Shown here in pieces: positions 1 to 64,000 of a stretch of 64,000 bases of DNA. Positions within the stretch are counted from its first letter, which is position 1. The number at the start of each line of letters is the position of its first letter. Source of the DNA: Fimbriimonadaceae bacterium (GTDB taxonomy: Bacteria > Armatimonadota > Fimbriimonadia > Fimbriimonadales > Fimbriimonadaceae); contig JAMLGR010000003.1 of the NCBI GenBank assembly GCA_023957775.1, positions 124,001-188,000 on the forward strand. The letters are read 5' to 3'. The position numbers and the translations under genes are program-made. A model generated the notes under the pieces. The model was not told where the DNA came from, ran no database searches, and saw only the letters and a list, made by a program, of their open reading frames with translations.

Positions 1-2
1 TT

Positions 3-443
3 GCGTGGGAGTTCGACGAGCCGTGGTGGCGGGATTCGGGCTGGAACGGAAGGATGCTTTGCGACCGTCCGGTCCAGCAGACGTGGGACGGGTCCCGAAG
101 CGACGTCCCCATCCTGTGCGCCTACATCGGGGGTTCGCAGGCCGCCCGGTGGCTGGAGTCGAGCCATCCCGTCGAGGATGCGCTCGCCGTGCTGGACGAG
201 GTGGCGCCCGGGGCCAGGCGCCGCTTCGTCCAGGGTTGGTTGCACGCCTGGCCCAGCGATCCCTACTCGGGCGGGGCCTTCTCGCACCTCGCTCCCGGCT
301 ACGCTCTGGAGTTCATGGAGCACATCGGCCCGGCCGAAGGGCGGGTGCACTTCGCCGGAGAGCACACCTCGCTCTGGACCGGGTTCATCGAAGGAGCGTT
401 GGAGAGCGGCGAACGGGTCGCCCGGGAGATCTTGGATGCGTAG
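3..443 (+). CDS. Flavin amine oxidase, C-terminal part (5' truncated by window edge)
   Basis: Only the last ~146 codons are present; the frame is open from base 3. The tail has the FAD-binding C-terminal signature of flavin-containing monoamine oxidases: the segment GRVHFAGEHTSLWTGFIEGA, preceded by an aromatic stretch HAWPSDPYSGGAF. In this family that region contacts the FAD pyrophosphate and closes the substrate cage. The protein would oxidise an amine to an imine/aldehyde with hydrogen peroxide release; the substrate cannot be told from the fragment. The stop overlaps the start of the following amidohydrolase by 8 bases, so the two are probably translated together. Confidence 0.85.
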   Translation, partial: AWEFDEPWWRDSGWNGRMLCDRPVQQTWDGSRSDVPILCAYIGGSQAARWLESSHPVEDALAVLDEVAPGARRRFVQGWLHAWPSDPYSGGAFSHLAPGYALEFMEHIGPAEGRVHFAGEHTSLWTGFIEGALESGERVAREILDA

Positions 444-1980
444 ATGGCTGACCGGGTTTCGGTGGGGTTTCGATGGCGAACTCCAGTCGATGCTGATCGA
501 CGAAGGTCGCGTCCTGCATCGAGGTCCTGTGGGACCCGCTCCCGACGATGCCTCGGTGGAGGACCTTGGGGGCGCCTGGGTCCTTCCGGCGTTCAACGAC
601 GCGCACTGCCACATCCTCCCCACCGGCCTCGATCTGCAAAAGCTCTATCTGGGCGGATTGAGAACCCACGAAGAGGTGCTCGATGCTGTGCGCGACCGGT
701 TGCCCGGCGTCGAGGAAGGGGACTGGCTGCTCGCCGTCCACTACGACCAAACGCGATACCCGGGGGTCGAGCATCTCCACCGCGACCAACTCGACGCCCT
801 CTCGACCACCGTTCCCATTCTGCTGCGCCACTCGAACGGCCACGCAAGCGTCGCCAACAGCGCGGCGCTCGCCGCCGCGGGCGTGGACGAGACCACGTCC
901 GACCCGCCGGGAGGTTCGTACGTTCGGGATGCCGCCGGACGGCTGACCGGTGTTCTTTTGGAGCGCGCCCACGAGCACGTGTCGCACGCCAAGCCGATGC
1001 CCAATCTCGAAGAGATGGTGGAGGCGATCCTGGAAGCCGCGCGCGCGATGCGCGCCTACGGCATCACGTGCGCCGCGGACATGATGACCGGCCAGTGGGA
1101 CCTGGATCGCGAACTCGAGGCCTTCCGGCTGGCCAGCGAGCGAGACTGCCCCATCCGTCTGCGCCTTTACCTCCAGTGGTCCACGGTGTTCGGGCCCCGC
1201 GCGATGTCTCGGGAGCGTTTGCAGGAGCATGTCGATTCGATGCGGCCCGAGCGTTGCAAGGTCGCAGGGATCAAGATCTTCGCCGACGGAGCGATCGGCT
1301 CGGCCACCGCCGGCATCTACGGTCGGTTCTTGACCAGCACCCCGGAAGGCGAGATCGACGGCCAGATGATCTACAAACCCGAGCGGCTTCGCTCGATGGT
1401 GGCGAAGGCGCACGAGGCGGGCTACTCCGTGAGCGTGCACTCGATCGGGGACCGTTCCACCGACCAGGTGATGGACGCTTTCGAGGCGGTCGACGAGCCC
1501 TCGCGCCATCGTCTGGAGCATGCGATGCTCCTGTCCGATGCGCAGATCGAGCGGCTTGCGGAGATCGGGTGCCACGTGGCGATGCAGCCCGAGTTCCTCC
1601 ATCAGCTCGGACACGCCTATCAGCGCCAGCTCGGTCCTGAGCGAGCATCCAAGATCAAGCGCATGCGGAGCGCACTCGACGCGGGCATTCGGTTGAGCAT
1701 CAACTCCGACCGTCCCATCGTTGCCGGCGACCCCTGGATCGGTGTGCGTACCGCGGTTCACCGCCCGCCTGGGTTCGATCCCGCGGAGAACCTCTCCGCG
1801 GTGGAAGCCCTCAACGCCGCGACCGCGGGCGGGGCCGACGCGTGCGACGACGGCGAGGAGTTTGGCCAGCTCGAACCTGGCCAGTGGGCGGACTTCCAAG
1901 TTCTGGCCACGGACCCCACGGAGCTGACCCCGATGGGTGAGGGGGCGTCCCCCAGGCTCCTCACAAGCGAACGAGCCTAA
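436..1980 (+). CDS. Amidohydrolase family 3 (YtcJ-like) metal-dependent hydrolase
   Basis: 514 residues. The N-terminal beta-sandwich segment leads into the metal-binding HxH (His57/His59, in NDAHCH). Further landmarks are FADGAIGSATAG, SVHSIGDRSTDQ, HRLEHAMLLSD and a late SINSDRPIVAGDP, in the order typical of the YtcJ/amidohydrolase-3 branch, so it probably cleaves a C-N bond in an amide or carbamate-like substrate. Substrate is unknown. The ATG at 436 is chosen because it overlaps the upstream stop (ATG...TAG) and gives the family's normal length; the frame is open further upstream but that part belongs to the amine oxidase. The operon link suggests amine/amide catabolism, an inference. 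Confidence 0.85.
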   Translation: MRRWLTGFRWGFDGELQSMLIDEGRVLHRGPVGPAPDDASVEDLGGAWVLPAFNDAHCHILPTGLDLQKLYLGGLRTHEEVLDAVRDRLPGVEEGDWLLAVHYDQTRYPGVEHLHRDQLDALSTTVPILLRHSNGHASVANSAALAAAGVDETTSDPPGGSYVRDAAGRLTGVLLERAHEHVSHAKPMPNLEEMVEAILEAARAMRAYGITCAADMMTGQWDLDRELEAFRLASERDCPIRLRLYLQWSTVFGPRAMSRERLQEHVDSMRPERCKVAGIKIFADGAIGSATAGIYGRFLTSTPEGEIDGQMIYKPERLRSMVAKAHEAGYSVSVHSIGDRSTDQVMDAFEAVDEPSRHRLEHAMLLSDAQIERLAEIGCHVAMQPEFLHQLGHAYQRQLGPERASKIKRMRSALDAGIRLSINSDRPIVAGDPWIGVRTAVHRPPGFDPAENLSAVEALNAATAGGADACDDGEEFGQLEPGQWADFQVLATDPTELTPMGEGASPRLLTSERA

Positions 1981-2108
1981 CAGTTTCCCCAAAGGTCCCG
2001 GGGGGCTGTTTTGCGGAACCGCCGCCCCTCCCCAATCGTTAGAAGAAGTGACACATATCCTCCTTCCCCCTCGAGGATGGATTCGATGAACTCGGAGCCT
2101 GACTCGAG

Positions 2109-2135
2109 CCGCCCTCGCCTCGCAAGCGGGGGCGG
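2109..2135. terminator. GC hairpin between convergent genes
   Basis: A 10-bp stem (2109-2118 with 2126-2135, one G-T pair) with a 7-base loop lies in the 173-base gap between the convergent amidohydrolase and PilZ genes. It is followed on the plus strand by TCCCATTTT. It probably serves as a terminator; the T-run is weak. The rest of 1981-2153 shows no gene. Confidence 0.45.
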
Positions 2136-2153
2136 TCCCATTTTGGGGGTCGC

Positions 2154-2807
2154 TTAGGAGCCGGAGCGAGTTGCGGGCTGCGAAGGCAGAGGCTCCTCGA
2201 ACCGCAATCGGACCTCGACCCCTTTCTGCTCCGTGCTCGACGGCGCGGTCACATCCAGCACGTAGGCGAACTGGGGCTGGATCAGCCAGGGCAGGTCCAC
2301 GCGAAGCCGCTCGCCCTTGACGGGAGCATGGGCGCTGGCGACCTTGGCGCCAAGTTCGGAGAGATCCACGAGGACCGCCCGCTCTCCGTCGATGTCGGCG
2401 CGAAGGCCCGAGAGGTCTTTTCGGCGCGGGGTGTCGCGCCGCTCGCGAAGCTCGATTTTGCCGGGGCGACGGATGAGAAGGCGCCAGGGCTCGCTGGACC
2501 GCTCGAGCACTTCCGAGCGGAAGTGGCGAATGCCTTGCGCGGTGACGATCTCGCACCTCAGCTCCTCTCCCACCCGCACGGGCACGTGGTGATCGCGCTG
2601 GAGGGGTGCGCTCAGAAGCCATCCACCCTTCGTTTCGCCGAGGAACACGGACCGGTACACCGCGGCGCCCGAGCGGAATCGAACGACGGTGTTGATCTGG
2701 GGCGCCATGGCCGGCTTGCGGCGAACTGCGGTCCACGCATAGGCGGCACCGAATGAGGCGGAAAACGCCAGGGCCAAGGTTCCGAGGATCTGAAGGCTGT
2801 CGTTCAC
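2154..2807 (-). CDS. PilZ domain protein with N-terminal membrane anchor
   Basis: 217 residues. A hydrophobic N-terminal segment (about residues 6-26) is followed by a YcgR-N-like beta domain and a C-terminal PilZ domain. The two c-di-GMP-binding motifs are visible: the arginine cluster RRDTPRR (RxxxR type) and VDLSELGAKV (D/NxSxxG type). Binding of cyclic di-GMP is therefore expected. It is the last gene of a three-gene minus-strand run and starts 4 bases after the upstream TPR gene's stop. A membrane-bound c-di-GMP reader placed with two TPR proteins suggests a regulated envelope or motility apparatus; the target is unknown. Confidence 0.85.
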   Translation of the reverse strand: MNDSLQILGTLALAFSASFGAAYAWTAVRRKPAMAPQINTVVRFRSGAAVYRSVFLGETKGGWLLSAPLQRDHHVPVRVGEELRCEIVTAQGIRHFRSEVLERSSEPWRLLIRRPGKIELRERRDTPRRKDLSGLRADIDGERAVLVDLSELGAKVASAHAPVKGERLRVDLPWLIQPQFAYVLDVTAPSSTEQKGVEVRLRFEEPLPSQPATRSGS

Positions 2808-2811
2808 GGGT

Positions 2812-4389
2812 CTACTCTCCGCGCGCCGAACCCTCGCTTGCCGCGAGCTCTCGAGCCAGTGAGAGGTTCTTCAGCGTTTCGCCCAAATTGATGGTCGCTT
2901 CGCCGAGGAGTCCTTCATCCCCGTCCTTGAGAAAAGTTCGGATCTCGCTGAGAGTCTGAGCGAGCAATTTCAGTGCCAAATCTCGCCGTTCGAACGACCG
3001 TCGGTGCGATTCCGGAACCTCGAGCTGGGCTTGGAGGGCCACGATGCCCTGGAGCTGGGTCCATCGCTGTCCGACGACCTTTGCGACCTCCGCATCTTTG
3101 GGCCGAACACGCGCGATGGGAATCAGGTCGCGCAATTGGGAGCAGGCGTCCGCCCCGAACTGGTCGAGCAACGTCGCCACCAGTCCATAGCGCCTCCCGG
3201 CGTCGATCGGCTCGTCCAGGCTGAAGGCGCGCGAGCGTTTCAGATCCTCCGCCGCCTCGTCGATCTTGCCGTTGAGTGCGGAGGCGACGGCCCGCAGGAA
3301 GTACGCCTCGTTGGTGGGGGAGAGTTCGATCGCAGCGGAGAGGTGTTCGACCGCTCCGTCCGGGTCGAGCATCCGAAGCCGAACCTCTCCCAAAAGCAAT
3401 CGCGCGTCGGGATTCTGGGGGGCCCGCGCAACCAGCTCGTTCACACAGTCCTGGGCGGTTTCGAGTTGGCCGGCCTCCAGCGCCGCCTGCGCGGCGAGGG
3501 CCCAAAGGTGCGGCCGATCGGGGATGAGTTGCGCGGCCGCTTGGGCTTCGGTGCAGGCCAACTCGGGTCGACCCATGTGCAGCAAGAGTTCGATGAGGCG
3601 GCGGCGGCGCTCGACGTCGAGCGGTTCGGCGTCGATCGCGTCGCGAACGGCCACCACGGCCGACTCGTAACGTCCTTCCTTTGTCAGCCCCTCGACCGTC
3701 GCCAGAAGCTCCTTGTTGTCCACCGTGCCCGGGGTGGGAGTATCCACACCGGCGGGCATCTGCCCTTGAGCGGGTTGGGGCGTGCCGACGAGCGGCTCGA
3801 CGGGAAGGGTCCGCAGCGGCTCGGTCTGCAGCTTCATCGCCCACGTGCGCGCAAGGGACCGGATGCCGTTCTCGGGATCGGAAACGCTGACGATGAACTC
3901 GCTGGCCACTTTCGACGCGGGCGCGATGGCCGCAAGGGCGCTCTCGGCCCACGCGCGACCGGACTCGTTGCTCGAGCCGGGGGTCTTCGCGTCCGGATCG
4001 ATCCACACGATGCTGCCGCGGCGAAAGAGCAGGCCCCGCGCCCGGACCTTCTCGCCCTCTCTCCAAGCCGACACCACGAACACGTAGTCCGCATGCATCT
4101 TCGCGGCACCCTGCAGGACGACTTCGAGCGGGGGGTTGCCACGCGGTTCGGGAACGAGCTTCTCCTCGACGGCCGTTCGGAAAATCGGATCCTCGAGGCT
4201 CCACACGATCGGCTCGACGCGTCCACCGTCGCGCAGCTCCTGGGCGAGGAAGTGGCCGATCGGCACGTTGGGGTTGGCCCCTTCTGGCCCGGCGACCTGC
4301 GCCTGCACGATGAGGAACGCCGGCACCGCGAGAGCGGATGAGGCAACGGAAACCGTCACGAGAGCGAGCAGGAGTTTCGCCGTGCGCAC
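2812..4389 (-). CDS. Exported TPR repeat protein
   Basis: 525 residues. The N terminus (VRTAKLLLALVTVSVASSA) is a clear signal peptide, with likely cleavage near ALA. Residues ~25-170 form a non-TPR domain with repeated VxxVSAW-like beta segments, resembling periplasmic LpoB/CsgG-type folds only loosely. A Pro/Gly linker follows, then about five tetratricopeptide repeats (for example GRPELACTEAQAAAQLIPDR). I choose the GTG at 4389 because it lies 2 bases after the upstream stop and begins the signal peptide; the frame is open upstream but not signal-like. It is probably a periplasmic scaffold. Its specific role is not recognisable. Confidence 0.75.
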   Translation of the reverse strand: MRTAKLLLALVTVSVASSALAVPAFLIVQAQVAGPEGANPNVPIGHFLAQELRDGGRVEPIVWSLEDPIFRTAVEEKLVPEPRGNPPLEVVLQGAAKMHADYVFVVSAWREGEKVRARGLLFRRGSIVWIDPDAKTPGSSNESGRAWAESALAAIAPASKVASEFIVSVSDPENGIRSLARTWAMKLQTEPLRTLPVEPLVGTPQPAQGQMPAGVDTPTPGTVDNKELLATVEGLTKEGRYESAVVAVRDAIDAEPLDVERRRRLIELLLHMGRPELACTEAQAAAQLIPDRPHLWALAAQAALEAGQLETAQDCVNELVARAPQNPDARLLLGEVRLRMLDPDGAVEHLSAAIELSPTNEAYFLRAVASALNGKIDEAAEDLKRSRAFSLDEPIDAGRRYGLVATLLDQFGADACSQLRDLIPIARVRPKDAEVAKVVGQRWTQLQGIVALQAQLEVPESHRRSFERRDLALKLLAQTLSEIRTFLKDGDEGLLGEATINLGETLKNLSLARELAASEGSARGE

Positions 4390-4391
4390 GG

Positions 4392-5621
4392 TTAGCCGCC
4401 CTGGAGGATCTTCAGCGCGGTCTTGCACGCGTCGAGACCCGTCTTCGCCGAATCGCCCTGACCGGCCTTGATCTGCGAATCGAAGGCGGCGACGGCGCGG
4501 GTGTAGGCGGCCACGGCCTCCGGCTTCTTGTTGAGCCGCTCGTAGCACTGCCCAAGGCGCTGGTTGGTCGAGGCGGGGTCTCCTCCCCGGCGAAGGAGCT
4601 GCTCGTAGGAGCGCGCGGCGTCCTCGTACTTGCCGAGCTGGTACTGCTGGCGTGCCGTTCGGCTCAGGGCCTCAACGCCGTTGCCGTCGATGGACGACCC
4701 GCCGACGCCGGCCGGCCGGCCGGTGCTGACTCGGATATCGATGATCCCCGGGTTCTCTCGGGGAGGCTCGGTCACAGGGTCACGCCGCAGGACCGGATCG
4801 ACCGGATCATCGGCCCCGGTGGGGCGGGGCGGGCTTTGCTGTTGCTGGGCCGAGGTGTCGACCGGGCGCGTTTCCACGGGACCGATCGGGCCTTGGGGCT
4901 GCACGGGCCGGAAGCCGTCGGGACCGACACTCGGAAGCGTTGAAGGGACATTTCCCAAGTTGGGCGTGGCGATCCCGTTGCCGGTTCCGGCGGGCGCCTG
5001 CGTCGCGCCCTCCGGGGCGGGGTTGGCGACGCCCGGCTCCGTGGTCGCCGGGCTGTCCGCCTGGGACGGCAACGCTCCGGGCGGGAGCCCTTCGAAGCCT
5101 TTGAGGTTGGGTTGGGCCGCGACCGTCTGCGGATAGTCGTCGCTCGGGGTGCTCCCGGTCAGCACGGCCGCGATCGAGGCCCCCGCGGCTACCAGCACGA
5201 CGGCGGCAACGGCCCCGAGGATCGCCCGCGGGCGGTTCGACTTGGGCACCGCGGCGGCCCGGCCTGCGAGGTGGTTTCGGAGCTGGGTGATCTTGATCTT
5301 GTCGAGTGCGGAGTCGGGATTGAGCGCGACGACCCCTTCGTAGCACTCCAGGGCTTCGGCAATCTGCCCTTCCCGTTCATGGCACATGCCCTTCAGGGAG
5401 AGCGCGGACGCGGACGCGGGATTGGACTTCGTCGCGGACTCGGCGATGAGCAGGGCCTCCTCGGTGCGGCCCTCGTTGAACGCATGGAACCCTTGGGCGA
5501 TCAGGGCGTCGAGTTCGGCGGCCGCCGTCGCAACATCGGTCGCATCCAGCTCCTTGCCGCACTGGCGACAGAATTTGCTGTCCAGGCTGTTTGAATAGTT
5601 GCACTGATTGCACGCGACCAC
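4392..5621 (-). CDS. Zinc-ribbon TPR membrane protein
   Basis: 409 residues with a GTG start preceded by a strong ribosome site (GAGGGGAGG). Order: zinc ribbon with two CxxC pairs (CNQC and CRQC, residues ~4-21); two or three cytoplasmic TPR units (residues ~35-120); one transmembrane helix (AILGAVAAVVLVAAGASIAAV, split here for length, ~residues 133-153); a ~150-residue Pro/Gly/Thr-rich disordered linker; and a C-terminal TPR pair (~residues 310-400). It therefore carries TPRs on both membrane sides. First gene of the operon with the exported TPR and PilZ proteins. Function unknown; the architecture suggests assembly of a complex across the membrane. Confidence 0.75.
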   Translation of the reverse strand: MVACNQCNYSNSLDSKFCRQCGKELDATDVATAAAELDALIAQGFHAFNEGRTEEALLIAESATKSNPASASALSLKGMCHEREGQIAEALECYEGVVALNPDSALDKIKITQLRNHLAGRAAAVPKSNRPRAILGAVAAVVLVAAGASIAAVLTGSTPSDDYPQTVAAQPNLKGFEGLPPGALPSQADSPATTEPGVANPAPEGATQAPAGTGNGIATPNLGNVPSTLPSVGPDGFRPVQPQGPIGPVETRPVDTSAQQQQSPPRPTGADDPVDPVLRRDPVTEPPRENPGIIDIRVSTGRPAGVGGSSIDGNGVEALSRTARQQYQLGKYEDAARSYEQLLRRGGDPASTNQRLGQCYERLNKKPEAVAAYTRAVAAFDSQIKAGQGDSAKTGLDACKTALKILQGG

Positions 5622-5687
5622 GTAGCGCCTCCCCTCGGTTGAGCCCGAGAGCTTTATGCACGAGCGGCCGGATCGGCCTCCCTGTGC

Positions 5688-5693
5688 ATTGTA
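5688..5693 (-). promoter_or_regulatory. -10 element TACAAT for the TPR/PilZ operon
   Basis: On the minus strand GGTACAAT lies about 67 bases upstream of the GTG at 5621. It matches the -10 hexamers seen before other genes here. No convincing -35 is visible. Confidence 0.45.
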
Positions 5694-5764
5694 CCAAAGG
5701 GTCCTCTAGAACCCACGGATGAAGGACGGTTCAGAACCCTGTCCGTGTTCGAGGATTGCATGCG

Positions 5765-5770
5765 TATACT
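5765..5770 (+). promoter_or_regulatory. -10 element TATACT, leaderless gcvT
   Basis: TATACT ends 6 bases before the gcvT ATG (5777) and there is no Shine-Dalgarno, so transcription would begin at or next to the ATG. Confidence 0.55.
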
Positions 5771-5776
5771 GGCGCC

Positions 5777-6856
5777 ATGTCGTCCGAAACCGTTCTCCGC
5801 ACTCCGCTTTTCGACGCCCACGTCGCCGCGGGCGGGCGTATGGTTCCCTTCGCGGGCTACGAAATGCCGGTCCAGTACACGGGTGTCATCGCCGAAGCCA
5901 AGGCCGTCCGCGAATCCGCCGGCATGTTCGATGTCAGCCACATGGCGCGTCTTTGGTTCCGAGGCGAGCGCACCCTCGAGTTCCTCGAGTGGATCACGAC
6001 CAACGACGTGGCGAAGCTGGAGGATGGACGCGGCCAGTACTCGCTGCTGCCGAACGAGCGTGGCGGCGTCGTGGACGACATCATCGTCTATCGCGTGGAC
6101 GAGCACGTCTACCGTATGGTCGTCAACGCGGCGAACCACGCCAAGGACGTCGCGTGGATCTCGAGCCACAACGCGTTCGACGTGGCGATCGAAGACGAGA
6201 CGGACCGCACGGCCATGATCGCGGTCCAAGGGCCCCGTGCCGTCGAGATTCTGGCGTCGATGTGCAACCGCCCCGATTCGTTGCGGGAAGCCCCGCTCTT
6301 CGGGTTGAACGACGTGACCATCGCCGGCATCGCGTGCTTCGCCCCCCGGTCGGGCTACACGGGCGAGGACGGCTTCGAGCTGATCTGCGCCGTGCACGAC
6401 GCCCAGCGGCTGTGGGACGCGTTGCTCGAGGCCGGCGTCACGCCGTGCGGTCTGGGTTCGCGCGACACGCTGCGGGTCGAAGCGGGACTTCCCCTCTACG
6501 GGCATGAGCTGACCGACGACACCAACCCGATCTCCACGGGGCTGGGGTGGGTGGTCGGCAAGACCAAGTCGTTCCTCGGATGCGAGCCGATCCAGACCGC
6601 AAGGGCGGAGGGCACGGCGACGAAGTTGCACGGCGTCCGCCTGGAGAGCAAGCGGCTCCCGATGCCCGAGATGGGCGTGTTCGTCGACGGCGCGCAGGTG
6701 GGAGCGGTGACGAGCGGCGTGTACTCGCCGACCCTCGAGTGCGGCATCGGATTCGCCTATGTGGACGCAGGCGTGAAGCTGGGAACCCCCATCACGGTGG
6801 ACATCCGAGGCAAGCACGAGCCCGGCACCCTCGTCAGCAAGCGATTTCTGAAGTAG
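5777..6856 (+). CDS. gcvT: Aminomethyltransferase, glycine cleavage T protein
   Basis: 359 residues, the usual GcvT length. It transfers the aminomethyl carbon from H-protein lipoamide to tetrahydrofolate and releases ammonia. Family features: FAGYEMPVQYTG near the N terminus, SAGMFDVSHMA, the folate-pocket segment ITTNDV, GGVVDDIIVYR, the GYTGEDGFEL motif, and RDTLRVEAGLPLYGHEL. The ATG at 5777 gives the standard MSSETVLRTPLFDAH start; an in-frame ATG 7 codons upstream overlaps the -10 element and is less likely. gcvH and gcvP are not in this window, so the cleavage-system genes are dispersed or outside it. Confidence 0.95.
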   Translation: MSSETVLRTPLFDAHVAAGGRMVPFAGYEMPVQYTGVIAEAKAVRESAGMFDVSHMARLWFRGERTLEFLEWITTNDVAKLEDGRGQYSLLPNERGGVVDDIIVYRVDEHVYRMVVNAANHAKDVAWISSHNAFDVAIEDETDRTAMIAVQGPRAVEILASMCNRPDSLREAPLFGLNDVTIAGIACFAPRSGYTGEDGFELICAVHDAQRLWDALLEAGVTPCGLGSRDTLRVEAGLPLYGHELTDDTNPISTGLGWVVGKTKSFLGCEPIQTARAEGTATKLHGVRLESKRLPMPEMGVFVDGAQVGAVTSGVYSPTLECGIGFAYVDAGVKLGTPITVDIRGKHEPGTLVSKRFLK

Positions 6857-6867
6857 TCCTCGGCCCT

Positions 6868-6977
6868 GGGAGTGCGCGCGCTTGCGCGCCGCCCTGTATC
6901 CGCGCGACTTGTCGCGAGTCCGGAAGGCCGGGCGAGCCCGGCCCGGAGCAGGGCGACGCGCAAGCGCGCGCACTCCC
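6868..6977. repeat. Compound inverted repeat of the GGGAGTG palindrome family
   Basis: The left arm (6868-6894) and right arm (6951-6977) are inverted copies of the same 27-base unit with one mismatch. The unit itself is a palindrome, GGGAGTG-C-GCGCGC-TT-GCGCGC. The middle holds further inverted repeats (GCGACTTGTCGC and a CCGG-rich stem). It fills the gap between convergent gcvT and the helicase and may act as a bidirectional terminator. Related copies are at 15684-15761 and 61039-61065. Confidence 0.8.
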
Positions 6978-6983
6978 AGGCAC

Positions 6984-7018
6984 GAAGGACGAAGGACGAA
7001 GGACGAAGGACGAAGGAC
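6984..7018. repeat. Heptamer tandem repeat GAAGGAC x5
   Basis: Five perfect tandem copies of GAAGGAC run up to and into the last base of the helicase stop codon. A 7-base unit is prone to slippage, so copy number may vary between strains. Confidence 0.9.
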
Positions 7019-8262
7019 TATCCCTGGCCGAACAGCCGTCCGCGGCGCGGGCCGCGATTGGGGAGCGTCAGCGCCACTTGGCCGTTGCGCGCGGCATTGC
7101 GGCCGCGCCCGGTGGTGAAGTGGTTCGTATACACCTTCTTTTGAGCCTCCATCCGCATGGGGGAGTGCTCGGAGAGGGTGAGTTCGGTCCGCAACAACCG
7201 CTCGATGTCCCGCACGTACTTCTGCTGATCGGGGGTCGCGAGGGTGATCGCGAGCCCGTCCGCGCCGGCCCGACCGGTGCGGCCGATGCGGTGCACGTAG
7301 TCTTCGGCTTTCTCGGACACGTCGTAGTTGATCACGACCGAGATCTCCTTGACGTCGATGCCTCGCGCCGCGATGTCCGTGGCGACGAGCACTCGGTATT
7401 TGCCGCTCTTAAAACCGTCCAGCGCCGCGCGCCGCTGGGCGAGCGTGCGGTCGGAGTGAAGCTCCGCCGAGGCGTGGCCCATGCGGAACACGCTGCGAGC
7501 GATCTTGCGGGCCCCGTGGCGGGTGCGCGCAAACACCAACACGCTGCCCTTGTGCTTGTTCAGCAGGTTGGTCAGCATGTCCGGCTTGTCCTCTTTGTTG
7601 ATGATCACCAACTCCTGGACGACTTCCGCGGCAGCCGTGCCCGCGCGGGCGACCTCCACGGTGGCCGGCTTGACCAGGTACTGGGCGGCGAGATCGGCGA
7701 TCTCGCGCGGCATCGTGGCGGAGAACAGCATCGTTTGGCGATGCTTCGGCACGCGGTCCAGGATGCGGCGAACCGCCGGAGCGAAGCCCATGTCCAGCAT
7801 CCGGTCGCCCTCGTCGAGCACGACGATGGAGACGTTGCCAAGGTCCACCGTGCGCTGCTGCATGTGGTCGAGCAGGCGCCCCGGCGTGGCGATGATCACC
7901 TGGGGCCGAGAGCGGAGCTGGCTGACCTGCTTGCCCATCGACGCGCCGCCGATGATCAGCGCCGTGCGAAGGTTCAGTTGGGTGAGGACTTCTTGAATCT
8001 GGAGCGCGAGTTCGCGCGTGGGGGCCAAGACGAGAGCGACTTCGCCGGAGCGAAGGTTCGCTGCGATCGGCAGGCCGAAAGCGAGGGTTTTGCCGGTGCC
8101 TGTTTGGGCGATGCCGACGAGGTCCCGACCTTCCAGGGCAAGGGGAATCGCTTCTTGCTGGATGGGAGTGGGAGTGACGAAACCGAGGCGATCCAATTTT
8201 TGAAGGAGGCTCGGAGCGAGTGCCAGGGCTTTGAAGCCTTGGGCTTTCTGAGTTTCAAGCAT
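7018..8262 (-). CDS. DEAD-box ATP-dependent RNA helicase (RhlE type)
   Basis: 414 residues from the ATG giving MLETQKAQGF. Q motif region GFVTPTPIQQEAIP, Walker A AQTGTGKT (residues ~52-59), PTRELALQ, TPGRLLDH, motif II, FSATMPREI (motif III) and HRIGRTGRAG (motif VI) are all present in order. Motif II reads DEGD (residues 150-153) instead of DEAD; the two metal-contacting acidic residues are kept. The C-terminal tail is short and basic (GRGRNAARNGQ...RRGRLFGQG), as in RhlE-like proteins that bind RNA. Likely role: RNA unwinding in ribosome assembly or RNA decay. A CATAAT -10-like element lies ~45 bases upstream. Confidence 0.93.
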   Translation of the reverse strand: MLETQKAQGFKALALAPSLLQKLDRLGFVTPTPIQQEAIPLALEGRDLVGIAQTGTGKTLAFGLPIAANLRSGEVALVLAPTRELALQIQEVLTQLNLRTALIIGGASMGKQVSQLRSRPQVIIATPGRLLDHMQQRTVDLGNVSIVVLDEGDRMLDMGFAPAVRRILDRVPKHRQTMLFSATMPREIADLAAQYLVKPATVEVARAGTAAAEVVQELVIINKEDKPDMLTNLLNKHKGSVLVFARTRHGARKIARSVFRMGHASAELHSDRTLAQRRAALDGFKSGKYRVLVATDIAARGIDVKEISVVINYDVSEKAEDYVHRIGRTGRAGADGLAITLATPDQQKYVRDIERLLRTELTLSEHSPMRMEAQKKVYTNHFTTGRGRNAARNGQVALTLPNRGPRRGRLFGQG

Positions 8263-8445
8263 AAAAAACGGCCGGTGCAGAGAGCATCTGCTCAGGCCTT
8301 CCCCTATTATGACGCTTTCTGAGGAAAACTGTTGCATTGGCCCTACGACCGGTGCCTTACGGCCCTCCGCCGATGCCCCCACATCGCAACCAACCGGCAA
8401 CCGACCCTACGGACGGCGCCCTCGCTCGCCGATATGTCTGATAGG

Positions 8446-8463
8446 CCGAATCAGCGTATTCGG
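8446..8463. other. Small hairpin in helicase/flgB intergenic region
   Basis: CCGAAT and ATTCGG (6-bp stem, 6-base loop) lie 63-80 bases before the flgB start in the 263-base divergent gap. This could be an operator or part of the mRNA leader. I see no convincing sigma-28 or sigma-54 promoter in the gap. Confidence 0.3.
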
Positions 8464-8525
8464 ACGACGGTTCATGGATCGAGCCGTGAAACAGCGAACG
8501 GACGCGCGGAAGGAACGAACCGACC

Positions 8526-8897
8526 GTGCAGTTTTTGGACAATCTCATCGGGCCGACCATCACCAACCTCTCGAAGGCGATGGACCGAGCCACCGAACGC
8601 CACAGCGCGTTGACCGCGAACCTCGCGAACGTCAACACGCCCGGCTACAAGCGCCGCGACGTGGACTTCGGGATCGTCCTCGAGGGCGAGATGAAGCGCC
8701 CGTCGCACCTCGAGCAGTGGCGCCAGGCCAGCGCCCAGCGGACCTCCTCCGGCAGCATCCAGGCCAACGGCAACAGCGTGAACCTCGAACAAGAGGTGAT
8801 GGCGCTCGCCGAAACGGAGCTTCGCTACCAAATGCTGACGGACATGACCGCCAGCTACTTCCGCAACCTCAAGAACGTGATCAAGGAGGGACGCTAG
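8526..8897 (+). CDS. flgB: Flagellar basal-body rod protein FlgB
   Basis: 123 residues from a GTG start with a GGAAGGA ribosome site ~10 bases upstream. FlgB is the most membrane-proximal rod protein and joins the MS ring and export gate to the rod. The N-terminal helix has the rod/hook signature ALTANLANVNTPGYKRRD, and the C-terminal helix EVMALAETELRYQMLTDM matches the family. First gene of a ten-gene flagellar operon that runs to 15675 with short gaps or overlaps. Confidence 0.93.
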   Translation: MQFLDNLIGPTITNLSKAMDRATERHSALTANLANVNTPGYKRRDVDFGIVLEGEMKRPSHLEQWRQASAQRTSSGSIQANGNSVNLEQEVMALAETELRYQMLTDMTASYFRNLKNVIKEGR

Positions 8898-8900
8898 CCC

Positions 8901-9293
8901 ATGAACTCGCTCAACCAGGCGATGCGGGTCAGCGCGAGCGGCATGTACGCCGAGCGCTTCCGCATGGACGTCATCTCGTCCAACATCGCCAACGCCAACA
9001 CCGTCGGCAACCCGTCGCATCCGGGCTACCAGCGGCGCATCGTCGAACTTGCGGGCTCGCAAGACGGCGTCCGCGTCACCGCCGTGCGTACCGATCCCAC
9101 GCCCGGGCGCATCGAAATGGACCCGAGCAGCCCCTACCGCGACGCTGAGGGCCAGGTGATGTTCAGCAACGTGGATCCCATCAAAGAGATGGTGAACATG
9201 CTCAGCGCGGGCCGCGCTTACGAGGCGAACATCGCCGCGTTCAACTCGGCCAAGAGCATGGTCCGCAGCGCGCTCCAGATCGGAAAGCTCTAG
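8901..9293 (+). CDS. flgC: Flagellar basal-body rod protein FlgC
   Basis: 130 residues, starting 3 bases after flgB. FlgC is the second proximal rod component. The N terminus has the rod signature VISSNIANANTVGNPSHPGY, and the C-terminal helix has the FlgC-typical VDPIKEMVNMLSAGRAYEAN. It polymerises in the periplasm after export by the flagellar type III apparatus and has no cleavable signal peptide. ATG start. Confidence 0.94.
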   Translation: MNSLNQAMRVSASGMYAERFRMDVISSNIANANTVGNPSHPGYQRRIVELAGSQDGVRVTAVRTDPTPGRIEMDPSSPYRDAEGQVMFSNVDPIKEMVNMLSAGRAYEANIAAFNSAKSMVRSALQIGKL

Positions 9294-9312
9294 GCCCCAG
9301 GAAACCAGAACC

Positions 9313-9615
9313 ATGAGAATCAACCCCGCTCTCGCAGACCTCAGCAAGCTGACCAACACGGTCAAGCCCGTCGGTGGCGAGGAGAAGGGGAACGGCGACT
9401 TTGCGCAGACGTTGATGGACGTCTTGAAGGAGGTCAACTCGGCCCAGGGCGATGCCCAGGCCAAGAGGGACGCCTTCCTGACGAATCGACAACCGGTGGA
9501 ATATCACGACTTGATGATCACCATGGAACGCGCAAGCACCGCACTGCAGCTCACGTTGCAGGTCCGCAACAAACTGCTCGAGGCGTACCAGGAGATCAAC
9601 AGGATGCCCGTCTAG
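9313..9615 (+). CDS. fliE: Flagellar hook-basal body protein FliE
   Basis: 100 residues, family-typical. FliE is the adaptor between the MS ring/export gate and the FlgB rod. The C-terminal helix has the conserved pattern QPVEYHDLMITMERASTALQ followed by LTLQVRNKLLEAYQEINRM. The middle (GDFAQTLMDVLKEVNSAQ) matches the family's amphipathic helix. It sits at its normal place between flgC and fliF. Confidence 0.94.
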   Translation: MRINPALADLSKLTNTVKPVGGEEKGNGDFAQTLMDVLKEVNSAQGDAQAKRDAFLTNRQPVEYHDLMITMERASTALQLTLQVRNKLLEAYQEINRMPV

Positions 9616-9647
9616 GGCCGTGGCTTTCACCGTGTTCGTGATCGAAC

Positions 9648-11243
9648 ATGGGTGGCTTTTTTCTCAATCTCAGATCTTGGTGGGAGACGGCGGATCGCAC
9701 GCAGCGCGCCGTCACCTTGTTTGGCAGCGCGTTTCTCGTGCTGTTGCTCGGCGGAACGTTCTACTTCGCTTCCCGACCGCACTACGAGATGCTCGTAGGG
9801 GGTCTGACCCCGGCGGAGCAGGCCGCGGCTGTTTCGGAACTCCAACAGATGGGCCTCAGCCCTCAAACGGAGGTCAACGGAGCGGTGCTCGTCCCAAGCA
9901 ATCGAATCAGCGAGGCCCGGCAGCGACTGGCAGCCAGCGGCAAACTGCCCGCATCCGGCCACCTAGGAGTCGGCAGCCTCGACAACATGGGCGTCCTCTC
10001 CTCGCCGCGTGTCGAGAGGGAGCGCCTCAAGGCCGTCCTCGAAGGTCAAATCGCAACCGCGATCGAGAAGCTCGACGGGGTTGCCGGCGCCCAGGTGAAC
10101 CTCACGCTCGGCGATGACACCGCGTTTGTCAGCGAGCGGCAGCCGGCAACGGGCAACGTAACGCTCATCGAGCGCGCCGGAGGAGGCGTCGGATTCGACC
10201 AAGCCAAGTCGATCGCGCGATTGGTCGCCAACTCGGTCCAGGGCCTCGACATCAAGAACGTCTCGATCATCAACCAGGGCGGACAGACGCTGTGGGACGG
10301 CGCCCAGATGTCCGGCGCCAACGGCGGCGCGGCCCACAAGATCGAAGCGGAGATCACCGAGTCGCGGCGGCGCGAGCGGGAGATCCAATCGATGCTCGAC
10401 GCGGCGTTCGGACCCGGCAACACGGTCGCCAAGGTCAATCTCGAACTCGACTTCGACAAGAGCAGCATCGTCAAGAACGAGGTGCTCCCAACCGAGACCC
10501 CGATCGTCATCGAATCGAACAAGGAAACGATGAACGGCTCGGGCGGAACGGCCGGCGGGCCCGCCGGCGCAGACGGGGCCGTGGCACCTGTGGCCGCCTC
10601 GGCGTCGGGAGACCAGGGCTACAAGGGCGAGCAGCAGGCCAAGACGTTCGGCGCGGGCCAGATGGAAACAAGAACCGAGAAGTCGGCCGGAAACCTTCTC
10701 AGCATGGCGATCACCGTGCTCGCGGACCAGGAGAAAATCAAGGACGCCGCGCCGATCCAGAACGTGCTGGACGGATACCTCGGCTCCCACAAGGGTGCGG
10801 CGGGCTTCACCGCCACCGTACAGGCCGTCGAGAAGTTCGACCGCACGGCCCAGGCGGCGGCCCAGAAATCCGCCCAGGAGGCCGCCAGCGCCGGCAAGAT
10901 GCAGCAGATCTTCTCGCTGCTCCCGATCCTCGCGCTCGTCGCCATGGGGTTTGTGGTGATCAAGGCGATCGCCAAAACCGCCAAGTCCGGAAACGTGATG
11001 GTCGCGGCGCTGCCCTCCGGTGGCACGGTCTCGTTGGGACGCGGCGGAGAGGGCGGAAGCCGGTCGATCGTTCCGAGCGACGGCGCGGCGCGCCACGCGG
11101 CCGCCCACGAAGAGGAGCTCGACATCGAAAACATTTCGACGAAGGTCAATCGCCCCCTCGAGTCGATCAAGCGAATGAGCGATGACAAGCCCGAGGTGGT
11201 CGCAATGCTCATCAAGGGCTGGCTGCTGGAGGAGCGACTGTGA
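9648..11243 (+). CDS. fliF: Flagellar MS-ring protein FliF
   Basis: 531 residues. Two membrane helices frame the periplasmic ring-building domains: the first at ~residues 20-42 (VTLFGSAFLVLLLGGTFYFA) and the second at ~residues 420-445 (IFSLLPILALVAMGFVVIKAI, one residue over the display limit is omitted elsewhere). Secretin-like RBM segments follow the first helix (YEMLVGGLTPAEQAAAVSEL). The cytoplasmic C-terminal tail ends in an acidic helix (DDKPEVVAMLIKGWLLEE) of the type that binds the FliG N domain. A Gly/Ala-rich stretch (~residues 295-325) is low complexity. No clear ribosome site. Its stop overlaps the fliG start (GTGA). Confidence 0.94.
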   Translation: MGGFFLNLRSWWETADRTQRAVTLFGSAFLVLLLGGTFYFASRPHYEMLVGGLTPAEQAAAVSELQQMGLSPQTEVNGAVLVPSNRISEARQRLAASGKLPASGHLGVGSLDNMGVLSSPRVERERLKAVLEGQIATAIEKLDGVAGAQVNLTLGDDTAFVSERQPATGNVTLIERAGGGVGFDQAKSIARLVANSVQGLDIKNVSIINQGGQTLWDGAQMSGANGGAAHKIEAEITESRRREREIQSMLDAAFGPGNTVAKVNLELDFDKSSIVKNEVLPTETPIVIESNKETMNGSGGTAGGPAGADGAVAPVAASASGDQGYKGEQQAKTFGAGQMETRTEKSAGNLLSMAITVLADQEKIKDAAPIQNVLDGYLGSHKGAAGFTATVQAVEKFDRTAQAAAQKSAQEAASAGKMQQIFSLLPILALVAMGFVVIKAIAKTAKSGNVMVAALPSGGTVSLGRGGEGGSRSIVPSDGAARHAAAHEEELDIENISTKVNRPLESIKRMSDDKPEVVAMLIKGWLLEERL

Positions 11244-12253
11244 GGAAGACTGGTGGCGAACTGAGTTTCAGGCAGAAGGCGGCGGTCGTCCTGATGCTCC
11301 TGGGCCCCGAACTCTCGGGGCGCGTGCTCCAGCACTTCGAGGACGAGCACATCGAAGCCCTCTCCCTGGAGGTGGCGCGCCTGGACAAAATCACGCCGCA
11401 CCAGCGCGAAGCGGTCATCGACGAGTTTTACGAGGTCGCCGTCGCGCAGGACTACATCGCCGAAGGCGGCGTCGAACACGCGAAGCGCGTGTTGGAATCG
11501 GCTTTTGGAAGCGAGCGGGCATCCTCGATCGTGGGCAAGATCGTCGAGGCGATGCAGGTCGTCCCGTTCGATTTCCTGCGCAAAGCAGACCCGCAGCAGG
11601 TGCTCACGTTCATCCAAGACGAGCACCCCCAGACGATCGCGCTCATCCTCGCCTACATGCCGATGAACAACGCGGCGCTCATCCTCGGCAAACTCGCCAC
11701 GGATCTGCGCGCCGATGTTGCGGCCCGGATCGCGATGATGGACCAGACTCCTCCCGAGGTCATCGCCAAGGTCGAAGAAGTGCTGGAACGCAAGGTGTCG
11801 AGCCTAATCGGCCAGGAGATGAGCAGCGCCGGGGGACCCAAGGCGCTGGTCGATCTGCTCAACCGGGTCGATCGCGCCACCGAGCGGCTGATCATGGACT
11901 CCCTCTCGGAGAAGAGTCCCGAGCTTGCCGAAACGGTGAAGAACATGATGTTCGTGTTCGAGGACATCGTCCAGCTCGACGATCGCGCCGTACAGCAGAT
12001 TCTCCGCGAGGTGGACATGAAGGAGTTGGCCACCGCGCTCAAGGGCACGGCCACCGACGTGCAGAACAAAGTGTTCACCAACATGTCCGAGCGCGCCGTG
12101 GCGATGCTGAAAGAGGACATGGAATTCATGGGCCCCGTCCGCCTGAAGGTGGTCGAAGAGGCCCAGCAGAAGATCGTTTCGGTGATCCGACGCCTCGAGG
12201 AGGCGGGCGAGCTCACGATCGGACGGGGCGGCGAGGAGGACATCCTTGTCTAA
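11240..12253 (+). CDS. fliG: Flagellar motor switch protein FliG
   Basis: 337 residues, the normal length, with a GTG start overlapping the fliF stop. FliG links the MS ring to the C ring and meets the stator for torque. The N domain begins FRQKAAVVLMLLGPELSGRV; the middle domain contains the EHPQTIALILAYM motif; the C-terminal domain has the charged torque helix around LDDRAVQQILREVDMKELA followed by MSERAVAMLKEDMEFMGPV. Charged residues of the torque helix are retained. The stop overlaps fliH by 8 bases. Confidence 0.96.
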   Translation: MRKTGGELSFRQKAAVVLMLLGPELSGRVLQHFEDEHIEALSLEVARLDKITPHQREAVIDEFYEVAVAQDYIAEGGVEHAKRVLESAFGSERASSIVGKIVEAMQVVPFDFLRKADPQQVLTFIQDEHPQTIALILAYMPMNNAALILGKLATDLRADVAARIAMMDQTPPEVIAKVEEVLERKVSSLIGQEMSSAGGPKALVDLLNRVDRATERLIMDSLSEKSPELAETVKNMMFVFEDIVQLDDRAVQQILREVDMKELATALKGTATDVQNKVFTNMSERAVAMLKEDMEFMGPVRLKVVEEAQQKIVSVIRRLEEAGELTIGRGGEEDILV

Positions 12254-12905
12254 GTCGTCCGTCCACTCCGGGGGCGGAGGCTCACTGCGAAGCCTGGGCG
12301 ACATGCTCGAATCGGCGGAGTCCGTCGAGCTCAAGGTGCCCACGCCGAAGACGGGCCTCGCGGGGCGTGCGCACCAACAGGCGCGGCAAGCGGGCCACGA
12401 AGCGGGATTCGCAGAAGGGCTTCAGGAAGGCATCGCCCAAGGGATCGCCCAATCACTCGAAGAGGCGCGCGTCCTTCGGGCCGCCGAGCTTGCCGCGTTC
12501 GCGGCGGATCTGAACGCCCTTCGCGAGGATGCGGCGGACGCGATCGAGCGCTGGTACCGCGAGGCCGAGCACACGCTCGCACAACTCGCCACCGTGATCG
12601 CTGCCAAGGTCATCGCCAACGAGTTGGCGACCGACCCCGAGCTGGTGCTTGCGATCACGCGGGAAGCGATCCAAGAAGTGACTCACGCTTCCAGCGCGCG
12701 GATCCGGGCGAACGTCCTCGACGCACCCGCTCTGAGCCGCCACCGAGAGGAGCTTGCCGCCCTTGCTCCCTCCCTCCGACAGGTCGACATCGTCGAGGAC
12801 CCGACGATACGGGCCGGGTGCGTGATCGAGACCGACGGCGGGGTGGTCGAGGCCACCGTGGAACAGAAGCTGCAACGAGCGCTTCAGGAGTTGAGGAAGC
12901 CATGA
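12246..12905 (+). CDS. fliH: Flagellar assembly protein FliH
   Basis: 219 residues. FliH binds FliI and holds the export ATPase at the C ring. The middle contains the glycine-repeat helix typical of FliH (GHEAGFAEGLQEGIAQGIAQ), and the C-terminal half is the ATP-synthase-E-subunit-like domain (LAQLATVIAAKVIANELATD and ILED-type contacts near VDIVEDPTIRAGCVIETDGG). It overlaps fliG by 8 bases and fliI by 4, indicating translational coupling. Confidence 0.9.
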   Translation: MSKSSVHSGGGGSLRSLGDMLESAESVELKVPTPKTGLAGRAHQQARQAGHEAGFAEGLQEGIAQGIAQSLEEARVLRAAELAAFAADLNALREDAADAIERWYREAEHTLAQLATVIAAKVIANELATDPELVLAITREAIQEVTHASSARIRANVLDAPALSRHREELAALAPSLRQVDIVEDPTIRAGCVIETDGGVVEATVEQKLQRALQELRKP

Positions 12906-14215
12906 GCGCTCCGACCTTTGCCCGCGCCCGCGCGCAGATCGAGGGGGTGAACTGGCTCGAAGTTTCCGGCCGCGTGACCCAGGTTGTCGGCCTCGTCATC
13001 GAGTCGTTCGGCCCCAACGCCCGGGTGGGCGACCTGTGCGAAGTGGAATCGGGCGAGGGCGAAGCGATCTGGTGCGAGGTCGTCGGCTTCCGCGGAGACC
13101 GCGCCCTGCTCATGCCGCTCGGCGAGCTCGAAGGGGTGCGAGCCGGATGTCTGGTGCGCAGCACCGGTTCCTGCCTGCGCGTGCCGGTCGGCGATGCCCT
13201 GTTGGGCCGCGCGCTGGACGGATTGGGGCGCCCCATGGACGGTTTGGGGCCGCTCGGAACCCGCGCCACCTACCCGATTCTCGCCACCCCTCCCAACGCG
13301 ATGCGCCGCAAACTGATCTCGCGCCCGCTCACCACGGGCGTGCGAGCGATCGACGGCATGCTCACGATCGGCGAGGGGCAACGCATGGGCATCTTCTCGG
13401 GTTCGGGAGTGGGTAAGAGCACCCTTCTCGGGATGATCGCACGGAACTGCGAGGCGGATGTGAACGTGATCGCCCTCGTTGGCGAGCGCGGCCGCGAAGT
13501 GAGGGAGTTCATCGAGAACGACTTGGGAACGCAGGGCCTTCGCCGAAGCGTGATCGTGTGCGCCACGTCGGAACAGCCCGCCCTCGTCCGGATCAAGGCC
13601 GCGATGACCGCCACGGCGATCGCCGAGTCCTTCCGCGACCAGGGCAAGAGCGTGCTGTTGATGATGGACTCGGTCACCCGCTTCGCGATGGCCCAGCGCG
13701 AGGTGGGTTTGGCGATCGGCGAGCCGCCGAGCACGAAAGGTTACACACCGAGCGTGTTCGCCATGCTGCCCCGCCTGATGGAGCGGGCCGGGACGAGCGA
13801 CAAAGGCGCGATCACCGGACTCTACACGGTCCTGGTCGAGGGGGACGACACGAACGAACCCATCGCCGACGCCTCGCGGTCGATTCTCGACGGACACATC
13901 GTGCTGAGCCGAGCCCTGACGAGTCGGGGGCACTACCCTCCGATCGACGTGCTCGAGAGCCTCAGCAGGGTGATGCCGATGGTGTCCTCGCCCGAGCAGA
14001 TCGAGCACGCGCGAACCCTGCGCGAGCTGATCGCGGCGCGAAACGATGTGGAGGACTTGGTGAGCATCGGGGCTTACAAGTCCGGGGCCAACAAGCTTGC
14101 AGACCGGGCGATCGAGTCCTGGGAGACGGTTTGCGGATTTCTTCGACAGGACAAGGCGGAGGGCTCGGATCGGGAGACCACCCTCACGCGACTCGCGGAG
14201 TTGACTGATGCGTAA
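12902..14215 (+). CDS. fliI: Flagellum-specific export ATPase FliI
   Basis: 437 residues from the ATG overlapping the fliH stop (ATGA). Walker A SGSGVGKST at about residues 165-173; LLMMDSVTRFAMAQREVG carries the Walker B Asp and the arginine-finger region; PPSTKGYTPSVFAMLPRL is the FliI/YscN family signature that separates it from F1-beta. It energises export of rod, hook and filament subunits. The frame is open upstream into fliH, but that part encodes no conserved sequence. Confidence 0.96.
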   Translation: MSAPTFARARAQIEGVNWLEVSGRVTQVVGLVIESFGPNARVGDLCEVESGEGEAIWCEVVGFRGDRALLMPLGELEGVRAGCLVRSTGSCLRVPVGDALLGRALDGLGRPMDGLGPLGTRATYPILATPPNAMRRKLISRPLTTGVRAIDGMLTIGEGQRMGIFSGSGVGKSTLLGMIARNCEADVNVIALVGERGREVREFIENDLGTQGLRRSVIVCATSEQPALVRIKAAMTATAIAESFRDQGKSVLLMMDSVTRFAMAQREVGLAIGEPPSTKGYTPSVFAMLPRLMERAGTSDKGAITGLYTVLVEGDDTNEPIADASRSILDGHIVLSRALTSRGHYPPIDVLESLSRVMPMVSSPEQIEHARTLRELIAARNDVEDLVSIGAYKSGANKLADRAIESWETVCGFLRQDKAEGSDRETTLTRLAELTDA

Positions 14216-14627
14216 GTTCACATTTCGGTTGGAAAAGGTGTTGGAGTACCGGCGCCTCGAGGAAGGGTGGGCCAAGGACGCCTACCGACAGGCCCAGGCG
14301 GCCCGGATGGAAGGCGATGCGGCCCTGGCCCGAATCGGGGAACGGCGCGTCACGCTGCTTGCGCAGCCCGTGCTCAGCCTCCCCGAGCGCCGCGAACTGG
14401 AGAGCATGCTGGAACGGCTCGATGGGGAGGAGGACGTGCAGCGCTCGGTCCTCGCCGAGCTGATGGACGAGGAGGCCAAGGCTTACACGGATTGGATCGA
14501 GCGCAAGCAGGACCTCCAGGCGATGGAGAAGTTGCGCGCGCGCGCCCACGAGGAGTGGCTCCAACAGGCCAACCGCAAGGAGCAGGAGGCGCTGGACGAG
14601 TGGTCCGTGCTCCGGAGGGCCGCATGA
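14208..14627 (+). CDS. fliJ: Flagellar export chaperone FliJ
   Basis: 139 residues, almost entirely charged coiled coil, beginning [20 protein letters not shown], which is the typical FliJ N-terminal pattern (F.F.L..VL..R). FliJ is the central stalk of the FliH-FliI complex and escorts export chaperones. It overlaps fliI by 8 bases and the next gene by 4 bases. The identity rests on length, coiled coil, N-terminal pattern and position. Confidence 0.88.
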
Positions 14628-15202
14628 TTCGCCCACTCGGCCCGGAGGGGGTGCAGCAGCGGATGCAAGAGCTGCAGTCCCGTCTCGATCAGGTGCTCGG
14701 TCGGCAGTTCGAGGAGACGATGAGCGAGGTCACCCCGATCGCGGGCACGTTGCGCCGCGGCGGGTTCGCCCCCTTCGACCCCCTGGCGGCGGGCGCCCTG
14801 TGGAAGGGGGTGGACGCCCCTGCGGAGTGGAAGGGCAAGATTCGCGACGCGGCCGCCCGGCAGGGGTTGGACCCCGATCTCTTCGATGCGCTCGTGCAGG
14901 CCGAGAGCGCCTACGATCCCAACGCCCGCTCTCGGGCGGGCGCCCTGGGGCTGACCCAGCTCATGCCCGGCACCGCGGCGGCCCTCGGCGTGGACCCGCT
15001 CGATCCCCAGCAGAACCTGGACGGTGGCGCGAAGTACCTCGCACAGATGTTGCGGCGCTTCGGCGACGCACGGACCGCGCTCGCGGCGTACAACGCCGGG
15101 CCCGGAGCGGTCGATAAGGCCGGAGGGATCCCGCCCTACAGCGAGACCCAAGCGTACGTGGACAAGGTGATGCAGCTCTACAACCAGAGGAAGGCCCGAT
15201 GA
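14624..15202 (+). CDS. Lytic transglycosylase (SLT domain) in flagellar operon
   Basis: 192 residues. The N-terminal ~70 residues include a helical segment ([20 protein letters not shown]) with no clear signal peptide. The C-terminal SLT domain contains the catalytic glutamate in [15 protein letters not shown], then [18 protein letters not shown] and [17 protein letters not shown]. It would cleave peptidoglycan glycan strands. Its place in the fli operon suggests that it opens the wall for rod growth, the job done by FlgJ elsewhere, possibly exported by the flagellar apparatus since no Sec signal is seen. ATG overlaps the fliJ stop; its own stop overlaps the next gene (ATGA). Confidence 0.9.
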
Positions 15203-15675
15203 ACAAGATGCTGATGATCCTGGTGCCGGTGCTCGTCATCGGCGGCATCGTCGGTGCGGGAATGACGGGAATGGTGGACATCCCCGGACTCACCCCGAAG
15301 AAAGCCAAACCCAAGGCCTCGGCCGACAAGGCCGCGGATGAGGCGAAGGCGGCAGACGAAGCGGCCGCGCCCGATGCGGCGCCTGCCCCGGAGCCGGATC
15401 CGGAGCCTGCCAAGGTCGCCAGCACGCCACCCGCACCCACGGAAGATCCCATCCTTGGCCAGAAGAAGATCGCCACGCTGTGGAGCGAGATCGACACGCC
15501 GCAACTCATGAAGATCGTGGCGGATTGGAAGAATCCCGAACTCGCTGCCATCCTCCGCCGGATGGACCCTTCCAAGACAGCGGAACTGTTGGGCGCGATG
15601 GACGAAAAGCGAGCCAGCGCCCTGAGCCGCGAGATCCAGAAGCAGAGTTCGGCCCTCCCGCCCCCCACGTCCTAG
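15199..15675 (+). CDS. motE: MotE-like flagellar stator chaperone (MgtE-N domain)
   Basis: 158 residues: an N-terminal membrane helix ([19 protein letters not shown]), an Ala/Glu/Pro/Asp-rich linker (~residues 35-85) and a C-terminal MgtE-N/MotE helical domain ([20 protein letters not shown] followed by [20 protein letters not shown] and [12 protein letters not shown]). In known systems MotE is a periplasmic chaperone that stabilises stator component MotC. Last gene of the flagellar operon. The symbol follows domain architecture and context; motC is not in the window. Confidence 0.75.
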
Positions 15676-15683
15676 CAGGACAT

Positions 15684-15761
15684 GGGAGTGCGCGACCTTG
15701 GTCGCCTTGGGAGTGCACGACCTTGGTCGCCTTGGGAGTGCGCGACCTTGGTCGTCGCCTT
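15684..15761. repeat. Three tandem copies of the GGGAGTG palindrome
   Basis: Copies begin at 15684, 15709 and 15734 (25-base period; the third has a 3-base insertion). Each reads GGGAGTG-C-GCGACC-TT-GGTCGC with the second copy differing by one base. Compared with 6868, stem positions 4 and 5 and their partners have both changed, preserving pairing. Located between convergent motE and the HMCES gene. Confidence 0.85.
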
Positions 15762-15796
15762 GCCCCGCCGGGCTTGCCCGGCGTCCGGGCCTCGGC

Positions 15797-15826
15797 GGGT
15801 GCCACGCCCACTTGACGGGCGTGCCG
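15797..15826. repeat. CGCCCG/CGGGCG palindromic repeat, copy 1
   Basis: Reads GGGTGCCACGCCC-ACTTGA-CGGGCGTGCC, a palindrome related to copies at 30267, 33562, 41878 and 46290 and a weaker one at 25487. It is in the same convergent junction as the 15684 repeats. Confidence 0.8.
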
Positions 15827-15854
15827 CACAAGTCGGGCTCGACTACCTCCGTGC

Positions 15855-16595
15855 TCACGCGGGCTCGACGCAGCGCGGATCCTCGTTGCGCGGGTTCCCG
15901 ACCAGCCGAGAGACCGCCACGGCCTCGAATCCTTCGTCGAGAGCCGGCACCAAGAGCGCCGAAAGGGCCTCCGTTTCAGCAAACTCGGGGTCCAGCCACA
16001 TCTCGAAGTGCTTCGGGTCCAGGATCGCCGGCATGCGATCGTGGAGGGGCCGCACCAACTCGTTGGGCTGGGTCGTGATGATCGTGCACGATTCCAGCGG
16101 CCCCGCTTCCGAAGTCCAGGAGTCCCAGAGCCCCGCAAACGCGAACGGCGCCCCGTCGCGGCGCCGAATATGGTAGGGCTGTTTGACGACGGTCCGCTCG
16201 AGGCGAGGAGGTGCAGCTTCTTCGTCGAAGAGGGAGCCTTGCGGTTCCGCGGGGGCCTCGTGGACCGACTCCTCCTCGACCCACTCGAAGAACCCATCGG
16301 ACGGAATCAGGCACCTCCGGTGGAGGAACGCGTCGCGAAACGCGCTCTTCTCCGCCAGGCTCTCGGCCCTCGCGTTGATCATCCGCAGGCCGATGCCCGG
16401 GTCGTCGGCCCATCGCGGGATGAGGCCCCACCGGTAGCTTCGCAAAACGCGGCGTCCATGGGCGTCGCAGACGACGCCAGGCACCTGCTGCGTGGGAGCG
16501 ATGTTAAACCGAGGAGCCAACTCTGCGATCTCCTCTAAGTCGAAGAGCGCGGCGACGGCCGCCGACCCACATCGAAGCGTGTAGCGCGCACACAC
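15855..16595 (-). CDS. SOS response-associated protein, HMCES/YedK type
   Basis: 246 residues from the GTG giving VCARYTL, which places Cys at position 2 after Met, the residue that forms the thiazolidine crosslink with abasic sites in this family. Other hallmarks: RFNIAPTQQVPGV, RMINARAES, RRCLIPSDGFFEW and PLHDRMPAILDP with the conserved His. It protects abasic sites in single-stranded DNA as a covalent protein-DNA adduct. An upstream in-frame ATG would bury the Cys and is rejected. A TATCCT element lies 6 bases before the GTG. Confidence 0.94.
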   Translation of the reverse strand: MCARYTLRCGSAAVAALFDLEEIAELAPRFNIAPTQQVPGVVCDAHGRRVLRSYRWGLIPRWADDPGIGLRMINARAESLAEKSAFRDAFLHRRCLIPSDGFFEWVEEESVHEAPAEPQGSLFDEEAAPPRLERTVVKQPYHIRRRDGAPFAFAGLWDSWTSEAGPLESCTIITTQPNELVRPLHDRMPAILDPKHFEMWLDPEFAETEALSALLVPALDEGFEAVAVSRLVGNPRNEDPRCVEPA

Positions 16596-16601
16596 GAGGG
16601 G

Positions 16602-16607
16602 AGGATA
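16602..16607 (-). promoter_or_regulatory. -10 element TATCCT, leaderless HMCES gene
   Basis: On the minus strand TATCCT ends 6 bases before the GTG start at 16595; no ribosome site is present. Confidence 0.5.
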
Positions 16608-16628
16608 CTGGTTTGTGGTTGGCAGTGT

Positions 16629-16668
16629 AAAAGCCAACGAGCCCACCCGGTCGATGCCGGGTGGGCTC
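16629..16668 (-). terminator. Rho-independent terminator of rplJ-rplL
   Basis: A perfect 12-bp stem (GAGCCCACCCGG at 16639-16650 with its complement at 16657-16668) and a 6-base loop sits 22 bases after the rplL stop; on the minus strand it is followed by GTTGGCTTTT. Confidence 0.8.
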
Positions 16669-16690
16669 GCGTGGAGGCGATGGGCTCGAC

Positions 16691-17077
<387 letters not shown>

Positions 17078-17080
17078 GGG

Positions 17081-17824
17081 TTACTCCTGATTCTCCTCCG
17101 CTGCGGGAGCGGCTTCTTCGGTTTGCTCGGCCGGTGTTGCCTCGGCCTCGGCGGTCGGGGCAGCTTCCGCTGCGGGGGTGTCGTCGGACGGCGCTTCTTC
17201 GGCGGTCGCTTCGGGGGCGCTGGCCTCAGGTGCCGCGGGGGCTTCTTCGGCGCTTGCTTCCGGAGCCGCCGCGGGGGCTTCGGCTTTCGCCTCGGCCGGC
17301 GGCGCACCTTCGGCAACCTTGTCCGCCACGGCGCCGATCGTTCGGATCGGATCCGCGTAGAGGGCTTCGATGACGCCCACCAGGTTGCTGAGGGGGGCCG
17401 CGATCGTGCCGATCACCTGGGCGATGAGCACGTCGCGCGGCGGAAGCTTGGACAGGGCCTCGACGCCTTTGGCATCGAAACTCTGGCCGTTGAAATAGCC
17501 GCCCTTGATTTTGAGATTCTTGTTTGTTTTCGCGTAATCGAACAGCGCCTTGGCGCACTCCGACTCGTTCTCGAACACGAACGCGACGGCCGTGGGGCCG
17601 CTGTGAAGCTCCTCGGGCAGTTTGGCGAGATCCTCGCCGACTGCCACGCGGAACAGCGTGTTCTTGAGCACGTGAAGTTCGCCGCCCTTGGCGGTCAGGT
17701 TGCGACGCAGTTCCTGCATCTCCCGGACCTTGAGGCCGCGATAGTCGGTGAACACGAGTCCGACGGACTTCGAGTACCACCCTTTCGCTGTTTCGATTGT
17801 TCGCGCTTTCTCTGCTGTTGGCAT
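17081..17824 (-). CDS. rplJ: 50S ribosomal protein L10 with long acidic tail
   Basis: 247 residues, against ~165-180 usual. The L10 core is residues ~1-172 (YSKSVGLVFTDYRGLKVREM, ELHVLKNTLFRVAVGE, PPRDVLIAQVIGTIAAPLSN). A ~75-residue C-terminal extension composed almost only of Ala, Glu and Pro follows the helix that binds L7/L12. L10 anchors the stalk on 23S rRNA and usually represses its own mRNA. The start is set at MPTAEKARTIE; codons upstream have no family match. rplK-rplA and rpoBC, the usual neighbours, are absent on both sides here. Confidence 0.95.
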   Translation of the reverse strand: MPTAEKARTIETAKGWYSKSVGLVFTDYRGLKVREMQELRRNLTAKGGELHVLKNTLFRVAVGEDLAKLPEELHSGPTAVAFVFENESECAKALFDYAKTNKNLKIKGGYFNGQSFDAKGVEALSKLPPRDVLIAQVIGTIAAPLSNLVGVIEALYADPIRTIGAVADKVAEGAPPAEAKAEAPAAAPEASAEEAPAAPEASAPEATAEEAPSDDTPAAEAAPTAEAEATPAEQTEEAAPAAEENQE

Positions 17825-17941
17825 GATTGCGTTTCCATTTCCGCCGCCGGCAGCAGGCCCAAAAGCACTGAAGGCCCCTGCCAAGGGCAGGAGCCGTTTC
17901 GGTCCAGCGCGCTGCGCCCGACCGTCCCGAACCCGATTGTG
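17825..17941 (-). promoter_or_regulatory. rplJ promoter and leader (candidate L10 autoregulatory RNA)
   Basis: A CACAAT -10 (17936-17941, minus strand) would give a ~105-base leader. It contains a 10-bp hairpin (17871-17893, three-base loop) about 45 bases before the start. L10 leaders in other bacteria bind L10-L12 and regulate this operon; I cannot confirm the kink-turn consensus by eye. Confidence 0.45.
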
Positions 17942-18070
17942 CCCCCTCGGCAGGCGGGTCCCGAGGACCCCTTAGGGCTTTCGCCACCTTCGCTGTCTGC
18001 GGAGTTGCAGGGATTATGGCACATGGAGAGTCGTGGGTCGATGGTCGTTTGTCGTTTCCCTATTGCCGGG

Positions 18071-18076
18071 CATAAT
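18071..18076 (+). promoter_or_regulatory. -10 element CATAAT, leaderless exported-protein gene
   Basis: CATAAT ends 6 bases before the ATG at 18083; no ribosome site precedes the start. Confidence 0.55.
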
Positions 18077-18082
18077 CGTCGC

Positions 18083-18874
18083 ATGCGCGCCATGCTCCTC
18101 GCCTTTGCCCTGTGCCTTTCGGCGGCGGCGTCCGCCCAGAGCGAACTCGTGGGGGATGGGCAGTTTCCGCAGACCCGGACGCTTTCGGCGCTGCCGGGCG
18201 GGGTCATCGGAGTCCTTCCGGACGGGACGCCCTCGTTCCGAGGCGCGTCGGCGCTGAGCACACCCATCGCTTTCAGCCTATCGAACTGGCATTACGCCTT
18301 TGCCCTGGGTACGACGAGCGCAACGGCCCTCCCCCGGTTCTTCGAGCGCGACAAGACGGGCGAGTTCAACGATGCGAACTCGACCGCCTACGGCATGGTC
18401 GGTATCCCTTCCCGGTTCGGCTCCTTCACCGTTTCGCTGATGCTCATCAGCCGGTTGTTGAAGGAGACGACGATCAACGTTCAGTGGACGCCGTCTGGCC
18501 AGCGCGGACCCGTGACCGTGGGGTACGGGGTGCAGGACCTGTGGAACACAAGCGGCACGCACGTGCCGTTCGAAAGCAGAAGCGCGACCTCCCACTTCGT
18601 CGTCGCGACCGCCAAGCTCCCGCGCGGCGGCTACGCCTCGCTGGGTACGGGCACGCAGCGATTCAACGGGGTCTTCGGCAACGTGTCGCTTCCCGTGGCC
18701 GAGCGGTGGAAGGCGATCGCCGAGTACGACACCTACAACTGGAACGGCGGCGTCGCCTACGATATGGGACGCCTCTCGAACCCCCTCGCTCCCAGGCGCC
18801 CGATGGAAGCCACCGCGTTCTTCGGCTACGTGCGCGGCAAGTACGCGACGTGGACGGTGGGCGTCAGCTTCTGA
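18083..18874 (+). CDS. Exported hypothetical protein, beta-rich
   Basis: 263 residues. A signal peptide is clear (MRAMLLAFALCLSAAASAQ, cleavage after ASA). The mature part is rich in aromatic and Gly/Ser/Thr residues with alternating patterns (for example YASLGTGTQRFNGVFGNVSL and AEYDTYNWNGGVAYDM) and ends TWTVGVSF, with a terminal Phe, as in outer-membrane beta-barrels. I do not recognise a named family. Barrel-like outer-membrane localisation is inference. The frame is open for more than 1.4 kb upstream, but that region overlaps rplJ-rplL on the other strand and the signal peptide fixes the start. Confidence 0.7.
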   Translation: MRAMLLAFALCLSAAASAQSELVGDGQFPQTRTLSALPGGVIGVLPDGTPSFRGASALSTPIAFSLSNWHYAFALGTTSATALPRFFERDKTGEFNDANSTAYGMVGIPSRFGSFTVSLMLISRLLKETTINVQWTPSGQRGPVTVGYGVQDLWNTSGTHVPFESRSATSHFVVATAKLPRGGYASLGTGTQRFNGVFGNVSLPVAERWKAIAEYDTYNWNGGVAYDMGRLSNPLAPRRPMEATAFFGYVRGKYATWTVGVSF

Positions 18875-18886
18875 CGTGAGCCCCCC

Positions 18887-19053
18887 CGCGCCTCAGCGCC
18901 TCCGCGTGAAATCCCCCTTTGCGACCTTTGCGTCCTTTGCGTGAAACTCCCCCCGCGCCTCAGCGCCTCCGCGTGAAATCCCCCTTTGCGACCTTTGCGT
19001 CCTTTGCGTGCAACTCCCCGCGCCCCCTGCGTGCGCGTGAAACTCCCCCGCGC
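18887..19053. repeat. 67-bp tandem repeat, two and a partial copies
   Basis: Copies start at 18887 and 18954, followed by a degenerate partial copy to ~19053. Each unit has two parts: CGCGCCTCAGCGCCTCCGCG plus TGAAAT, and GCGACCTTTGCGTCCTTTGC plus GTGAAACTC. It fills the junction of convergent genes. The wording resembles dispersed 'CCTTTGCGTCCTTTGCG' repeats known from several environmental phyla (from memory, not searched). Confidence 0.85.
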
Positions 19054-19056
19054 CCT

Positions 19057-20949
19057 TTAGGGCAGCGGGAGACCCATCGCCTGCAGCCACTCGCGCAGCT
19101 TCGCGATCCTTGTGGGAGAGTCCAGCGCCACGTTGAACGGACGGCCCCGCGTGTCGATGATGAGCCCCAGCGTGCCGCTGATGAGGTTCGTGGTCTGGTC
19201 GCGCTGGTCGCGCTGGCCGCGGCTGGTGTCGAACCTCTTCACCTGCACGCTCTTGCCTTTGCCCGCGCCCACGTCGAAGCCGCGCTCCGGCTCGACCGTG
19301 ATCTGCTCGTGCTGTTCGATCTGGAATGGGACGACCTTGATGGTGCCGAACGGAACGCTGACGTCCAGGTTCTCTCCCTTCACGCTCACGCAGGGCTCTC
19401 CCTCTTTGCCCTCGCCCACGGGCGCGATGCACGTGCCCACCTTGACGATGCAGTCGTACTCGAACACCTGCTTGGCGGCCTCGTAGAAATGCTCGCTCAA
19501 GACACCGAGGTGCGGCATCATGAAGATCGAGTCCACGGTGAGCATCGTGACGCCCTCCGGCTGGTACGCGTCCATCATCATCAGCGCGGACTGCGCCCGA
19601 TCGGGCGCGTGGCTCAAGACGCCGCCCGAGCCGATCACCATGTCGAGCTCCATCATCTTGACGAGCGTCTCGCCGGATGCGGCCTGGTTGAAGATCTGGC
19701 CGACGTCGCGCTGCTGCTGCATGCCGGTCAGGCCGCGCGCGAGCGTTTTGTGGTGGAGAAACGCGAGCCGCAACGCCTCGCGCGCGACGCCGTGCTCGAT
19801 CAGCAGATCCTCGTACGTGTGGGGGATCGTGGTGGGTCGAATCATCTTGTTGCGCAGGCGGTTCCGCACCTCGGCCGGGTCGATCTCGAACGGCAGCCAC
19901 CGCGCGATGTTCTCGATCCCCGTCTCCTTGAGCACGTTGCAGATCGAGTAGGACATGCCCAGGTTCGCAGAGACCGTGCGGTTGTAGATCCCGCCGAACA
20001 CCGAGAAAACGTCCGTCGTGGCGCCCCCGATGTCGACGCCCAGGATGTTGATGCCCTCCTGATCGGCGTAGCTCTTCATCAGCTTGCCCACCGCGTTGGG
20101 GGTCGCCATGACCTCTTCGCTGGTCCACTCAAGCAGCTTCGAGTAACCGGGGGCTTGCTGCATGACGTGCTCGAGGAACATCTCGTGAATCTCGTCGCGC
20201 GCCGGACCCAGGTTCTCCTTGTCCAACGTAGGGCGGATGTTGTCCACCGCCTTGAGGGCGATGTCTTCGCCCAGCACCTCGCGCACCTCGTCCCGGGCCT
20301 GGGTGTTGCCCGCATAGATGATGGGGAGCTTCATGTCGCCGAAACGAGGCTTGGGGTCGGCGCGCCGAACGACCTCCGCCATCTCGATCAGGTGGCTCTT
20401 CGTGCCTCCGTCGGTGCCGCCCGACATGAGGATGATGTCCGGCCGCAGTTGGCGCAGGCGCTCCACCTTTTGGAAATCCTTCCGCCCGTCGTCGACCGCC
20501 AACGTGTCCATCAAGATGGCGCCTGCTCCGAGCGCAGCCCGCTCGGCGGACTCGGCCGACATCGACATCACGACGCCCGCGACCATCATCTGCAACCCGC
20601 CGCCCGCGGACGAGGTGGAGACGTAGATGTCGGAAGCGTCCAGCGGCGAGGTCCGCTCTTCGAGCGCCTTGCCGTTCTTTCGGAGGCGCCAGACCTTGTT
20701 GTCCTTGATCAGCTTCCGCCGTCCCTTCTGCACTCCTTCGGGGACCTTCTCTTCGGTGAGTTCCTCGAGCTCGGTCACCGAGTTGATCACCCCCAGGGTG
20801 ACGTCCTCGAAAGGCTTTTCGACCGTGGTCGGGGCCTCGCCGCGCGCGACGAGCCGGTACTCCCCCTGCTCGTTGCGCTCAATCAGGATCGCTTTGGTCG
20901 TTGTGGAGCCACAGTCCGTGGCCACGATGCGCAGGATGTCTTCGGACAT
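19057..20949 (-). CDS. GlmL/MutL-type ATPase (glutamate mutase accessory family)
   Basis: 630 residues. An ASKHA-fold ATPase: phosphate-1 motif VATDCGSTTTKAILIER near the N terminus, a second DIGGATTDVFSV-type phosphate motif (~residues 335-350), GTDGGTKSHLIEMAEVVRRA and GSGGVLSHAP further on. This matches the GlmL/MutL family that accompanies B12-dependent carbon-skeleton or amino mutases and is thought to reactivate them. No mutase subunit (GlmE/GlmS, OraE/S) is in the window, so its partner is elsewhere or the protein works otherwise. The start MSEDILRIVATDCG is supported by a CATAAT element 7 bases upstream. Confidence 0.85.
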   Translation of the reverse strand: MSEDILRIVATDCGSTTTKAILIERNEQGEYRLVARGEAPTTVEKPFEDVTLGVINSVTELEELTEEKVPEGVQKGRRKLIKDNKVWRLRKNGKALEERTSPLDASDIYVSTSSAGGGLQMMVAGVVMSMSAESAERAALGAGAILMDTLAVDDGRKDFQKVERLRQLRPDIILMSGGTDGGTKSHLIEMAEVVRRADPKPRFGDMKLPIIYAGNTQARDEVREVLGEDIALKAVDNIRPTLDKENLGPARDEIHEMFLEHVMQQAPGYSKLLEWTSEEVMATPNAVGKLMKSYADQEGINILGVDIGGATTDVFSVFGGIYNRTVSANLGMSYSICNVLKETGIENIARWLPFEIDPAEVRNRLRNKMIRPTTIPHTYEDLLIEHGVAREALRLAFLHHKTLARGLTGMQQQRDVGQIFNQAASGETLVKMMELDMVIGSGGVLSHAPDRAQSALMMMDAYQPEGVTMLTVDSIFMMPHLGVLSEHFYEAAKQVFEYDCIVKVGTCIAPVGEGKEGEPCVSVKGENLDVSVPFGTIKVVPFQIEQHEQITVEPERGFDVGAGKGKSVQVKRFDTSRGQRDQRDQTTNLISGTLGLIIDTRGRPFNVALDSPTRIAKLREWLQAMGLPLP

Positions 20950-20956
20950 GGGTTCG

Positions 20957-20962
20957 ATTATG
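20957..20962 (-). promoter_or_regulatory. -10 element CATAAT, leaderless glmL-like gene
   Basis: On the minus strand CATAAT ends 7 bases before the ATG at 20949. Confidence 0.5.
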
Positions 20963-21041
20963 GCAGGGGCTCGAAGGCCGGTCCCTTGAAATTCGTCTCC
21001 ACGTTCGTTCCCGGGTGAACTTGGCCGCCTTTGAACCCGTC

Positions 21042-21047
21042 TATCAT
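21042..21047 (+). promoter_or_regulatory. -10 element TATCAT for the 21140-24304 operon
   Basis: TATCAT is followed by 6 bases and then G21054, the first base of the structured leader; the spacing equals that of the leaderless promoters in this window. Confidence 0.45.
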
Positions 21048-21053
21048 AGTGTA

Positions 21054-21139
21054 GGTGGCCTGATGACGGATGGCCCGAACGGGAGGTGGGCCTCTTCCTC
21101 ATCAAAACCTAATGGCCACCCCGTATCGTGTGAATCGAC
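21054..21139 (+). ncRNA. Candidate structured 5' leader RNA
   Basis: Three nested stems: GGTGGCC 21054-21060 with GGCCACC 21114-21120; TGATGA 21061-21066 with TCATCA 21099-21104; GGCCC 21072-21076 with GGGCC 21088-21092, loop of 11. The first two stack directly on the 5' side. It ends 19 bases before the ATG at 21140. It does not match a riboswitch class I know; an accidental fold is possible. Confidence 0.4.
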
Positions 21140-21376
21140 ATGAACTTTTCGCGCTTGTTTGCACTGGTGATTGCCTCGCTGTTTCTCTTCACTCTCTCAA
21201 CCCCTGCCTCGGCCTACATCGACAGTGGGACGGGCAGCATGTTCCTCCAGGCCGCCATCTCGGGGATCCTCGGAGCCTTGTTCGTCTTTCGAGGCTTTTG
21301 GGCCAACCTCGCTTCGCACCTGGGCCTTAAGGCGAAGCCGGCCGCCGCACGAAACAGCAAGAAAAAGCACGCGTGA
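21140..21376 (+). CDS. Small membrane protein of the YIDxGTGS type
   Basis: 78 residues: an N-terminal signal/anchor helix (LFALVIASLFLFTLSTPASA), the motif YIDSGTGSMFLQAAISGILG leading into a second hydrophobic helix, and a basic tail ending NSKKKHA. Small proteins with a YIDPGTGS motif followed by a hydrophobic helix occur beside envelope glycan and sulfatase-type genes in many bacteria (from memory). Function unknown. First gene of an operon: the next gene's GTG overlaps this stop (GTGA). No clear ribosome site. Confidence 0.75.
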   Translation: MNFSRLFALVIASLFLFTLSTPASAYIDSGTGSMFLQAAISGILGALFVFRGFWANLASHLGLKAKPAAARNSKKKHA

Positions 21377-22749
21377 TCGAAGCCGTTCCGGCTTCGTTTC
21401 GCGATCCGTCGGGCTACGTCTTCCGAGAAGACGGCGTCCTCTACCGGCATGTTGACGCGAGCTACTCGGCGCACTGGGCGGCTCTGCGATCCAGCGGTTT
21501 GCTGCGCGATCTCCAAGAGCTTGGCCTGCTGATCCCCCACGAGGAGGTGGACGCGGCCCGCTCGCCCACCCCGGGGGCCGTCGCCGTGCTTCGGCCAGAG
21601 CGCGTGCCGTTCTGGTCTCAACCCTACGAGTGGTGCTTCAGCCAGCTCAAGGACGCCGCCCTCGCCACACTGGACATCCAGGAGCACGCGCTGCGGGCCG
21701 GGATGACGTTGAAGGACGCCTCGGCGTACAACATCCAGTTTCTGCGGGGCCGGCCGATCCTGATCGACACACTCTCCTTCGAGCTGCGCGACCCGGGGAG
21801 CCCGTGGCGGGCCTACCGCCAGTTCTGCCGACACTTCTTGGCGCCGCTTGCCATGGCCGCGTACGTGTCGCCGGACGCGGGGCTGCTGTCTCGAACGTTC
21901 CTCGATGGCGTGCCGTTGGACCTGGCGTCGGCGTCTCTGCCCGGCAAGACCCGCCTCAAACCCGGCTTGACGCTGCATCTTCACGCCCACGCAAGCGCGG
22001 AGCGGAAGGCCGATGGAACCCCGCGCCCGCAGTCCGCCTCCGTCGGCGAGCACGCCGCGTTGGGGCTCGTGGACCACCTCCGTTCCACGATCGAGGGCCT
22101 TCACTGGGACCCCGGATCGACGGTCTGGGCCGACTACTACGGCAGCACGAACTACTCGGCCGATGCCTTCGGCGAAAAACGGCGGCTGGTCTCCGATTGG
22201 ATCGCTGCGCTGTCTCCGGCGCCGGCGACGATCTGGGACCTGGGGGCGAACACCGGCGAGTTCAGCTCTTTGGCGGCGCAAAGCGGCGCGCGGGTGGTGG
22301 CGTGGGACATCGACCCGGGCGCCGTCGAACGCCACTACCTTGCGGTTCGCGAGCAGGAGGTCCCCAACGTGCTGCCGCTCGTGCAAGATCTCACCAACCC
22401 CAGCCCGGCGATCGGCTGGGGACTCGCCGAACGCGAGTCGTTGCTTGACCGGGCGGACGCCGATCTGGCGATGGCGCTCGCGCTCGTCCACCACCTTGCC
22501 ATTGGAAACAACGTCCCCCTCCCCGCGCTCGCCGAGTTCTTCGCACGACTCGCGCCGCGCCTGATCATCGAGTTCGTCCCGAAGTCGGACTCCCAGGTGC
22601 AGCGGCTGCTGGCGACACGCCCGGACATCTACGAGGGGTACACCGAGGAGGGCTTCCGAGACGCGTTCGCCCGCTGCTTCGACACGGTGCGGCACCAGCG
22701 GATCGACGGTTCCGAGCGCACCCTGTTCCTGATGGAGCGGCATGGCTGA
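21373..22749 (+). CDS. Class I SAM-dependent methyltransferase, NoeA-like
   Basis: 458 residues. The N-terminal ~250 residues include a YEWCFSQLKDAALATLDIQE segment and the kinase-like line LKDASAYNIQFLRGRPILID; the C-terminal half is a Rossmann methyltransferase with motif I ATIWDLGANTGEFSSLAAQS, an acidic VVAWDIDPGAV end of strand 2, and a later RLIIEFVPKSDSQV. The two-part architecture resembles NoeA-type nodulation/glycan methyltransferases. Probable substrate: an envelope saccharide, by context only. It overlaps the small membrane protein (4 bases) and the downstream phosphatase-superfamily gene (8 bases). Confidence 0.8.
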   Translation: MIEAVPASFRDPSGYVFREDGVLYRHVDASYSAHWAALRSSGLLRDLQELGLLIPHEEVDAARSPTPGAVAVLRPERVPFWSQPYEWCFSQLKDAALATLDIQEHALRAGMTLKDASAYNIQFLRGRPILIDTLSFELRDPGSPWRAYRQFCRHFLAPLAMAAYVSPDAGLLSRTFLDGVPLDLASASLPGKTRLKPGLTLHLHAHASAERKADGTPRPQSASVGEHAALGLVDHLRSTIEGLHWDPGSTVWADYYGSTNYSADAFGEKRRLVSDWIAALSPAPATIWDLGANTGEFSSLAAQSGARVVAWDIDPGAVERHYLAVREQEVPNVLPLVQDLTNPSPAIGWGLAERESLLDRADADLAMALALVHHLAIGNNVPLPALAEFFARLAPRLIIEFVPKSDSQVQRLLATRPDIYEGYTEEGFRDAFARCFDTVRHQRIDGSERTLFLMERHG

Positions 22750-24304
22750 CACCGCGGGGCCGCGCGCGGTGCACCCGCCGTTCTTCGCCCTGCACGCCCC
22801 CCTTGCGGTCTATGCGGCCAACGTCTCCCTGATCGCGTGGCCCGCGGTGGTGAAGCCGGCGGCGGCGATTCTGCTGGCCGTTGCGGTCGTGTGGGGAGCC
22901 GTTTCCTGGCTCACGCACAGCGCGCGCCGGGGCGCGGCCGCCGCATCGGCGGCGGTGTTCGCGACCTTCGCGTACGGTCCCCTCGTCACCGCGTGCGGCT
23001 GGTCCGACGACGGACCTTTGGGCATCGCGGTCTGGGCCCTGTTTGCGGGACTCGCGGCCTGGGGGGCCGCTCGGCTCGCACGCGCCTATGCCGCCACCAC
23101 AAGCCTCCTCAACGTCGCCGGACTCGCCATGTGCTCGCTGGCCCTGGGAAGCATCGCCGTCACGCGGGTCTCGATCGGCAAGCACCTGCATGCGAACCCG
23201 ACTCCCGGCACATCCGCGGCGAAGAAGCCCGCCGGCCCGCTTCCCGACGTCGTGCTGATCGTGCTCGACGGGTACGGGCGGACCGACACGTTCGAGCGGC
23301 TCTACGGGTTCTCGAACCAGGAGTTCGTCGACGCCCTGCGTCGGCGCGGCTTCTACGTGGCGCAGAACGCCCACTCGAACTACAGCCAAACCGAACTGTC
23401 GCTCGCCTCGACGCTCAATCTCCACTACATCCAAGATCTCGTCCCGCCGGGTCCCACGATGGAGGAGGCGCGCGGCATTCTCGACGGGCTGATCCAGCAC
23501 AGCGAAGTCTCCCGCCGACTCAAGTCGATCGGATACAAAACGATCGCGATCACGACCGGGTTCCCCGCCCTGAGGTTCGAGGGAACCGACCTGGTGCTGG
23601 GGTTTGAAGGAGGGAACGCGCTCTTCCTGGACGCGTTGCTCGAGAAGACCCCCTTTCGGCGCAGCAACGCGAGCCGCATCTCCCAGTTCGATCAGCGCCG
23701 GGACCTCTTGCGGGCGGCCTTCGACCACCTGGCGGAGTTCGGCTCGCCGAGCGCCGCGCCGCGTTTCATCCTCGTACACATCCTCGCGCCGCACCCTCCG
23801 TTCGTCTTCGGCGCGCACGGCGAGGAGGTGCGCCCCAAAGGACCGTTCGGGCTCTGGGACGGCAACCACTACATGGCGGTCCTCGGTAACGTCGAGACCT
23901 ATCGGGACGGCTATCGGGAGCAGGCGCAGTACATCGCGGAGAAGACGCTGAGAGCGATCGACCGCTTGGTCCAGGGTCGGGGCCAACGCCCGATCATCGT
24001 GCTCCAAGGCGACCACGGCCCAAAGTCGCTCCTCAACCAAGACGCCCTGGGAAACTCGGATCTCGACGAAGCGTTCGGCATCCTCAACGCGTACTACGTG
24101 CCCGAGGAGCTGCGATCCCGGCTCTACCCCTCCATCTCCCCGGTCAACACGTGGCGCCTGGTCCTCGGGTTCCTGCTCGGGACTCCGATTCCAAACGGGC
24201 CCGACCGATCCTACTACGCGCCATGGTCCGAACCGCTCAAGTTCGTGGATGTCTCCCAGCGTCTGACCCCCGCCCTTCCGGGAAGAACGGAGGCAGGGCT
24301 ATAA
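22742..24304 (+). CDS. Membrane-anchored sulfatase/alkaline-phosphatase superfamily protein
   Basis: 520 residues. Four or five N-terminal membrane helices (residues ~15-145) precede an extracytoplasmic domain of the alkaline phosphatase superfamily: PDVVLIVLDGYGRTDTFERL (metal Asp), NYSQTELSLASTLN (nucleophile region), HILAPHPPFVFG and QGDHGPKSLLN (metal Asp/His). The layout resembles LtaS/EptA-like phospho- or sulfo-group enzymes acting on envelope polymers. No Cys/Ser formylglycine motif CxPxR is seen, so a classical sulfatase is unlikely. Third gene of the operon; its stop lies within the promoter of the next gene. Confidence 0.8.
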   Translation: MADTAGPRAVHPPFFALHAPLAVYAANVSLIAWPAVVKPAAAILLAVAVVWGAVSWLTHSARRGAAAASAAVFATFAYGPLVTACGWSDDGPLGIAVWALFAGLAAWGAARLARAYAATTSLLNVAGLAMCSLALGSIAVTRVSIGKHLHANPTPGTSAAKKPAGPLPDVVLIVLDGYGRTDTFERLYGFSNQEFVDALRRRGFYVAQNAHSNYSQTELSLASTLNLHYIQDLVPPGPTMEEARGILDGLIQHSEVSRRLKSIGYKTIAITTGFPALRFEGTDLVLGFEGGNALFLDALLEKTPFRRSNASRISQFDQRRDLLRAAFDHLAEFGSPSAAPRFILVHILAPHPPFVFGAHGEEVRPKGPFGLWDGNHYMAVLGNVETYRDGYREQAQYIAEKTLRAIDRLVQGRGQRPIIVLQGDHGPKSLLNQDALGNSDLDEAFGILNAYYVPEELRSRLYPSISPVNTWRLVLGFLLGTPIPNGPDRSYYAPWSEPLKFVDVSQRLTPALPGRTEAGL

Positions 24305-24326
24305 TGCGTCGGGTAGGAGGTCACGG
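24300..24326 (+). promoter_or_regulatory. TATAAT promoter and AGGAGGT ribosome site for the ABC ATPase
   Basis: A perfect TATAAT (24300-24305) overlaps the previous stop codon, and AGGAGGT (24316-24322) sits 4 bases before the TTG start at 24327, fixing that start. Confidence 0.65.
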
Positions 24327-25475
<1,149 letters not shown>

Positions 25476-25486
25476 CTTGCTCGCAA

Positions 25487-25510
25487 GCCCGCCGAGCGGG
25501 CGCGGCACCC
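25487..25510. repeat. Degenerate CGCCCG/CGGGCG palindrome
   Basis: GCCCGC-CGA-GCGGGC followed by GCGGCACCC resembles the 3' half of the 46290 repeat. It lies between the convergent ABC ATPase and aldehyde dehydrogenase genes. Confidence 0.45.
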
Positions 25511-25520
25511 GAAAGGCCCC

Positions 25521-26957
25521 TCAGCTCAACTTCTCGAGCTTCACCTTCGGCTCGGTCATCTCGTCCATCGCGTACCGCACGCCCTCGCGGCCGAACCCGC
25601 TGCGCTTCACGCCCCCGTAGGGCATGTTGTCGAACCGGAGCGTCGGGAAGTCGTTCACGATCACGCCGCCCACCTCGAGGGTTTGGAACGCGCGTTCGAC
25701 CCGGCCCGGATCGCGCGTGAAGACCCCGCACTGGATGCCGTAATCCGAGGCGTTCACCTGCTCCAAGGCCTCGCCGAACTCCTCAAATCGTTGTAGGGTG
25801 AGCACCGGGCCGAACACCTCCTCGCATCCCAGCCGCGTGTCCGGCGGCACCCCTTCGATCAGAGTCGGCGCGACCACGTTGCCGTCGCGCGTGCCGCCCG
25901 CCAGCACGCGCGCGCCCTTGTCCACCGCCTCCCCGATCCACTCCATCACGCGGTCTGCCGCTTCGGTCGAGATGAGCGGTCCGCACACCACCGACTCGTC
26001 GCGCGGATCGCCGGTCGGACAATCGCGGGTCCACTGGGCGAGTCGATCCCGAACCGACTCGTAGCAACGACTCTCGGCCCGAACGTGCTGGACCGAGATG
26101 CACACCTGCCCGGCGTACCCGTAACCGCCCGCGGCCAATCGAGGCAGCGCGAACTCCAGATCCGCATCGGCGCACACGATCGCCGACGCGTCGCCCCCGA
26201 GTTCGAGACTCACGCGCTTCTCGGGTACCAGTTCCTTCAACATCCAGCCCACCGCGGGCGAACCCGTGAAGCTCACCACCGCCACGCGCGGGTCCACGAC
26301 CATGCGCTGGGCGATGGAGGAGGACACGTTGACGCAGTTCAACACGCCAGGAGGGCAGCCCGCCTCGTGGATGAGCTTCGCAAGGGCCAGGGTCGAGAGC
26401 GAGGACTGTTGCGACGGTTTCAGCACGACGGTGTTCCCCGTGGCGATCGCAGGTGCGATCTTGTGCGCCGCGAGGTTGAACGGCCAGTTCCACGGGACGA
26501 TGCCCAGCACGACGCCCATGGGAAACCGCTCGACGGAACAGCGGTAATCGACACCTCTCGGATCGAAATCCAAAGGGAGGCTCTCCTGCCCGTAAAGGGG
26601 CGCCAGTCGGGCGGCGAGGTCGAACGTCAGGGCGAGGCGGTCCACTTCCCCGCGCGACCACGTGATCGGCTTGCCCACCTCGTCGGTGAGCAGTTCCACC
26701 AGTTCGGCGCTCCGCTCCCGGATCAGGCGTGCAACAGCGTCGAGCAAAGTCGCCCGCTCGCGTCGGGTGCTCCTTCGGAAGGTGTGGAACGCATCCACGG
26801 CCGCATCGAGCGCCGTGTTCGCCTCGTTCCAACCCCCCTCGGCTGCGGTACCGATCCTGCGCCCGTCGAAAGGCGCCGTCACGACCTGCTTTCCGACGGC
26901 CTGATCGCATACGCCACCCACCAGGTGACCGTCGATCAGCATCTCGCAATGGGTCAT
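25521..26957 (-). CDS. NAD(P)-dependent aldehyde dehydrogenase
   Basis: 478 residues from MTHCEMLIDG. Cofactor segment GIVPWNWPFNLAAHKIAPAI, the general-base Glu in RVSLELGGDASAIV, the nucleophile Cys in GYAGQVCISVQHV, and EEVFGPVLTLQRFEE near the end. The GQVCISVQ context and length fit the lactaldehyde/succinate-semialdehyde/non-phosphorylating GAPDH group, but the substrate is not decidable. ATG codons at 26966 and 26942 are alternatives; 26957 is preferred because a TTCAAT hexamer ends 7 bases upstream. Confidence 0.88.
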   Translation of the reverse strand: MTHCEMLIDGHLVGGVCDQAVGKQVVTAPFDGRRIGTAAEGGWNEANTALDAAVDAFHTFRRSTRRERATLLDAVARLIRERSAELVELLTDEVGKPITWSRGEVDRLALTFDLAARLAPLYGQESLPLDFDPRGVDYRCSVERFPMGVVLGIVPWNWPFNLAAHKIAPAIATGNTVVLKPSQQSSLSTLALAKLIHEAGCPPGVLNCVNVSSSIAQRMVVDPRVAVVSFTGSPAVGWMLKELVPEKRVSLELGGDASAIVCADADLEFALPRLAAGGYGYAGQVCISVQHVRAESRCYESVRDRLAQWTRDCPTGDPRDESVVCGPLISTEAADRVMEWIGEAVDKGARVLAGGTRDGNVVAPTLIEGVPPDTRLGCEEVFGPVLTLQRFEEFGEALEQVNASDYGIQCGVFTRDPGRVERAFQTLEVGGVIVNDFPTLRFDNMPYGGVKRSGFGREGVRYAMDEMTEPKVKLEKLS

Positions 26958-27033
26958 GTCACCCATTGAACCGCACTTTGACCGGCCCGAGTGGCGAATA
27001 ATGGAGGCAGATGCGATCGGAGGAGAACACGCG

Positions 27034-27750
27034 ATGATGGTTCGAAAAGTGATCTGCGCCCTGGACACCGGGGATCTCAGCGAAGCCGTGGCGACCGTGC
27101 GGCGACTCTCGGACCACGTGGGGGCGTTCAAAGTCGGGCACGCCCTGACGTTGCCCCACGGTTTGGACGTCGTCAAAGCCATCCAGGACGCGGGTGGAAG
27201 CCGCGTGTTCCTTGATCTGAAGTTCCACGACATCCCGAACTCGGTCGCCCTGGCCGTGTGCCAAGCGGCCAACTACAACATCTGGATGATGACTCTCCAC
27301 ACCGTGGGCGGCCCCGCGATGATGAGCGCCGCCGTGTTGGAGGCGCGCAACTGTCCGCAGGAGCAGGCTCCCCTCCTCGTGGGGGTGTCCGTGCTGACAT
27401 CGCTGGACCAGCACGTCCTTTCCGACCACCTGGGTGTTCAGCGAACGCTCGAAGAGCAGATGGTCTATCTCTCGCAGTTGGGCATCGACTGCGGACTCGA
27501 CGGGGTCGTCTGTTCGCCGCACGAAGTGGCGGCGGTGCGCTCGCGGATCGGCCGCTCCGGCATCATCGTCACGCCGGGGATTCGCCCGCCCAACTTCGAT
27601 TCGCACGACCAGCGACGCGTCGGATCGGCCGGGCAGGCGTTGGAGGACGGGGCCGACTACCTCGTCATCGGACGCGCCCTCACCGGCAGCCACGACGTCG
27701 AGGAGACTCTGGCCAATCTCGGGTTGCTGGAAACCGAAAGCGCGCCTTGA
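27034..27750 (+). CDS. pyrF: Orotidine 5'-phosphate decarboxylase
   Basis: 238 residues. It catalyses the last step of UMP synthesis. Catalytic array DLKFHDIPN (Asp-x-Lys-x-x-x-Asp) at about residues 60-68; substrate-binding HTVGGPAMM, GIRPP and ADYLVIGRALTGS (phosphate loop) follow. The start is set by GGAGGAG at 27019-27025, 8 bases before ATG 27034; a second ATG follows immediately. The stop overlaps the TTG start of mutY (TTGA), so the two are coupled. No other pyr gene is nearby. Confidence 0.95.
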   Translation: MMVRKVICALDTGDLSEAVATVRRLSDHVGAFKVGHALTLPHGLDVVKAIQDAGGSRVFLDLKFHDIPNSVALAVCQAANYNIWMMTLHTVGGPAMMSAAVLEARNCPQEQAPLLVGVSVLTSLDQHVLSDHLGVQRTLEEQMVYLSQLGIDCGLDGVVCSPHEVAAVRSRIGRSGIIVTPGIRPPNFDSHDQRRVGSAGQALEDGADYLVIGRALTGSHDVEETLANLGLLETESAP

Positions 27751-28775
27751 TTCGCGAGCAAGACCGGAAAGCCCTCCTCGCCTGGTACGACGCCAACGGT
27801 CGAGACCTCCCCTGGCGCCGGACGCGCGAGCCGTACCCGGTGTGGGTGAGCGAGGTGATGCTGCAGCAGACGCAGATCGCAACGGCGCTTCCCTATTACG
27901 AGCGATGGATGCGCCGGTTCCCCACCGTGGAAGCGTTGGCCGCCGCGGACGAGCAGGACGTGTTGGCGCTGTGGCAGGGTCTCGGATACTACCGCCGTTG
28001 CCGCTATCTCTTGAACGGGGCTCGCTATATCGTCGCGCTGGGACTCCCGACCAGCGCGCAGGGTTGGCTCACGGTGCCCGGGGTTGGGCGCTACACGGCC
28101 GGGGCGATCGCCTCGATCTGCTTTGGAGAGTGCGCGGCCGTCGTCGATGGGAACGTCGAACGCGTGTTCGCGCGAACGACGGCGTGCGGCGAGACGGGGC
28201 CGACCCTCTATCGGCACGCGTGGGAGTGGGCGGAACGCAATCTCGACCCCCATCGGCCCGGAGATTGGAACCAGGCGCTCATGGAGCTGGGCGCGACGGT
28301 GTGCACACCCTCCAAACCCCGGTGCGAGGGTTGTCCGCTCGAACCCTCCTGTGCGGCGCGCCAATCATGGCGCGTCGAGCAGTTCCCCGTGGCCCGAACA
28401 ACCCCCAGCGTGCGGCTTCGTACCCACGTTTGCTGGGTGCCATTCGAGTCCGGAGCCTTCGGCGTCTGCCAGGTGCCTGCGGGCGAGTGGTGGGAGGGCA
28501 TGTGGGAGTTCCCGCGCGAGGACGCGACCGACGATCGCGCCGCGGCCGAGGCGCAGTTGCGCGAACGGGTCGGCGCAGGGTGGACGGAGAGCCTGGGCGA
28601 GTTCCGCCATACGGTGACGCGCCACCGCGTCGTGCTCGAGGCATCGCTCGTGCGCTGCGACGCCCGTGCGCAAGCGCTGCGCTGGGTGACGCGGAGCGAG
28701 TTGGAGGCGCTGGCGATGCCCGCGCCGCAGCGCAAGACCCTTCGGCGTGCACTGGCGCTGCTCGGCCTCGACTGA
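27747..28775 (+). CDS. mutY: Adenine DNA glycosylase MutY
   Basis: 342 residues. It removes adenine mispaired with 8-oxoguanine. WVSEVMLQQTQIATALPYY, helix-hairpin-helix TVPGVGRYTAGAIASICFG with the catalytic Asp in AAVVDGNVERVFAR, and the iron-sulfur ligands C-x6-C-x2-C-x5-C (in VCTPSKPRCEGCPLEPSCAA) are present. The C-terminal domain is the NUDIX-like 8-oxoG reader (EGMWEFPRED, GEFRHTVTRHRV). It starts with TTG overlapping the pyrF stop; translation begins LIREQDRKALLAWYD. Confidence 0.95.
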   Translation: MIREQDRKALLAWYDANGRDLPWRRTREPYPVWVSEVMLQQTQIATALPYYERWMRRFPTVEALAAADEQDVLALWQGLGYYRRCRYLLNGARYIVALGLPTSAQGWLTVPGVGRYTAGAIASICFGECAAVVDGNVERVFARTTACGETGPTLYRHAWEWAERNLDPHRPGDWNQALMELGATVCTPSKPRCEGCPLEPSCAARQSWRVEQFPVARTTPSVRLRTHVCWVPFESGAFGVCQVPAGEWWEGMWEFPREDATDDRAAAEAQLRERVGAGWTESLGEFRHTVTRHRVVLEASLVRCDARAQALRWVTRSELEALAMPAPQRKTLRRALALLGLD

Positions 28776-28819
28776 CCCCTGCTCGCGCGGCAAGGGCCTC
28801 CCGCCATACTCGGAGCTGG

Positions 28820-30244
28820 ATGCCGCCGACGACAATCCTCTGGTTTCGGAACGACCTGCGCCTTGCGGATCACCCCGCGCTCGAAGCGGCGCTGCAACCG
28901 CGTGGGCCGATCGTTCCGGTGTTCGTCGCCCCGTTCGCGTCGGCAGACAGGTGGGCGCCCGGCGCCGCTTCGAACTGGTGGCTCCACCACTCGTTGAAGC
29001 GTCTGGACCAAGCGCTGCGCGGACGCGGTTCCCGTCTGGTGCTTCGCTCCGGCGACCCTTCGCGCGAACTGGTCGCCCTGGCTCGGGAGACGGGGGCAAG
29101 CCACGTCCTCTGTTCGCGCCGATCCGAACCCGGGGAACGAGCGGCGGAAGATGCCGTCCGCGAGGCGCTTGCCCTGAACGGCGTGGCGCTGGAGTCGTTC
29201 CAATCGGGCTTGCTCTTCGAACCGGGAACGATCGCCACCGCCGAGGGCCAGCCCTACCGCGTATTCACTCCGTTTTGGAGAGCGTGCCTGGCGAAGGGCT
29301 TGCCCGCCGCGGGAGCCGACGAGCCCGAGACGATTCCCTGCCCGAAATCCTGGCCAGGGAGTTTGGCCCTTGACGATCTCGAATTGATGCCGCGCACGCG
29401 TTGGGATGCGGGACTGCACGAGGCCTGGGAACCCGGGCGTCAGGGCGCGATGCAGGCGCTGGAAGCCTTCCTCGGCGGTCCCCTCGACACGTATGCCGAG
29501 GAGCGGAACCGACCCGACCTCCCCGGCACATCCCGCCTTTCGCCGCACCTGCACTTCGGGGAGATCGGCGTGCGGGAGGTCGTGGCCGCGTGCTCGGAAC
29601 GGGACGCCCAGGTCTTCCTTTCCGAGATCGGTTGGCGCGAGTTCGCCCACCACCTTCTCTGGCACTTCCCGAACACGCCCGAAGTGCCCCTCCGACACGA
29701 GTTCGCGCGCTTTCCCTGGCGCGACGACGACGCGGCCTTTCAGGCGTGGCGGAAGGGACAGACCGGCTTTCCCTTCGTCGACGCGGCGATGCGCGAACTG
29801 TGGTCTACCGGGTGGATGCACAACCGGGCCCGAATGGTCGTGGCGTCGTTCCTGGTCAAGGACCTCCTCATCCCCTGGCAGCGGGGCGCGGAGTGGTTCT
29901 GGGACACGTTGGTTGACGCCGACCTGGCGAACAACACGTTGGGATGGCAGTGGACCGCGGGATGCGGCGCGGACGCGGCGCCCTACTTCCGCGTGTTCAA
30001 CCCGACGACCCAGGGGGAGAAGTTCGACCCGAGCGGCGCGTATGTGCGGCGCTGGGTGCCTGAACTGGCGCCCATGCCCGACACCTGGATCCACCGCCCC
30101 CATGAGGCGCCGGAGGAGGTTCTCCGAGGAGCGGCCGTCCAACTCGGCCAAACCTACCCGCTCCCGATTGTGGACCACCCCCAAGCCCGCCGCGACGCCC
30201 TGGACGCCTACGAGGACATCCGAAGAAGCACGGGAGCCGGATAA
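28820..30244 (+). CDS. phrB: Deoxyribodipyrimidine photo-lyase
   Basis: 474 residues. It repairs UV-induced cyclobutane dimers with blue light. N-terminal antenna domain (ILWFRNDLRLADHPAL); C-terminal FAD domain with LHFGEIGVREV, FLSEIGWREFAHHLLWHFPN, TGFPFVDAAMRELWSTGWMH, NRARMVVASFLVKDLLIPW and LANNTLGWQWTAGCGADAAP, all typical of class I CPD photolyases. Trp residues of the electron chain are retained in these motifs. A CATACT element 9 bases upstream of the ATG suggests an almost leaderless mRNA. It follows the other repair gene mutY, with a 44-base gap. Confidence 0.96.
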   Translation: MPPTTILWFRNDLRLADHPALEAALQPRGPIVPVFVAPFASADRWAPGAASNWWLHHSLKRLDQALRGRGSRLVLRSGDPSRELVALARETGASHVLCSRRSEPGERAAEDAVREALALNGVALESFQSGLLFEPGTIATAEGQPYRVFTPFWRACLAKGLPAAGADEPETIPCPKSWPGSLALDDLELMPRTRWDAGLHEAWEPGRQGAMQALEAFLGGPLDTYAEERNRPDLPGTSRLSPHLHFGEIGVREVVAACSERDAQVFLSEIGWREFAHHLLWHFPNTPEVPLRHEFARFPWRDDDAAFQAWRKGQTGFPFVDAAMRELWSTGWMHNRARMVVASFLVKDLLIPWQRGAEWFWDTLVDADLANNTLGWQWTAGCGADAAPYFRVFNPTTQGEKFDPSGAYVRRWVPELAPMPDTWIHRPHEAPEEVLRGAAVQLGQTYPLPIVDHPQARRDALDAYEDIRRSTGAG

Positions 30245-30266
30245 CCCCGGCAGCCAAGTCCAACGA

Positions 30267-30297
30267 GGTGCCACGCCCGCTCGTCGGGCGTGCGTGG
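30267..30297. repeat. CGCCCG/CGGGCG palindromic repeat, copy 2
   Basis: GGTGCCACGCCCG-CTCGT-CGGGCGTGCG between convergent phrB and the J-like gene; probable bidirectional terminator. Confidence 0.8.
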
Positions 30298-30310
30298 GGC
30301 AGCGCCGAAC

Positions 30311-30715
30311 CTACGGCTCGATTTCGAGCGAGCGGAAGCGTTTCTCCGTCGCGTCCACGTCCTCGCCAAGCACCTGGTACGCCCAACGGGCAAGCCGCTG
30401 CAGCTCCGCGGCCTCCCGACGTTCGGCGGAGCCCGCCGGGAAGTTCTCGGGATCGCATCGCTTGTCGAGCCTCTCGAATTGCTTGCGGATCTCGCCGAAC
30501 GAGGCCTTCGGTCCCACCCCGAGCAACTTGCGGGCGCGCGCGTTCCGCTCGACCGGGGTGCGCGGTTCGGCCGGCGCGGAGCGTTCGGGCGCAGGCGCCC
30601 GCACGGACTCCTCGAGCTCGCGCTCGGCGTCCGACTCCGCAACTCCCTGGATGCGCTCCCACTCGCGGTGCACGTAGCCCCGCAACAGGTCGTAGGCTCG
30701 CTTGCCCGTACTCAT
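30311..30715 (-). CDS. J-domain-like small protein lacking HPD
   Basis: 134 residues. N-terminal helix (TGKRAYDLLRGYVHREWERI), an acidic/Pro linker (~residues 30-58), then a DnaJ-like helical unit: ARKLLGVGPKASFGEIRKQF ... RLARWAYQVLGEDVDATEKR. In true J-proteins the loop between helices II and III carries HPD; here it reads KRCDPENFP, so stimulation of DnaK by the usual mechanism is doubtful. ATG overlaps the upstream coiled-coil gene (ATGA). Identity as J-like is by pattern only. Confidence 0.6.
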   Translation of the reverse strand: MSTGKRAYDLLRGYVHREWERIQGVAESDAERELEESVRAPAPERSAPAEPRTPVERNARARKLLGVGPKASFGEIRKQFERLDKRCDPENFPAGSAERREAAELQRLARWAYQVLGEDVDATEKRFRSLEIEP

Positions 30716-31419
30716 TCCACTTGGTCCTTGAGAAACATCTCCGCCTCTTCGAATCCTTTGCTGAGCGCTTTGAGCCGCCCCAGCGTCTCCCGCAGATCGT
30801 CCGACGACGAGTCGCTCAGCGCATCGTCGGTCACCGCCACGGACAGTCGCGCCTTGATTTCCGAAAGGGCGGCCTCGGCCTGCGTGATGCCCCCTTCCGC
30901 CGTCTGCAGCGCTTCCTTCATTTTGGCGAAGTGCGTGGCCTCGAGGCGGCGCGCGTCCAGCGCGGACTGCAGCGCGGCCCTCTCCCCGTCGCTCGTCGCG
31001 GCCTCCACCTTCGCCTCCAACGCGCGGACTTCGGCTTCCGCATTCTGCTCCTTCAGGGCATCGCGGATCTGGCGTTGCAGTTGCAGAAGCGAGACGCACT
31101 GGGCGAAGATGCGGCGCGATTCCTCCACGGCCTCTGGCCCGATCACCGCCAGCGAAGGGCTGCCGCGGTTGCCGGCCACCAGGGCCTCGAGCTGCTCGCG
31201 CAAGCGCCGGATCGGCACCAGCGTCGATCGGTCCTGTGGCGACAAGGAATCCAAACCCAACTCCTCCCGCCGAGCCCTCACGTCATGCATGACCGTCACC
31301 ATCAGCGCGAAGACGGTCGCCACCAAGCCGCCGGCCACGACCAGCGGCTGTCCAAACACGGCCCCGGCCGCCGTGACCACCAGCCACGGGATCACGATGG
31401 GGCGAAGAAGCGCCTTCAT
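30712..31419 (-). CDS. Membrane-anchored coiled-coil protein, unknown function
   Basis: 235 residues. Two closely spaced N-terminal hydrophobic helices (IVIPWLVVTAAGAVFG and VVAGGLVATVFALMVTVM, residues ~8-44) followed by ~190 residues of charged helix with heptad patterns (RQIRDALKEQNAEAEVRALE). It probably forms a cytoplasmic rod at the inner face of the membrane. No family recognised. Second-last of the hisS run; its stop overlaps the J-like gene and it starts 1 base after the upstream gene. Confidence 0.65.
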   Translation of the reverse strand: MKALLRPIVIPWLVVTAAGAVFGQPLVVAGGLVATVFALMVTVMHDVRARREELGLDSLSPQDRSTLVPIRRLREQLEALVAGNRGSPSLAVIGPEAVEESRRIFAQCVSLLQLQRQIRDALKEQNAEAEVRALEAKVEAATSDGERAALQSALDARRLEATHFAKMKEALQTAEGGITQAEAALSEIKARLSVAVTDDALSDSSSDDLRETLGRLKALSKGFEEAEMFLKDQVE

Positions 31420-31420
31420 G

Positions 31421-32293
31421 TCAGAACTTCACCCGGACGGTCACCGCCACGTCGGTCACGCGCGACCCGCGCACCTTGACGATCGGCTGCAGCCACGCCC
31501 CGTGCTGGATGGGGATCGAGCCCTCGGCCCGGAAAAAGCTCGGCGTTTGGAGCGAGTCGCGACTCCAGGCGACCTTGTACCAGCGATCTTTCGCAAGCTC
31601 GTAGGTGACCACGACGTCGGCCACGTTGCGGTCCTCGTCGAGTTCGGAGCTGGGATTCAGCATCGCGATCCATTCGGCGGAGAAGATGAACGAGCCGATG
31701 CGTCGCCAGGCGTCCAAACCAAGCAACTGCCCGTATCCTCGGCCCCTACCCGGCCCCTCTTCGGGGCGGCGCACCGCGGTGAACGACCCGGACGAGACGC
31801 CGAAATTCTGCCCGACGGCCAGACTGACGCCGATGCGCGTTCCCAACCGCCCGATCACGCCTCGGGGACGGCCCGCGCCGCCATCGCACGCCGCCAACGC
31901 GATGGGAAGCCCCTCGAGCACTAGGTTCGTGTCCGCCCGGGCGGCCAACACGCTTTCGCGCAGCAGCCCGTTTCGGGCGAACGGCAGGTACTGCTTGCCC
32001 AACCGCCACACGCCCTCGTCCTCGAGGTAGTACTCTTCGATCTGATCCTCGTCGGCATCGTCCTCAATGGGCTGAAGGCGCTCGGTCACCGTGAGGCGAA
32101 ACCCGGGTTCGAGGATCAGCGAGAGGCCCGCCGTGCTCGGCCGACCCATCGCATCGTAGAAGCGGAAGGACGACCCGTGCCGGCTTTCGGACCGGTAGGT
32201 GGGCAACAAATCCATCCGGATCACGACGTCCGGGCTCTGCGCGACCGCGCAGGCCGCCGTCGCGAGCAGCGAAAGGGAAAGCGCCGTTCTCAA
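31421..32293 (-). CDS. Exported barrel-like protein
   Basis: 290 residues with a signal peptide (MRTALSLSLLATAACAVAQ). The mature part is a series of amphipathic beta segments with aromatic girdle residues (LSLILEPGFRLTVTERLQPI, IGSFIFSAEWIAMLNPSSEL, VADVVVTYELAKDRWYKVAW) and ends VAVTVRVKF, a terminal Phe as in outer-membrane beta-barrels. Likely a small outer-membrane protein; function unknown. The ATG overlaps the hisS stop by 4 bases, an unexpected pairing with a tRNA synthetase. Confidence 0.65.
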   Translation of the reverse strand: MRTALSLSLLATAACAVAQSPDVVIRMDLLPTYRSESRHGSSFRFYDAMGRPSTAGLSLILEPGFRLTVTERLQPIEDDADEDQIEEYYLEDEGVWRLGKQYLPFARNGLLRESVLAARADTNLVLEGLPIALAACDGGAGRPRGVIGRLGTRIGVSLAVGQNFGVSSGSFTAVRRPEEGPGRGRGYGQLLGLDAWRRIGSFIFSAEWIAMLNPSSELDEDRNVADVVVTYELAKDRWYKVAWSRDSLQTPSFFRAEGSIPIQHGAWLQPIVKVRGSRVTDVAVTVRVKF

Positions 32294-33543
32294 CCGATCG
32301 TCTCCCGAAGCGTCCGCGCCACCTCGTCGAACGGAACTTGCCGCTGCTCGCCCGAGGCGAGGTCGCGCAACGTCGCTGTCCCGCTGGCCAACTCGTCGTC
32401 ACCCAGGATCATCGCGAACCGGGCCCCGCTCTTCCCCGCCTGCCGAAGCTGCGCGTTGAAGCTGCGTGCCTCCAGGTCCACCAGCACCCGGATCCCGTCG
32501 GCACGAAGCGCGCGCACCTGGTCGCGCAGCGCGCCCTCGCACCCCGGCATCGCGATCGCGAAGGCGTCGGCTCCGGGTTCGCTCCAGCAAACCCCCGCGG
32601 CCTCCATCGCCAGAAGCGCGCGTTCGATCCCCATCGCCACGCCTACCGCGGGCGTGGCGGGCCCTCCGAGCTCCTTGACGAGGCCGTCGTAGCGTCCGCC
32701 GCCGCAAAGCGCGCTCTGCGCCCCGATCGCCTCGGATTGCACTTCGAAGACGGTCTCGGTGTAGTAGTCCAACCCCCGGACGAGGGCGGGCTCGAACGCG
32801 TGGCGCACGCCCGCTTCGTCGAGCAACGCCACCACCCGCTCGTGGCGTTCGCGCGCCTCGGGCTCCCAACACGTCTCGATCGTCGGGGCCTCGGCCATCG
32901 CGGCGATCATCTTCGGGTCCTTGCTGTCCATCAGCCGCAACGGATTGGCTTCGGCACGCGCCCGAACCTCTTCGGGAAGGTCCTGCAAGAGAGGCTTGGC
33001 GAAGGCAAGCAGCGCTTCTCGGTACGCTGCGCGGCACGTTTCGCGGCCCAGCGAATTGAGGAGCACCGTGGCTTCGAGCCCCAGTCGCTCGTAGAAGCGA
33101 ACCGTGAGTTCGATCACCTCTGCGTCGGCCTCCGGCGCCTCGCTGCCGACCAGTTCGAGGCCCACCTGGTGCGCCTGCCGCAACCGGCCCTTCTGCGGCC
33201 GTTCGTACCGAAAGATCTGCGTCACGTAGGAGAGGCGGGCCACCGACCCGGGGGGACACAGGTTGTGCTCGATCACGGCCCGCATCGCCGGCGCCGTGCC
33301 TTCGGGCTTGAGGGTGAGGCTGCGGTCCCCCTTGTCGAGGAACGTGTACATCTGCTTGGTGACGATGTCGCTCGTCTCGCCAGAACTGCGCACGAACAGC
33401 TCGGTGTCCTCGAAGACGGGCGTTCGAATCTCGCGATAGCCGTACCGTTCCGCCAACGCCAGGAACTCGTTTTCCAGACGCCGGCGTCGGTAAGAGTCGC
33501 CCGGGAGCACGTCCTCGGTGCCGCGGGGGGCCTGAAATCGCAT
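32290..33543 (-). CDS. hisS: Histidyl-tRNA synthetase
   Basis: 417 residues. Class II motif 1 in GYREIRTPVFEDTELFVRSS, motif 2 region RLSYVTQIFRYERPQKGRLR, HisRS-specific LVRGLDYYTETVFE and CGGGRYDGLVKELGGPATPA, motif 3 GVAMGIERALLAM, and an anticodon-binding domain (GIRVLVDLEARSFNAQLRQA). Start MRFQAPRGTEDVLPG is family-standard and has CACAAT ending 6 bases upstream; longer starts are rejected. First gene of a four-gene run. Confidence 0.97.
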   Translation of the reverse strand: MRFQAPRGTEDVLPGDSYRRRRLENEFLALAERYGYREIRTPVFEDTELFVRSSGETSDIVTKQMYTFLDKGDRSLTLKPEGTAPAMRAVIEHNLCPPGSVARLSYVTQIFRYERPQKGRLRQAHQVGLELVGSEAPEADAEVIELTVRFYERLGLEATVLLNSLGRETCRAAYREALLAFAKPLLQDLPEEVRARAEANPLRLMDSKDPKMIAAMAEAPTIETCWEPEARERHERVVALLDEAGVRHAFEPALVRGLDYYTETVFEVQSEAIGAQSALCGGGRYDGLVKELGGPATPAVGVAMGIERALLAMEAAGVCWSEPGADAFAIAMPGCEGALRDQVRALRADGIRVLVDLEARSFNAQLRQAGKSGARFAMILGDDELASGTATLRDLASGEQRQVPFDEVARTLRETIG

Positions 33544-33549
33544 AGAGCT

Positions 33550-33555
33550 ATTGTG
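33550..33555 (-). promoter_or_regulatory. -10 element CACAAT, leaderless hisS
   Basis: Minus-strand CACAAT ends 6 bases before the hisS ATG; no ribosome site. Confidence 0.5.
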
Positions 33556-33561
33556 GCGCAT

Positions 33562-33590
33562 GGCACGCCCGTCAAGCGGGCGTGGCACCC
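33562..33590. repeat. CGCCCG/CGGGCG palindromic repeat, copy 3
   Basis: GGCACGCCCG-TCAAG-CGGGCGTGGC followed by ACCC. The only full copy in a tandem (not convergent) gap; it lies 7 bases upstream of the hisS -10 and after the clpS pair, where it could terminate clpS transcription. Confidence 0.8.
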
Positions 33591-33612
33591 AGCCCCGGAA
33601 CAGGGCCCTTTG

Positions 33613-33930
33613 CTACGGTTGCTGGCTCACTTCGACTCGGATTCCGATCGTGGCGATCACTTCGGCCACGGTGCGGCACTCGTCCTCGTCCGCCTGATGC
33701 ACCACCGATGCGCCGAGGTGGTCGATCTCCCAGGCCTCCATGTACGCCTCGTCCGCTGAGCAGTGCGTGGCGACCATGAGGATGACCATGACCTCCTCGT
33801 ACGTGTTCACGTCGTTGTTGTAGACGGTCACGAGCCAGCCCTCGCCTTTCGTGTCGCCGTCCGTCGGCTGGACCTCGGGCTTCTCGATCACGCCCGCGCC
33901 CGCCATCGCGAAGAGATTCAGTCGGTCCAT
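33613..33930 (-). CDS. ClpS-like adaptor, second paralogue
   Basis: 105 residues. The ClpS core begins GWLVTVYNNDVNTYEEVMVI (the N-N-D plus T/S-x-E/D-x-V pattern of the N-degron pocket rim) and continues CSADEAYMEAWEIDHLGASV and ECRTVAEVIATIGI. ClpS proteins deliver N-degron substrates to ClpA or ClpC. Compared with its neighbour it keeps the pocket His (DHLG) but loses the GKA turn. It overlaps the upstream paralogue by 13 bases. No clpA or clpC in the window. Confidence 0.8.
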   Translation of the reverse strand: MDRLNLFAMAGAGVIEKPEVQPTDGDTKGEGWLVTVYNNDVNTYEEVMVILMVATHCSADEAYMEAWEIDHLGASVVHQADEDECRTVAEVIATIGIRVEVSQQP

Positions 33931-34208
33931 TCCGGCACAACCTCCGTCACGATTCCGACCCGCGCGATGACCACCGCGGCGGTCGAGCACTCCTGCTGCT
34001 CGGCGAAATGAACGGGGGCTTTGCCGTAGTGGTGCGCTTCCCACGCCTCGATCGACGCTTCCTCGACTCCGCAGCCCGTCGCCCGAATCAGGGCGTCGAT
34101 CACTTCGTCGAACGAGTTGTGGTCGTTGTTGTGGATGACCACCATCCAGCGGTCGCCACGACCGCCGCCCGTGGTCTCATGTGCAGGTTGAAGCGCCGAT
34201 TTCTCCAT
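33918..34208 (-). CDS. ClpS-like adaptor, first paralogue
   Basis: 96 residues from MEKSALQPAHETTGGGRG, a flexible N-terminal extension like that used by ClpS to enter the AAA+ pore. Core: RWMVVIHNNDHNSFDEVIDA, CGVEEASIEAWEAHHYGKAP, ECSTAAVVIARVGI. Residues lining the N-degron pocket (NND, His of HHYGKA) are retained, so it is the more ClpS-like of the two. TACAAT at 34258-34263 (minus strand) is a plausible -10 giving a ~45-base leader. The tandem arrangement suggests division of labour between substrates or a heteromeric adaptor, which is inference. Confidence 0.82.
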   Translation of the reverse strand: MEKSALQPAHETTGGGRGDRWMVVIHNNDHNSFDEVIDALIRATGCGVEEASIEAWEAHHYGKAPVHFAEQQECSTAAVVIARVGIVTEVVPEWTD

Positions 34209-34254
34209 AGATGCCAGACGCGGCTCGACAGCGCGCGAGCCACCCCCCTTCAGC

Positions 34255-36498
34255 CTATTGTACAACGGGTATCGGCTGGGTGATCTCCCCTCGGCGGCCC
34301 AACGCCGTCAACAGCAAGAGCACCAGGAGGGCGCCCCCGGCGAGAGCGGTTCCCTCGCGGAGGCCCGGGGGCGTGTAGCGCATCACGACCCGGTGGTTCC
34401 CTTCGCTCAGCAACTCCACCTCGCGCCACCGGCCCCCCTTGAGATCGCTCGGCACGCCATCCACCACGACGCTCCAACCCGGCATGTTCCGATCCCGAAC
34501 CACCAAGGGTCCGGCACCCGATGCCTCGACCACCAAGAAGTCGTAACCCTCGTCCAGAATCTTCGCAGGGCCTTGGGGCGTGAACGCCCGCCCCTGCGTC
34601 TGCAGCATCCGGATGCGGACGGCGGGCGCGGCCTCGTCGGGCCGCAGCGGCTCCCAAACCTGCGAAACACCGGCGTCGGCGAGCTTCTCCTCGTCGAATC
34701 CAGGCTTGATCAGCATCATGTTGCCGTTTGTAGGCGGCGCCGGATCTTGGCCATCGATCTCCCGAAGCATCGCCACCGTGTCCCGATGGAGGAGGGAGTC
34801 GTACCCGCTCACCTCGTGCAGCCGGGAGAGAACGCCCGTGTTGGGCGGCAGCAGCGCGGGGGCGGGCGTCAGGAGCTCCCACTGGGCGTTCACCACGGCG
34901 ATCCTCTCCGTCGTTTTGGGCACGGCCTCGCGGAGATTGGGATCCGCCGAGGTGCGAAGCAGGGTGCCTGCGCCAAGCACGATCGGGACGAGGATCGCCG
35001 CCGGGAGCAGCGTGGCGGACACCGCCTTGCCGCGAGTCCACAACACGACCGCGGCCAAGGTCCCGAGACACGCCAAGAGGGAGGCTGCGAGCCAAGGGGG
35101 TGTGCCCTCGGCCGCGATCTGGCCGACGAGACCGTTGCCGCCGGGCACCCACGCGCCCAAGGTGGGAACGAGAAGCCGCAACCCGGCGATCGACACCAGG
35201 GTCGCCAACGCCAAGGCCCCGATGGGACCCCGAAGACCCTTCCCCTCCCGAACCTTTCCGGCACTTGCCGCCAGACCCGCGAGCGCGCACGCCGCGATCA
35301 CGAACAGGACGCCCGCGCGGCCGGGCGAACCGGTGGCCGACCATCCCGGCGCGAAAAAGTAGAGCACGCGGTCCAACGGGCTGCCGAATGCGAGCAGCAG
35401 CCCAAGGACGCCGAGAGCCGCCATCCCGCCGGTCCGCGCCTGGGGATTGCGAAAGAGCCCCGGAACGAACAGCAGCGCAAGCACCAGGGGACCGATACCG
35501 AGCGCGGATTCCGCGAAGTTCGCCCCGCGCTGCGCGAACGCGGGCCAGAAGAGCGGCAACTGCGTTCCGGGAGAACCCTCCATGGCGATGCCTTCCGTCG
35601 GCATCCCCAGGAGCGGCGGGTAGACGAGGCCGATGGCGTGCATCGGCTGCAACGCGCCTGCCGCGTACGCGTCGTACCCTTCCGCCGTCGGCGCGTTTTG
35701 GCGATGCGAGAACTCGCCAAAGCGGATCGTGGGAAGCAACTGCGGGGCTGCGAGGCATCCGGCGAACGCCAGAGCCGCCAGCGTCGCGGCGGCCGTTCGC
35801 CATTCGCCGAGCGGCCGCCACAGCGCGAACACGGTCGCGGCCATCAGCCCATAGGCCGCGAACTGGAGATGCCCGCCCAGCAGCATCATCGCGCCGGGGA
35901 CCGAGACCCACGGGATTCTGCGCCAGCCGTCGCGCTGCACGAACGCGACTCCGGCCAACACCCAAGGGATCCACGCGCACGTTGAAACCACGCTCGGCAA
36001 CGCCGTCCATGCGATCAGGAACGTCGACGTGGCGAACAGCACGCCTCCCAAGACGGCGCCCCACTCCTCCCCACCCAGTCGAAGACAGAGACGACGCATC
36101 CCGAGGCCGGCGACGAACAGGTGGAACCAGGCGAGAAGCGTCAAGGCCGGCACCAGCGGCACGTGCAGCAGGCCGAGGAGGATGTGGGGCGGATAGAACC
36201 CGCCGGACTGGGAGTTGGCGAGAAGCGGCGTGCCGCACAGCGAATACGGGTTCCACGCGGGGATCTGCCCCGAGCCCCACGCTTCGAAGACCATCGAGCG
36301 CCACCCCGCGAACTGCAGGACCGCATCGGCTTGCAGGACGTCCCACGGTTGCGCCGGCGCAGGGCCCTTCCACGGCGCCATGTGGCGAATCTGGTCCCAG
36401 GGGCCGATGGCCTCGCCAAGGAACACGGCGCGCCACAGGGGAATCAGCGGCACGAGGGCGAGCACCAGGACGGGCCACCACGCGCGCACTCGACTCAT
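34255..36498 (-). CDS. YfhO-family multi-pass membrane protein
   Basis: 747 residues. Twelve or more membrane helices span residues ~5-540 with the lipid-sugar transferase-like loop IPAWNPYSLCGTPLLANSQS early on; a ~180-residue extracytoplasmic domain near the end (VVEASGAGPLVVRDRNMPGW, a YfhO hallmark) is followed by a final helix. YfhO proteins are GT-C-like and in Gram-positives glycosylate lipoteichoic acid; here the acceptor is unknown. The ATG at 36498 has TATGAT ending 6 bases before it; an open frame upstream is not used. Confidence 0.85.
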   Translation of the reverse strand: MSRVRAWWPVLVLALVPLIPLWRAVFLGEAIGPWDQIRHMAPWKGPAPAQPWDVLQADAVLQFAGWRSMVFEAWGSGQIPAWNPYSLCGTPLLANSQSGGFYPPHILLGLLHVPLVPALTLLAWFHLFVAGLGMRRLCLRLGGEEWGAVLGGVLFATSTFLIAWTALPSVVSTCAWIPWVLAGVAFVQRDGWRRIPWVSVPGAMMLLGGHLQFAAYGLMAATVFALWRPLGEWRTAAATLAALAFAGCLAAPQLLPTIRFGEFSHRQNAPTAEGYDAYAAGALQPMHAIGLVYPPLLGMPTEGIAMEGSPGTQLPLFWPAFAQRGANFAESALGIGPLVLALLFVPGLFRNPQARTGGMAALGVLGLLLAFGSPLDRVLYFFAPGWSATGSPGRAGVLFVIAACALAGLAASAGKVREGKGLRGPIGALALATLVSIAGLRLLVPTLGAWVPGGNGLVGQIAAEGTPPWLAASLLACLGTLAAVVLWTRGKAVSATLLPAAILVPIVLGAGTLLRTSADPNLREAVPKTTERIAVVNAQWELLTPAPALLPPNTGVLSRLHEVSGYDSLLHRDTVAMLREIDGQDPAPPTNGNMMLIKPGFDEEKLADAGVSQVWEPLRPDEAAPAVRIRMLQTQGRAFTPQGPAKILDEGYDFLVVEASGAGPLVVRDRNMPGWSVVVDGVPSDLKGGRWREVELLSEGNHRVVMRYTPPGLREGTALAGGALLVLLLLTALGRRGEITQPIPVVQ

Positions 36499-36504
36499 GC
36501 GAAG

Positions 36505-36510
36505 ATCATA
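36505..36510 (-). promoter_or_regulatory. -10 element TATGAT, leaderless yfhO-like gene
   Basis: Minus-strand TATGAT ends 6 bases before the ATG at 36498. Confidence 0.5.
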
Positions 36511-36529
36511 CACGCGCCGAACAGGGGCT

Positions 36530-36889
36530 CTAGGGGCAGTACTCGATCTGGCGGCGCGCCTCTTCGTGGTCGGGGTCGACCGAGAGGATGAACCGGAAGT
36601 GGCCGCACGCCTCATCGGATTCGCCGAGCATCATGGCGGTCATCGCCAAATCGTAACGGGCCTTGAGGTGATCGGGATAAGCCTTGACCAGCTCCCGCAA
36701 GGTGGTCAGCGAACCGTCGAAATCACCCTCGAACCCCTGGATCAAGCCCATCTGCCACGTCGAGTCGGCGTGGGAGGGTTCTGCGGCCAAGACTTTCCGA
36801 AACTCCGTCTTGGCCTCTTCGTAACGACCCTCGCAGCGGAGCTCGTAGCCTCGTTGGTAGGTCGTCGCGGTGTCCATGGTCTGAGCCAT
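36530..36889 (-). CDS. Small TPR protein
   Basis: 119 residues, soluble, no signal peptide. Three TPR units: YQRGYELRCEGRYEEAKTEF, HADSTWQMGLIQGFEGDFDG and HLKARYDLAMTAMMLGESDE, the last followed by ACGHFRFILSVDPDHEEA. Probable protein-interaction adaptor; partner unknown. TATACT (36903-36908, minus strand) is 13 bases upstream of the ATG, so the leader would be very short. It stands alone between ftsH and the yfhO-like gene, all on the minus strand. Confidence 0.75.
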   Translation of the reverse strand: MAQTMDTATTYQRGYELRCEGRYEEAKTEFRKVLAAEPSHADSTWQMGLIQGFEGDFDGSLTTLRELVKAYPDHLKARYDLAMTAMMLGESDEACGHFRFILSVDPDHEEARRQIEYCP

Positions 36890-36940
36890 TGAGGGTGGGC
36901 GCAGTATATCACACGCCCCCACCCTATGCAAAATACGGAG

Positions 36941-38881
36941 TTAGGCCGGACCGGGTTCAAGCCGCGTGGGCGAACCCTTCGGCTTTCGATCCGCTTCCGC
37001 CACGATCTCCGGGTCCTTGTCGGTGTCCACAGGCTTCGCGACGGGCGGAAGTTCCGGGAGCGTCTCCCCGGCGAGCACGGCGAGAAACTCCTCGCGGTTC
37101 AAGGACTCTCTTTCGAGCAACGCCTGCACGACCGCGTCGAGCTTCGGCCGGTTGGCCGTGAGGATCTCCGTGGCGCGTCGGTGACAGCCGTCCACGATCG
37201 ACCGGACCTCCTCGTCGATCATCTTCGCCACGTCTTCCGAGTAGTTGCGCTCGTCGTGGTAGTCGCGGCCAAGGAACGGGTTGCTGCTCCGCTTGCCGAG
37301 AGCGAGCGTGCCGAGCTTCTCGCTCATGCCGTACTGGCACACCATCGCTCGTGCGATGCGGGTGACGCGCTCCAAGTCGTTGCTCGAGCCGGTCCAAACC
37401 TCGCCGTACACGACCTCTTCGGCGACCCGGCCACCCAGGAGTTCCGTGATGTCGTCCGTCAGCTCGTGTTCGCTCACCAGGTACTTGTCCGTCAGAGGCA
37501 CCGACCACGTGGAGCCGAGCGACATGCCGCGCGGGAGGATCGTCACCTTGTGCACGGGGTCGCAGTTCTCTAACAGCTCGCCGATGATCGCGTGGCCCGC
37601 CTCGTGGTAGGCGATCACTTCGCGCTCCTTCTTGTCCAGCACGCGGCTCTTGCGTTGCGGACCCGCCACGACCCGGTCGAGCGCTTCCTCCAGGTCTTCC
37701 TGGTGGATCTTCGACTGATTGCGGCGCGCAGCAAGCAGCGCGCCCTCGTTGAGCATGTTCGCCAAATCGGCGCCGGTGAACCCGGGCGTGCGCTTGGCCA
37801 ACACGTCGATATCGATGCCCGAATCGAGCGGCTTGCCCTTCGAGTGGATCGAGAGGATCTCGGCCCGCCCCTTGGCGTCGGGCACATCCACCACGATCTG
37901 CCGATCGAAGCGGCCCGGCCGAAGCAGCGCGGGATCGAGCACGTCGGGCCGGTTGGTGGCCGCGATGAGGATCACCCCGCTGTTGGGATCGAAGCCGTCC
38001 ATCTCGACGAGAAGTTGGTTGAGGGTTTGTTCGCGCTCGTCGTGGCCTCCGCCGAGCCCGGCGCCGCGCTGGCGCCCGACCGCGTCGATCTCATCGACAA
38101 AGATCAGGCTGGGGCGGTGGGCCTTGGCGGTATCGAACAGGTCGCGCACGCGCGCGGCGCCCACGCCGACAAACATCTCGACGAAGTCCGAGCCCGAAAT
38201 GTGGAAGAAAGGCACGCCCGCCTCGCCAGCGATGGCGCGCGCCAGATACGTCTTGCCGACGCCTGGAGGACCCGTGAGGAGGATGCCCTTGGGGATCTTC
38301 GCTCCCAACGCCGCGTACTTCTTGGTGTTCTTCAGGAAGTCGACGATCTCGAACAGCTCCTGCTTGGCCTCGTCGATGCCCGCCACGTCCTCGAACGTCA
38401 CCTTGGGGCTGTTTTCGCCGGCTCGCTTGGCCTTGCTCCGACCAAAGCTCATCGCCTGGCTTCCACCCATCTGCGCCGGCTTGATCACGAAGAAGTACAG
38501 CAGCGCAAAGATGAGGATTGGGACCGCAAGCATCGACAGAATGCCGATGAGCCCCTGGCTGATCGGCGGCCTCTCGTACTTGATGGGTGCTCCCGTTTTC
38601 AGGATTTGCTCCTGGATGGCCGTCGAGCCTGCAGACTCGAGACTCGGGACGCTGACGACGAACTTCGTTCCGTCCGTGAGCGTGCCGGAGATCTCATCCT
38701 GTTGCCACACCCCCTCCTCGACGTTCCCGTTCGTCATCTCCTTGATGAGGTCGGGAAGCTGGAGCGCTTTGGGCTTCTCGCCAATCAACGTCGACGCCCC
38801 GCCGCTGAACAGGTTCATGGCGAAGATGATGGCGATGACGAAGATGACGGATGCGAAGAGCGTTTTTGCTGCTTTGTTCAA
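36941..38881 (-). CDS. ftsH: ATP-dependent zinc metalloprotease FtsH
   Basis: 646 residues, TTG start. Two membrane helices (~residues 8-25 and ~111-134) flank the periplasmic domain. AAA+ domain: Walker A GPPGVGKT (204-211), pore loop [14 protein letters not shown], Walker [34 protein letters not shown]. The zinc-protease motif is HEAGH (in [15 protein letters not shown]). It degrades misassembled membrane proteins and short-lived regulators. It lies 71 bases downstream of tilS, a pairing seen in many bacteria. Confidence 0.97.
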
Positions 38882-38952
38882 AGGGCCTCCGGAGGGCGAC
38901 GAGTCGCGTCTCCTTGTTTAGCGTACGCTTCGCGCGCCCGCCACGTTTCTCT

Positions 38953-40326
38953 CTAATTATGGCTGGAGGGTCCCAAAAGCGGACCAAACCGAATCCGCAA
39001 GGCATCCTGGGCGCGGGCATCCGCCCGGACTCGGGTGGAGACGCGCAGGCCGGGAATCCAAACCGGACCGACGAAATCGCAGACGATGGGCAGCAGGCGG
39101 CGGGCCGATTTGGACAGCTTTGCCGCTGAAAACAGGTCCTTCACCTTCTTCTTCCCCTCGCCGCACTCGATCGCGTCGCCGGGTCGGGCGGGCCGCACGT
39201 GAAGCTCTCCCCGCACCTTTCCAGGGTCGAAACAAGCCGTCAGGGGATCGACCTCGACGGGACCGCGGTCGATCGCGAACCGCCACCCGAACGTCTCGCT
39301 CGCCGTCTCCCCAGGGGTCGCAAGCGTGGCCCTGGCCGCCATCGGCTCGCGCGTGCTCGCCACCCGGAGGGTCGCCTCGTCCCACTCCGCCACGGCCGCG
39401 CCGTCCTCGGCGGTCACGCTTCCCAGGGTCTCGTGCCCGAGCCCCTCGAGGACCTGCGCGACGTGCTCGTACGCGAACGTGCCGCCCACCACGGCCCCGG
39501 CGAGCCGAACCGCTCGGCGCAGCAGCGGCCTCGGAACGTGCGCCAACCGCATCCGGTCCAGCACCACCTCCGCGTCCTGGGCCACAAAGCGCAAGGGACC
39601 GTTCGGCTCGAGTTCGCACCGTTCCAGGGCCGCCGCCGCCATCGAATCGAGCAGCGCATCCTCCTCTGCGGCGAGGCGCGCCATCCGTTCGATCGCCTCG
39701 TCGCATCCGGGGTGGCAAAGGCGCAGCTCGGGAAGCACGCGGTGGCGGACGCGGGCGCGCGCGAACGCGAGATCCTCGTTGGACGGATCGTCGTGGGTCC
39801 ACAAGCCCTTGGCTTCGCAGTACGCGCGCGTCTCCGCGCGCGTGAACTTCAGGAGTGGGCGCACGATGCCGTCGCGCGCTTCGGGAATGCCCGCCAGCCC
39901 GCGCAGGCCCGTTCCCCTCGACAGGTTCAGCAAGACCGTCTCGAGGAGATCGTCGCGGGTGTGCGCGGTGGCTACGAGGGTGGTGTGGGCAAGCCCCTGC
40001 ACCTGTCGGAAGAACTCGTAGCGCGCGTTCCGCCCCGCCTCTTCGAGCCCAATCCCCTGCCTTTTCGCAATCGCGGGGACATCCGCGCGTCCGGGATAGA
40101 ACGGGACGCCCAACTCGGCGCAGAACGCCTGGCAGCGCTCCATCTCCCGCTTCGCCTCTTCCCGCTGTCCGTGGTGGAGGTGGGCCGCCACCACGGGCAC
40201 GCCGAGCGCGACCAGCAGATCGAGGAGGCACGTCGAATCGGGTCCGCCGCTGTAGCCGACCAATACGAGATCCTCCGGGGCGATGAGCTGGGACGACTCC
40301 AGGTGCGCGCGAAAGCGCTCGAGCAT
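38953..40326 (-). CDS. tilS: tRNA(Ile)-lysidine synthase
   Basis: 457 residues. It converts C34 of tRNA-Ile(CAU) to lysidine so that it reads AUA. The N-terminal PP-loop ATPase motif is VLVGYSGGPDSTCLLDLL, followed by AAHLHHGQREEAKREMERCQ and VATAHTRDDLLETVLLNLSR; the C-terminal TilS domain includes RPARPGDAIECGEGKKKVKD. The start MLERFRAHLESSQ is supported by TAGAAT ending 6 bases upstream. Leader of the tilS-ftsH pair. Confidence 0.96.
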   Translation of the reverse strand: MLERFRAHLESSQLIAPEDLVLVGYSGGPDSTCLLDLLVALGVPVVAAHLHHGQREEAKREMERCQAFCAELGVPFYPGRADVPAIAKRQGIGLEEAGRNARYEFFRQVQGLAHTTLVATAHTRDDLLETVLLNLSRGTGLRGLAGIPEARDGIVRPLLKFTRAETRAYCEAKGLWTHDDPSNEDLAFARARVRHRVLPELRLCHPGCDEAIERMARLAAEEDALLDSMAAAALERCELEPNGPLRFVAQDAEVVLDRMRLAHVPRPLLRRAVRLAGAVVGGTFAYEHVAQVLEGLGHETLGSVTAEDGAAVAEWDEATLRVASTREPMAARATLATPGETASETFGWRFAIDRGPVEVDPLTACFDPGKVRGELHVRPARPGDAIECGEGKKKVKDLFSAAKLSKSARRLLPIVCDFVGPVWIPGLRVSTRVRADARAQDALRIRFGPLLGPSSHN

Positions 40327-40332
40327 GGGCCG

Positions 40333-40338
40333 ATTCTA
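40333..40338 (-). promoter_or_regulatory. -10 element TAGAAT, leaderless tilS
   Basis: Minus-strand TAGAAT ends 6 bases before the tilS ATG at 40326. Confidence 0.5.
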
Positions 40339-40478
40339 CCGATCGCGCACAAAATGCCCATGCGGGGCACCCAATGCCGTGGTCGATGGGGTATTCCCAA
40401 GGGACCAGCCAGCAACCGGACTTGCGCGGGGCCTTCCTGCGTGCGTCCCCACCCAAACGCGACACAGGAGGCCGAGGC

Positions 40479-41867
40479 ATGCGAACAGACGACCAGACGT
40501 TCCTCGACCAGCTCCGCGCCCTTGCCAAGCTCGACAACCCCGAGGTGGTGCGCGAGGAGCTGGAGCCTGTCCGGCTGGAAGACCTCGCCGAGGCGTTCAC
40601 GCGTCTCGAGCACGAGGAGGCCCTGGCGATCCTCAACCAGCTCGACGAAGGGACGGCCGCCGATATCCTGGTCGAAGTCCCCACGGAGACGGCGCGCAAG
40701 CTGATCAGCGAGCTTCCCGACGACATGCTCGCGCACTACCTCGACATCTTGCCGATGGACGACGCGCTCGAGCTGCAGGAAGAGCTCCCGCCCGAGCGTT
40801 TCGAGGCGCTGCTGGAGGTCATCCCCGCCGAGGATCGCCTCGAGATCCGGCGCCTGATGACCTATCCCGAGGACTCCGCGGGCCGGATCATGACGGAGGA
40901 CTTCCTGGCCGTGCGGCCGGAGGACACCGTCGAGGAGGCGATCCGCCTGATCCGCGAGGCGCCCGAGGAGGAGTACGAGTCGGTCAACGACATCTACGTG
41001 CTCACGGAGGACGGCCACCTCGTGGGCGTGTTCAGCCTGCGCGAGGCGATTCGCGCCGAGCCAGACCAGCTTGCGCGGGACATCATGGAGGGCGACCTGG
41101 TGACGTGCTCGCCGCTCACGCCCGCGGAGGACGTCGCTCGCCAGATCGCGCGGTACGGATTCTACGCGATGCCCGTGGTGGACGGGCGTGGGCGGATGCT
41201 GGGGTTCGTCACGGTGGACGACGCCCAGGAGATCCTCAGCGAGGCGGACACCGAGGACGTGCTGGCCCTGGGCGGCGTCTCGGGTGACGCCGAGGCGTAC
41301 CTATCGCTCAGCATCCCGCAGCTCGTCCGAAGGCGGCTGCCCTGGCTCTTCATCCTCTTCGTCGCGGAGACGTTCACGGGAGCGGTGCTTAGGCACTACA
41401 TCGGCGGCGCGAAGGACTCGACGATGGGGCATCTGGCGATCATGGCCCAGCTCAGCCTCTTTATCCCGCTCCTGATCGGCGCAGGCGGCAACTCGGGCTC
41501 GCAGGTGACGACAACGATCACCCGCGCCCTCGCGGTGGGCGAGGTGAAGACCTCGGACTTCCTGATCGTGTTTCGGCGCGAGTTCGTGACGGCGCTGTTC
41601 GTAGGGTGCGCGTTGGGGACCGTCGGGTTCGCCCGCGCCTATTTCGGCTGGGCCTCGGGATGGCACGTGTCGCTGATCGTCGGCATCGCGCTGCCCGCGA
41701 TCGTGATCTGGGCGGCGACGGTCGGGAGCGTGCTTCCCTTGGCCGCCAAGCGGGTCGGCATCGACCCCGCGGTGATGAGTGCGCCCTTCATCACCACGTT
41801 CGTGGACGCCACGGGGCTCATCATCTACTTCGAAATCGCCCGCAGGGTGCTCGGCCTCGAGTTTTAG
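40479..41867 (+). CDS. mgtE: Magnesium transporter MgtE
   Basis: 462 residues; ATG preceded by AGGAGG with good spacing. N-terminal MgtE-N superhelix (LVEVPTETARKLISELPDDM), two CBS domains (AGRIMTEDFLAVRPEDTVEE; MPVVDGRGRMLGFVTVDDAQ) that sense cytosolic Mg, then five membrane helices of the pore domain with GAGGNSGSQVTTTITRALAV, the signature of the ion-selectivity region. It imports Mg2+ down its gradient. The 150-base upstream region could hold a metal-sensing leader, but I cannot identify an M-box. Confidence 0.95.
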   Translation: MRTDDQTFLDQLRALAKLDNPEVVREELEPVRLEDLAEAFTRLEHEEALAILNQLDEGTAADILVEVPTETARKLISELPDDMLAHYLDILPMDDALELQEELPPERFEALLEVIPAEDRLEIRRLMTYPEDSAGRIMTEDFLAVRPEDTVEEAIRLIREAPEEEYESVNDIYVLTEDGHLVGVFSLREAIRAEPDQLARDIMEGDLVTCSPLTPAEDVARQIARYGFYAMPVVDGRGRMLGFVTVDDAQEILSEADTEDVLALGGVSGDAEAYLSLSIPQLVRRRLPWLFILFVAETFTGAVLRHYIGGAKDSTMGHLAIMAQLSLFIPLLIGAGGNSGSQVTTTITRALAVGEVKTSDFLIVFRREFVTALFVGCALGTVGFARAYFGWASGWHVSLIVGIALPAIVIWAATVGSVLPLAAKRVGIDPAVMSAPFITTFVDATGLIIYFEIARRVLGLEF

Positions 41868-41877
41868 GGTTCGAGAA

Positions 41878-41904
41878 CACGCCCGTCCAGCGGGCGTGTC
41901 CCCC
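41878..41904. repeat. CGCCCG/CGGGCG palindromic repeat, copy 4
   Basis: CACGCCCG-TCCAG-CGGGCGTGTC followed by CCCC; fills the 36-base gap between convergent mgtE and lon and reaches the first base of the lon stop codon. Confidence 0.8.
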
Positions 41905-44336
41905 TAACTCTTTTCGAGGGCGAGGCGGAGTACCTGGTCGGCGCGCTTCACGAAGTGGACGGTGAGGGCCTTGCGGATCTCCTCCGGCACCTCTTCGTCA
42001 AAGTCCTTGCGGTTGTCCTCGGGCAGGATCAGGGTGTCCACCCCGGCCCGATGCGCGGCGAGCACCTTCTCCTTGATGCCGCCCACGGGAAGGACCTGGC
42101 CGGTGAGGCTCATCTCCCCGGTCATCGCGAGGCGCGGCTTGATCAGGCGGCCTGTGAGCAGGGACACCAACGCGGTGAGCATCGTGACGCCCGCGGACGG
42201 GCCGTCCTTGGGAACGGCGCCTGCGGGGACGTGCACGTGCAGTTCCGACTTCTCGAAGACCGTAGGGTCGATCTTGAGCTGCTTCGCATGGCTGCGCACG
42301 TAGCTGAGCGCCGCGGTGACGCTCTCCTTCATCACGTCGCCGAGCTGCCCCGTGAGAATCATCCCTTTGGAACCCGGCATGACCGCGGTTTCGACGAACA
42401 GGACGTCCCCCCCGACCGGCGTCCACGCCAGCCCGACGGCCGTGCCTGGAATGCGGTCGCGCTCCAAAACCTCCTCGTGGAGGTAGCGCGGCGCCCCAAG
42501 CGCGTTCTGCACGAAGCGCGGCGTGACCACGACCTTCGCCTTGCGCCCTTCGGCGAACAGGAGGGTGGCCTTGCGGACGACGTTGGCGATCTCCCGTTCG
42601 AGGTTCCGCACGCCCGCTTCACGGGTGTAGAAGCGGATCATGTTGCGAAGGGCGGTCTCTTTGAACTCGATCTGCGCCGGCCGCAGCCCGTGCTCCTCGA
42701 CCTGTTTGGGAATGAGGTGCCGCTTCGCGATCTCGAACTTCTCCTCTTCGGTGTAACCCCCGAGTTCGATGACCTCCATCCGGTCCCGCAACGGAGGCGG
42801 AATCGTGTCCAGGCGGTTGGCCGTGGTGACGAAGAACACGCGAGAGAGGTCGAATGGGGCGTCGATGTAGTGGTCGCGGAACGTCGAGTTCTGCTCGGGG
42901 TCCAACACTTCGAGCAGCGCCGAGGAAGGGTCGCCTCGGAAGTCGTTGCCAAGCTTGTCGATCTCGTCGAGCATGAACACCGGGTTGTTGGTGCGCGCGC
43001 GCCGCAACCCCTGGATGATCTGCCCGGGAAGCGCGCCGATGTACGTGCGCCGATGGCCCCGAATCTCCGCCTCGTCGCGCATGCCGCCCAGGGAGATGCG
43101 AACGAACTCCCGCCCCATCGCATGGCCGATCGAGCGGCCGAGGGACGTTTTGCCGACGCCGGGAGGTCCCGCGAAGCAGAGGATCGGTTGCCGGATCTTG
43201 CCGTCCTTCTTCACCTTCCGCACGGCCAGAAACTCGATGATCCGCTCCTTGATCTTGTCGAGGCCGTAATGGTCGTCGTCGAGGATTTTCTTGACGTTGT
43301 CGAGCTCGATGGCGTCGTCGGTGGATTTCGACCAGGGCAACGCGACCATCCAATCGATGTAGGTGCGCGCGACGGAGTATTCCGGGGAACCGGGCGACAT
43401 GCGGCGCAGCCGATCGAACTCGCGGTTCACCTCGTGCAGGGCGTCGTCGGTCATCCCCGCGGCATCGATCTTCTCGCGCAGCTCGTCGAGCTCTTCGGCG
43501 CGTTCGTCGCTCTCGCCCAGTTCGCGCTGGATGGCCTTGAGCTGCTCGCGCAGGTAGTACTCGCGCTGGCTCTTGCTCAGCTCCGTGTTGACTTCGCTCT
43601 GCACCTTCGAGCTGAGTTCGAGAACCCGGACCTCCTTGCCCAGCATCTCCAGGAGCGACCGCAGACGCTCCCAAAGGTCCTGCGATTCGAGAATCCGCTG
43701 CTTCTCCTCCACGGAGAGCGTCATATGGGCGGCCACGAGGTCGGCCATCACCGGCGTCTCCTGGACGGCCTGCGTGAGCGTTCGCAGCTCTTCCGGAAGT
43801 TGGGGCGAGAGCCGCACCGCTTGTTCGAAGAGCGCGGCGACCGAACGCCGCAGCGCCTCGACCTCTTCGGTCTTGTCCGGCGCGAGCGGCGGCTCGTCGA
43901 TCACCTCGATGCGCGCGGTGAGGTAGGGGTGTTCCTGGATCTGCTCGACAATGCGGAAGCGCGAGACACCCTGGACGATGAGCCTCACGGCGTCGGGCAT
44001 TTTGACGAGCGTCCGGATGATCACGGCGCACCCGTACTCGTAGACGTCGTCGAAGGTCGGGTTCTCCGTCTGCGGCTTCTTCTGCGCGACGACGCCGATG
44101 ACGCGGTTGTTGCCCACGATGCTCTCGTCGATGAGCTGCACGCTCGCCTCGCGCGCCACGCTGAGGGGAGCGATGAGCATCGGATAGATCACCGAGTCGC
44201 GAAGCGGAAGGATGTTGAGGATCGGCGGAATGTCGGGCTTCGGCTCGTCCTCGCCGAGGTTCTCGATGCGCGGCTCGCTGCTCTCGAGATCGAGGGTTTC
44301 GTCGTCGACCGGTGTCTTGGTTTCAGGCATTTTCAC
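41904..44336 (-). CDS. lon: Lon protease
   Basis: 810 residues. N-terminal substrate domain (NILPLRDSVIYPMLIAPLSV), AAA+ module with Walker [18 protein letters not shown] and VFMLDEIDKLG Walker B, and the Ser-Lys protease domain: the catalytic Ser in PKDGPSAGVTMLTALVSLL and Lys in GGIKEKVLAAHRAGV. It degrades unfolded and regulatory proteins. It overlaps the hsp20 stop by 14 bases, so small heat-shock chaperone and protease are made together, a sensible proteostasis operon. Confidence 0.97.
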   Translation of the reverse strand: MKMPETKTPVDDETLDLESSEPRIENLGEDEPKPDIPPILNILPLRDSVIYPMLIAPLSVAREASVQLIDESIVGNNRVIGVVAQKKPQTENPTFDDVYEYGCAVIIRTLVKMPDAVRLIVQGVSRFRIVEQIQEHPYLTARIEVIDEPPLAPDKTEEVEALRRSVAALFEQAVRLSPQLPEELRTLTQAVQETPVMADLVAAHMTLSVEEKQRILESQDLWERLRSLLEMLGKEVRVLELSSKVQSEVNTELSKSQREYYLREQLKAIQRELGESDERAEELDELREKIDAAGMTDDALHEVNREFDRLRRMSPGSPEYSVARTYIDWMVALPWSKSTDDAIELDNVKKILDDDHYGLDKIKERIIEFLAVRKVKKDGKIRQPILCFAGPPGVGKTSLGRSIGHAMGREFVRISLGGMRDEAEIRGHRRTYIGALPGQIIQGLRRARTNNPVFMLDEIDKLGNDFRGDPSSALLEVLDPEQNSTFRDHYIDAPFDLSRVFFVTTANRLDTIPPPLRDRMEVIELGGYTEEEKFEIAKRHLIPKQVEEHGLRPAQIEFKETALRNMIRFYTREAGVRNLEREIANVVRKATLLFAEGRKAKVVVTPRFVQNALGAPRYLHEEVLERDRIPGTAVGLAWTPVGGDVLFVETAVMPGSKGMILTGQLGDVMKESVTAALSYVRSHAKQLKIDPTVFEKSELHVHVPAGAVPKDGPSAGVTMLTALVSLLTGRLIKPRLAMTGEMSLTGQVLPVGGIKEKVLAAHRAGVDTLILPEDNRKDFDEEVPEEIRKALTVHFVKRADQVLRLALEKS

Positions 44337-44754
44337 TCTCCGCCTCGACCTTGGGAATGCGCACGAGCATGATCCCGTTGCTGTAACGAGCCTCGATGCG
44401 CTCCATGTCCAGCGGGATCTCCGGCAGCTTCACTTCGCGAAGAAACTCTCCGTAACAGATTTCAAGCTGGTAGAAGCCGGTCTTCGCGCAAGCGGGCGCT
44501 GTTTCTTCGTTCCGGACGCCGCGAATCAGCAGCGTGTTGCGGACGGCGTTGCCGATCACCTGGATGTCGCGGCCGCGCACGCCTGCGATTTCGGCCTTGA
44601 CGACGATCGCGCCCCGCTCTTCGAGCACGTCCACCCGCGGCTCCCAACCGCTCGAACTGGCCAGGGTCGGCCCCGAGCGGAACATCTCCTCGCTCAGCCG
44701 CTGCAACTCGGCGCCGAGCTGCCAGAACCAATCGTCCGTTTCACGCCGGGCCAT
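44323..44754 (-). CDS. Small heat-shock protein Hsp20
   Basis: 143 residues. Alpha-crystallin domain: VDVLEERGAIVVKAEIAGVR, NTLLIRGVRNEE, FYQLEICYGEFLREVKLPEI and RIEARYSNGIMLVRIPKVEA (terminal I-x-I-like tail VRIPK). An ATP-independent holdase that keeps unfolded proteins soluble for refolding or for Lon. The start at 44754 (MARRETDDWFWQLG) is chosen because TACAAT ends 7 bases upstream; an in-frame ATG 11 codons earlier would overlap that element. I see no CIRCE operator. Confidence 0.9.
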   Translation of the reverse strand: MARRETDDWFWQLGAELQRLSEEMFRSGPTLASSSGWEPRVDVLEERGAIVVKAEIAGVRGRDIQVIGNAVRNTLLIRGVRNEETAPACAKTGFYQLEICYGEFLREVKLPEIPLDMERIEARYSNGIMLVRIPKVEAESENA

Positions 44755-44761
44755 CTCTTCG

Positions 44762-44767
44762 ATTGTA
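44762..44767 (-). promoter_or_regulatory. -10 element TACAAT, hsp20-lon operon
   Basis: Minus-strand TACAAT ends 7 bases before the hsp20 ATG; the intervening CGAAGAG is only weakly Shine-Dalgarno-like and too close. Confidence 0.5.
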
Positions 44768-44888
44768 CCAACGGAATCCCCCGACACCCCAATCGGCGGC
44801 CGGCATCCAATCTTTATCGTTCCCTTGCGCCCAATCGTGGTATGACACTAGAAGAAGGGGCCGCTCGCAGGATCCCGAGGAGCTTCCC

Positions 44889-46274
44889 ATGCGCTGGAAT
44901 CATCTGATCATTGCCGGAGCCGCGTGCCTTGCCATGGCGTCGGGCTGCGGAGGGGGCGGAGGCGCGGCCAACGTCTCCGGACGCGTCACCACGTTCATCA
45001 CCGACTCGATGGACGGAAACGACCATGTCTGGGTCACGATCTATTCGGCGGAACTCGTCGCATCGTCCGGCGCCCGCGCAACGCTCTTCGAGGATGTCGA
45101 GGGCTACACGGTGGACCTCAAGACCCTGCGGGACGGCACGGGTGCGCTGTTCTCCCTGCTGGGCGCGGAATCCGTGCCCTCGGGGGACTACACCACCGTT
45201 CGGTTCACCCTCGATCGGCAGGTCAAGGTCTTCCCGGCCGGACAGTCCACCGGGATCAACCTGACGTTCGCGCCGGCATTCTCGATTCCCGGGCAATCCG
45301 GTCGATCCCGGCTGGAACTGGCGTTCGGAGGCACCAAAACCATCGCGGTCGGCAACAACGACCTGGTGATCGACTTCGACCTCGCCAACTGGGACGACGA
45401 TGGAACCGACATCACGCCCGCTCTGCGCGAAGGCACGTCCAACGGCTTGAACGACGAAGGCCGCCACATCGGGCGCCGGTTCTTCGGCACGGTGTCCAAC
45501 CTCGCGGGAACCGCGCCGGACCAGAGCTTCACCTTGACGGTGCGGGACACGTTCAGCTTCACCGTCGTGACGGATTCCCAAACGACCGTCTTCAACTCCA
45601 ACGGCGAGGCGAATCCCTCCCTTGCCAACGGCCAAACCGTCGAGGTGCGGGGGATCTACTCCCTCACCTCGGACGCGTTGGCCGCGTGGCTCGTGCGCAT
45701 TCGTCCGCCTGGGGACCAACCCGGCGAGGCGTCCGTCGAGGGCGCACCTTCCAACATCGGCGAGTCCACGTTCGACGTGGCGATCCGCGAGGCGCACGGG
45801 TTCCAACCGCGCCAGGACCACGTCACGGTCGAGGTGGGCGCCAACACCCGGTTCTTCTCGCACAGCGGACTGCCGATGACGCAGGCGGACTTCCTGGCGG
45901 CCTTGGCCACCGCGCAACGCGTGGAGGCGGAGGGCACGTACCTCAACGGCACGAACCGCTTGGTGGCGCGCAAGGTCAAACTGGATGGCGAGAACCACGA
46001 GCACGAGGCCGAAGCCAAGGGCGCGCCCGGCTCGATCAACGCCGCCGAGCACACGTTCTCGATCACGCTTTCGGAGTGGAACGGCTTCTCGGGCTCCGTT
46101 GGAGCGATCCTGCCCGTCGAGATGGACCAGGATGCCACGTACCGGGATCAGGGCGGGAACACGGTCGACGCGGAGACGTTCTTCGCCGCACTGGCATCCG
46201 CCCCGTCCGTCGAAGCCGAGGGGCACTACGTCGACGGCAAGCTGATCGCCCGCAAGGCGAAACTGGACGATTAG
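44889..46274 (+). CDS. Lipoprotein with DUF4382 and DUF5666 repeats
   Basis: 461 residues, ATG with GAGGAGC ~6 bases upstream. The N-terminal signal ends in a lipobox (LAMASGC), so it is lipid-anchored. Residues ~25-180 look like DUF4382 (VWVTIYSAELVASSG, TVRFTLDRQVKVF). After that come three related units of the DUF5666 type, e.g. DFLAALATAQRVEAEGTYLN ending LVARKVKLDGE, and the parallel AETFFAALASAPSVEAEGHY ending LIARKAKLDD. Repeats probably arose by duplication. Role unknown; likely an envelope lipoprotein. Confidence 0.78.
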   Translation: MRWNHLIIAGAACLAMASGCGGGGGAANVSGRVTTFITDSMDGNDHVWVTIYSAELVASSGARATLFEDVEGYTVDLKTLRDGTGALFSLLGAESVPSGDYTTVRFTLDRQVKVFPAGQSTGINLTFAPAFSIPGQSGRSRLELAFGGTKTIAVGNNDLVIDFDLANWDDDGTDITPALREGTSNGLNDEGRHIGRRFFGTVSNLAGTAPDQSFTLTVRDTFSFTVVTDSQTTVFNSNGEANPSLANGQTVEVRGIYSLTSDALAAWLVRIRPPGDQPGEASVEGAPSNIGESTFDVAIREAHGFQPRQDHVTVEVGANTRFFSHSGLPMTQADFLAALATAQRVEAEGTYLNGTNRLVARKVKLDGENHEHEAEAKGAPGSINAAEHTFSITLSEWNGFSGSVGAILPVEMDQDATYRDQGGNTVDAETFFAALASAPSVEAEGHYVDGKLIARKAKLDD

Positions 46275-46289
46275 CCGGGAGCCAACGAT

Positions 46290-46317
46290 GCACGCCCGTC
46301 CAGCGGGCGTGGCACCC
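46290..46317. repeat. CGCCCG/CGGGCG palindromic repeat, copy 5
   Basis: GCACGCCCG-TCCAG-CGGGCGTGGC followed by ACCC in the 50-base gap between convergent genes. Confidence 0.8.
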
Positions 46318-46324
46318 CTCCCGC

Positions 46325-46876
46325 TTAGTCCGGCGTGTCGTCCAGCACGTACTCCACCGCCTCGAGGAGCGTCTCGAAGGTGCCCTCGGGCTGAGGGGAC
46401 AACTCGGCGGCCGCCTCGGGCGAGGTCACGCCCGACAGAACCAGCAGGGGACGACACCCGACGGCCCTCCCGCACTCCATGTCCGTGTCCTTGTCCCCGA
46501 CGAAGAACGCCCCCTCGAGGGTCAGGCCGAACTCCTCGCGCGCCTTGAGAAGCATCCCAGGGCCGGGTTTGCGGCAGGGGTCGTTGGCCTCGTCGTGCGA
46601 GTAGCAGTAGTAGAACTTCCGAATCTGGAACCCATGGGGTGCGAGCGCGGCCTGGATCGCCGCGTCGATTTTCGCGACCTCCTCGATCGGGGTCAGACCC
46701 AACGCGACGCCCTGCTGGTTCGAGACGACGTAGAGGTCGTAGCCCGCGCCATGGAGCCTGCGCAAAGCCTCCACCGTGTACGGGAACAGCTCGAGCTTCT
46801 CCAGGTGCGTGACGTACGGCGTGATGTCCACGTTGAGCACGCCGTCGCGGTCGAGGAAGATGGGTCTTCGCATCAT
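46325..46876 (-). CDS. HAD-family phosphatase, GmhB/HisB-N type
   Basis: 183 residues. HAD motif I PIFLDRDGVLNVD (DxD), motif II VVSNQQG, motif III KPGPGMLLKAREEF and motif IV VGDKDTDMECGRAVG. This is the D,D-heptose 1,7-bisphosphate phosphatase / histidinol-phosphatase branch. The zinc-loop is partial: YCYSHDEANDPCRKPGP keeps Cys-x-x-His and one later Cys, not the full C-x-C pair. The start ATG overlaps the MFS gene's stop; MMRRPIF or MRRPIF are both possible. A heptose or sugar-phosphate substrate is likely but unproven. Confidence 0.82.
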   Translation of the reverse strand: MMRRPIFLDRDGVLNVDITPYVTHLEKLELFPYTVEALRRLHGAGYDLYVVSNQQGVALGLTPIEEVAKIDAAIQAALAPHGFQIRKFYYCYSHDEANDPCRKPGPGMLLKAREEFGLTLEGAFFVGDKDTDMECGRAVGCRPLLVLSGVTSPEAAAELSPQPEGTFETLLEAVEYVLDDTPD

Positions 46877-48126
46877 TGCACCCCCGCCAATCCGCGTCGG
46901 AACGCCCAACCCCAAAGCCCGCCGGCCAAGACGCACGCGCCGCCCACGTGGAGGGCGAGTTGCAGAGACGTCCCGTGCGCGAGCCACCCGAAGAACAGGA
47001 CGCCGAAGGGCCCCAGTCCCGAGAGCGCCCAGATGTGCATCGCGAGCACGCGCCCCCGCAACCGGTCCGGCGAAAGCAACTGGAACAGGGTGTTGGTTGT
47101 GTTGAACTGCATGATGGCGGCGGCTCCTATCAAAGCCAAGATCGGATAGGCGGCTGGGCCCGTGCGGGCGAAGGCGAGGAGGGACAGACCGACGCCGATC
47201 AGGATCATCGACGCGCGCACGACGAAGGCCTTCACCGGACGATGCGACGTCATCACCATGAGGACCAGACCGAGAAACGCCCCAATCCCGATAAAGGTCA
47301 TGGCCAAGCCCAATCCCTTCTCGTCGAGACCCAACATGTCCTTGGCGATCGCCGGCATCAGCGAGATATAGAAGAGGCCGAACATCGAGACGATGGACTC
47401 CATCACGAACAGCGTGCGCAGCCTCAGATCGCGAAACGTGTAGAGCATGCCCTCGAACAAGAGGTCCTTGATCGGTTGCGGCTCGCGCGTTCCCGCGCCC
47501 AGGTCGGCCCGGATCGCGAGCGCTGCAAAGATGAGGGCGAGGTAGCTCACGGCGTTCACCCCGTAGCAGGAGCGGGGACCGTAGGCGGCGAGCAAGATAC
47601 CCCCGATCGCCGGCCCGACAACCCTGGCGAAGTTGAAGGTCATGGCATTGAACGGCACAGCCATCGGCAGCTCTTCCGAGGGGACCACCCGCGAGATGAC
47701 CGACTGGCGCGTCGGCATCTCGAGACACGCCATGCATCCGACGATCAGCGACACGACGAGCACGTGCCAGTACTGGACGAAGCCCAGCGGGTGTCCCGGC
47801 GTGGGCCAGCTCGCCACCATCAGAAAGAGGGCGCAGAGGCCGAACACACTCTGCGTGAACACGAGCACCTTCCGCTTGTTGAACGTGTCGGAGAGCGCTC
47901 CTGCGAACGGTCCGAAGAGCGAAACGGGCGCCATGGCGCAGAACGTCACGAACGCGAGCTTGGCCTCGTCGTGGGTGATCTCGTACACGAGCCAGCCTTG
48001 GGCGATGTTCTGGACCCAACTGCCGGTGAAGGAGAAGAACGAGCCGGACCAGAGAAGGCGGAAGTCGCGGTGGCGAAAGACTCGGAGTTGCGAAGCCGAC
48101 AACTTGAGTCGTAATGCCGCGAGCAT
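46873..48126 (-). CDS. MFS transporter, EntS-like
   Basis: 417 residues with about 12 membrane helices. The N terminus LRVFRHRDFRLLWSGSFFSF and WVQNIAQGWLVYEITH are typical of the EntS/MFS_3 group; the loop-2/3 motif GALSDTFNKRKVLVFTQSVF and a second-half equivalent are present. These proteins export siderophores or small molecules or are of unknown substrate. Transcribed with the HAD phosphatase (overlap 4 bases). CATACT 11 bases upstream of the ATG is a plausible -10. Confidence 0.88.
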   Translation of the reverse strand: MLAALRLKLSASQLRVFRHRDFRLLWSGSFFSFTGSWVQNIAQGWLVYEITHDEAKLAFVTFCAMAPVSLFGPFAGALSDTFNKRKVLVFTQSVFGLCALFLMVASWPTPGHPLGFVQYWHVLVVSLIVGCMACLEMPTRQSVISRVVPSEELPMAVPFNAMTFNFARVVGPAIGGILLAAYGPRSCYGVNAVSYLALIFAALAIRADLGAGTREPQPIKDLLFEGMLYTFRDLRLRTLFVMESIVSMFGLFYISLMPAIAKDMLGLDEKGLGLAMTFIGIGAFLGLVLMVMTSHRPVKAFVVRASMILIGVGLSLLAFARTGPAAYPILALIGAAAIMQFNTTNTLFQLLSPDRLRGRVLAMHIWALSGLGPFGVLFFGWLAHGTSLQLALHVGGACVLAGGLWGWAFRRGLAGVQ

Positions 48127-48209
48127 GATCTTGATTCAGTATGGCTGACGGCGTCTTGGGCCCGAGGCGCGTCTGGTACATTGTGCTGTTGCCCGAGTCG
48201 CCCGAGATC

Positions 48210-49307
48210 ATGGTGCCAGAACTGAAAAAACTCCGAATCCTCCAGGTTGTTTCCAGTTCGGCAACCTCGGGAGCGGAGCGCCACGTCTTCGCCCTTTCCA
48301 AGCACTTGCGGGACCGCGGCCACCAAGTCGAGGTGATCTGTCCCGAGGGCGGTTGGCTTTCCGAGGACCTTCGCCTCGCTGGGATTCCCGCGCACGTGAC
48401 CGAGATGAAGGGCCGCGGCTGGTTTCAATCGGTCGGGCTCGTCATGCGGCTGGCCAAAGAGCAGAAGATCGACGTGATCCACTCGCATCTGACGCGCGCG
48501 ACCTACTTCGGGAGTTTGGGGGGCCTGTTCCGGGGCGTTCCCGCCGTGGCGACGGTGCACATCGCCAACCACGACCAGATCTACAAGCGGATGGCGCGAG
48601 GCAAGAACCGTCTGGTAGCGGTGAGCAACTTCGTCCGCGGCATGTTGCACGGGCGCGGCATCCCCGACCGCTTCATCGACACGGTGTACAACGGCACCGA
48701 TTTCGTCGGATTCGCGAAGTCCCCGCGCGAGGACGTGATGGCGGAGTTCGAGATTCCGGACGATCGCAGGGTCGTCGGCCTCGTCGGCCGCGTGTGCCGT
48801 GAGAAGGGCCACCTCGACATGATCGAGGCGATGCGACAAGTCCGCTCGTCCCATCCCGACGCCCACCTCGTGTTCGTCGGCCGCGTCGTAGAGGATTTCA
48901 AAGGGCAGGTGGACGACGCGATCCGCGCGGCCGATCTAGCGGACCGCGTCACGCTCACGGGAGTCCGCCACGACGTCCCCCGCCTGCTGGACTCGTTCGC
49001 CCTCTCGACCATGCCCTCGCACATCGAGACGTTCGGCATCGCCGCGATCGAGGCGATGGCGCGCGGACGGGCCGTCGTCGCGACGCGCGTCGGCGGGCTG
49101 CCCGAGGTGGTGCGCCACCAACAGACCGGGCTCCTCGTGGACCTGTGCCCCGGCGAGCTGGCCAACGCGGTGAGCTACCTGCTCGAGCACGAGTCCGAGC
49201 GTGTGGAGATGGGCTCGATGGGCCGGCGCATCGTCGAAGAGAAGTTCACGATTTCCCAGATGGTGGCTCGCCTCGAGAACGTCTACGGCAAGGCGGTCAC
49301 GGAGTAG
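48210..49307 (+). CDS. GT4-type glycosyltransferase
   Basis: 365 residues. GT-B fold. N domain starts LRILQVVSSSATSGAERHVF; C domain has RVVGLVGRVCREKGHLDMIE and the E-x7-E motif in ETFGIAAIEAMARGRAVVAT followed by VGGLPEVV, the nucleotide-sugar site of GT4 enzymes. A retaining sugar transferase acting on cell-surface or lipid-linked glycan is likely. Donor and acceptor are unknown. TACATT 28 bases upstream is a plausible -10. Divergent from the MFS gene. Confidence 0.9.
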   Translation: MVPELKKLRILQVVSSSATSGAERHVFALSKHLRDRGHQVEVICPEGGWLSEDLRLAGIPAHVTEMKGRGWFQSVGLVMRLAKEQKIDVIHSHLTRATYFGSLGGLFRGVPAVATVHIANHDQIYKRMARGKNRLVAVSNFVRGMLHGRGIPDRFIDTVYNGTDFVGFAKSPREDVMAEFEIPDDRRVVGLVGRVCREKGHLDMIEAMRQVRSSHPDAHLVFVGRVVEDFKGQVDDAIRAADLADRVTLTGVRHDVPRLLDSFALSTMPSHIETFGIAAIEAMARGRAVVATRVGGLPEVVRHQQTGLLVDLCPGELANAVSYLLEHESERVEMGSMGRRIVEEKFTISQMVARLENVYGKAVTE

Positions 49308-49346
49308 GCGTCCGCCAACCTCCACGGGTATATTGATCGTCCCGAC

Positions 49347-49422
49347 GGCGCCGTACCCAAGTGGCTAAGGGAAGGGTCTGCAAAACCCTCATTCAGCGGT
49401 TCGATTCCGCTCGGCGCCTCCA
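49347..49422 (+). tRNA. trnC: tRNA-Cys (anticodon GCA)
   Basis: 76 bases with encoded CCA. Acceptor stem GGCGCCG pairs with CGGCGCC; discriminator U; anticodon stem AGGGT/ACCCT with loop CTGCAAA, anticodon GCA. The T arm contains GGTTCGATTCC. TATATT (49329-49334) 12 bases upstream is a likely -10. Confidence 0.97.
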
Positions 49423-49424
49423 CT

Positions 49425-49466
49425 CCCAAAAAGCAAGAAACCCCCGCCCAGTGCTCGGCGAGGGTT
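49425..49466 (-). terminator. Terminator of the PEP-CTERM gene
   Basis: A 10-bp stem with one mismatch (49439-49448 with 49457-49466), followed on the minus strand by TTTCTTGCTTTTTGGG. It lies 24 bases after the stop at 49491. Confidence 0.7.
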
Positions 49467-49490
49467 CCTCAGGTGTGCGGCGCGCGAACG

Positions 49491-50258
49491 CTATCGGCGC
49501 CGTCTTCGGGCCAACAGCCCGAATCCGCCCAAGGCGAGCGCCAGCATCGACGCGGGCTCGGGAACGGCCGTGCCGACTCCGGTCTCGCCGGAGTAGGCCG
49601 CCCGGATCTGGAACTCGCTCGGGTCTCGCAGGGGGTCGTAGAGCGAGGGGATCCAACCGGCGGGCCGGTCGATGAAGTCGAGGTTGCCGCGCATCACGCC
49701 GGTTTGCCCGATCAACTGGTTCTGCTCGGCGATAGCCCCACCGACGATCGTGCCGACCCCTTCCAGGACGTAGGAGTCGTTGTTGTGGTAGCCGTACAGC
49801 GAGACGGCGTCGAGATCGATCGCCCAGAGCATCACCGGGGCCGCATAACCCGCACCCGGGATGGCGCCGAAGATCATCAGATCCGGGCCCGCGGGAGCGG
49901 CGCCGGTGCCGGTCAGGCTGACATCGATGATGCCGCCAGGCCCGACGTAAGGCGCATCCTGGCCGGTGAACATCACCTGGAGGACGAGATCGCCTCCAAA
50001 GATTCCGCCGGCGTCAAACACGGGAAACACGGGCGGCGCAGGCCAACCGGGCCAGTAGGCGGTGACCTCGTTGCCTCCCGGGCCGAAGGTCAAGGTGTCG
50101 GCAGCCACGCCGTTGGTCGCCCACTCGGGGGGCCCACCTGGCGGGTTGAAGGCGCCAAAGTTCAAATCGTGACCAGTGATGGTCGGCGTCAAAGGCGCGG
50201 CGCCCGAGAAGGCCGCACACGCCAACACCATCAAGCCAAAGCCTATCCTCTTCGTCAT
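49491..50258 (-). CDS. PEP-CTERM exported protein
   Basis: 255 residues. Signal peptide MTKRIGFGLMVLACAAFSGA; C-terminal sorting signal PEPASMLALALGGFGLLARR with a final arginine cluster, the PEP-CTERM tripartite signal processed by exosortase (EpsH) in diderms that make exopolysaccharide. The central part (VSLYGYHNNDSYVLEGVGTI) is beta-rich with no recognised domain. The start at 50258 follows a GGAGGG ribosome site. A TTACAAT element (~50328) is a plausible -10. Exosortase itself is not in the window. Confidence 0.88.
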   Translation of the reverse strand: MTKRIGFGLMVLACAAFSGAAPLTPTITGHDLNFGAFNPPGGPPEWATNGVAADTLTFGPGGNEVTAYWPGWPAPPVFPVFDAGGIFGGDLVLQVMFTGQDAPYVGPGGIIDVSLTGTGAAPAGPDLMIFGAIPGAGYAAPVMLWAIDLDAVSLYGYHNNDSYVLEGVGTIVGGAIAEQNQLIGQTGVMRGNLDFIDRPAGWIPSLYDPLRDPSEFQIRAAYSGETGVGTAVPEPASMLALALGGFGLLARRRRR

Positions 50259-50479
50259 CGTTCCCTCCTTCGGGAGATCCCAGCACTTACGCAAATCTTG
50301 CCTCCGCCCAACGGCAGAGGGCTCTATTGTAACACAACATGTACGTCTCGGCCAACTTTAGACATGAATCGTTCCAGTACCTTCGCAGGAATCTTCCCCG
50401 GGCCGAGGGTAGACTCCCCAACCTTCGGTCGGAACTTCCGCATCCCTCGCGGGAAACCGCTCGTCCTTTCTGCTAAGCC

Positions 50480-51259
50480 ATGGCACCACGGACCGACACG
50501 GCCCCTCCCCTTCCCAAGGGGAAAACGGACCGCATCTCGCCTCTGGGCGTGATCGCGCCACCCCCCATCCACGTCGAATCGCCGCGGTTTTCGGGTTCGC
50601 TGGCCATGCTGTTCGCCTGCGTGCGCGACCGGAAGGTGGACCTCCTCGACGTGCCGCTCGCACCGATCTGCGAGGCTTACTTCGAGTACTTGATGCGCAG
50701 CGGAGACCCCGATTTGGACGAGGCCGCCGCCGCGCTGGCCGCCCTCGCGTACCTTCTCGAGCGGAAGGCGTGGGCGCTGCTTCCCGTGGAAGAGCCCGAA
50801 CCGGAGGCCGACGACTCGTTGGCGCTGTTGCCGCCGACCGTCCACGAGTACGAGCTCGCCATCGAGGCGCTGAGGCACTGGCAAGAGGTGCGCGAGCGCC
50901 TGTTCTTCCGCCCCCACGACGTCGGCCCCAACCCTTACGAGCTTCCCTTCCAACTCGGCAACGTCACGCCGAGCGACCTTGCCCGGGCGTTCGAGCGCGC
51001 GCTGAGCCGCGCGGTCCCCACGCCGTTCGACTCCCCCGTCAAGCCGCGACGCTCCCTGTCCGATCAGATGGGCGTGGTCCTCCGTGCTCTCACGGAGGCG
51101 TGGCAGCCGCTTGAGTCGCTGATGCCCTCGCCCTTTACCCGCACCGACGCCGTGTACTCGTTCCTCGCGGTGCTCGAGCTCATCCGCCTCGGGCAGGCGG
51201 CGCTGCGGCTGGTGGACGGCGAGGTGGTCTTCGCCCGACCCGGAGCCCGCAAGCGATGA
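50480..51259 (+). CDS. scpA: Segregation and condensation protein A
   Basis: 259 residues. Kleisin partner of SMC. N-terminal binding helices (FACVRDRKVDLLDVPLAPIC, AAAALAALAYLLERKAWALL) and the C-terminal winged-helix YSFLAVLELIRLGQAALRLV. An ~50-residue N-terminal extension precedes the core. Together with ScpB and SMC it compacts and segregates the chromosome. A TAGACT element at 50410-50415 could be the promoter. Its stop overlaps scpB (ATGA). Confidence 0.9.
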   Translation: MAPRTDTAPPLPKGKTDRISPLGVIAPPPIHVESPRFSGSLAMLFACVRDRKVDLLDVPLAPICEAYFEYLMRSGDPDLDEAAAALAALAYLLERKAWALLPVEEPEPEADDSLALLPPTVHEYELAIEALRHWQEVRERLFFRPHDVGPNPYELPFQLGNVTPSDLARAFERALSRAVPTPFDSPVKPRRSLSDQMGVVLRALTEAWQPLESLMPSPFTRTDAVYSFLAVLELIRLGQAALRLVDGEVVFARPGARKR

Positions 51260-51813
51260 GTTCGGCCAACGTCGTCGAAGCCTTGCTGTTCGTCGCGGAC
51301 GCCCCCGCCACGCGCAGCGCCCTTGCGGACGCGGCGAATGTCTCGGAGGCCGAGATCGACCGGGCCATCGCCGAGCTTCGCCAACGGTTGGAAGGCACCG
51401 CACTCGACATCGTGGAGATCGCCGGGGGGTACCAGCTCTGCACGCGCGAGGCCTTCGCCGAGGCCATCGGCAACTTCCTGCAACCCCAGCGTCAGAAGCT
51501 CAGCAGGTCCCTGATGGAGGTGCTCGCCATCGTCGCGTACCGCCAGCCCGTCACCCAGGCGGAGATCGATGGGGTGCGGGGCGTCCAGAGCGACTACGGC
51601 GTGAGGGGACTCCTCGAGAGGCGCCTCATCCAGGAGGTCGGACGCAAGGACACCCCGGGCCGGCCCGTGCTCTACGGCACGACCCAACAGTTCCTGCACC
51701 AGTTCAACCTCAACGCCCTCGACCAGCTTCCGGAGCTGCGCGAGGGAGCGTCCGACGACGACATGCAGCCCGCTCTGCCCCAAGGGGAACCCGCCTCGAC
51801 GACCTTTGAGTAG
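51256..51813 (+). CDS. scpB: Segregation and condensation protein B
   Basis: 185 residues. Two winged-helix domains: VVEALLFVADAPATRSALAD and the second domain LSRSLMEVLAIVAYRQPVTQ with VDGVRG-like AEIDGVRGVQSDYGVRGLLE and GRPVLYGTTQQFLHQFNL, all ScpB signatures. Binds ScpA as a dimer. Coupled to scpA by a 4-base overlap. Confidence 0.95.
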   Translation: MSSANVVEALLFVADAPATRSALADAANVSEAEIDRAIAELRQRLEGTALDIVEIAGGYQLCTREAFAEAIGNFLQPQRQKLSRSLMEVLAIVAYRQPVTQAEIDGVRGVQSDYGVRGLLERRLIQEVGRKDTPGRPVLYGTTQQFLHQFNLNALDQLPELREGASDDDMQPALPQGEPASTTFE

Positions 51814-51827
51814 ACTTGGATAGCCCC

Positions 51828-53030
51828 ATGCGATCCCCGATCCCGCGCGCCATCGTCTGTTCCGTCCTGGCGGGATCCGTCTGCCTGGCCGGCGCCTTCG
51901 ATATCACGGCCAAACGCGGGGTCATCCTCGACGACGCCACGGGCAAGGTTCTCTGGGAGAAGGACGCGGACACCCCCGCCTTCCCCGCGAGCACGACGAA
52001 GATCATGACGGCGATGCTGCTCATCGAGCGCGCGAAGCCGGACGAGATCATCGTGGCGCCACCCGATACCGAGGAGGTCACCGGCTCGAGCATGCACCTT
52101 CGCCCCGGCGAGCGCGTGCGGGCGCGAGACCTGCTCTCCGCGATCCTCCTGCGCAGCGCCAACGACGGCGCCCACGCGGTGGCCGTGCACCTCGCGGGTT
52201 CCGATCTCGAATTCGCCAAGCTCATGAACGAGCGCGCGAAGGCGATCGGGTGTACGCACACGCACTTCCACAACCCGCACGGTCTGAACGACGACGAACA
52301 CACGGTCTCCGCGCGGGACCTCGGATTGATCGCGCGCGAGGCCATGAAGTACCCGGCCTTCCGGGAGGTGGTCAGCCATCGCGCCGTCACGATCGAGCGA
52401 AGCATGAATCTGGAGGACCGGGTCATGGTGAGCCGCAACAAGGCCCTCCGGCAAGACCCCACGATCGACGGCATCAAGACGGGCTACACCGTTCCCGCCG
52501 GGCACTGCTTCGTCGGCAGCGCGACGCGGGGCGGCCGGCGTGTGATTACGGTCATCCTCGACAGCGCGGATTGGCAGGAGGACAACCGGCAGATGCTGGA
52601 CTGGGCGTTCGCGCAAACGGAGCTTCGAGAGGTGGCCGGCCCCGGGACCACCGTGGGGCGCGTGGCCGTCGTCGGCGGCAACACGGCGACCGTCGCGGCC
52701 GCACCCCAACATCCCGTGGTGCACGCGGAGGCCAAAGGTTCGCTGCAGCCGGCCAGCATCCGCCTCCTTCCGCGAAACGAGTTGAGGGCCCCGATCCGAA
52801 AGGGCGACCTGCTGGGCCAGGCCGAGTTCCGAGACGCCGACGGCTTCATCCAGCACGTCCCGATCGTGGCGGCGGAGGATTTGAAGCGGCGCCCCTGGCT
52901 GCAGGCCCTGGCGGCGAACGTGGGTCCGTTTGCCCCCTGGATGGCCTTTGCCGGCGTCGCCGGGTATGCGGTGCGCAGGCGCCGCACCGTGCGGCGGAGC
53001 AAAAGCCGACGGAGCCAACATGCGCGGTAA
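51828..53030 (+). CDS. D-alanyl-D-alanine carboxypeptidase (PBP5/DacF type)
   Basis: 400 residues. Signal peptide (RAIVCSVLAGSVCLAGA), then the serine-peptidase S11 motifs: SxxK in FPASTTKIMTAMLL, SxN in LLRSANDGAHAVAVH and KTG in DGIKTGYTVPAGHCF. The C-terminal PBP5-like domain (VGRVAVVGG ... RKGDLLGQAEF) ends in a membrane helix (WMAFAGVAGYAVRRRR) that anchors the enzyme outside the membrane. It trims stem peptides. The start at ATG 51828 is preferred to a TTG at 51816. Neighbour order scpA-scpB-dac-rluB equals that of some Firmicutes. Confidence 0.94.
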   Translation: MRSPIPRAIVCSVLAGSVCLAGAFDITAKRGVILDDATGKVLWEKDADTPAFPASTTKIMTAMLLIERAKPDEIIVAPPDTEEVTGSSMHLRPGERVRARDLLSAILLRSANDGAHAVAVHLAGSDLEFAKLMNERAKAIGCTHTHFHNPHGLNDDEHTVSARDLGLIAREAMKYPAFREVVSHRAVTIERSMNLEDRVMVSRNKALRQDPTIDGIKTGYTVPAGHCFVGSATRGGRRVITVILDSADWQEDNRQMLDWAFAQTELREVAGPGTTVGRVAVVGGNTATVAAAPQHPVVHAEAKGSLQPASIRLLPRNELRAPIRKGDLLGQAEFRDADGFIQHVPIVAAEDLKRRPWLQALAANVGPFAPWMAFAGVAGYAVRRRRTVRRSKSRRSQHAR

Positions 53031-53784
53031 GTCCGCCGCTCCAAAAACGTCCGAACGCGGCACCGAACGGCTCCACAAGCGCATCGCCGGAGCGGGCCTC
53101 TGCTCGCGGCGCGCCGCCGAAGAGTGGATCGCGCAAGGGCGCGTCGAGGTCAACGGCCGGATCGTGACGGAGATGGGCGTCCAAGTCGGTCCCGACGACG
53201 TCGTGCGCGTGGACGGACAGACGCTGGGCGGCACGCGCCACTTCTACCTGGCCATGAACAAACCGACCGGCGTGGTGACCACGCTGAGCGATCCCCAAAG
53301 GCGACGGACGGTCGCCCAACTTCTTCCCGAAGTTGGAGGCGCGGTCCTCAAACCCATCGGACGCCTTGACATGGACACCGAAGGACTGCTGCTCTTCACC
53401 AACGACGGCACGTTCGCCCACCGGATGGCACACCCGCGCTACGAGATCGAGAAGGAGTACCACGCGCTTGTCGAGGGCGTGCCGAACGAGGAGGCTCTCC
53501 AGAAGCTGCGCGACGGCGTCGTGGTCGAGGGCCGCCGCACCGCGCCCGCCAACGTGCGCATCAAGCACGTCGTGCAGAAGAGCGGCGACGCCTTGTTGAT
53601 CCTGATTCTCCACGAGGGTCGGAAGCGCCAGGTGCGGCTCATGTGCGAGGGAGTGGGACACCCCGTCAATGCGCTCAAGCGGGTCCGAATCGGCCCGATC
53701 TATCTGGACAAACTGCCGCGCGGCGCGTGCCGCATGCTCGGCAAGCAGGAAGTCGACACGCTCAAGAAGCTGATCGGCATCTAA
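53020..53784 (+). CDS. rluB: 23S rRNA pseudouridine synthase, RluB/RsuA family
   Basis: 254 residues. S4 RNA-binding domain (ERLHKRIAGAGLCSRRAAEE) then the RsuA/RluB catalytic core with the Asp in IGRLDMDTEGLLLFTNDG and the late LHEGRKRQVRLMCEGVGHPV. It converts uridine to pseudouridine in rRNA. The ATG overlaps the carboxypeptidase stop by 11 bases. Its stop overlaps the convergent ilvC by 4 bases, with no hairpin between them. Assignment to RluB rather than RluE/RluF/RsuA rests on the synteny. Confidence 0.92.
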   Translation: MRGKSAAPKTSERGTERLHKRIAGAGLCSRRAAEEWIAQGRVEVNGRIVTEMGVQVGPDDVVRVDGQTLGGTRHFYLAMNKPTGVVTTLSDPQRRRTVAQLLPEVGGAVLKPIGRLDMDTEGLLLFTNDGTFAHRMAHPRYEIEKEYHALVEGVPNEEALQKLRDGVVVEGRRTAPANVRIKHVVQKSGDALLILILHEGRKRQVRLMCEGVGHPVNALKRVRIGPIYLDKLPRGACRMLGKQEVDTLKKLIGI

Positions 53785-54773
53785 CGGGCCTGTCCGAGCC
53801 GCATTTTCTGCCGCAGCTCCTTCCCCACGGCGTCGATGGGGTGCGCGGCCTCCTCGTCCCGATAGCGCTGGAGTTCCATCCTGCCGGCGGCGTCCTCGGC
53901 GATCCACTCCCGGGCAAAGCCGCCCGAGCGGATTTCGCGCAGCAAGTCCCGCATCCCCGCGCGGGTTTCACGCCCGACGATGCGCTCCTCCGCGGCGAAC
54001 CCACCCCACTCCGCCGTGTCGCTGATGGCGGCGCGCATGCCGGCCAACCCGCGTTCGTACAGCAGATCCGTGATCAACTTGGCCTCGTGCAGGCATTCGA
54101 AGTACGCGACCTCGGGCTGGAACCCTTCGGCGACCAACGTCTCGTAGGCCGCCTTGATCAGCCCGGGAATGCCTCCGCACAACACGGCCTGCTCGCCGAA
54201 GAGATCGCTCTCCGTCTCCTCGGCGAACGTCGTCTCGAGCATCAGCACGCGGGCAGAACCGATGCCCCACGCGTAGCCGAGAGCCGTGTTCCAGGCCGTT
54301 CCCGTCGCGTCGGTGTGGACGGCCACCAGCGCGGCGAGCCCCTTTCCTGACTCGAACTCGCGCCTCAGCCACGCCCCCGGCCCCTTGGGCGACACCAGGG
54401 CGACATCGATGCCTTCCGCCGCCTCGATCAGCCCGTAGCGGATGTTGAAGCCGTGGGCGAAGAGAAGCGTGTCGCCGGGTCGCAGATACGGGGCCACCTG
54501 ATCGCGGTAGAGGTGGCGCATCGGCACGTCCGGGGTGCACAGCATCACGACGTCGGCGCACTCCGCGGCGGCCTCGATTCCCAGAGGGTGGAATCCGGCG
54601 GCGGCGGCCGCGTCGAAGCCCCTTCCCGGCCGCGCCCCCACGCACACGTCGATCCCCGAGTCGCGCAAGTTCAATGCGTGCGCATGGCCCTGGTTGCCGT
54701 AGCCGATCACCGCCACCCGCTTCCCACGAATGGCCTCGAGGGCGTCTGCGTTTGCTTCCAGCATGCGCGCCAT
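53781..54773 (-). CDS. ilvC: Ketol-acid reductoisomerase
   Basis: 330 residues, class I length. NAD(P)-binding motif KRVAVIGYGNQGHAHALNLR, then VCVGARPGRGFDAAAAAGFH (cofactor-specificity loop), catalytic-region KGPGAWLRREFESGKG, DATGTAWNTALGYAWGIGSA, metal-binding ETESDLFGEQAVLCGGIPGL and FECLHEAKLITDLLYERG. Second step of Val/Leu/Ile synthesis. The usual R-x-S-S-type residues of the loop that bind the NADPH phosphate read ARPGRGFD, so cofactor preference is open. ilvB, ilvN and ilvD are not adjacent. ATG with CACAAT 5 bases upstream. Confidence 0.94.
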   Translation of the reverse strand: MARMLEANADALEAIRGKRVAVIGYGNQGHAHALNLRDSGIDVCVGARPGRGFDAAAAAGFHPLGIEAAAECADVVMLCTPDVPMRHLYRDQVAPYLRPGDTLLFAHGFNIRYGLIEAAEGIDVALVSPKGPGAWLRREFESGKGLAALVAVHTDATGTAWNTALGYAWGIGSARVLMLETTFAEETESDLFGEQAVLCGGIPGLIKAAYETLVAEGFQPEVAYFECLHEAKLITDLLYERGLAGMRAAISDTAEWGGFAAEERIVGRETRAGMRDLLREIRSGGFAREWIAEDAAGRMELQRYRDEEAAHPIDAVGKELRQKMRLGQAR

Positions 54774-54778
54774 GGCCC

Positions 54779-54784
54779 ATTGTG
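54779..54784 (-). promoter_or_regulatory. -10 element CACAAT, leaderless ilvC
   Basis: Minus-strand CACAAT ends 5 bases before the ATG at 54773. Confidence 0.45.
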
Positions 54785-54804
54785 CCGCAACGGGAGATTT
54801 CCAC

Positions 54805-54833
54805 TTGCGCGCACCCCCGCACGGGCATACAAT
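54805..54833 (+). promoter_or_regulatory. Promoter TTGCGC-N17-TACAAT of the a2M cassette
   Basis: TTGCGC (54805-54810), a 17-base spacer and TACAAT (54828-54833). The only promoter in the window with a good -35 and correct spacing. The leader is ~57 bases and includes AGGGAGAG before the ATG at 54897. Confidence 0.6.
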
Positions 54834-54896
54834 CAGAGCAACGAAGGAGCGTCCCGCGCGTTCGATCTGCGGGATGGATTTCAGGGAGAGAGACTG

Positions 54897-56345
54897 ATGG
54901 GCACGATGCTTCCATGGGCTGCGCTTGCAACGGCGGTTGCAGCCTTTCTGACGCGCGACGGTTCCAATGCGACCGTGGCACCACCTGGGGAACCCTCCCC
55001 GTTTTGGAAGGCGATCGGCGCCGACAGGCCGAGTTGGATCTCCCTCGCCCTCTTCGCGGCGATCGCCGTGCTGGCCGGATGGAAGTTCGACACGGACGCC
55101 CCGGGAGCCCTCTCGGCGGGCCTCGGCGCGGCGCTCGGGTGCGTTCTGGCCGCTGCGGCCCGAACGGCCAGCGCGGCGCGGCCCGCGCCGACGGCGCTGC
55201 CCATCGTGCCCCTTGCGTTCGCGACGGCGGCGGTCGCCTTGGCGCCGCTCGTCCACGGCGGCACCTTGTCGCAGACGCATTTCGGGCTGTGTGTCGGTGC
55301 GGTGGCCGGCGCTTATCTCCTGGCGGCCGACTCTTGGGCCGTGCGCGCGTCCATCCTGGTGGTCCTGCTCGTGGCCGCGAACGAACTCGGCATGGCGAGC
55401 CGCGGCCAGAGCGTGGGGCAGACGGGCTCGGTGCTGGGTTTGGCCGCATCGGTCGGCGGCGTCCTTGCAAGCGCGGCCGCCGAACTCGTGCGGCGGCAAA
55501 GGGGCTCGGCCGGCGTCTCCACGCTCGGGGCGGGCTGGGGGATGGCGGCGCTGTTCGCCGGGGGATCGCTGCTGCTCGCGCAACGCTACCTCTACGTGCA
55601 GTCCGTCGGAAACCTCGCCGCCGCGTCGATCGGGGCGGCGCTCGTGGTGCACTGGCTCCTGGCGTCGCAAGAGAACGACGAATCCGGCTTTCGGTTCACC
55701 CTCGCCTCCGTCGTCTGGGTCGCCCTGGCCACGCTCGCGTTCGGCATCGATCGGGGCTTCGGCATGGCCGTCTCCCTTCTCGCCGCAGGCGCCATGCTGG
55801 TCGCTCTCGGCAACATCCGCGGACTGTTGAGCCTGGGCGCCGTCGCGGGTCTGGTCCTGTACCGCGTCTTCCGTGAGACCCACGCCGACACGTCGCGCGC
55901 CTTCGACATCGGGCAACACTACGCCATCATCGGGCTCCTTCTCGGAGTGCTGTTGCCGCTGGCCTTCGTCGCCTGGCTTCCCAAGGGCTCGGCTTCGAAG
56001 GGGAGGCTCGCCGCCGCGACGCTGCTTGCCGTCGTGCTGTTCCACGGCCTCGCGGTGGCCTCGGCCGTCTTCCTGGGAGCCAAAGGCGTGGTCGGACTGC
56101 TGGTCGGCCTCGGCCTGGCCGCCTTCGCCGAGGGGTTCCGAGGAGGAACGCGCCCGGCCGTGCTCGCCATGGGCGGGTCCGCTTGCGCCGCCCTCCTCGT
56201 CGGGTACGGCTGGCTCGGACCCTGGCTCGACCTCGCACGCGATGAGAAACTGCCCCTGCTCGGTTGGATCGCGGGCGTCGCCGTGGTCGCCGCCATCGTG
56301 ATCTTGCTTCTGGGCCGGCCCGAGAAAGAGGAGGCGGCTTCGTGA
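54897..56345 (+). CDS. Multi-pass membrane protein of a2M cassette, unknown family
   Basis: 482 residues with about 13 hydrophobic segments from ISLALFAAIAVLAGWKFDTD to the final GWIAGVAVVAAIVILLLGRP. It is Ala/Gly/Leu-rich with few charged loops. No transporter or enzyme motif is recognised. AGGGAGAG precedes the ATG. Its TGA overlaps the GTG of the alpha-2-macroglobulin gene (GTGA), so the two are coupled. Possible roles: membrane partner or assembly factor of the macroglobulin, inferred from context only. Confidence 0.7.
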   Translation: MGTMLPWAALATAVAAFLTRDGSNATVAPPGEPSPFWKAIGADRPSWISLALFAAIAVLAGWKFDTDAPGALSAGLGAALGCVLAAAARTASAARPAPTALPIVPLAFATAAVALAPLVHGGTLSQTHFGLCVGAVAGAYLLAADSWAVRASILVVLLVAANELGMASRGQSVGQTGSVLGLAASVGGVLASAAAELVRRQRGSAGVSTLGAGWGMAALFAGGSLLLAQRYLYVQSVGNLAAASIGAALVVHWLLASQENDESGFRFTLASVVWVALATLAFGIDRGFGMAVSLLAAGAMLVALGNIRGLLSLGAVAGLVLYRVFRETHADTSRAFDIGQHYAIIGLLLGVLLPLAFVAWLPKGSASKGRLAAATLLAVVLFHGLAVASAVFLGAKGVVGLLVGLGLAAFAEGFRGGTRPAVLAMGGSACAALLVGYGWLGPWLDLARDEKLPLLGWIAGVAVVAAIVILLLGRPEKEEAAS

Positions 56346-59300
56346 AGGCGACCCGAATCTGGAGTCTGCTTGCCGGTTCCCTGCTGTGCCTCTTCCTCCT
56401 CGCCCAAGGAGTGACCGAGGAGGTCCCGCTCGGAGGCGTCCAAGGGTTGGTCACTATGTCCGAGAACGGCCGCCCCCTCCCCGGCGCCACGGTCATGCTT
56501 CGCCCCGTGGTCGAGGCCGAGTACACCCGCATCCGATCCGCGGAGACCGATGCGGCCGGCGCCTTCCACCTGCGCAACCTGCCGGCCGGCGAGTACACGA
56601 TCGAGGCGTACGCGAAAGCCCACAGCCTCGGCGAGTCGCGCATCACGATCGCCGAGGGGGCGCCGACGGCCCTCCAGCTCGACCTCAAGCCCCAGGCGCC
56701 CCATCTCGACCTCTATGCGAGCCAGCGCGTCTTCACGCCCGCCGAAGAACCCCAGTTCGAGGCGCACGGCTTCGCCGAACTCGACGCGATCCAGGTCGAG
56801 GTGTTCTCGCTCGACATCCAGGCCGTCGCCAAGGAGGGGGGGATCGACGACGTCGTGTACGCCCTGGCCTACCCGGGCAACCGCGAGCCGAACCCTCTGG
56901 CCCGATTGGGAACGAAAGTCGCGACGTTCGACCATACGATCACGCGCCGCGACGGCGAGGGCGTGTTCATCGAGTACGTCAAGGTGCCCAAACTCGCGCC
57001 GGGGCTTTACTGGGTCCGCTGCACCGCCGGTCCGGCGCGCAAGGCGACCTTCCTGAACGTCACGTCGCTCTCCCTGGTGGCCAAAAGCGCCCGCGGCGAA
57101 GCCCTCTGCTTTGCCAGCGACATCGTCACCGGCCAGCCGCTTGCGGGCACGCAAGTGAGCTACCTGGGTGAAAACGGGCTCGTCGAAGGAGGCATCACCG
57201 GAGCCGACGGCATCGTCAAGTTCCCCTTGGCGGGCGCACCCAAGCAGGGCCGCACCGCGATGATCGCCTCGAGCGGCGCCTCGCGAGCCGTGGTCGGGTT
57301 CTACTCCGACGCCAATCCGGAGACCGCCACGCGCATCTTCATCTACACGGACCGGCCCGTATACCGCCCGGGCGACACGGTGAAGTTCAAGGGCATCGTG
57401 AGACGCCTCGAGGGGTTGAAGTACGCGATGGTGCCCCCCCAAACGGCCACCGCTTCCCTGATCGACTCCGAGGGCGCGGCGTTCAAAACGCTCGACCTGG
57501 CGGTGGATGCGCGCGGAACGTTCCACGGCGAGTTCTCCATCAGCGCCGAAGCGCGTCCGGCACCCATTTCGATGGAGGTCGCCGTCGGCGAGGCGACCAC
57601 CACCCAGTGGATTTCGGTCTCCGCGTACCGGAAACCCGAGTTCACCGTCGTGGTTGAACCCGAAAGGCCGTACTACGTGCGCGGAGACCGGGCGAAGATG
57701 ACCGTGAAGTGCGAGTACTACCATGGCGGCCCCGTCGTGGGCGCGAAGGTCAGCGCGAGCATCTCGAAGAGCCCCTACTGGTCGTACGCCCCCATGGATT
57801 CGGAGTCCGACGACGGGTCCGAGGACGCCTCCTACAGCGACTACGGCGAGTACGTGGACTCGGTGGACGCCACCACGGATGCCCGCGGGATCGCGGTGAT
57901 CTCGTTCCCGACGCGGCAGGACAACGAGCCGGAGACGCTTGAAAACGACCAGGTCTACAGCGTCCAGGCTTGGGTGGAAGCGCCTGGCGGCAAGTACTTC
58001 GACGGCAAGGGCGCGGTGCGCGTGACGCGCGGCGAGTTCGGCCTCGCAGTCCTGCTCGACGAGTACATCGCGACCTCCGGCCAGCCCGTGGTCGCGACGG
58101 TCCACGCCACTGCGCACCCCGACGACCGGCCTGTGGCCGGCCAATCCCTCTCCGTCCGCGTGGGCCGCGAGGATTGGAACGGCCGCGACGTGCGCTTCAT
58201 CGAGGAGCAGCGGATGGCCGTCACGACGGGAGCGGACGGCACCGCCCGGATCGAGTTCCGGCCCAAGCGCCCCGGCTCCACCGTCATCAAGGTGTCGGGC
58301 GACGACCGACGCGGCAACGAGGTGATCGCGAGCGAGTACGTGTGGGTCGAAGGCCCGGGTGCGGCGCCGTCCCGGCCGCTGCCGAAGGCGAACATCACCG
58401 TGCGCCTGGACAAGCCCAGCTACCACGTGGGCGACCGGGCGAAGGTGCTCCTGCGAACGAGTGAAAGCGGCGGCACGGCCCTGGTGACCGTCGAGGGCGA
58501 TCGCATCTACGCCTCCACGACCGTCGCGATCGAGAACGGGGCGGCCGTGGTCGACCTTCCAGTCGAAGCGGCCTTCGCGCCCAACGCGTTCGTCAGCGTC
58601 GCCTACGTGCACGGCAAACAATTCATGGAGGCGACGCGGCGGTTGGCGGTGAACCTGGATGCCCGCGTGCTTCAGGTCGACGTCCGGCCGGAGAAGTCCG
58701 TGGTCCAGCCGGGCGACACCGTCGCGTACACCATCACTACCAAGGACGATCGCGGCCAACCAGTGTCGGCCGACGTGTCCCTCGGAGTCGTGGACGAGGC
58801 CATCTACGCCATCGCGCCGGATACGACCAACATCGTCGAGGCGTTCTATCCCAAGCGGTACAACGCGGTCTCGACGGGATACTCCTTCCCCGAGGTGTAT
58901 CTCGACGGCGGAGACAAAGCGCCCAAGGACCTCAAGGTCCGCACCAAGTTCTTGGACACGGCGTACTGGAACCCCTCGGTCACCACGGACGCGGCGGGCA
59001 GCGCCGTCGTACGCGTGACCCTGCCCGACAACATCACCCAGTGGCGCGCCACCGCGGTCGCCGCGACCCAAGGCACCGCCGTCGGCATGGGATCGAGCAA
59101 GCTTCGGGCGCGCAAGCCGCTCATGGTTCGGCTCTCAGCGCCGGCGTTCCTCGTGCAGCGCGATCGACGGACGGTCACGGCCGTGGTGTCGAACGACACC
59201 GGGGCGGACGCCAAGGTGGAGATTGAGATCGCGTCGTCCGGCGTGGCCCTGGAAGGATCGCTTCGACGAACGCTCTCCATCAAGAACGGGGGGCAAGCCC

Positions 59301-60997
59301 AAGTGGCGCTCACCGCAGCGGCCCGTCAGACAGGGACCGCACGCATCACGGCGAAGGCCTGGATCGCCGGCGGGGCGATGGACGGCGTCGAAGCCACCCT
59401 TCCGGTCAAGGCGTTTGGGCGCGCGTTCGCCGAAAACCGCGCGGGTGAGATCGACGGCGTCGAGACGATTCCGTTCATCGTCAGGCCCGGCGCGGACCCC
59501 GGCACGGGACGGGTCGTCATCACGCTCTCGCCCACCCTCGCCGCCTCGATGCTCTCGAGCCTCGACTCGTTGATCGACTACCCCTACGGCTGCGTCGAGC
59601 AGACGATGAGCCGCTTCATGCCCGCACTGGTCGTCGACCAGACCGTCCGCGCCTTGGGTTTGCCCGCGCCTCCGCGACTCGCGGAGCTTCCTCGCATCAC
59701 GGCCGATTCCCTGACGCGGCTGGCCACGATGCAGCACGGCGACGGCGGTTGGGGCTGGTGGGAGAACGACGAATCGGACCCGGAGATGACGGCCTACGTG
59801 TTGGAGGGTCTCCACCGTGCCCGGGCGGCCGGTTTCGACACCCGCGGCCTGGAGATGCGCGCCCTCGATTGGGCCGTCCGCTCCTTCAAGCAGAACAACG
59901 CCCGCAGCTGGTCGCGCGCCCTTCGCCTGGCGCTCCTGGTGCAATTGGAGCAGTGGGGCCACAAGGAGTTCGCCCTCGCCCAGTTCGAGAGCGAGAATCT
60001 CCAGCAGGCCGATGCCCAGGAGCTGGCCTACGCGATCCAGTTCGCCCAAGCCGCGAGCCCGGACTTGGTGGACTCTTTAGTCAAGCGCTTGGTGGACAAG
60101 GCCTCGGGTTCGGGCTCGTTCGCGTGGTGGGAAGAGTCGCGCTACGGCCACGAGACCACGGCCATGGCGCTAGAAACGCTCGCAGCCGTGCGTCCGGCCC
60201 ATCCGCTGCTGCCCCGCGTCGTTCGGTGGCTGCTCGCCGAGCGGCGCGGCGACGGCTGGGTGAGCACCCGGGACACCGCGCACATTCTGCTGGCGCTGGC
60301 CCGCTACCTTCCGACCACCGGCGAGCTCACCGCGAAGGGTGCGATGCACGTGATCGTCAACGGCGCCCAGCGCACGACCGTTGCCCTGGATGCCAGCCTT
60401 GTGGTGGCGCCGCGCATCGAGATTCCCATTCGGGACCTTCGCGTCGGCGAGAACACGATCCGCCTGCAACGCGAAGGAGCGGGGCGCGCCTACTACACGT
60501 TCGAAGGCACGCAGACCGTGGCCACGGAGCGCCTCGGGATGTTGGTGAACGGTTCGGGCATCGAGGTCTCCAGGAGATACCTGCGATTGGAGCCGCGCCG
60601 GATGGAGGATGGCACGCTGAGGTTGGTGGACAGCGAACGCGCCGTCGATCGGGTTCAAGCGGGCGATGTCTTGACCGTCGAGGTCACCCTTCGGTCGCGC
60701 GAGGACCGCGAGTACATGCTCATCGAGGACCCGATCCCGAGCGGATTCCGGATCGTGGACCGTGGGGCGATCGACCCCTACGAGGAGTGGGTGTGGTGGT
60801 ACTCGCAGATGGACGCCTACGATGACCGCATGGCCGTGTTCGCCCGCCACCTTCCCCGCGGCACCCAGACGTTCCGGTACACGATCCGTGCCGAGAACGT
60901 CGGCATTGCCCACGCGCTGCCGTGCCGGGCCTTCGACATGTACCGCCCCGAGGTGTTCGGCTCGTCGTCGGAGACCGTCGTGGAGGTCCAGCGGTGA
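56342..60997 (+). CDS. Bacterial alpha-2-macroglobulin with thioester
   Basis: 1551 residues. N-terminal signal/anchor (ATRIWSLLAGSLLCLFLLA), a CnaB-like domain (GRPLPGATVMLRPVV), several MG domains (RIFIYTDRPVYRPGDTVKFK is the a2M signature), an acidic low-complexity stretch (SESDDGSEDASYSDYGEYVD, ~residues 480-500) that may be the bait region, the A2M domain ending WNPSVTTDAAGSAVVRVTLP, and the thioester motif YGCVEQT with Cys1084-Gln1087, then the thioester helical domain MQHGDGGWGWWENDESDPEM. It would trap proteases in the periplasm or at the surface. The anchor has no clear lipobox. The usual partner, pbpC, is absent. Confidence 0.93.
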   Translation: MKATRIWSLLAGSLLCLFLLAQGVTEEVPLGGVQGLVTMSENGRPLPGATVMLRPVVEAEYTRIRSAETDAAGAFHLRNLPAGEYTIEAYAKAHSLGESRITIAEGAPTALQLDLKPQAPHLDLYASQRVFTPAEEPQFEAHGFAELDAIQVEVFSLDIQAVAKEGGIDDVVYALAYPGNREPNPLARLGTKVATFDHTITRRDGEGVFIEYVKVPKLAPGLYWVRCTAGPARKATFLNVTSLSLVAKSARGEALCFASDIVTGQPLAGTQVSYLGENGLVEGGITGADGIVKFPLAGAPKQGRTAMIASSGASRAVVGFYSDANPETATRIFIYTDRPVYRPGDTVKFKGIVRRLEGLKYAMVPPQTATASLIDSEGAAFKTLDLAVDARGTFHGEFSISAEARPAPISMEVAVGEATTTQWISVSAYRKPEFTVVVEPERPYYVRGDRAKMTVKCEYYHGGPVVGAKVSASISKSPYWSYAPMDSESDDGSEDASYSDYGEYVDSVDATTDARGIAVISFPTRQDNEPETLENDQVYSVQAWVEAPGGKYFDGKGAVRVTRGEFGLAVLLDEYIATSGQPVVATVHATAHPDDRPVAGQSLSVRVGREDWNGRDVRFIEEQRMAVTTGADGTARIEFRPKRPGSTVIKVSGDDRRGNEVIASEYVWVEGPGAAPSRPLPKANITVRLDKPSYHVGDRAKVLLRTSESGGTALVTVEGDRIYASTTVAIENGAAVVDLPVEAAFAPNAFVSVAYVHGKQFMEATRRLAVNLDARVLQVDVRPEKSVVQPGDTVAYTITTKDDRGQPVSADVSLGVVDEAIYAIAPDTTNIVEAFYPKRYNAVSTGYSFPEVYLDGGDKAPKDLKVRTKFLDTAYWNPSVTTDAAGSAVVRVTLPDNITQWRATAVAATQGTAVGMGSSKLRARKPLMVRLSAPAFLVQRDRRTVTAVVSNDTGADAKVEIEIASSGVALEGSLRRTLSIKNGGQAQVALTAAARQTGTARITAKAWIAGGAMDGVEATLPVKAFGRAFAENRAGEIDGVETIPFIVRPGADPGTGRVVITLSPTLAASMLSSLDSLIDYPYGCVEQTMSRFMPALVVDQTVRALGLPAPPRLAELPRITADSLTRLATMQHGDGGWGWWENDESDPEMTAYVLEGLHRARAAGFDTRGLEMRALDWAVRSFKQNNARSWSRALRLALLVQLEQWGHKEFALAQFESENLQQADAQELAYAIQFAQAASPDLVDSLVKRLVDKASGSGSFAWWEESRYGHETTAMALETLAAVRPAHPLLPRVVRWLLAERRGDGWVSTRDTAHILLALARYLPTTGELTAKGAMHVIVNGAQRTTVALDASLVVAPRIEIPIRDLRVGENTIRLQREGAGRAYYTFEGTQTVATERLGMLVNGSGIEVSRRYLRLEPRRMEDGTLRLVDSERAVDRVQAGDVLTVEVTLRSREDREYMLIEDPIPSGFRIVDRGAIDPYEEWVWWYSQMDAYDDRMAVFARHLPRGTQTFRYTIRAENVGIAHALPCRAFDMYRPEVFGSSSETVVEVQR

Positions 60998-61803
60998 GGC
61001 GCGGCGTCAAGGTGCGCGCACAGCAACCCGGCGGTGAAGGGCGGCGCGCAAGCGCGCGCACTCCCACGTTGGTGGCGTTCGTGGTGGTGGCCGCCATCAC
61101 GGTGGCGGCGCTGGTCCAACTCCTTGCCACCCCGCCGCCGCGGCGTCTGATCGCGGCCTACTTCACCAGTCTCGACGGACGGACGGGCTCGCAGCGCCAC
61201 AACGCACACCTGGCCCTCGAACAACTCAACGGAACGGTGCTCGCGCCGGGCGCCGAGTTCTCGTTCAACCAGGTGGTGGGTTCGCTGTCGCGCGATCAGG
61301 GGTTTCGGCGCGCCCCGGTGAGCTACAACGGAACCTTGATCGACGATTGGGGCGGCGGCGTGTGCCAGACGTCGACGACGCTCTACAATGCGGCGATGTT
61401 GGCGGGGTTGGAGCTGGTCGAACGCCACCCGCACCGCTTTGCGCCGAGCTACGTGCCCGCGGGCCGCGACGCCGCCGTGGCCTTCAGCAGCGTGGACCTG
61501 CGGTTCCGCAACCCGTTCCCGTTCGCGGTCCGCCTGTCCGGCCGGATCGATGGAGACCGGCTCCTCATCGAGGTGTGGGGCAAGAAGATGCCCAAAGGGC
61601 GGCCCCAGATCGTCCAGGAGGTGCACGGCGTGCAGACCCCTGGGACGCTGGTCTTGGAGGGCCCTTCCCCACGCGTGCGCAACACGGGAAAGGCCGGGAG
61701 CGAAGTAGCGACCTACCGAGTGACCGGAGACCGGCGCGAACTGCTGTCTTTGGACAGCTACCCGGTGATGGACCGCGTAGTCGAGCGCCGGGACCGCCTC
61801 TAG
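60994..61803 (+). CDS. VanW family protein, membrane anchored
   Basis: 269 residues, GTG overlapping the a2M stop. A short basic cytoplasmic tail, one membrane helix (LVAFVVVAAITVAALVQLLA) and a VanW domain: LEQLNGTVLAPGAEFSFNQV, DWGGGVCQTSTTLYNAAMLA, DLRFRNPFPFAVRLSGRIDG. VanW proteins are envelope proteins, some linked to glycopeptide resistance or peptidoglycan, biochemical role unsettled. Codons 16-24 (RRASARTP) are an exact copy of the GGGAGTG repeat. Position after a2M suggests a shared envelope-defence role, which is inference. Confidence 0.88.
   Translation: MRRGVKVRAQQPGGEGRRASARTPTLVAFVVVAAITVAALVQLLATPPPRRLIAAYFTSLDGRTGSQRHNAHLALEQLNGTVLAPGAEFSFNQVVGSLSRDQGFRRAPVSYNGTLIDDWGGGVCQTSTTLYNAAMLAGLELVERHPHRFAPSYVPAGRDAAVAFSSVDLRFRNPFPFAVRLSGRIDGDRLLIEVWGKKMPKGRPQIVQEVHGVQTPGTLVLEGPSPRVRNTGKAGSEVATYRVTGDRRELLSLDSYPVMDRVVERRDRL
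61039..61065. repeat. GGGAGTG palindrome inside vanW (27 bases, exact copy)
   Basis: The reverse complement of 61039-61065 equals 6868-6894 base for base. It lies within the vanW reading frame, between the start codon and the membrane helix. Confidence 0.9.
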
Positions 61804-61813
61804 GAGATCATCG

Positions 61814-62302
61814 CTAGAACGCGTTCTTCCAGGGGTCTTCCGTTTGGGCGCGCAGGTCTTCCATCACGGCAGCCGTGTTGCGCAGGCGCATGCTCAGCAC
61901 GCGCGCCAGATTCGCCAGCATGACGAAGCCCACGTCCTTGTTCGTGGCCATGAACTTGCGCAGGTCCTTGGCCGGCAGACGGGCGTACTTCACCTGCCCG
62001 ACGCAGACCGCGGTGGCGGATCGGGGCCCGTCGTCCACGAGAGCGACTTCCCCGAGCACGCTGCCGGGCCCGGAATCGGCGATCTTGTCGCCTTTGTCCG
62101 TGTAGACATTCACCGTGCCCTCGAGGATCACGAAGAGATCGCCGCTCTTGTCTCCCTTCTCGATCAGCGACTCGCCTGCGATCTTCCCGTCGAAGACGGC
62201 GATGTCGGCGATCTGATCGATCGCTTCCTTGCTGAGGCCGTTGACGAGGTAGTTCTTCGCAAAAATCTCTTGGTGCTTCATCGGTCCGTTCACCGCTGCC
62301 AT
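61814..62302 (-). CDS. Cyclic nucleotide-binding domain protein
   Basis: 162 residues. One cNMP-binding beta-roll: GESLIEKGDKSGDLFVILEG, NVYTDKGDKIADSGPGSVLG, and the phosphate-binding cassette LGEVALVDDGPRSATAVCV with the conserved Glu and Arg, so binding of cAMP or a relative is plausible. A C-terminal helix (FVMLANLARVLSMRLRNTAA) corresponds to the Crp dimer helix, but no DNA-binding domain follows. It could be a stand-alone sensor or regulatory subunit. ATG at 62302 or in-frame at 62281. Convergent with vanW, 10-base gap. Confidence 0.85.
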   Translation of the reverse strand: MAAVNGPMKHQEIFAKNYLVNGLSKEAIDQIADIAVFDGKIAGESLIEKGDKSGDLFVILEGTVNVYTDKGDKIADSGPGSVLGEVALVDDGPRSATAVCVGQVKYARLPAKDLRKFMATNKDVGFVMLANLARVLSMRLRNTAAVMEDLRAQTEDPWKNAF

Positions 62303-62457
62303 GTTACTCGCAAGGTCCTTGCAGAGTTGCGGGGTTTCGCAAGCATTCGTACCTAGCCAGGGGCGAACCTGACAATCCTGCGGAGTTGCGCGGGTTGCAA
62401 ATCGGCGATCTTCAACTTGGAGGGTGGGATCGCAGCGGTCGCATCAAGGGGAAGCAG

Positions 62458-63507
62458 TTGGCCAATTTGTGGGAAGAGCGCTATTCGAGGATTGTGGTCG
62501 TCGATTCCGACGCAGAACACGTGGCGCGCGTTCGGACCATTCTCGAGTCGTCCGGATGTGGCGAAGTGATCGATCTGCCGCCCGGGCGTTCGCCTTCGAG
62601 ACTCGCCAAGCGCGTCGAAGACTTGTGCCCCGATCTGGTGATGATCGATCCGGGCGAGGGCCGGTTCCAGATGCTCGAAGGCGTCCAAAACCGACTGGCC
62701 TCCAACGAGTTGATTCCACTCCTCGTGTTCAGCGCGACCGAATCGCCTGAAATGCGGCGCCACGCGCTGCGGCTGGGGGCCGCCGACTTCATGGCCAAGC
62801 CGGGCGACCACGACGAGATTCTCCTGCGCTGCCGCAACTTCCTCAACATGCGCGCGATGCACGTTGAGCTGCGCGAGCGGGCCCGATCGCTGGAGGACCA
62901 GGTCTTTCGCCGAACGTGCGCCCTGGAGGAGTCCAAAGCCGAGATTCTTGCGAGGCTCGCGATGGCTTCTGAGTGGCGCGACGACGACACCGGCGAGCAC
63001 ACCAAGCGCGTCGGCGAGCTGTCCGCTCTCATCGCGAAGGAGTTGGGTTGGAACGACGAGGACGTGCGCACCATCGCGCTCGCCGCCCCTTTGCACGACC
63101 TCGGCAAGATCGGCATTCCCGACTCGATCCTCCTGAGCGCCAACGGCCTCTCGAAAGAGGAGTTCGAGACGATGAAGACCCACACGAAGATCGGCGCGGA
63201 GATTCTCGCCGGCAGCCGCTCTCCGCTGCTGGAAATGGCTGAGACCATCGCGATCTCCCACCACGAGCGGTGGGACGGGCGCGGCTATCCGAACGGCCTC
63301 GCGGGACGGGATATTCCGCAGTGCGGCCGGATCGTGGCCGTGGCAGACGTCTACGACGCGCTGACCCACGATCGCCCTTACAAACGCGCATGGCCCTTGG
63401 AAGAGGCGATCGCCGAGATTCGGAAGAACTCGGGCGCCCACTTCGACCCGGCCGTGGTCGAAGCGTTCCTCCAGGTCGTCGGCCAGCCTTCGCGCCGGGC
63501 GGCCTGA
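62458..63507 (+). CDS. Response-regulator-like HD-GYP phosphodiesterase
   Basis: 349 residues. Receiver-like domain (RIVVVDSDAEHVARVRTILE; putative phospho-acceptor Asp in LVMIDPGEG; Lys in FMAKPGD), a helical linker (LEDQVFRRTCALEESKAEIL) and an HD-GYP domain with LHDLGKIGIPDSILL (HD at ~residue 213) and HHERWDGRGYPNGLAG. Predicted to hydrolyse c-di-GMP. The TTG at 62458 follows AAGGGGA; a TTG at 62386 next to GACAAT (62371-62376) is an alternative. No histidine kinase is adjacent. Start uncertain. Confidence 0.85.
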   Translation: MANLWEERYSRIVVVDSDAEHVARVRTILESSGCGEVIDLPPGRSPSRLAKRVEDLCPDLVMIDPGEGRFQMLEGVQNRLASNELIPLLVFSATESPEMRRHALRLGAADFMAKPGDHDEILLRCRNFLNMRAMHVELRERARSLEDQVFRRTCALEESKAEILARLAMASEWRDDDTGEHTKRVGELSALIAKELGWNDEDVRTIALAAPLHDLGKIGIPDSILLSANGLSKEEFETMKTHTKIGAEILAGSRSPLLEMAETIAISHHERWDGRGYPNGLAGRDIPQCGRIVAVADVYDALTHDRPYKRAWPLEEAIAEIRKNSGAHFDPAVVEAFLQVVGQPSRRAA

Positions 63508-63535
63508 GACCCTACGGTTCCACGGCGAGAACGAC

Positions 63536-63541
63536 CATACT
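63536..63541 (+). promoter_or_regulatory. -10 element CATACT, leaderless fluC
   Basis: CATACT ends 5 bases before the GTG start at 63547; no ribosome site. Confidence 0.5.
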
Positions 63542-63546
63542 AGGGC

Positions 63547-63936
63547 GTGGGCCCGTTGGCGAAAACCCTCATGGTCGGATGTGGCGGCTTCCTGGGCGCG
63601 AATCTGCGGTATTGGCTCGGTGGTCTGATTCAGAACCGTGCCGGCAGCGTGTTTCCGATCGGAACGCTCGCCGTCAATGTGTCGGGGTCGTTTGTGCTGG
63701 GCGCGCTGCTCGCGCTCGCGTTGCGCGAGAACTGGTCGCCCGGATGGAGGCTCTTTCTCGGCGTGGGTCTCTTGGGCGGCTACACCACGTTCTCCACCTT
63801 CTCACACGAAGCGGTGGGGTTGCTGGGCGACGGAAGCCACCGCCTTGCGTTGCTGTACGTGCTGGGCAACGTGGTCCTTGGCATCGTGGGAGCCTGGTTG
63901 GGGATCGTCGCCGCGCGCTCCATGGCGGGAGGCTAA
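63547..63936 (+). CDS. fluC: Fluoride channel FluC (CrcB)
   Basis: 129 residues with four membrane helices, the standard length. Signatures GGFLGANLRYWLGGLI, GTLAVNVSGSFVLG (the conserved Asn of the pore) and GGYTTFSTFSHEAVGL (the TTFST track for fluoride/Na). It forms an antiparallel homodimer that lets fluoride out of the cell. A fluoride riboswitch is not seen directly upstream; only 39 bases separate it from the previous stop. A DUF190 gene starts 14 bases after the stop. Confidence 0.94.
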   Translation: MGPLAKTLMVGCGGFLGANLRYWLGGLIQNRAGSVFPIGTLAVNVSGSFVLGALLALALRENWSPGWRLFLGVGLLGGYTTFSTFSHEAVGLLGDGSHRLALLYVLGNVVLGIVGAWLGIVAARSMAGG

Positions 63937-63950
63937 CCAAGAGGTTTGAT

Positions 63951-64000
63951 ATGAAGATCGAAGGACCCGGAAAGTGCCTGCGCATCTACTGCGGCGAAAC
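63951..64000 (+). CDS. DUF190 family protein, 5' end only
   Basis: Only 16 codons (MKIEGPGKCLRIYCGE...) lie in the window. The opening MKIEG...LRIYxGE is the usual start of DUF190 proteins, which often follow fluC genes. AAGAGG lies ~6 bases before the ATG. Assignment is from this short N terminus and the neighbour. Confidence 0.6.
   Translation, partial: MKIEGPGKCLRIYCGE

Follow-up and report, generated by a model that had tools for sequence, protein, structure and literature searches.

An apparently species-specific 5' hairpin behind a probable ECF-type promoter of an envelope operon in Fimbriimonadaceae

Is the compact hairpin that precedes a three-gene envelope operon in a Fimbriimonadaceae bacterium a member of a conserved regulatory RNA class, and from which promoter is it transcribed? 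The operon is located in a 64,000-nt stretch (hereafter, the window) of contig JAMLGR010000003.1 of assembly GCA_023957775.1. An initial annotation of this stretch had described the hairpin as a candidate new structured leader RNA, transcribed from a -10 box that would place the start exactly on its first base. Here, we analyzed the hairpin, its promoter region, and the orthologous operons of related genomes.

Operon and hairpin structure

The intergenic region is bounded at one edge by a divergent MutL/GlmL-type gene (19057–20949, reverse strand). On the forward strand follow the genes for a small membrane-type protein of 78 aa with a YIDSGTGS motif (21140–21376), a SAM methyltransferase-like protein of 458 aa (21373–22749), and a sulfatase/alkaline-phosphatase-superfamily protein of 520 aa (22742–24304). 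Open reading frames and Pfam agreed with the order initially described, namely a small membrane protein, a methyltransferase, and a phosphatase-superfamily enzyme: the third protein matched PF00884 (28 bits, cut-off 25), the second had Pfam matches that did not reach the curated cut-offs, and the first matched nothing in Pfam or NCBIfam. The methyltransferase was matched in 57 of 291 phylum genomes with a best identity of 60%, and 10 orthologous loci came from records whose labels, taken as given, name other phyla or groups. Among 48 loci including the source, the small gene was located directly upstream of the methyltransferase in 40, and the order of the small gene (YID(x)GSGS-type), the methyltransferase, and the sulfatase-fold enzyme was kept in 35.

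The hairpin spans 67 nt (21054–21120, forward strand), and its minimum-energy fold (-32.9 kcal/mol) contains all of the stems described initially, which the sequence itself also bears out. The 7-bp closing stem pairs GGTGGCC (21054–21060) with GGCCACC (21114–21120), the inner stem pairs TGATGA (21061–21066) with TCATCA (21099–21104), and the apical stem pairs GGCCC (21072–21076) with GGGCC (21088–21092), with a further short stem (21068–21070/21096–21098) in the predicted fold. The asymmetric bulge between the inner and closing stems corresponds to 9 nt on the 3' side, AAACCTAAT (21105–21113). The closing stem had a pairing probability of 0.82–1.0 in 10 of 12 combinations of transcript start and end, and it refolded in both transcripts ending at 21260 (only 0.02–0.22). 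As had been noted, the hairpin ends 19 nt upstream of the ATG at 21140. No Shine-Dalgarno sequence is evident in this stretch (21121–21139, forward strand), and none was seen to be paired into the hairpin; a strict 5-mer match was found for 54 of the 205 genes on the contig in our own gene calls. No terminator-like site was found in 20900–21200, and no T run follows the hairpin.

Search for known families and relatives

The initial impression that the element does not fit known riboswitch classes was borne out by Rfam. The hairpin had no match in the whole window at gathering thresholds, a search of 20940–21260 up to E = 10 gave a single 4.8-bit match located outside the hairpin, and the rest of the contig yielded tRNAs only. 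CTGATGA is a hammerhead-like motif; a hammerhead-like ribozyme in the 5' arm, where this motif occurs, was considered and dropped since an Rfam ribozyme match was absent.

Relatives of the hairpin were sought by BLAST with the leader and by a covariance model (R1) built from one sequence, the window hairpin. Both found one copy in the source genome, namely the hairpin itself. The R1 searches of 85 family genomes and 291 phylum genomes (source included in both) returned the window copy only, under stricter filters with which weak matches can be lost and with the genus represented by the source genome alone. With filters off, R1 gave weak matches only at the orthologous loci covered, i.e., 21 loci and 20 of the 26 loci L025–L050 (L025–L044); the best of them (L022, E = 0.0073) lay some 0.5 kb away from the small gene, on the other strand, and was treated as a chance match. 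We also compared the leaders of 39 orthologous operons with the intergenic region of the window by BLAST, having set aside eight loci in which the small gene was not found directly upstream (L003, L007, L010, L014, L015, L023, L032, and L042). The best E value was 2.8, and nothing resembled the hairpin; among these 39, the best hairpins of L022 and L028 reached z < -4 with sequences unrelated to the hairpin described here. No homologue of the structure was thus found with which compensatory changes could be assessed, which counts against the proposal of the initial annotation in a weak sense only. Of its structured leader RNA, the structure and the leader position stood, while a conserved regulatory RNA class was not supported by the 39 leaders or by the family and phylum genomes. 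A non-exhaustive literature search under the phylum name Armatimonadetes found nothing on riboswitches, and likewise nothing on ECF sigma factors with their promoter.

A promoter motif shared by orthologous operons

What the leaders of the family do share is a promoter-like motif, [GA]AAC-N16/17-CGT[ACT]. It was present in 16 of 19 operon leaders of the family/order, including the source, against a shuffled expectation for 19 leaders of 0.65 on average and 3 at most (300 shuffles). The leaders lacking it were L004, L011, and L012; the set of 19 includes L003, restored by hand, and L067 and L068, which were added. Outside the family, the same motif was found in 1 of 24 leaders. Two family members outside the set, L007 and L010, had a match to the exact pattern 251 and 396 nt upstream of the methyltransferase, respectively (500 nt scanned). 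A stem-loop that we had suspected to be shared by some relatives' leaders proved to be this promoter motif. Separately, a second shared block, about AAGAGATTTCTAAC, was observed approximately 20–30 nt upstream of the motif in the congeneric L028, L036, L038, and L041.

Judged by its sequence, the shared motif has the form of ECF-sigma promoters, and GTCTAA is a form of the ECF -10 box. It resembles RpoE- and SigW-type promoters in its GAAC -35 core, its CGTC-type -10 box, and the 16–17 nt between them; the window copy differs in being weak and having a spacer of 17, and the sigma factor reading it is one that we infer. For comparison, GGAACTT and ATTGAAACCTTT are reported as the -35 boxes of RpoE and SigW, respectively (PMC8103513), and GGAACTT and TCAAA for RpoE of a Vibrio (PMC4890791).

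In 15 relatives, the distance from the end of the CGTN box to the start codon was 0–34 nt with a median of 10, and it was 9–15 nt in 12 of them; since the start codons of the relatives were set by our own rule, these distances depend on that rule. The short distance suggests that the messages of most relatives would be leaderless or nearly so. In six relatives (L006, L008, L009, L033, L043, and L068), the box ends exactly 9 nt upstream of the start of the small gene, and a 9-nt gap in 6 of 15 would put the ATG at about +1, as expected for leaderless messages.

An ECF sigma/RseB-like module with the same promoter

The source genome contained 23 matches to sigma-70 region 2, and the operon-derived matrix applied upstream of these sigma genes gave 18.5 for one gene and 14.6 for the next best. 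The gene thus picked out is an ECF sigma gene (L075/L111; C1:296310–296936, reverse strand; Pfam Sigma70_r2, 2.6e-23), and it is preceded by GAAC-N16-CGTC. Among 25 NCBIfam models listed, its product passed the cut-off of the general sigma70-ECF model only, and the equivalog cut-offs for RpoE and SigW were not reached. The product of the next gene, which occupies the anti-sigma position, contains a single hydrophobic segment and matched no Pfam family, and that of the third gene of the module has a MucB/RseB match that narrowly misses the cut-off (22.0 vs 22.3 bits, E = 1.4e-4).

The sigma factor was matched at E < 1e-30 in 80 of 85 family genomes. In the 30 best-matching of these 80 (source included), the exact motif was found upstream of the sigma gene at all 30 loci, compared with a shuffled mean of 1.09 and a maximum of 5 (200 rounds). 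RseB-like matches were present at all 30 loci and anti-sigma-like matches at 28, and the first in-frame start codon lay 13–16 nt behind the motif in 21 of the 30. A matrix made from these 30 promoters contains no operon sequence and is thus independent of the operon leaders; it gave 23.4 for the ECF sigma gene of the source and no more than 7.2 for any of the remaining 22 sigma loci, one of which carries a chance match to the exact pattern. In a scan of 300 kb of one relative (270 genes in our calls), the operon promoter, which was part of the training set, was the top site, and 3 sites reached 16. From the small number of high-scoring sites in these 300 kb and the low scores of the other sigma loci, we conclude that this motif does not represent a general promoter. 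By sequence, the same putative promoter stands before the operon and before the gene of its predicted cognate sigma factor, the pattern expected of autoregulation. A conserved sigma module of the RpoE/RseB-like type, located at a different place in the genome, probably serves the operon promoter. The envelope setting proposed initially for the operon holds, and this link strengthens it.

The promoter of the window

With the sigma-gene matrix, the best intergenic site of the window consisted of a -35-like box, TGAACTT (21016–21022, with GAAC at 21017–21020), and a -10-like box, CGTCTA (21038–21043, with CGTC at 21038–21041), both on the forward strand and separated by a spacer of 17, a length seen in 2 of the 30 sigma-gene promoters. 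Its score of 11.3 was reached by 21 of 2000 shuffles and ranked 3rd among 108 contig leaders, and 12 sites in 2 × 258 kb scored as well. The site scored below all 30 sigma-gene promoters (16.1–31.1). The weakest motif-bearing operon relatives, L002 and L028, scored 11.5, just above it, and the out-of-family leader L045 scored nearly the same (11.1). With the operon matrix, which gave weaker support, the site scored 9.3; 84 of 1000 shuffles attained this value, and 4 other contig leaders surpassed it. The -10 box ends 98 nt upstream of the ATG, compared with the median of 10 in relatives. Taken together with the motif in orthologous leaders, the site at 21017–21041 is probably the orthologous ECF-type promoter, and probably in use.

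By the usual positions of the boxes, transcription presumably starts at about 21049–21053, approximately 1–5 nt upstream of the stem at 21054. This revises the earlier view that TATCAT (21042–21047, forward strand) is the -10 box and that the start falls exactly on G21054. TATCAT shares bases with the 3' end of CGTCTA, and no -35 partner was found for it; a scan of 20900–21200 revealed no sigma-70 -35/-10 pair, and the ECF-type site is better supported. Nor is the pattern more than hardly enriched on the contig, where TATNAT was found in 3 of 108 leaders (1.9 in shuffled sequences) and looser 5-of-6 matches in 13 (5.0). A second ECF-type candidate, AAAC(21105)-N18-CGTG(21127–21130), which ends 9 nt from the ATG, was rejected with scores of 5.7 and -2.6 in the operon and sigma-gene matrices, respectively.

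Hairpin strength and alternative explanations

The main rival to a functional reading is that a GC-rich spacer downstream of the promoter folds by chance and has no function, which we consider a substantial but minority possibility. At a window GC of 66.6%, 936 of 31,968 67-mers of the window (2.9%) fold as well as or better than the hairpin, which ranks 15th by energy among the 108 contig leaders (those of at least 80 nt in our own gene calls), and it was found in no relative examined. Against a chance origin, the 67-nt element has a z of approximately -4.05, a value as extreme as which occurred in 9 of 3000 random 67-mers from the window; it ranks 3rd of the 108 leaders by z and begins close to the predicted transcription start. 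For reference, the 107-nt leader had a z of -2.9, and at 1.3% of window positions a fully complementary 7-bp partner lies no more than 90 nt away. The hairpin is therefore unusual in strength among the contig leaders, though not unique. Elsewhere in the source genome, the leader L054, which precedes a predicted start at 68883 (forward strand) on contig C3, has a stronger hairpin (z = -6.2, -37.0 kcal/mol), for which no Rfam match at the gathering threshold was found.

Other explanations assign the element a more specific role. It is improbable that the hairpin is a regulatory RNA proper, exerting RNA-level control over the operon through binding of a metabolite or a protein: its compact stem-bulge-stem form with an asymmetric bulge and its position upstream of the operon would suit such a role, but the absence of any Rfam match, of relatives in the source genome, the family, the phylum, and the 39 leaders, and of a leader terminator or a visibly paired ribosome-binding site speaks against it. 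An element acting at the DNA level, either an operator or what is left of a small mobile palindrome, appears very improbable. The inverted repeat folds stably on the reverse strand as well (z = -3.8), and GGTGGCC occurs more often in the window than expected (29 vs 15.7); however, the element occurs once in the genome, unlike multi-copy REP or MITE sequences, its outer arms are 53 nt apart, which is long for an operator, and no flanking target duplication was apparent by eye. More improbable still is a leader peptide read from the ATG at 21063, which would mediate coupled translation or serine-dependent control. Its frame (21063–21143) comprises 26 codons, including four consecutive serine codons, and its TGA stop overlaps the start codon of the small gene. 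This overlap favors coupling; however, overlapping frames of such a kind occur in 11 of the 108 leaders, the codon log-odds of -0.92 per codon is below that of every sampled gene piece, and the third-position GC (0.56) is lower than the mean of the genes (0.844), and we set the peptide aside on codon use.

Proposed working of the leader

The related clusters examined lack the hairpin and have in common a stress-type ECF promoter near the start codon; the hairpin therefore appears to be a 5' mRNA structure specific to this species rather than a new RNA-switch class. As a type, it adds one example to a familiar category, the 5' UTR stem-loop. In our preferred reading, the operon would be an RpoE-like envelope-stress operon with an ECF promoter and a lineage-specific hairpin that acts passively on the mRNA; taken as a whole, we regard this reading as evenly balanced between right and wrong. 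Transcription would proceed from the ECF-sigma-type promoter at approximately 21016–21043, and the short or absent leader of relatives would here be lengthened by the 67-nt hairpin just behind the transcription start. Subtracting the hairpin from the 98-nt gap leaves 31 nt, which falls inside the range of 0–34 nt in relatives. Most likely, the stem-loop would be passive, extending mRNA life or insulating the start region, or else neutral. As it ends 19 nt from the ATG, ribosome binding should stay unblocked. The genome encodes the 5'-end-sensitive nucleases RNase E/G and RNase J, with matches over the cut-off; the match of an RNase Y-like protein was below it.

In other systems, 5' hairpins are reported to stabilize mRNA (PMC3997798; PMC5360333), and the anatomy seen here resembles that of stem-loops guarding a message against decay that depends on its 5' end. 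The closest known counterparts are the mRNA-stabilizing 5' stem-loops of Escherichia coli ompA and papA, the Bacillus subtilis aprE leader, and Mycobacterium tuberculosis DrrS. In common with these, the predicted leader has its stem-loop close to the 5' terminus, lacks a ligand platform, and leaves the ribosome-binding region open. In contrast to these stem-loops, the window hairpin is private to one species and probably has a few unpaired 5' nucleotides. For DrrS, two or more unpaired 5' nucleotides are reported to weaken protection (PMC5360333), and any effect here would thus depend on the exact start; a start slightly before the stem, which may be the case, would count against 5' protection. 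Riboswitches and the cis-regulatory RNAs of Rfam are similar in being structured leaders upstream of an operon, whereas here there is no family match, conservation, or visible expression platform.

Significance

The RNA side of this locus is modest, consisting of one species-specific 5' hairpin, and the regulon link matters more. It is improbable that a lineage-specific regulatory RNA was inserted between the RpoE-like ECF promoter and the envelope operon; if true, the inserted RNA would make an ancestrally short or leaderless message leader-controlled, and the operon would gain a second, RNA-level input besides the envelope-stress sigma factor. Across the bacterial family, the operon is tied, by a predicted promoter motif common to both, to the ECF sigma/RseB-like module. 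An operon of obscure function that is present in a minority of phylum genomes would thereby gain a testable role in the envelope stress response.

Follow-up and report, generated by a model that had tools for sequence, protein, structure and literature searches.

A conserved operon of Armatimonadota encodes a thioester alpha-2-macroglobulin together with a VanW protein and a pyrophosphatase-related membrane protein

Three adjacent genes in the window (the whole 64,000-nucleotide stretch of Fimbriimonadaceae DNA analysed here) encode a membrane protein, an alpha-2-macroglobulin (a2M) and a VanW protein, and they are conserved as a unit in their own family and in distant families of the Armatimonadota. 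The combination, across the phylum, of an a2M with a probable wall crosslinker and a membrane protein derived from an ion pump, whose catalytic site it no longer has, suggests a little-known envelope-protection module. A more specific reading, to which we give about even chances, is a phylum-wide periplasmic trap-and-repair module in which a 3-3 crosslinker is used instead of PbpC and a catalytically gutted pump would serve as the membrane platform.

Results

Organization of the three-gene cassette

The first gene (54897-56345, + strand) encodes a 482-aa membrane protein, annotated here as a pseudo-pyrophosphatase, and its 3′ end overlaps the a2M gene (56342-60997, +), whose product of 1551 aa is a type I-like bacterial alpha-2-macroglobulin. 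The VanW gene (60994-61803, +) encodes a putative L,D-transpeptidase of 269 aa with an N-terminal helix, Cys124, His147 and a weakly G5-like C-terminal part. As the first-pass annotation of this DNA had stated, the three genes are joined by two 4-base overlaps, both reading GTGA (56342-56345 and 60994-60997). The "one good promoter" that it placed ahead of them is better called weak: the candidate at 54805-54833 (+; TTGCGC, 17 nt, TACAAT) is sigma-70-like, matching the consensus at three of six and five of six positions, and is absent from the list produced by the consensus scan.

Distribution and gene order

The membrane gene was found in 61 of 85 Fimbriimonadaceae genomes, with the partial match in G021 (E 2.8e-4) not scored as positive, and 60 of the 61 also carry an a2M orthologue; in the single genome with the membrane gene only (G052) the contig ends beside the gene. 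Neither gene occurs in the other 24, which were counted against the module and of which 22 are listed at a completeness of at least 90%. Co-occurrence of the two genes gave a Fisher P of 2.8e-20 over the 85 genomes, from counts compiled by hand and with kinship ignored. In six genera only some of the genomes have the membrane gene: in five of them the a2M orthologue is present in every membrane-positive genome and absent from every negative one, and in the sixth (g19) the sole positive is G052.

Of the 60 positive genomes besides that of the window, 59 supplied family loci, G030 being omitted as it is split over contigs. The membrane gene lies directly upstream of a2M at all 59 assessable family loci and VanW directly downstream at 49 of 51; the starts overlap in 40 of 59 membrane/a2M pairs and in 47 of 49 adjacent a2M/VanW pairs. 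At 23 distant loci the corresponding counts are 21 of 22 and 17 of 17, and at 20 further a2M loci, hand-chosen and non-random as a2M matches in genomes with a weak or no membrane-gene match, they are 18 of 20 and 18 of 20. The profile for these 20 was iterated over a set that includes them, so that its E-values are inflated; the first profile round had already given the same number, 101. The loci L061 and L152, cut off by a contig end next to the membrane gene, were not assessable for a2M, and VanW was not assessable where the contig stops within a2M (seven family loci and three distant ones), at L077 (ending just after a2M) or at L167 (a broken a2M that extends past the contig end). At L165 the membrane gene, missed by the first model, was counted from an earlier profile match and entered by hand, and the 89 genomes of the phylum with membrane-profile matches include a few weak partial ones. 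With the same gene order in nearly every assessable related locus, the cassette is not a chance arrangement. The gene-neighbourhood check thus disposes of the concern, raised with the original annotation, that the trio might occur only in this strain, since its order and strand are repeated across the family and in distant Armatimonadota families.

Several loci depart from this order and were counted against the module. VanW sits elsewhere in the genome in G038 (L088, with L089 as the separate VanW piece) and 2.7 kb away at L070; L188 holds a2M and VanW but lacks the membrane gene, at L159 no a2M adjoins the membrane gene, and at L186 no VanW is adjacent, while L191 encodes a longer a2M with neither partner. 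A genome-collection scan with the membrane family returned 28 loci, all under Armatimonadota-type names except L095 (titled archaeon) and L118; loci L092-L119, which partly duplicate G-numbered assemblies, were added to no count. Our literature search found no description of VanW beside a2M, or of a2M in Armatimonadota; the subscription literature lay mostly outside its scope, and so we do not claim that either is unpublished.

The a2M carries an intact thioester and no pbpC lies beside it

Domains above cut-off in the a2M were MG2, A2M_BRD, A2M, TED and bMG10, and the best-scoring solved relatives are the E. coli YfhM/ECAM entries. The thioester noted earlier at Cys1084 is indeed intact, as CVEQ occupies residues 1084-1087 and supplies Cys1084 and Gln1087; with a CxEQ thioester in its TED domain the protein would be classed as a type I bacterial a2M. 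CxEQ is kept in 89 of 92 long a2M relatives, a count that leaves out eight pieces of 1400 residues or fewer. It is lost in three (L154, L166 and L190) with the operon genes still alongside, which was counted against the module.

In the accessible parts of two papers (PMC4498604, PMC5764988), the a2M-pbpC gene pair is the basis for the idea that bacterial a2M cooperates with an enzyme of wall repair, and a trap plus repair is proposed for type I a2M-PbpC. At the cassette no pbpC is adjacent to the a2M gene. BiPBP_C, the PbpC marker, did not exceed the cut-off in any of the 85 family genomes (three sub-threshold matches, best E 8.6e-4), and the same search was positive in the E. coli and Caulobacter controls. 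The earlier view that pbpC has been replaced here is thereby upheld, with VanW in its place.

VanW is a putative L,D-transpeptidase

The third gene product contains the VanW domain PF04294 (E 1.9e-45), and a Cys with a following R..H is conserved in 86 of 86 VanW sequences. According to the available text of PMC12729407, VanW-domain proteins act as L,D-transpeptidases, the second such family, in C. difficile; the same text describes VanW proteins that show no L,D-transpeptidase activity, a point counted against the module. As far as the accessible description goes, LdtCd4 and LdtCd5 of C. difficile have in common with the VanW protein studied here the VanW domain, an N-terminal membrane helix and the conserved Cys/His, whereas the latter is short, has a weakly G5-like C-terminal part, is encoded with an a2M and had no PG4 domain reported by hmmscan. 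We treat it as a putative L,D-transpeptidase. Fold searches with its core (model residues 50-197) gave no convincing solved relative, although one may still exist, and the C-terminal part gave weak G5-like matches (Z 4.8). YkuD had no match in the genome of the window (96.6% complete), which leaves the two VanW proteins encoded there as its only recognised L,D-transpeptidase candidates.

The membrane protein is related to membrane pyrophosphatases

No Pfam family scored above cut-off for the membrane protein and NCBIfam gave no match, hmmscan found PF03030 neither in this protein nor in six scanned relatives, and an hmmsearch of PDB sequences with the membrane alignment returned two weak unrelated matches alone (E 0.015 and 0.026). 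It had been described at first as a ~13-helix protein of no known family. About 16-17 TM helices are predicted instead, and both predicted fold and profile place it with the membrane-integral pyrophosphatases (mPPases; H+/Na+-PPases such as TmPPase and VrPPase, PF03030). Its AlphaFold model (pLDDT 88.8) matches TmPPase with Z 33.5 over 421 residues (rmsd 3.2), and mPPases head the fold-search list, in which the first unrelated entry has Z 9.8. In hhalign the membrane family aligned to an mPPase profile with P 5.5e-13 over 414 columns, as compared with 0.087-0.56 in seven control comparisons. That profile comprises the 30 best PF03030 matches in the phylum, a broader set picked after weak results with a narrow profile of 18 Fimbriimonadaceae mPPases (P 0.0099). 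These 18 carry an insertion of ~270 residues, and their profile minus the insertion gave P 0.0028 (reversed controls 0.22 and 0.38); global-mode hhalign was uninformative. Most mPPase helices align collinearly with the membrane protein, which is 482 aa long against about 660-880 aa for the 30 mPPases compared.

Assignment of the membrane protein as SEDS, Wzy/WaaL or MurJ-like was dropped, as the fold search ranks mPPases first; a Wzy-like motif suspected at first in the sequence had been the basis of the Wzy idea. For MurJ, hhalign gave no profile match (P 0.49) with a set of 29 sequences taken by position under PF03023 matches and not individually checked.

This family differs from the mPPases in its catalytic motifs. 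Four patterns representing the catalytic Asp/Lys motifs of mPPase TM5-6, TM11-12 and TM15-16 were scored; none of 96 membrane family sequences carries any of them, and all 18 Fimbriimonadaceae mPPases carry all four. On profile and model the membrane protein is thus a catalytically stripped mPPase relative, which, with these motifs lost, is expected neither to hydrolyse pyrophosphate nor to pump ions by it. Of its 13 most strongly conserved polar columns, glycine excluded, ten fall at the face predicted to be periplasmic; sidedness was taken from the alignment to mPPase topology rather than from coordinates, a point counted against the module. The conserved site would have moved to where the former exit channel opens into the periplasm. 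The codons for Arg323-Tyr342 (55863-55922, +) mark a conserved TM12-13 stretch, predicted periplasmic, with R323, R334, D337, Q340, H341 and Y342, and D337, at the predicted periplasmic end, is the only acidic column kept in at least 60% of the 96 sequences.

Discussion

In the module as we picture it, the a2M would be periplasmic, its N-terminal hydrophobic segment acting as signal or anchor. Cleavage of its bait region by a foreign or misdirected protease would expose the thioester, which would capture the protease. VanW, held by one N-terminal helix, could then re-crosslink damaged peptidoglycan with 3-3 bonds through its Cys/His site, taking the part that has been proposed, in proteobacteria, for PbpC next to a type I a2M. 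The membrane protein would be a platform built from an mPPase minus its cytosolic catalytic motifs, whose periplasmic site might hold a2M and/or VanW in a physical complex, or else an anionic wall or lipid-linked ligand. The first-pass annotation had proposed an envelope-defence or wall-repair module; the L,D-transpeptidase function of VanW-domain proteins in C. difficile (PMC12729407, in the part available) is consistent with a role at the wall, and defence and wall repair are what we infer.

Other readings give the same genes different work. The trio might be an envelope-biogenesis or quality-control machine, its a2M restraining the cell's own proteases in the periplasm and its VanW building normal wall. 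The operon is found phylum-wide in mostly environmental genomes, and that its carriers are environmental bacteria was counted against the trap-and-repair module; nor does any of the three proteins match the PADLOC defence library at E 0.01. Presence and absence nevertheless vary inside genera, as would be expected of a dispensable stress or defence function more than of core biogenesis, and we consider this reading rather unlikely. That VanW is a peptidoglycan-binding protein or another Cys enzyme, and the module a wall-tethered protease trap, gains from the inactive VanW proteins described in PMC12729407 (accessible part) and from the hinted G5-like domain; the invariant Cys and R..H are what a catalytic site would be expected to show, and we regard a VanW without transpeptidase activity as unlikely.

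Two further readings concern the membrane protein. Its collinear helices, and the conserved residues retained near the former exit side, would suit a protein that still conducts ions, as a gated channel or secondary transporter either triggered by a2M or coupling membrane potential to periplasmic partners. With the catalytic motifs gone and D337, the lone widely kept acidic column, predicted at the periplasmic end, continued conduction seems quite improbable. Very improbable, in our judgement, is a regulatory or structural pseudo-subunit that forms a heterodimer with a canonical mPPase, its place in the operon being secondary. The homodimeric state of mPPases (PMC10897367, in the part available) and a canonical PF03030 protein in all 85 family genomes speak for such a subunit, but 18 of 291 phylum genomes have no PF03030 match and seven of these 18 (G085, G086, G102, G105, G132, G269 and G276; six listed at 90-95% completeness) have the membrane gene beside a2M.

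Within the trap-and-repair reading, the basic cluster R323, K396, R448 and K451, together with H341 and Y342 at the mouth of the former exit channel, might bind the pyrophosphate or phosphate of an undecaprenyl-linked precursor and so link the trapping of proteases by a2M with VanW-catalysed L,D-transpeptidation, making the membrane protein a new periplasm-facing receptor or enzyme. We hold this to be a long shot; if true, a former pump would have become a sensor of cell-wall damage. The pairing, in another phylum, of a thioester a2M with a putative crosslinker of unrelated chemistry would lend independent support to the a2M/wall-repair idea, which becomes testable in cultivable Armatimonadota, and the operon would tie VanW-type L,D-transpeptidases to envelope protection. 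A large family of motif-less mPPase relatives is also a natural system in which to study what this fold can do once its enzyme is gone.

Among known systems, E. coli yfhM-pbpC (ECAM/PBP1c), as far as the accessible sources describe it, likewise joins a periplasmic thioester a2M and an enzyme that crosslinks peptidoglycan in a single operon; in the cassette the crosslinker is putative. The cassette differs in having VanW for PbpC, with no glycosyltransferase domain found in VanW, and in adding a pump-derived membrane protein. YfhM entries are named lipoproteins, whereas a simple lipobox pattern matched the N-termini of only 4 of the 92 a2Ms compared here and not the other 88, the a2M of the window among them. 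The Pseudomonas mag operon (type II a2M MagD; MagA-F), in the available text of PMC5764988, resembles the cassette in that its a2M is encoded with a partner, MagB, which tethers it to the inner membrane. It comprises six genes rather than three, MagD is without the thioester that the cassette a2M has, and MagB has one predicted TM helix against about 16-17 in the cassette membrane protein.

Conserved order and joint occurrence of the three genes

The trio comprises genes for a membrane protein (482 residues, window 54897-56345, + strand), an alpha-2-macroglobulin (a2M; 1551 residues, 56342-60997, +) and a VanW protein (269 residues, 60994-61803, +). The four-base overlaps reported by the first-pass annotation were recovered at both junctions and Cys1084 of the a2M thioester is correctly numbered, while the "one good promoter" proposed upstream of the trio proved weak, with 3/6 and 5/6 matches. 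The a2M contains A2M, bait-region, MG2, TED and bMG10 domains, all above cut-off, and the VanW protein matches PF04294 (1.9e-45).

To compare gene order, 60 loci were fetched from 59 Fimbriimonadaceae genomes and combined with the window, giving 61 pieces, 59 of which contain a2M. The membrane gene lies immediately upstream of a2M on the same strand in 59/59 of these. VanW lies immediately downstream in 49 of 51 assessable pieces, L070 and L088 departing from this order; the VanW count leaves out seven contigs that end inside a2M and one (L077) that ends just after it. Four-base start-stop overlaps occur at 40/59 membrane/a2M and 47/49 a2M/VanW junctions. Among 23 loci outside the family, a2M adjoins the membrane gene in 21 of 22 assessable cases (L159 being the exception) and is followed by VanW in 17/17 assessable cases. 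The trio is therefore not confined to this strain; its confinement there had been named as an outcome that would refute the idea. A further 20 a2M loci that we picked have the membrane gene in 18 and VanW in 18. At four of them an early start codon had lengthened the a2M frame at its upstream end, so that the automatic distance test labelled the membrane gene "other"; by their coordinates the two genes are adjacent. At L188 (G173:C20) a2M adjoins VanW without a membrane gene upstream. The trio in L095, a record titled Methanoregulaceae archaeon, is of the Fimbriimonadaceae type, so the title or binning is probably wrong.

The a2M query matched 62 of the 85 family genomes, two of which (G015 and G023) hold only a distant paralogue, leaving the orthologue in 60; the membrane profile likewise matched 62, and 61 were retained after a weak partial match in G021 was dropped. 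In the table compiled by hand for the 85 genomes, 60 carry both genes, one the membrane gene only, none the a2M orthologue only and 24 neither (Fisher P 2.8e-20, uncorrected for shared descent); the single genome with the membrane gene alone, G052, has a contig end there. In six genera (g6, g11, g15, g19, g20 and g29) some genomes have the membrane gene and others lack it, and in all but g19, where G052 is the only positive genome, the a2M orthologue tracks it exactly; this suggests that the two genes were gained or lost together on more than one occasion. The VanW domain is present in 84/85 genomes, since most also encode a longer VanW protein of ~470 residues, and the short operon-type VanW was recognised by position. 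Phylum-wide, the membrane profile matched 89/291 genomes (a few weakly) and the a2M query 233/291, paralogues included. Some family genomes contain a second a2M that is about 1410-1470 aa long; the four examples, L235-L238, lack the GCxEQ pattern and have neighbourhoods unlike the trio's.

The membrane protein is a pyrophosphatase relative

The membrane protein had been assigned to no known family, but fold and profile comparison place it with the membrane pyrophosphatases. Its AlphaFold2 model (29 sequences; pLDDT 88.8, pTM 0.92) had membrane pyrophosphatases as all of its best 25 PDB matches in Foldseek (best E 1.9e-5), and VIA-align superposed it on the solved structure TmPPase over 421 residues (Z 33.5, rmsd 3.2), the first unrelated entry scoring Z 9.8. 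Aligning 96 membrane-protein sequences with 30 Armatimonadota pyrophosphatases by hhalign gave a probability of 97.9 and P 5.5e-13 over 414 columns (membrane profile columns 7-422, pyrophosphatase columns 34-664); a narrower pyrophosphatase set gave P 0.0099 and 0.0028, and seven controls with reversed profiles or MurJ gave P 0.087 to 0.56. Four catalytic motif patterns, present in 18/18 pyrophosphatases, were found in 0/96 membrane-protein sequences. After TM5, TM11 and TM15, large gaps coincide with the catalytic stretches; those after TM5 and TM11 are inside the significant alignment, whereas the one after TM15 is seen only in a forced end-to-end version. Given this homology and the missing motifs, the protein is a pyrophosphatase relative without the hydrolytic site, whose hydrolytic activity, judging from sequence, would have been lost.

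Thirteen polar, aromatic or proline columns are conserved in at least 60% of the 96 sequences, of which ten fall on the predicted periplasmic side (Y322, R323, R334, D337, Q340, H341, Y342, K396, R448 and K451) and three outside the predicted periplasmic stretches (P35, W253 and R474). Sidedness was taken from the pyrophosphatase alignment, with helices assigned by us and two long predicted helices split into two spans each. R323 is retained in 93/96 sequences, position 448 is R or K in 95/96 and position 451 is K or R in 94/96. The nine predicted cytosolic loops carry 1.94 K+R on average, against 1.11 in the nine periplasmic ones; the loops differ in length. The charges are as the positive-inside rule expects, except in the TM16-17 loop, which holds R448 and K451 (mean 2.67).

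Canonical pyrophosphatases of the Fimbriimonadaceae carry a mid-protein insertion of about 270 residues (for example, protein residues about 411-681 at L217, G000:C1, minus strand), and the 18 reading frames extracted are 1073-1199 aa long.

A proposed trap-and-repair module

The a2M-PbpC pair has been proposed to combine protease trapping with wall-damage repair (PMC4498604, PMC5764988). In agreement with the suggestion that pbpC is replaced beside this a2M, BiPBP_C, the PbpC-specific C-terminal domain, was found above cut-off in 0/85 family genomes (sub-threshold in three, best E 8.6e-4), with E. coli and Caulobacter controls positive. CxEQ is kept in 89 of 92 long a2M sequences, 87 by pattern and two (L189 and L052) read individually; L154, L166 and L190 lack this thioester, yet retain the membrane and VanW genes alongside.

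We propose that the operon would resemble a2M-PbpC in trapping proteases and repairing wall damage, but would differ in using a 3-3 crosslinker for the repair step and a pump-derived membrane protein as platform; we infer activity, complex formation and a defence role for the trio. A review (PMC12729407) describes two VanW proteins of C. difficile as L,D-transpeptidases that have a Cys-His-small residue triad, and another study (PMC11986978) cites this discovery. The VanW Cys and following R..H are kept in 86/86 sequences, and the VanW model has one N-terminal helix, the VanW core and a C-terminal part with weak resemblance to G5 (Z 4.8). A YkuD-type search found none in the window's genome (3.5 Mb, 27 contigs) and matches in 21 of 31 genomes searched. 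The review (PMC12729407) also mentions some VanW proteins without L,D-transpeptidase activity, and the protein here may be one of them. The membrane protein may instead conduct ions, and the trio may have a housekeeping role. Seven genomes in which the membrane gene adjoins a2M gave no match to PF03030, and six of the seven are listed at 90-95% completeness, which makes a partnership between the platform and the canonical pyrophosphatase unlikely.

In G064 (L070, C1; 5189-7764, minus), genes for an M56 peptidase of the BlaR1 type and for a BlaI/MecI-type repressor lie between a2M and VanW; their position inside the operon hints, in this single case, at wall-stress control.

Tetrapeptide donors needed by L,D-transpeptidases are products of D,D-carboxypeptidases. 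The gene three places upstream of the trio (window 51816-53030, +) encodes a D,D-carboxypeptidase (Peptidase_S11). Further upstream, the gene at 49491-50294 (- strand) encodes a protein with the C-terminus VPEPASMLALALGGFGLLARRRRR, which we take to resemble a PEP-CTERM sorting signal.
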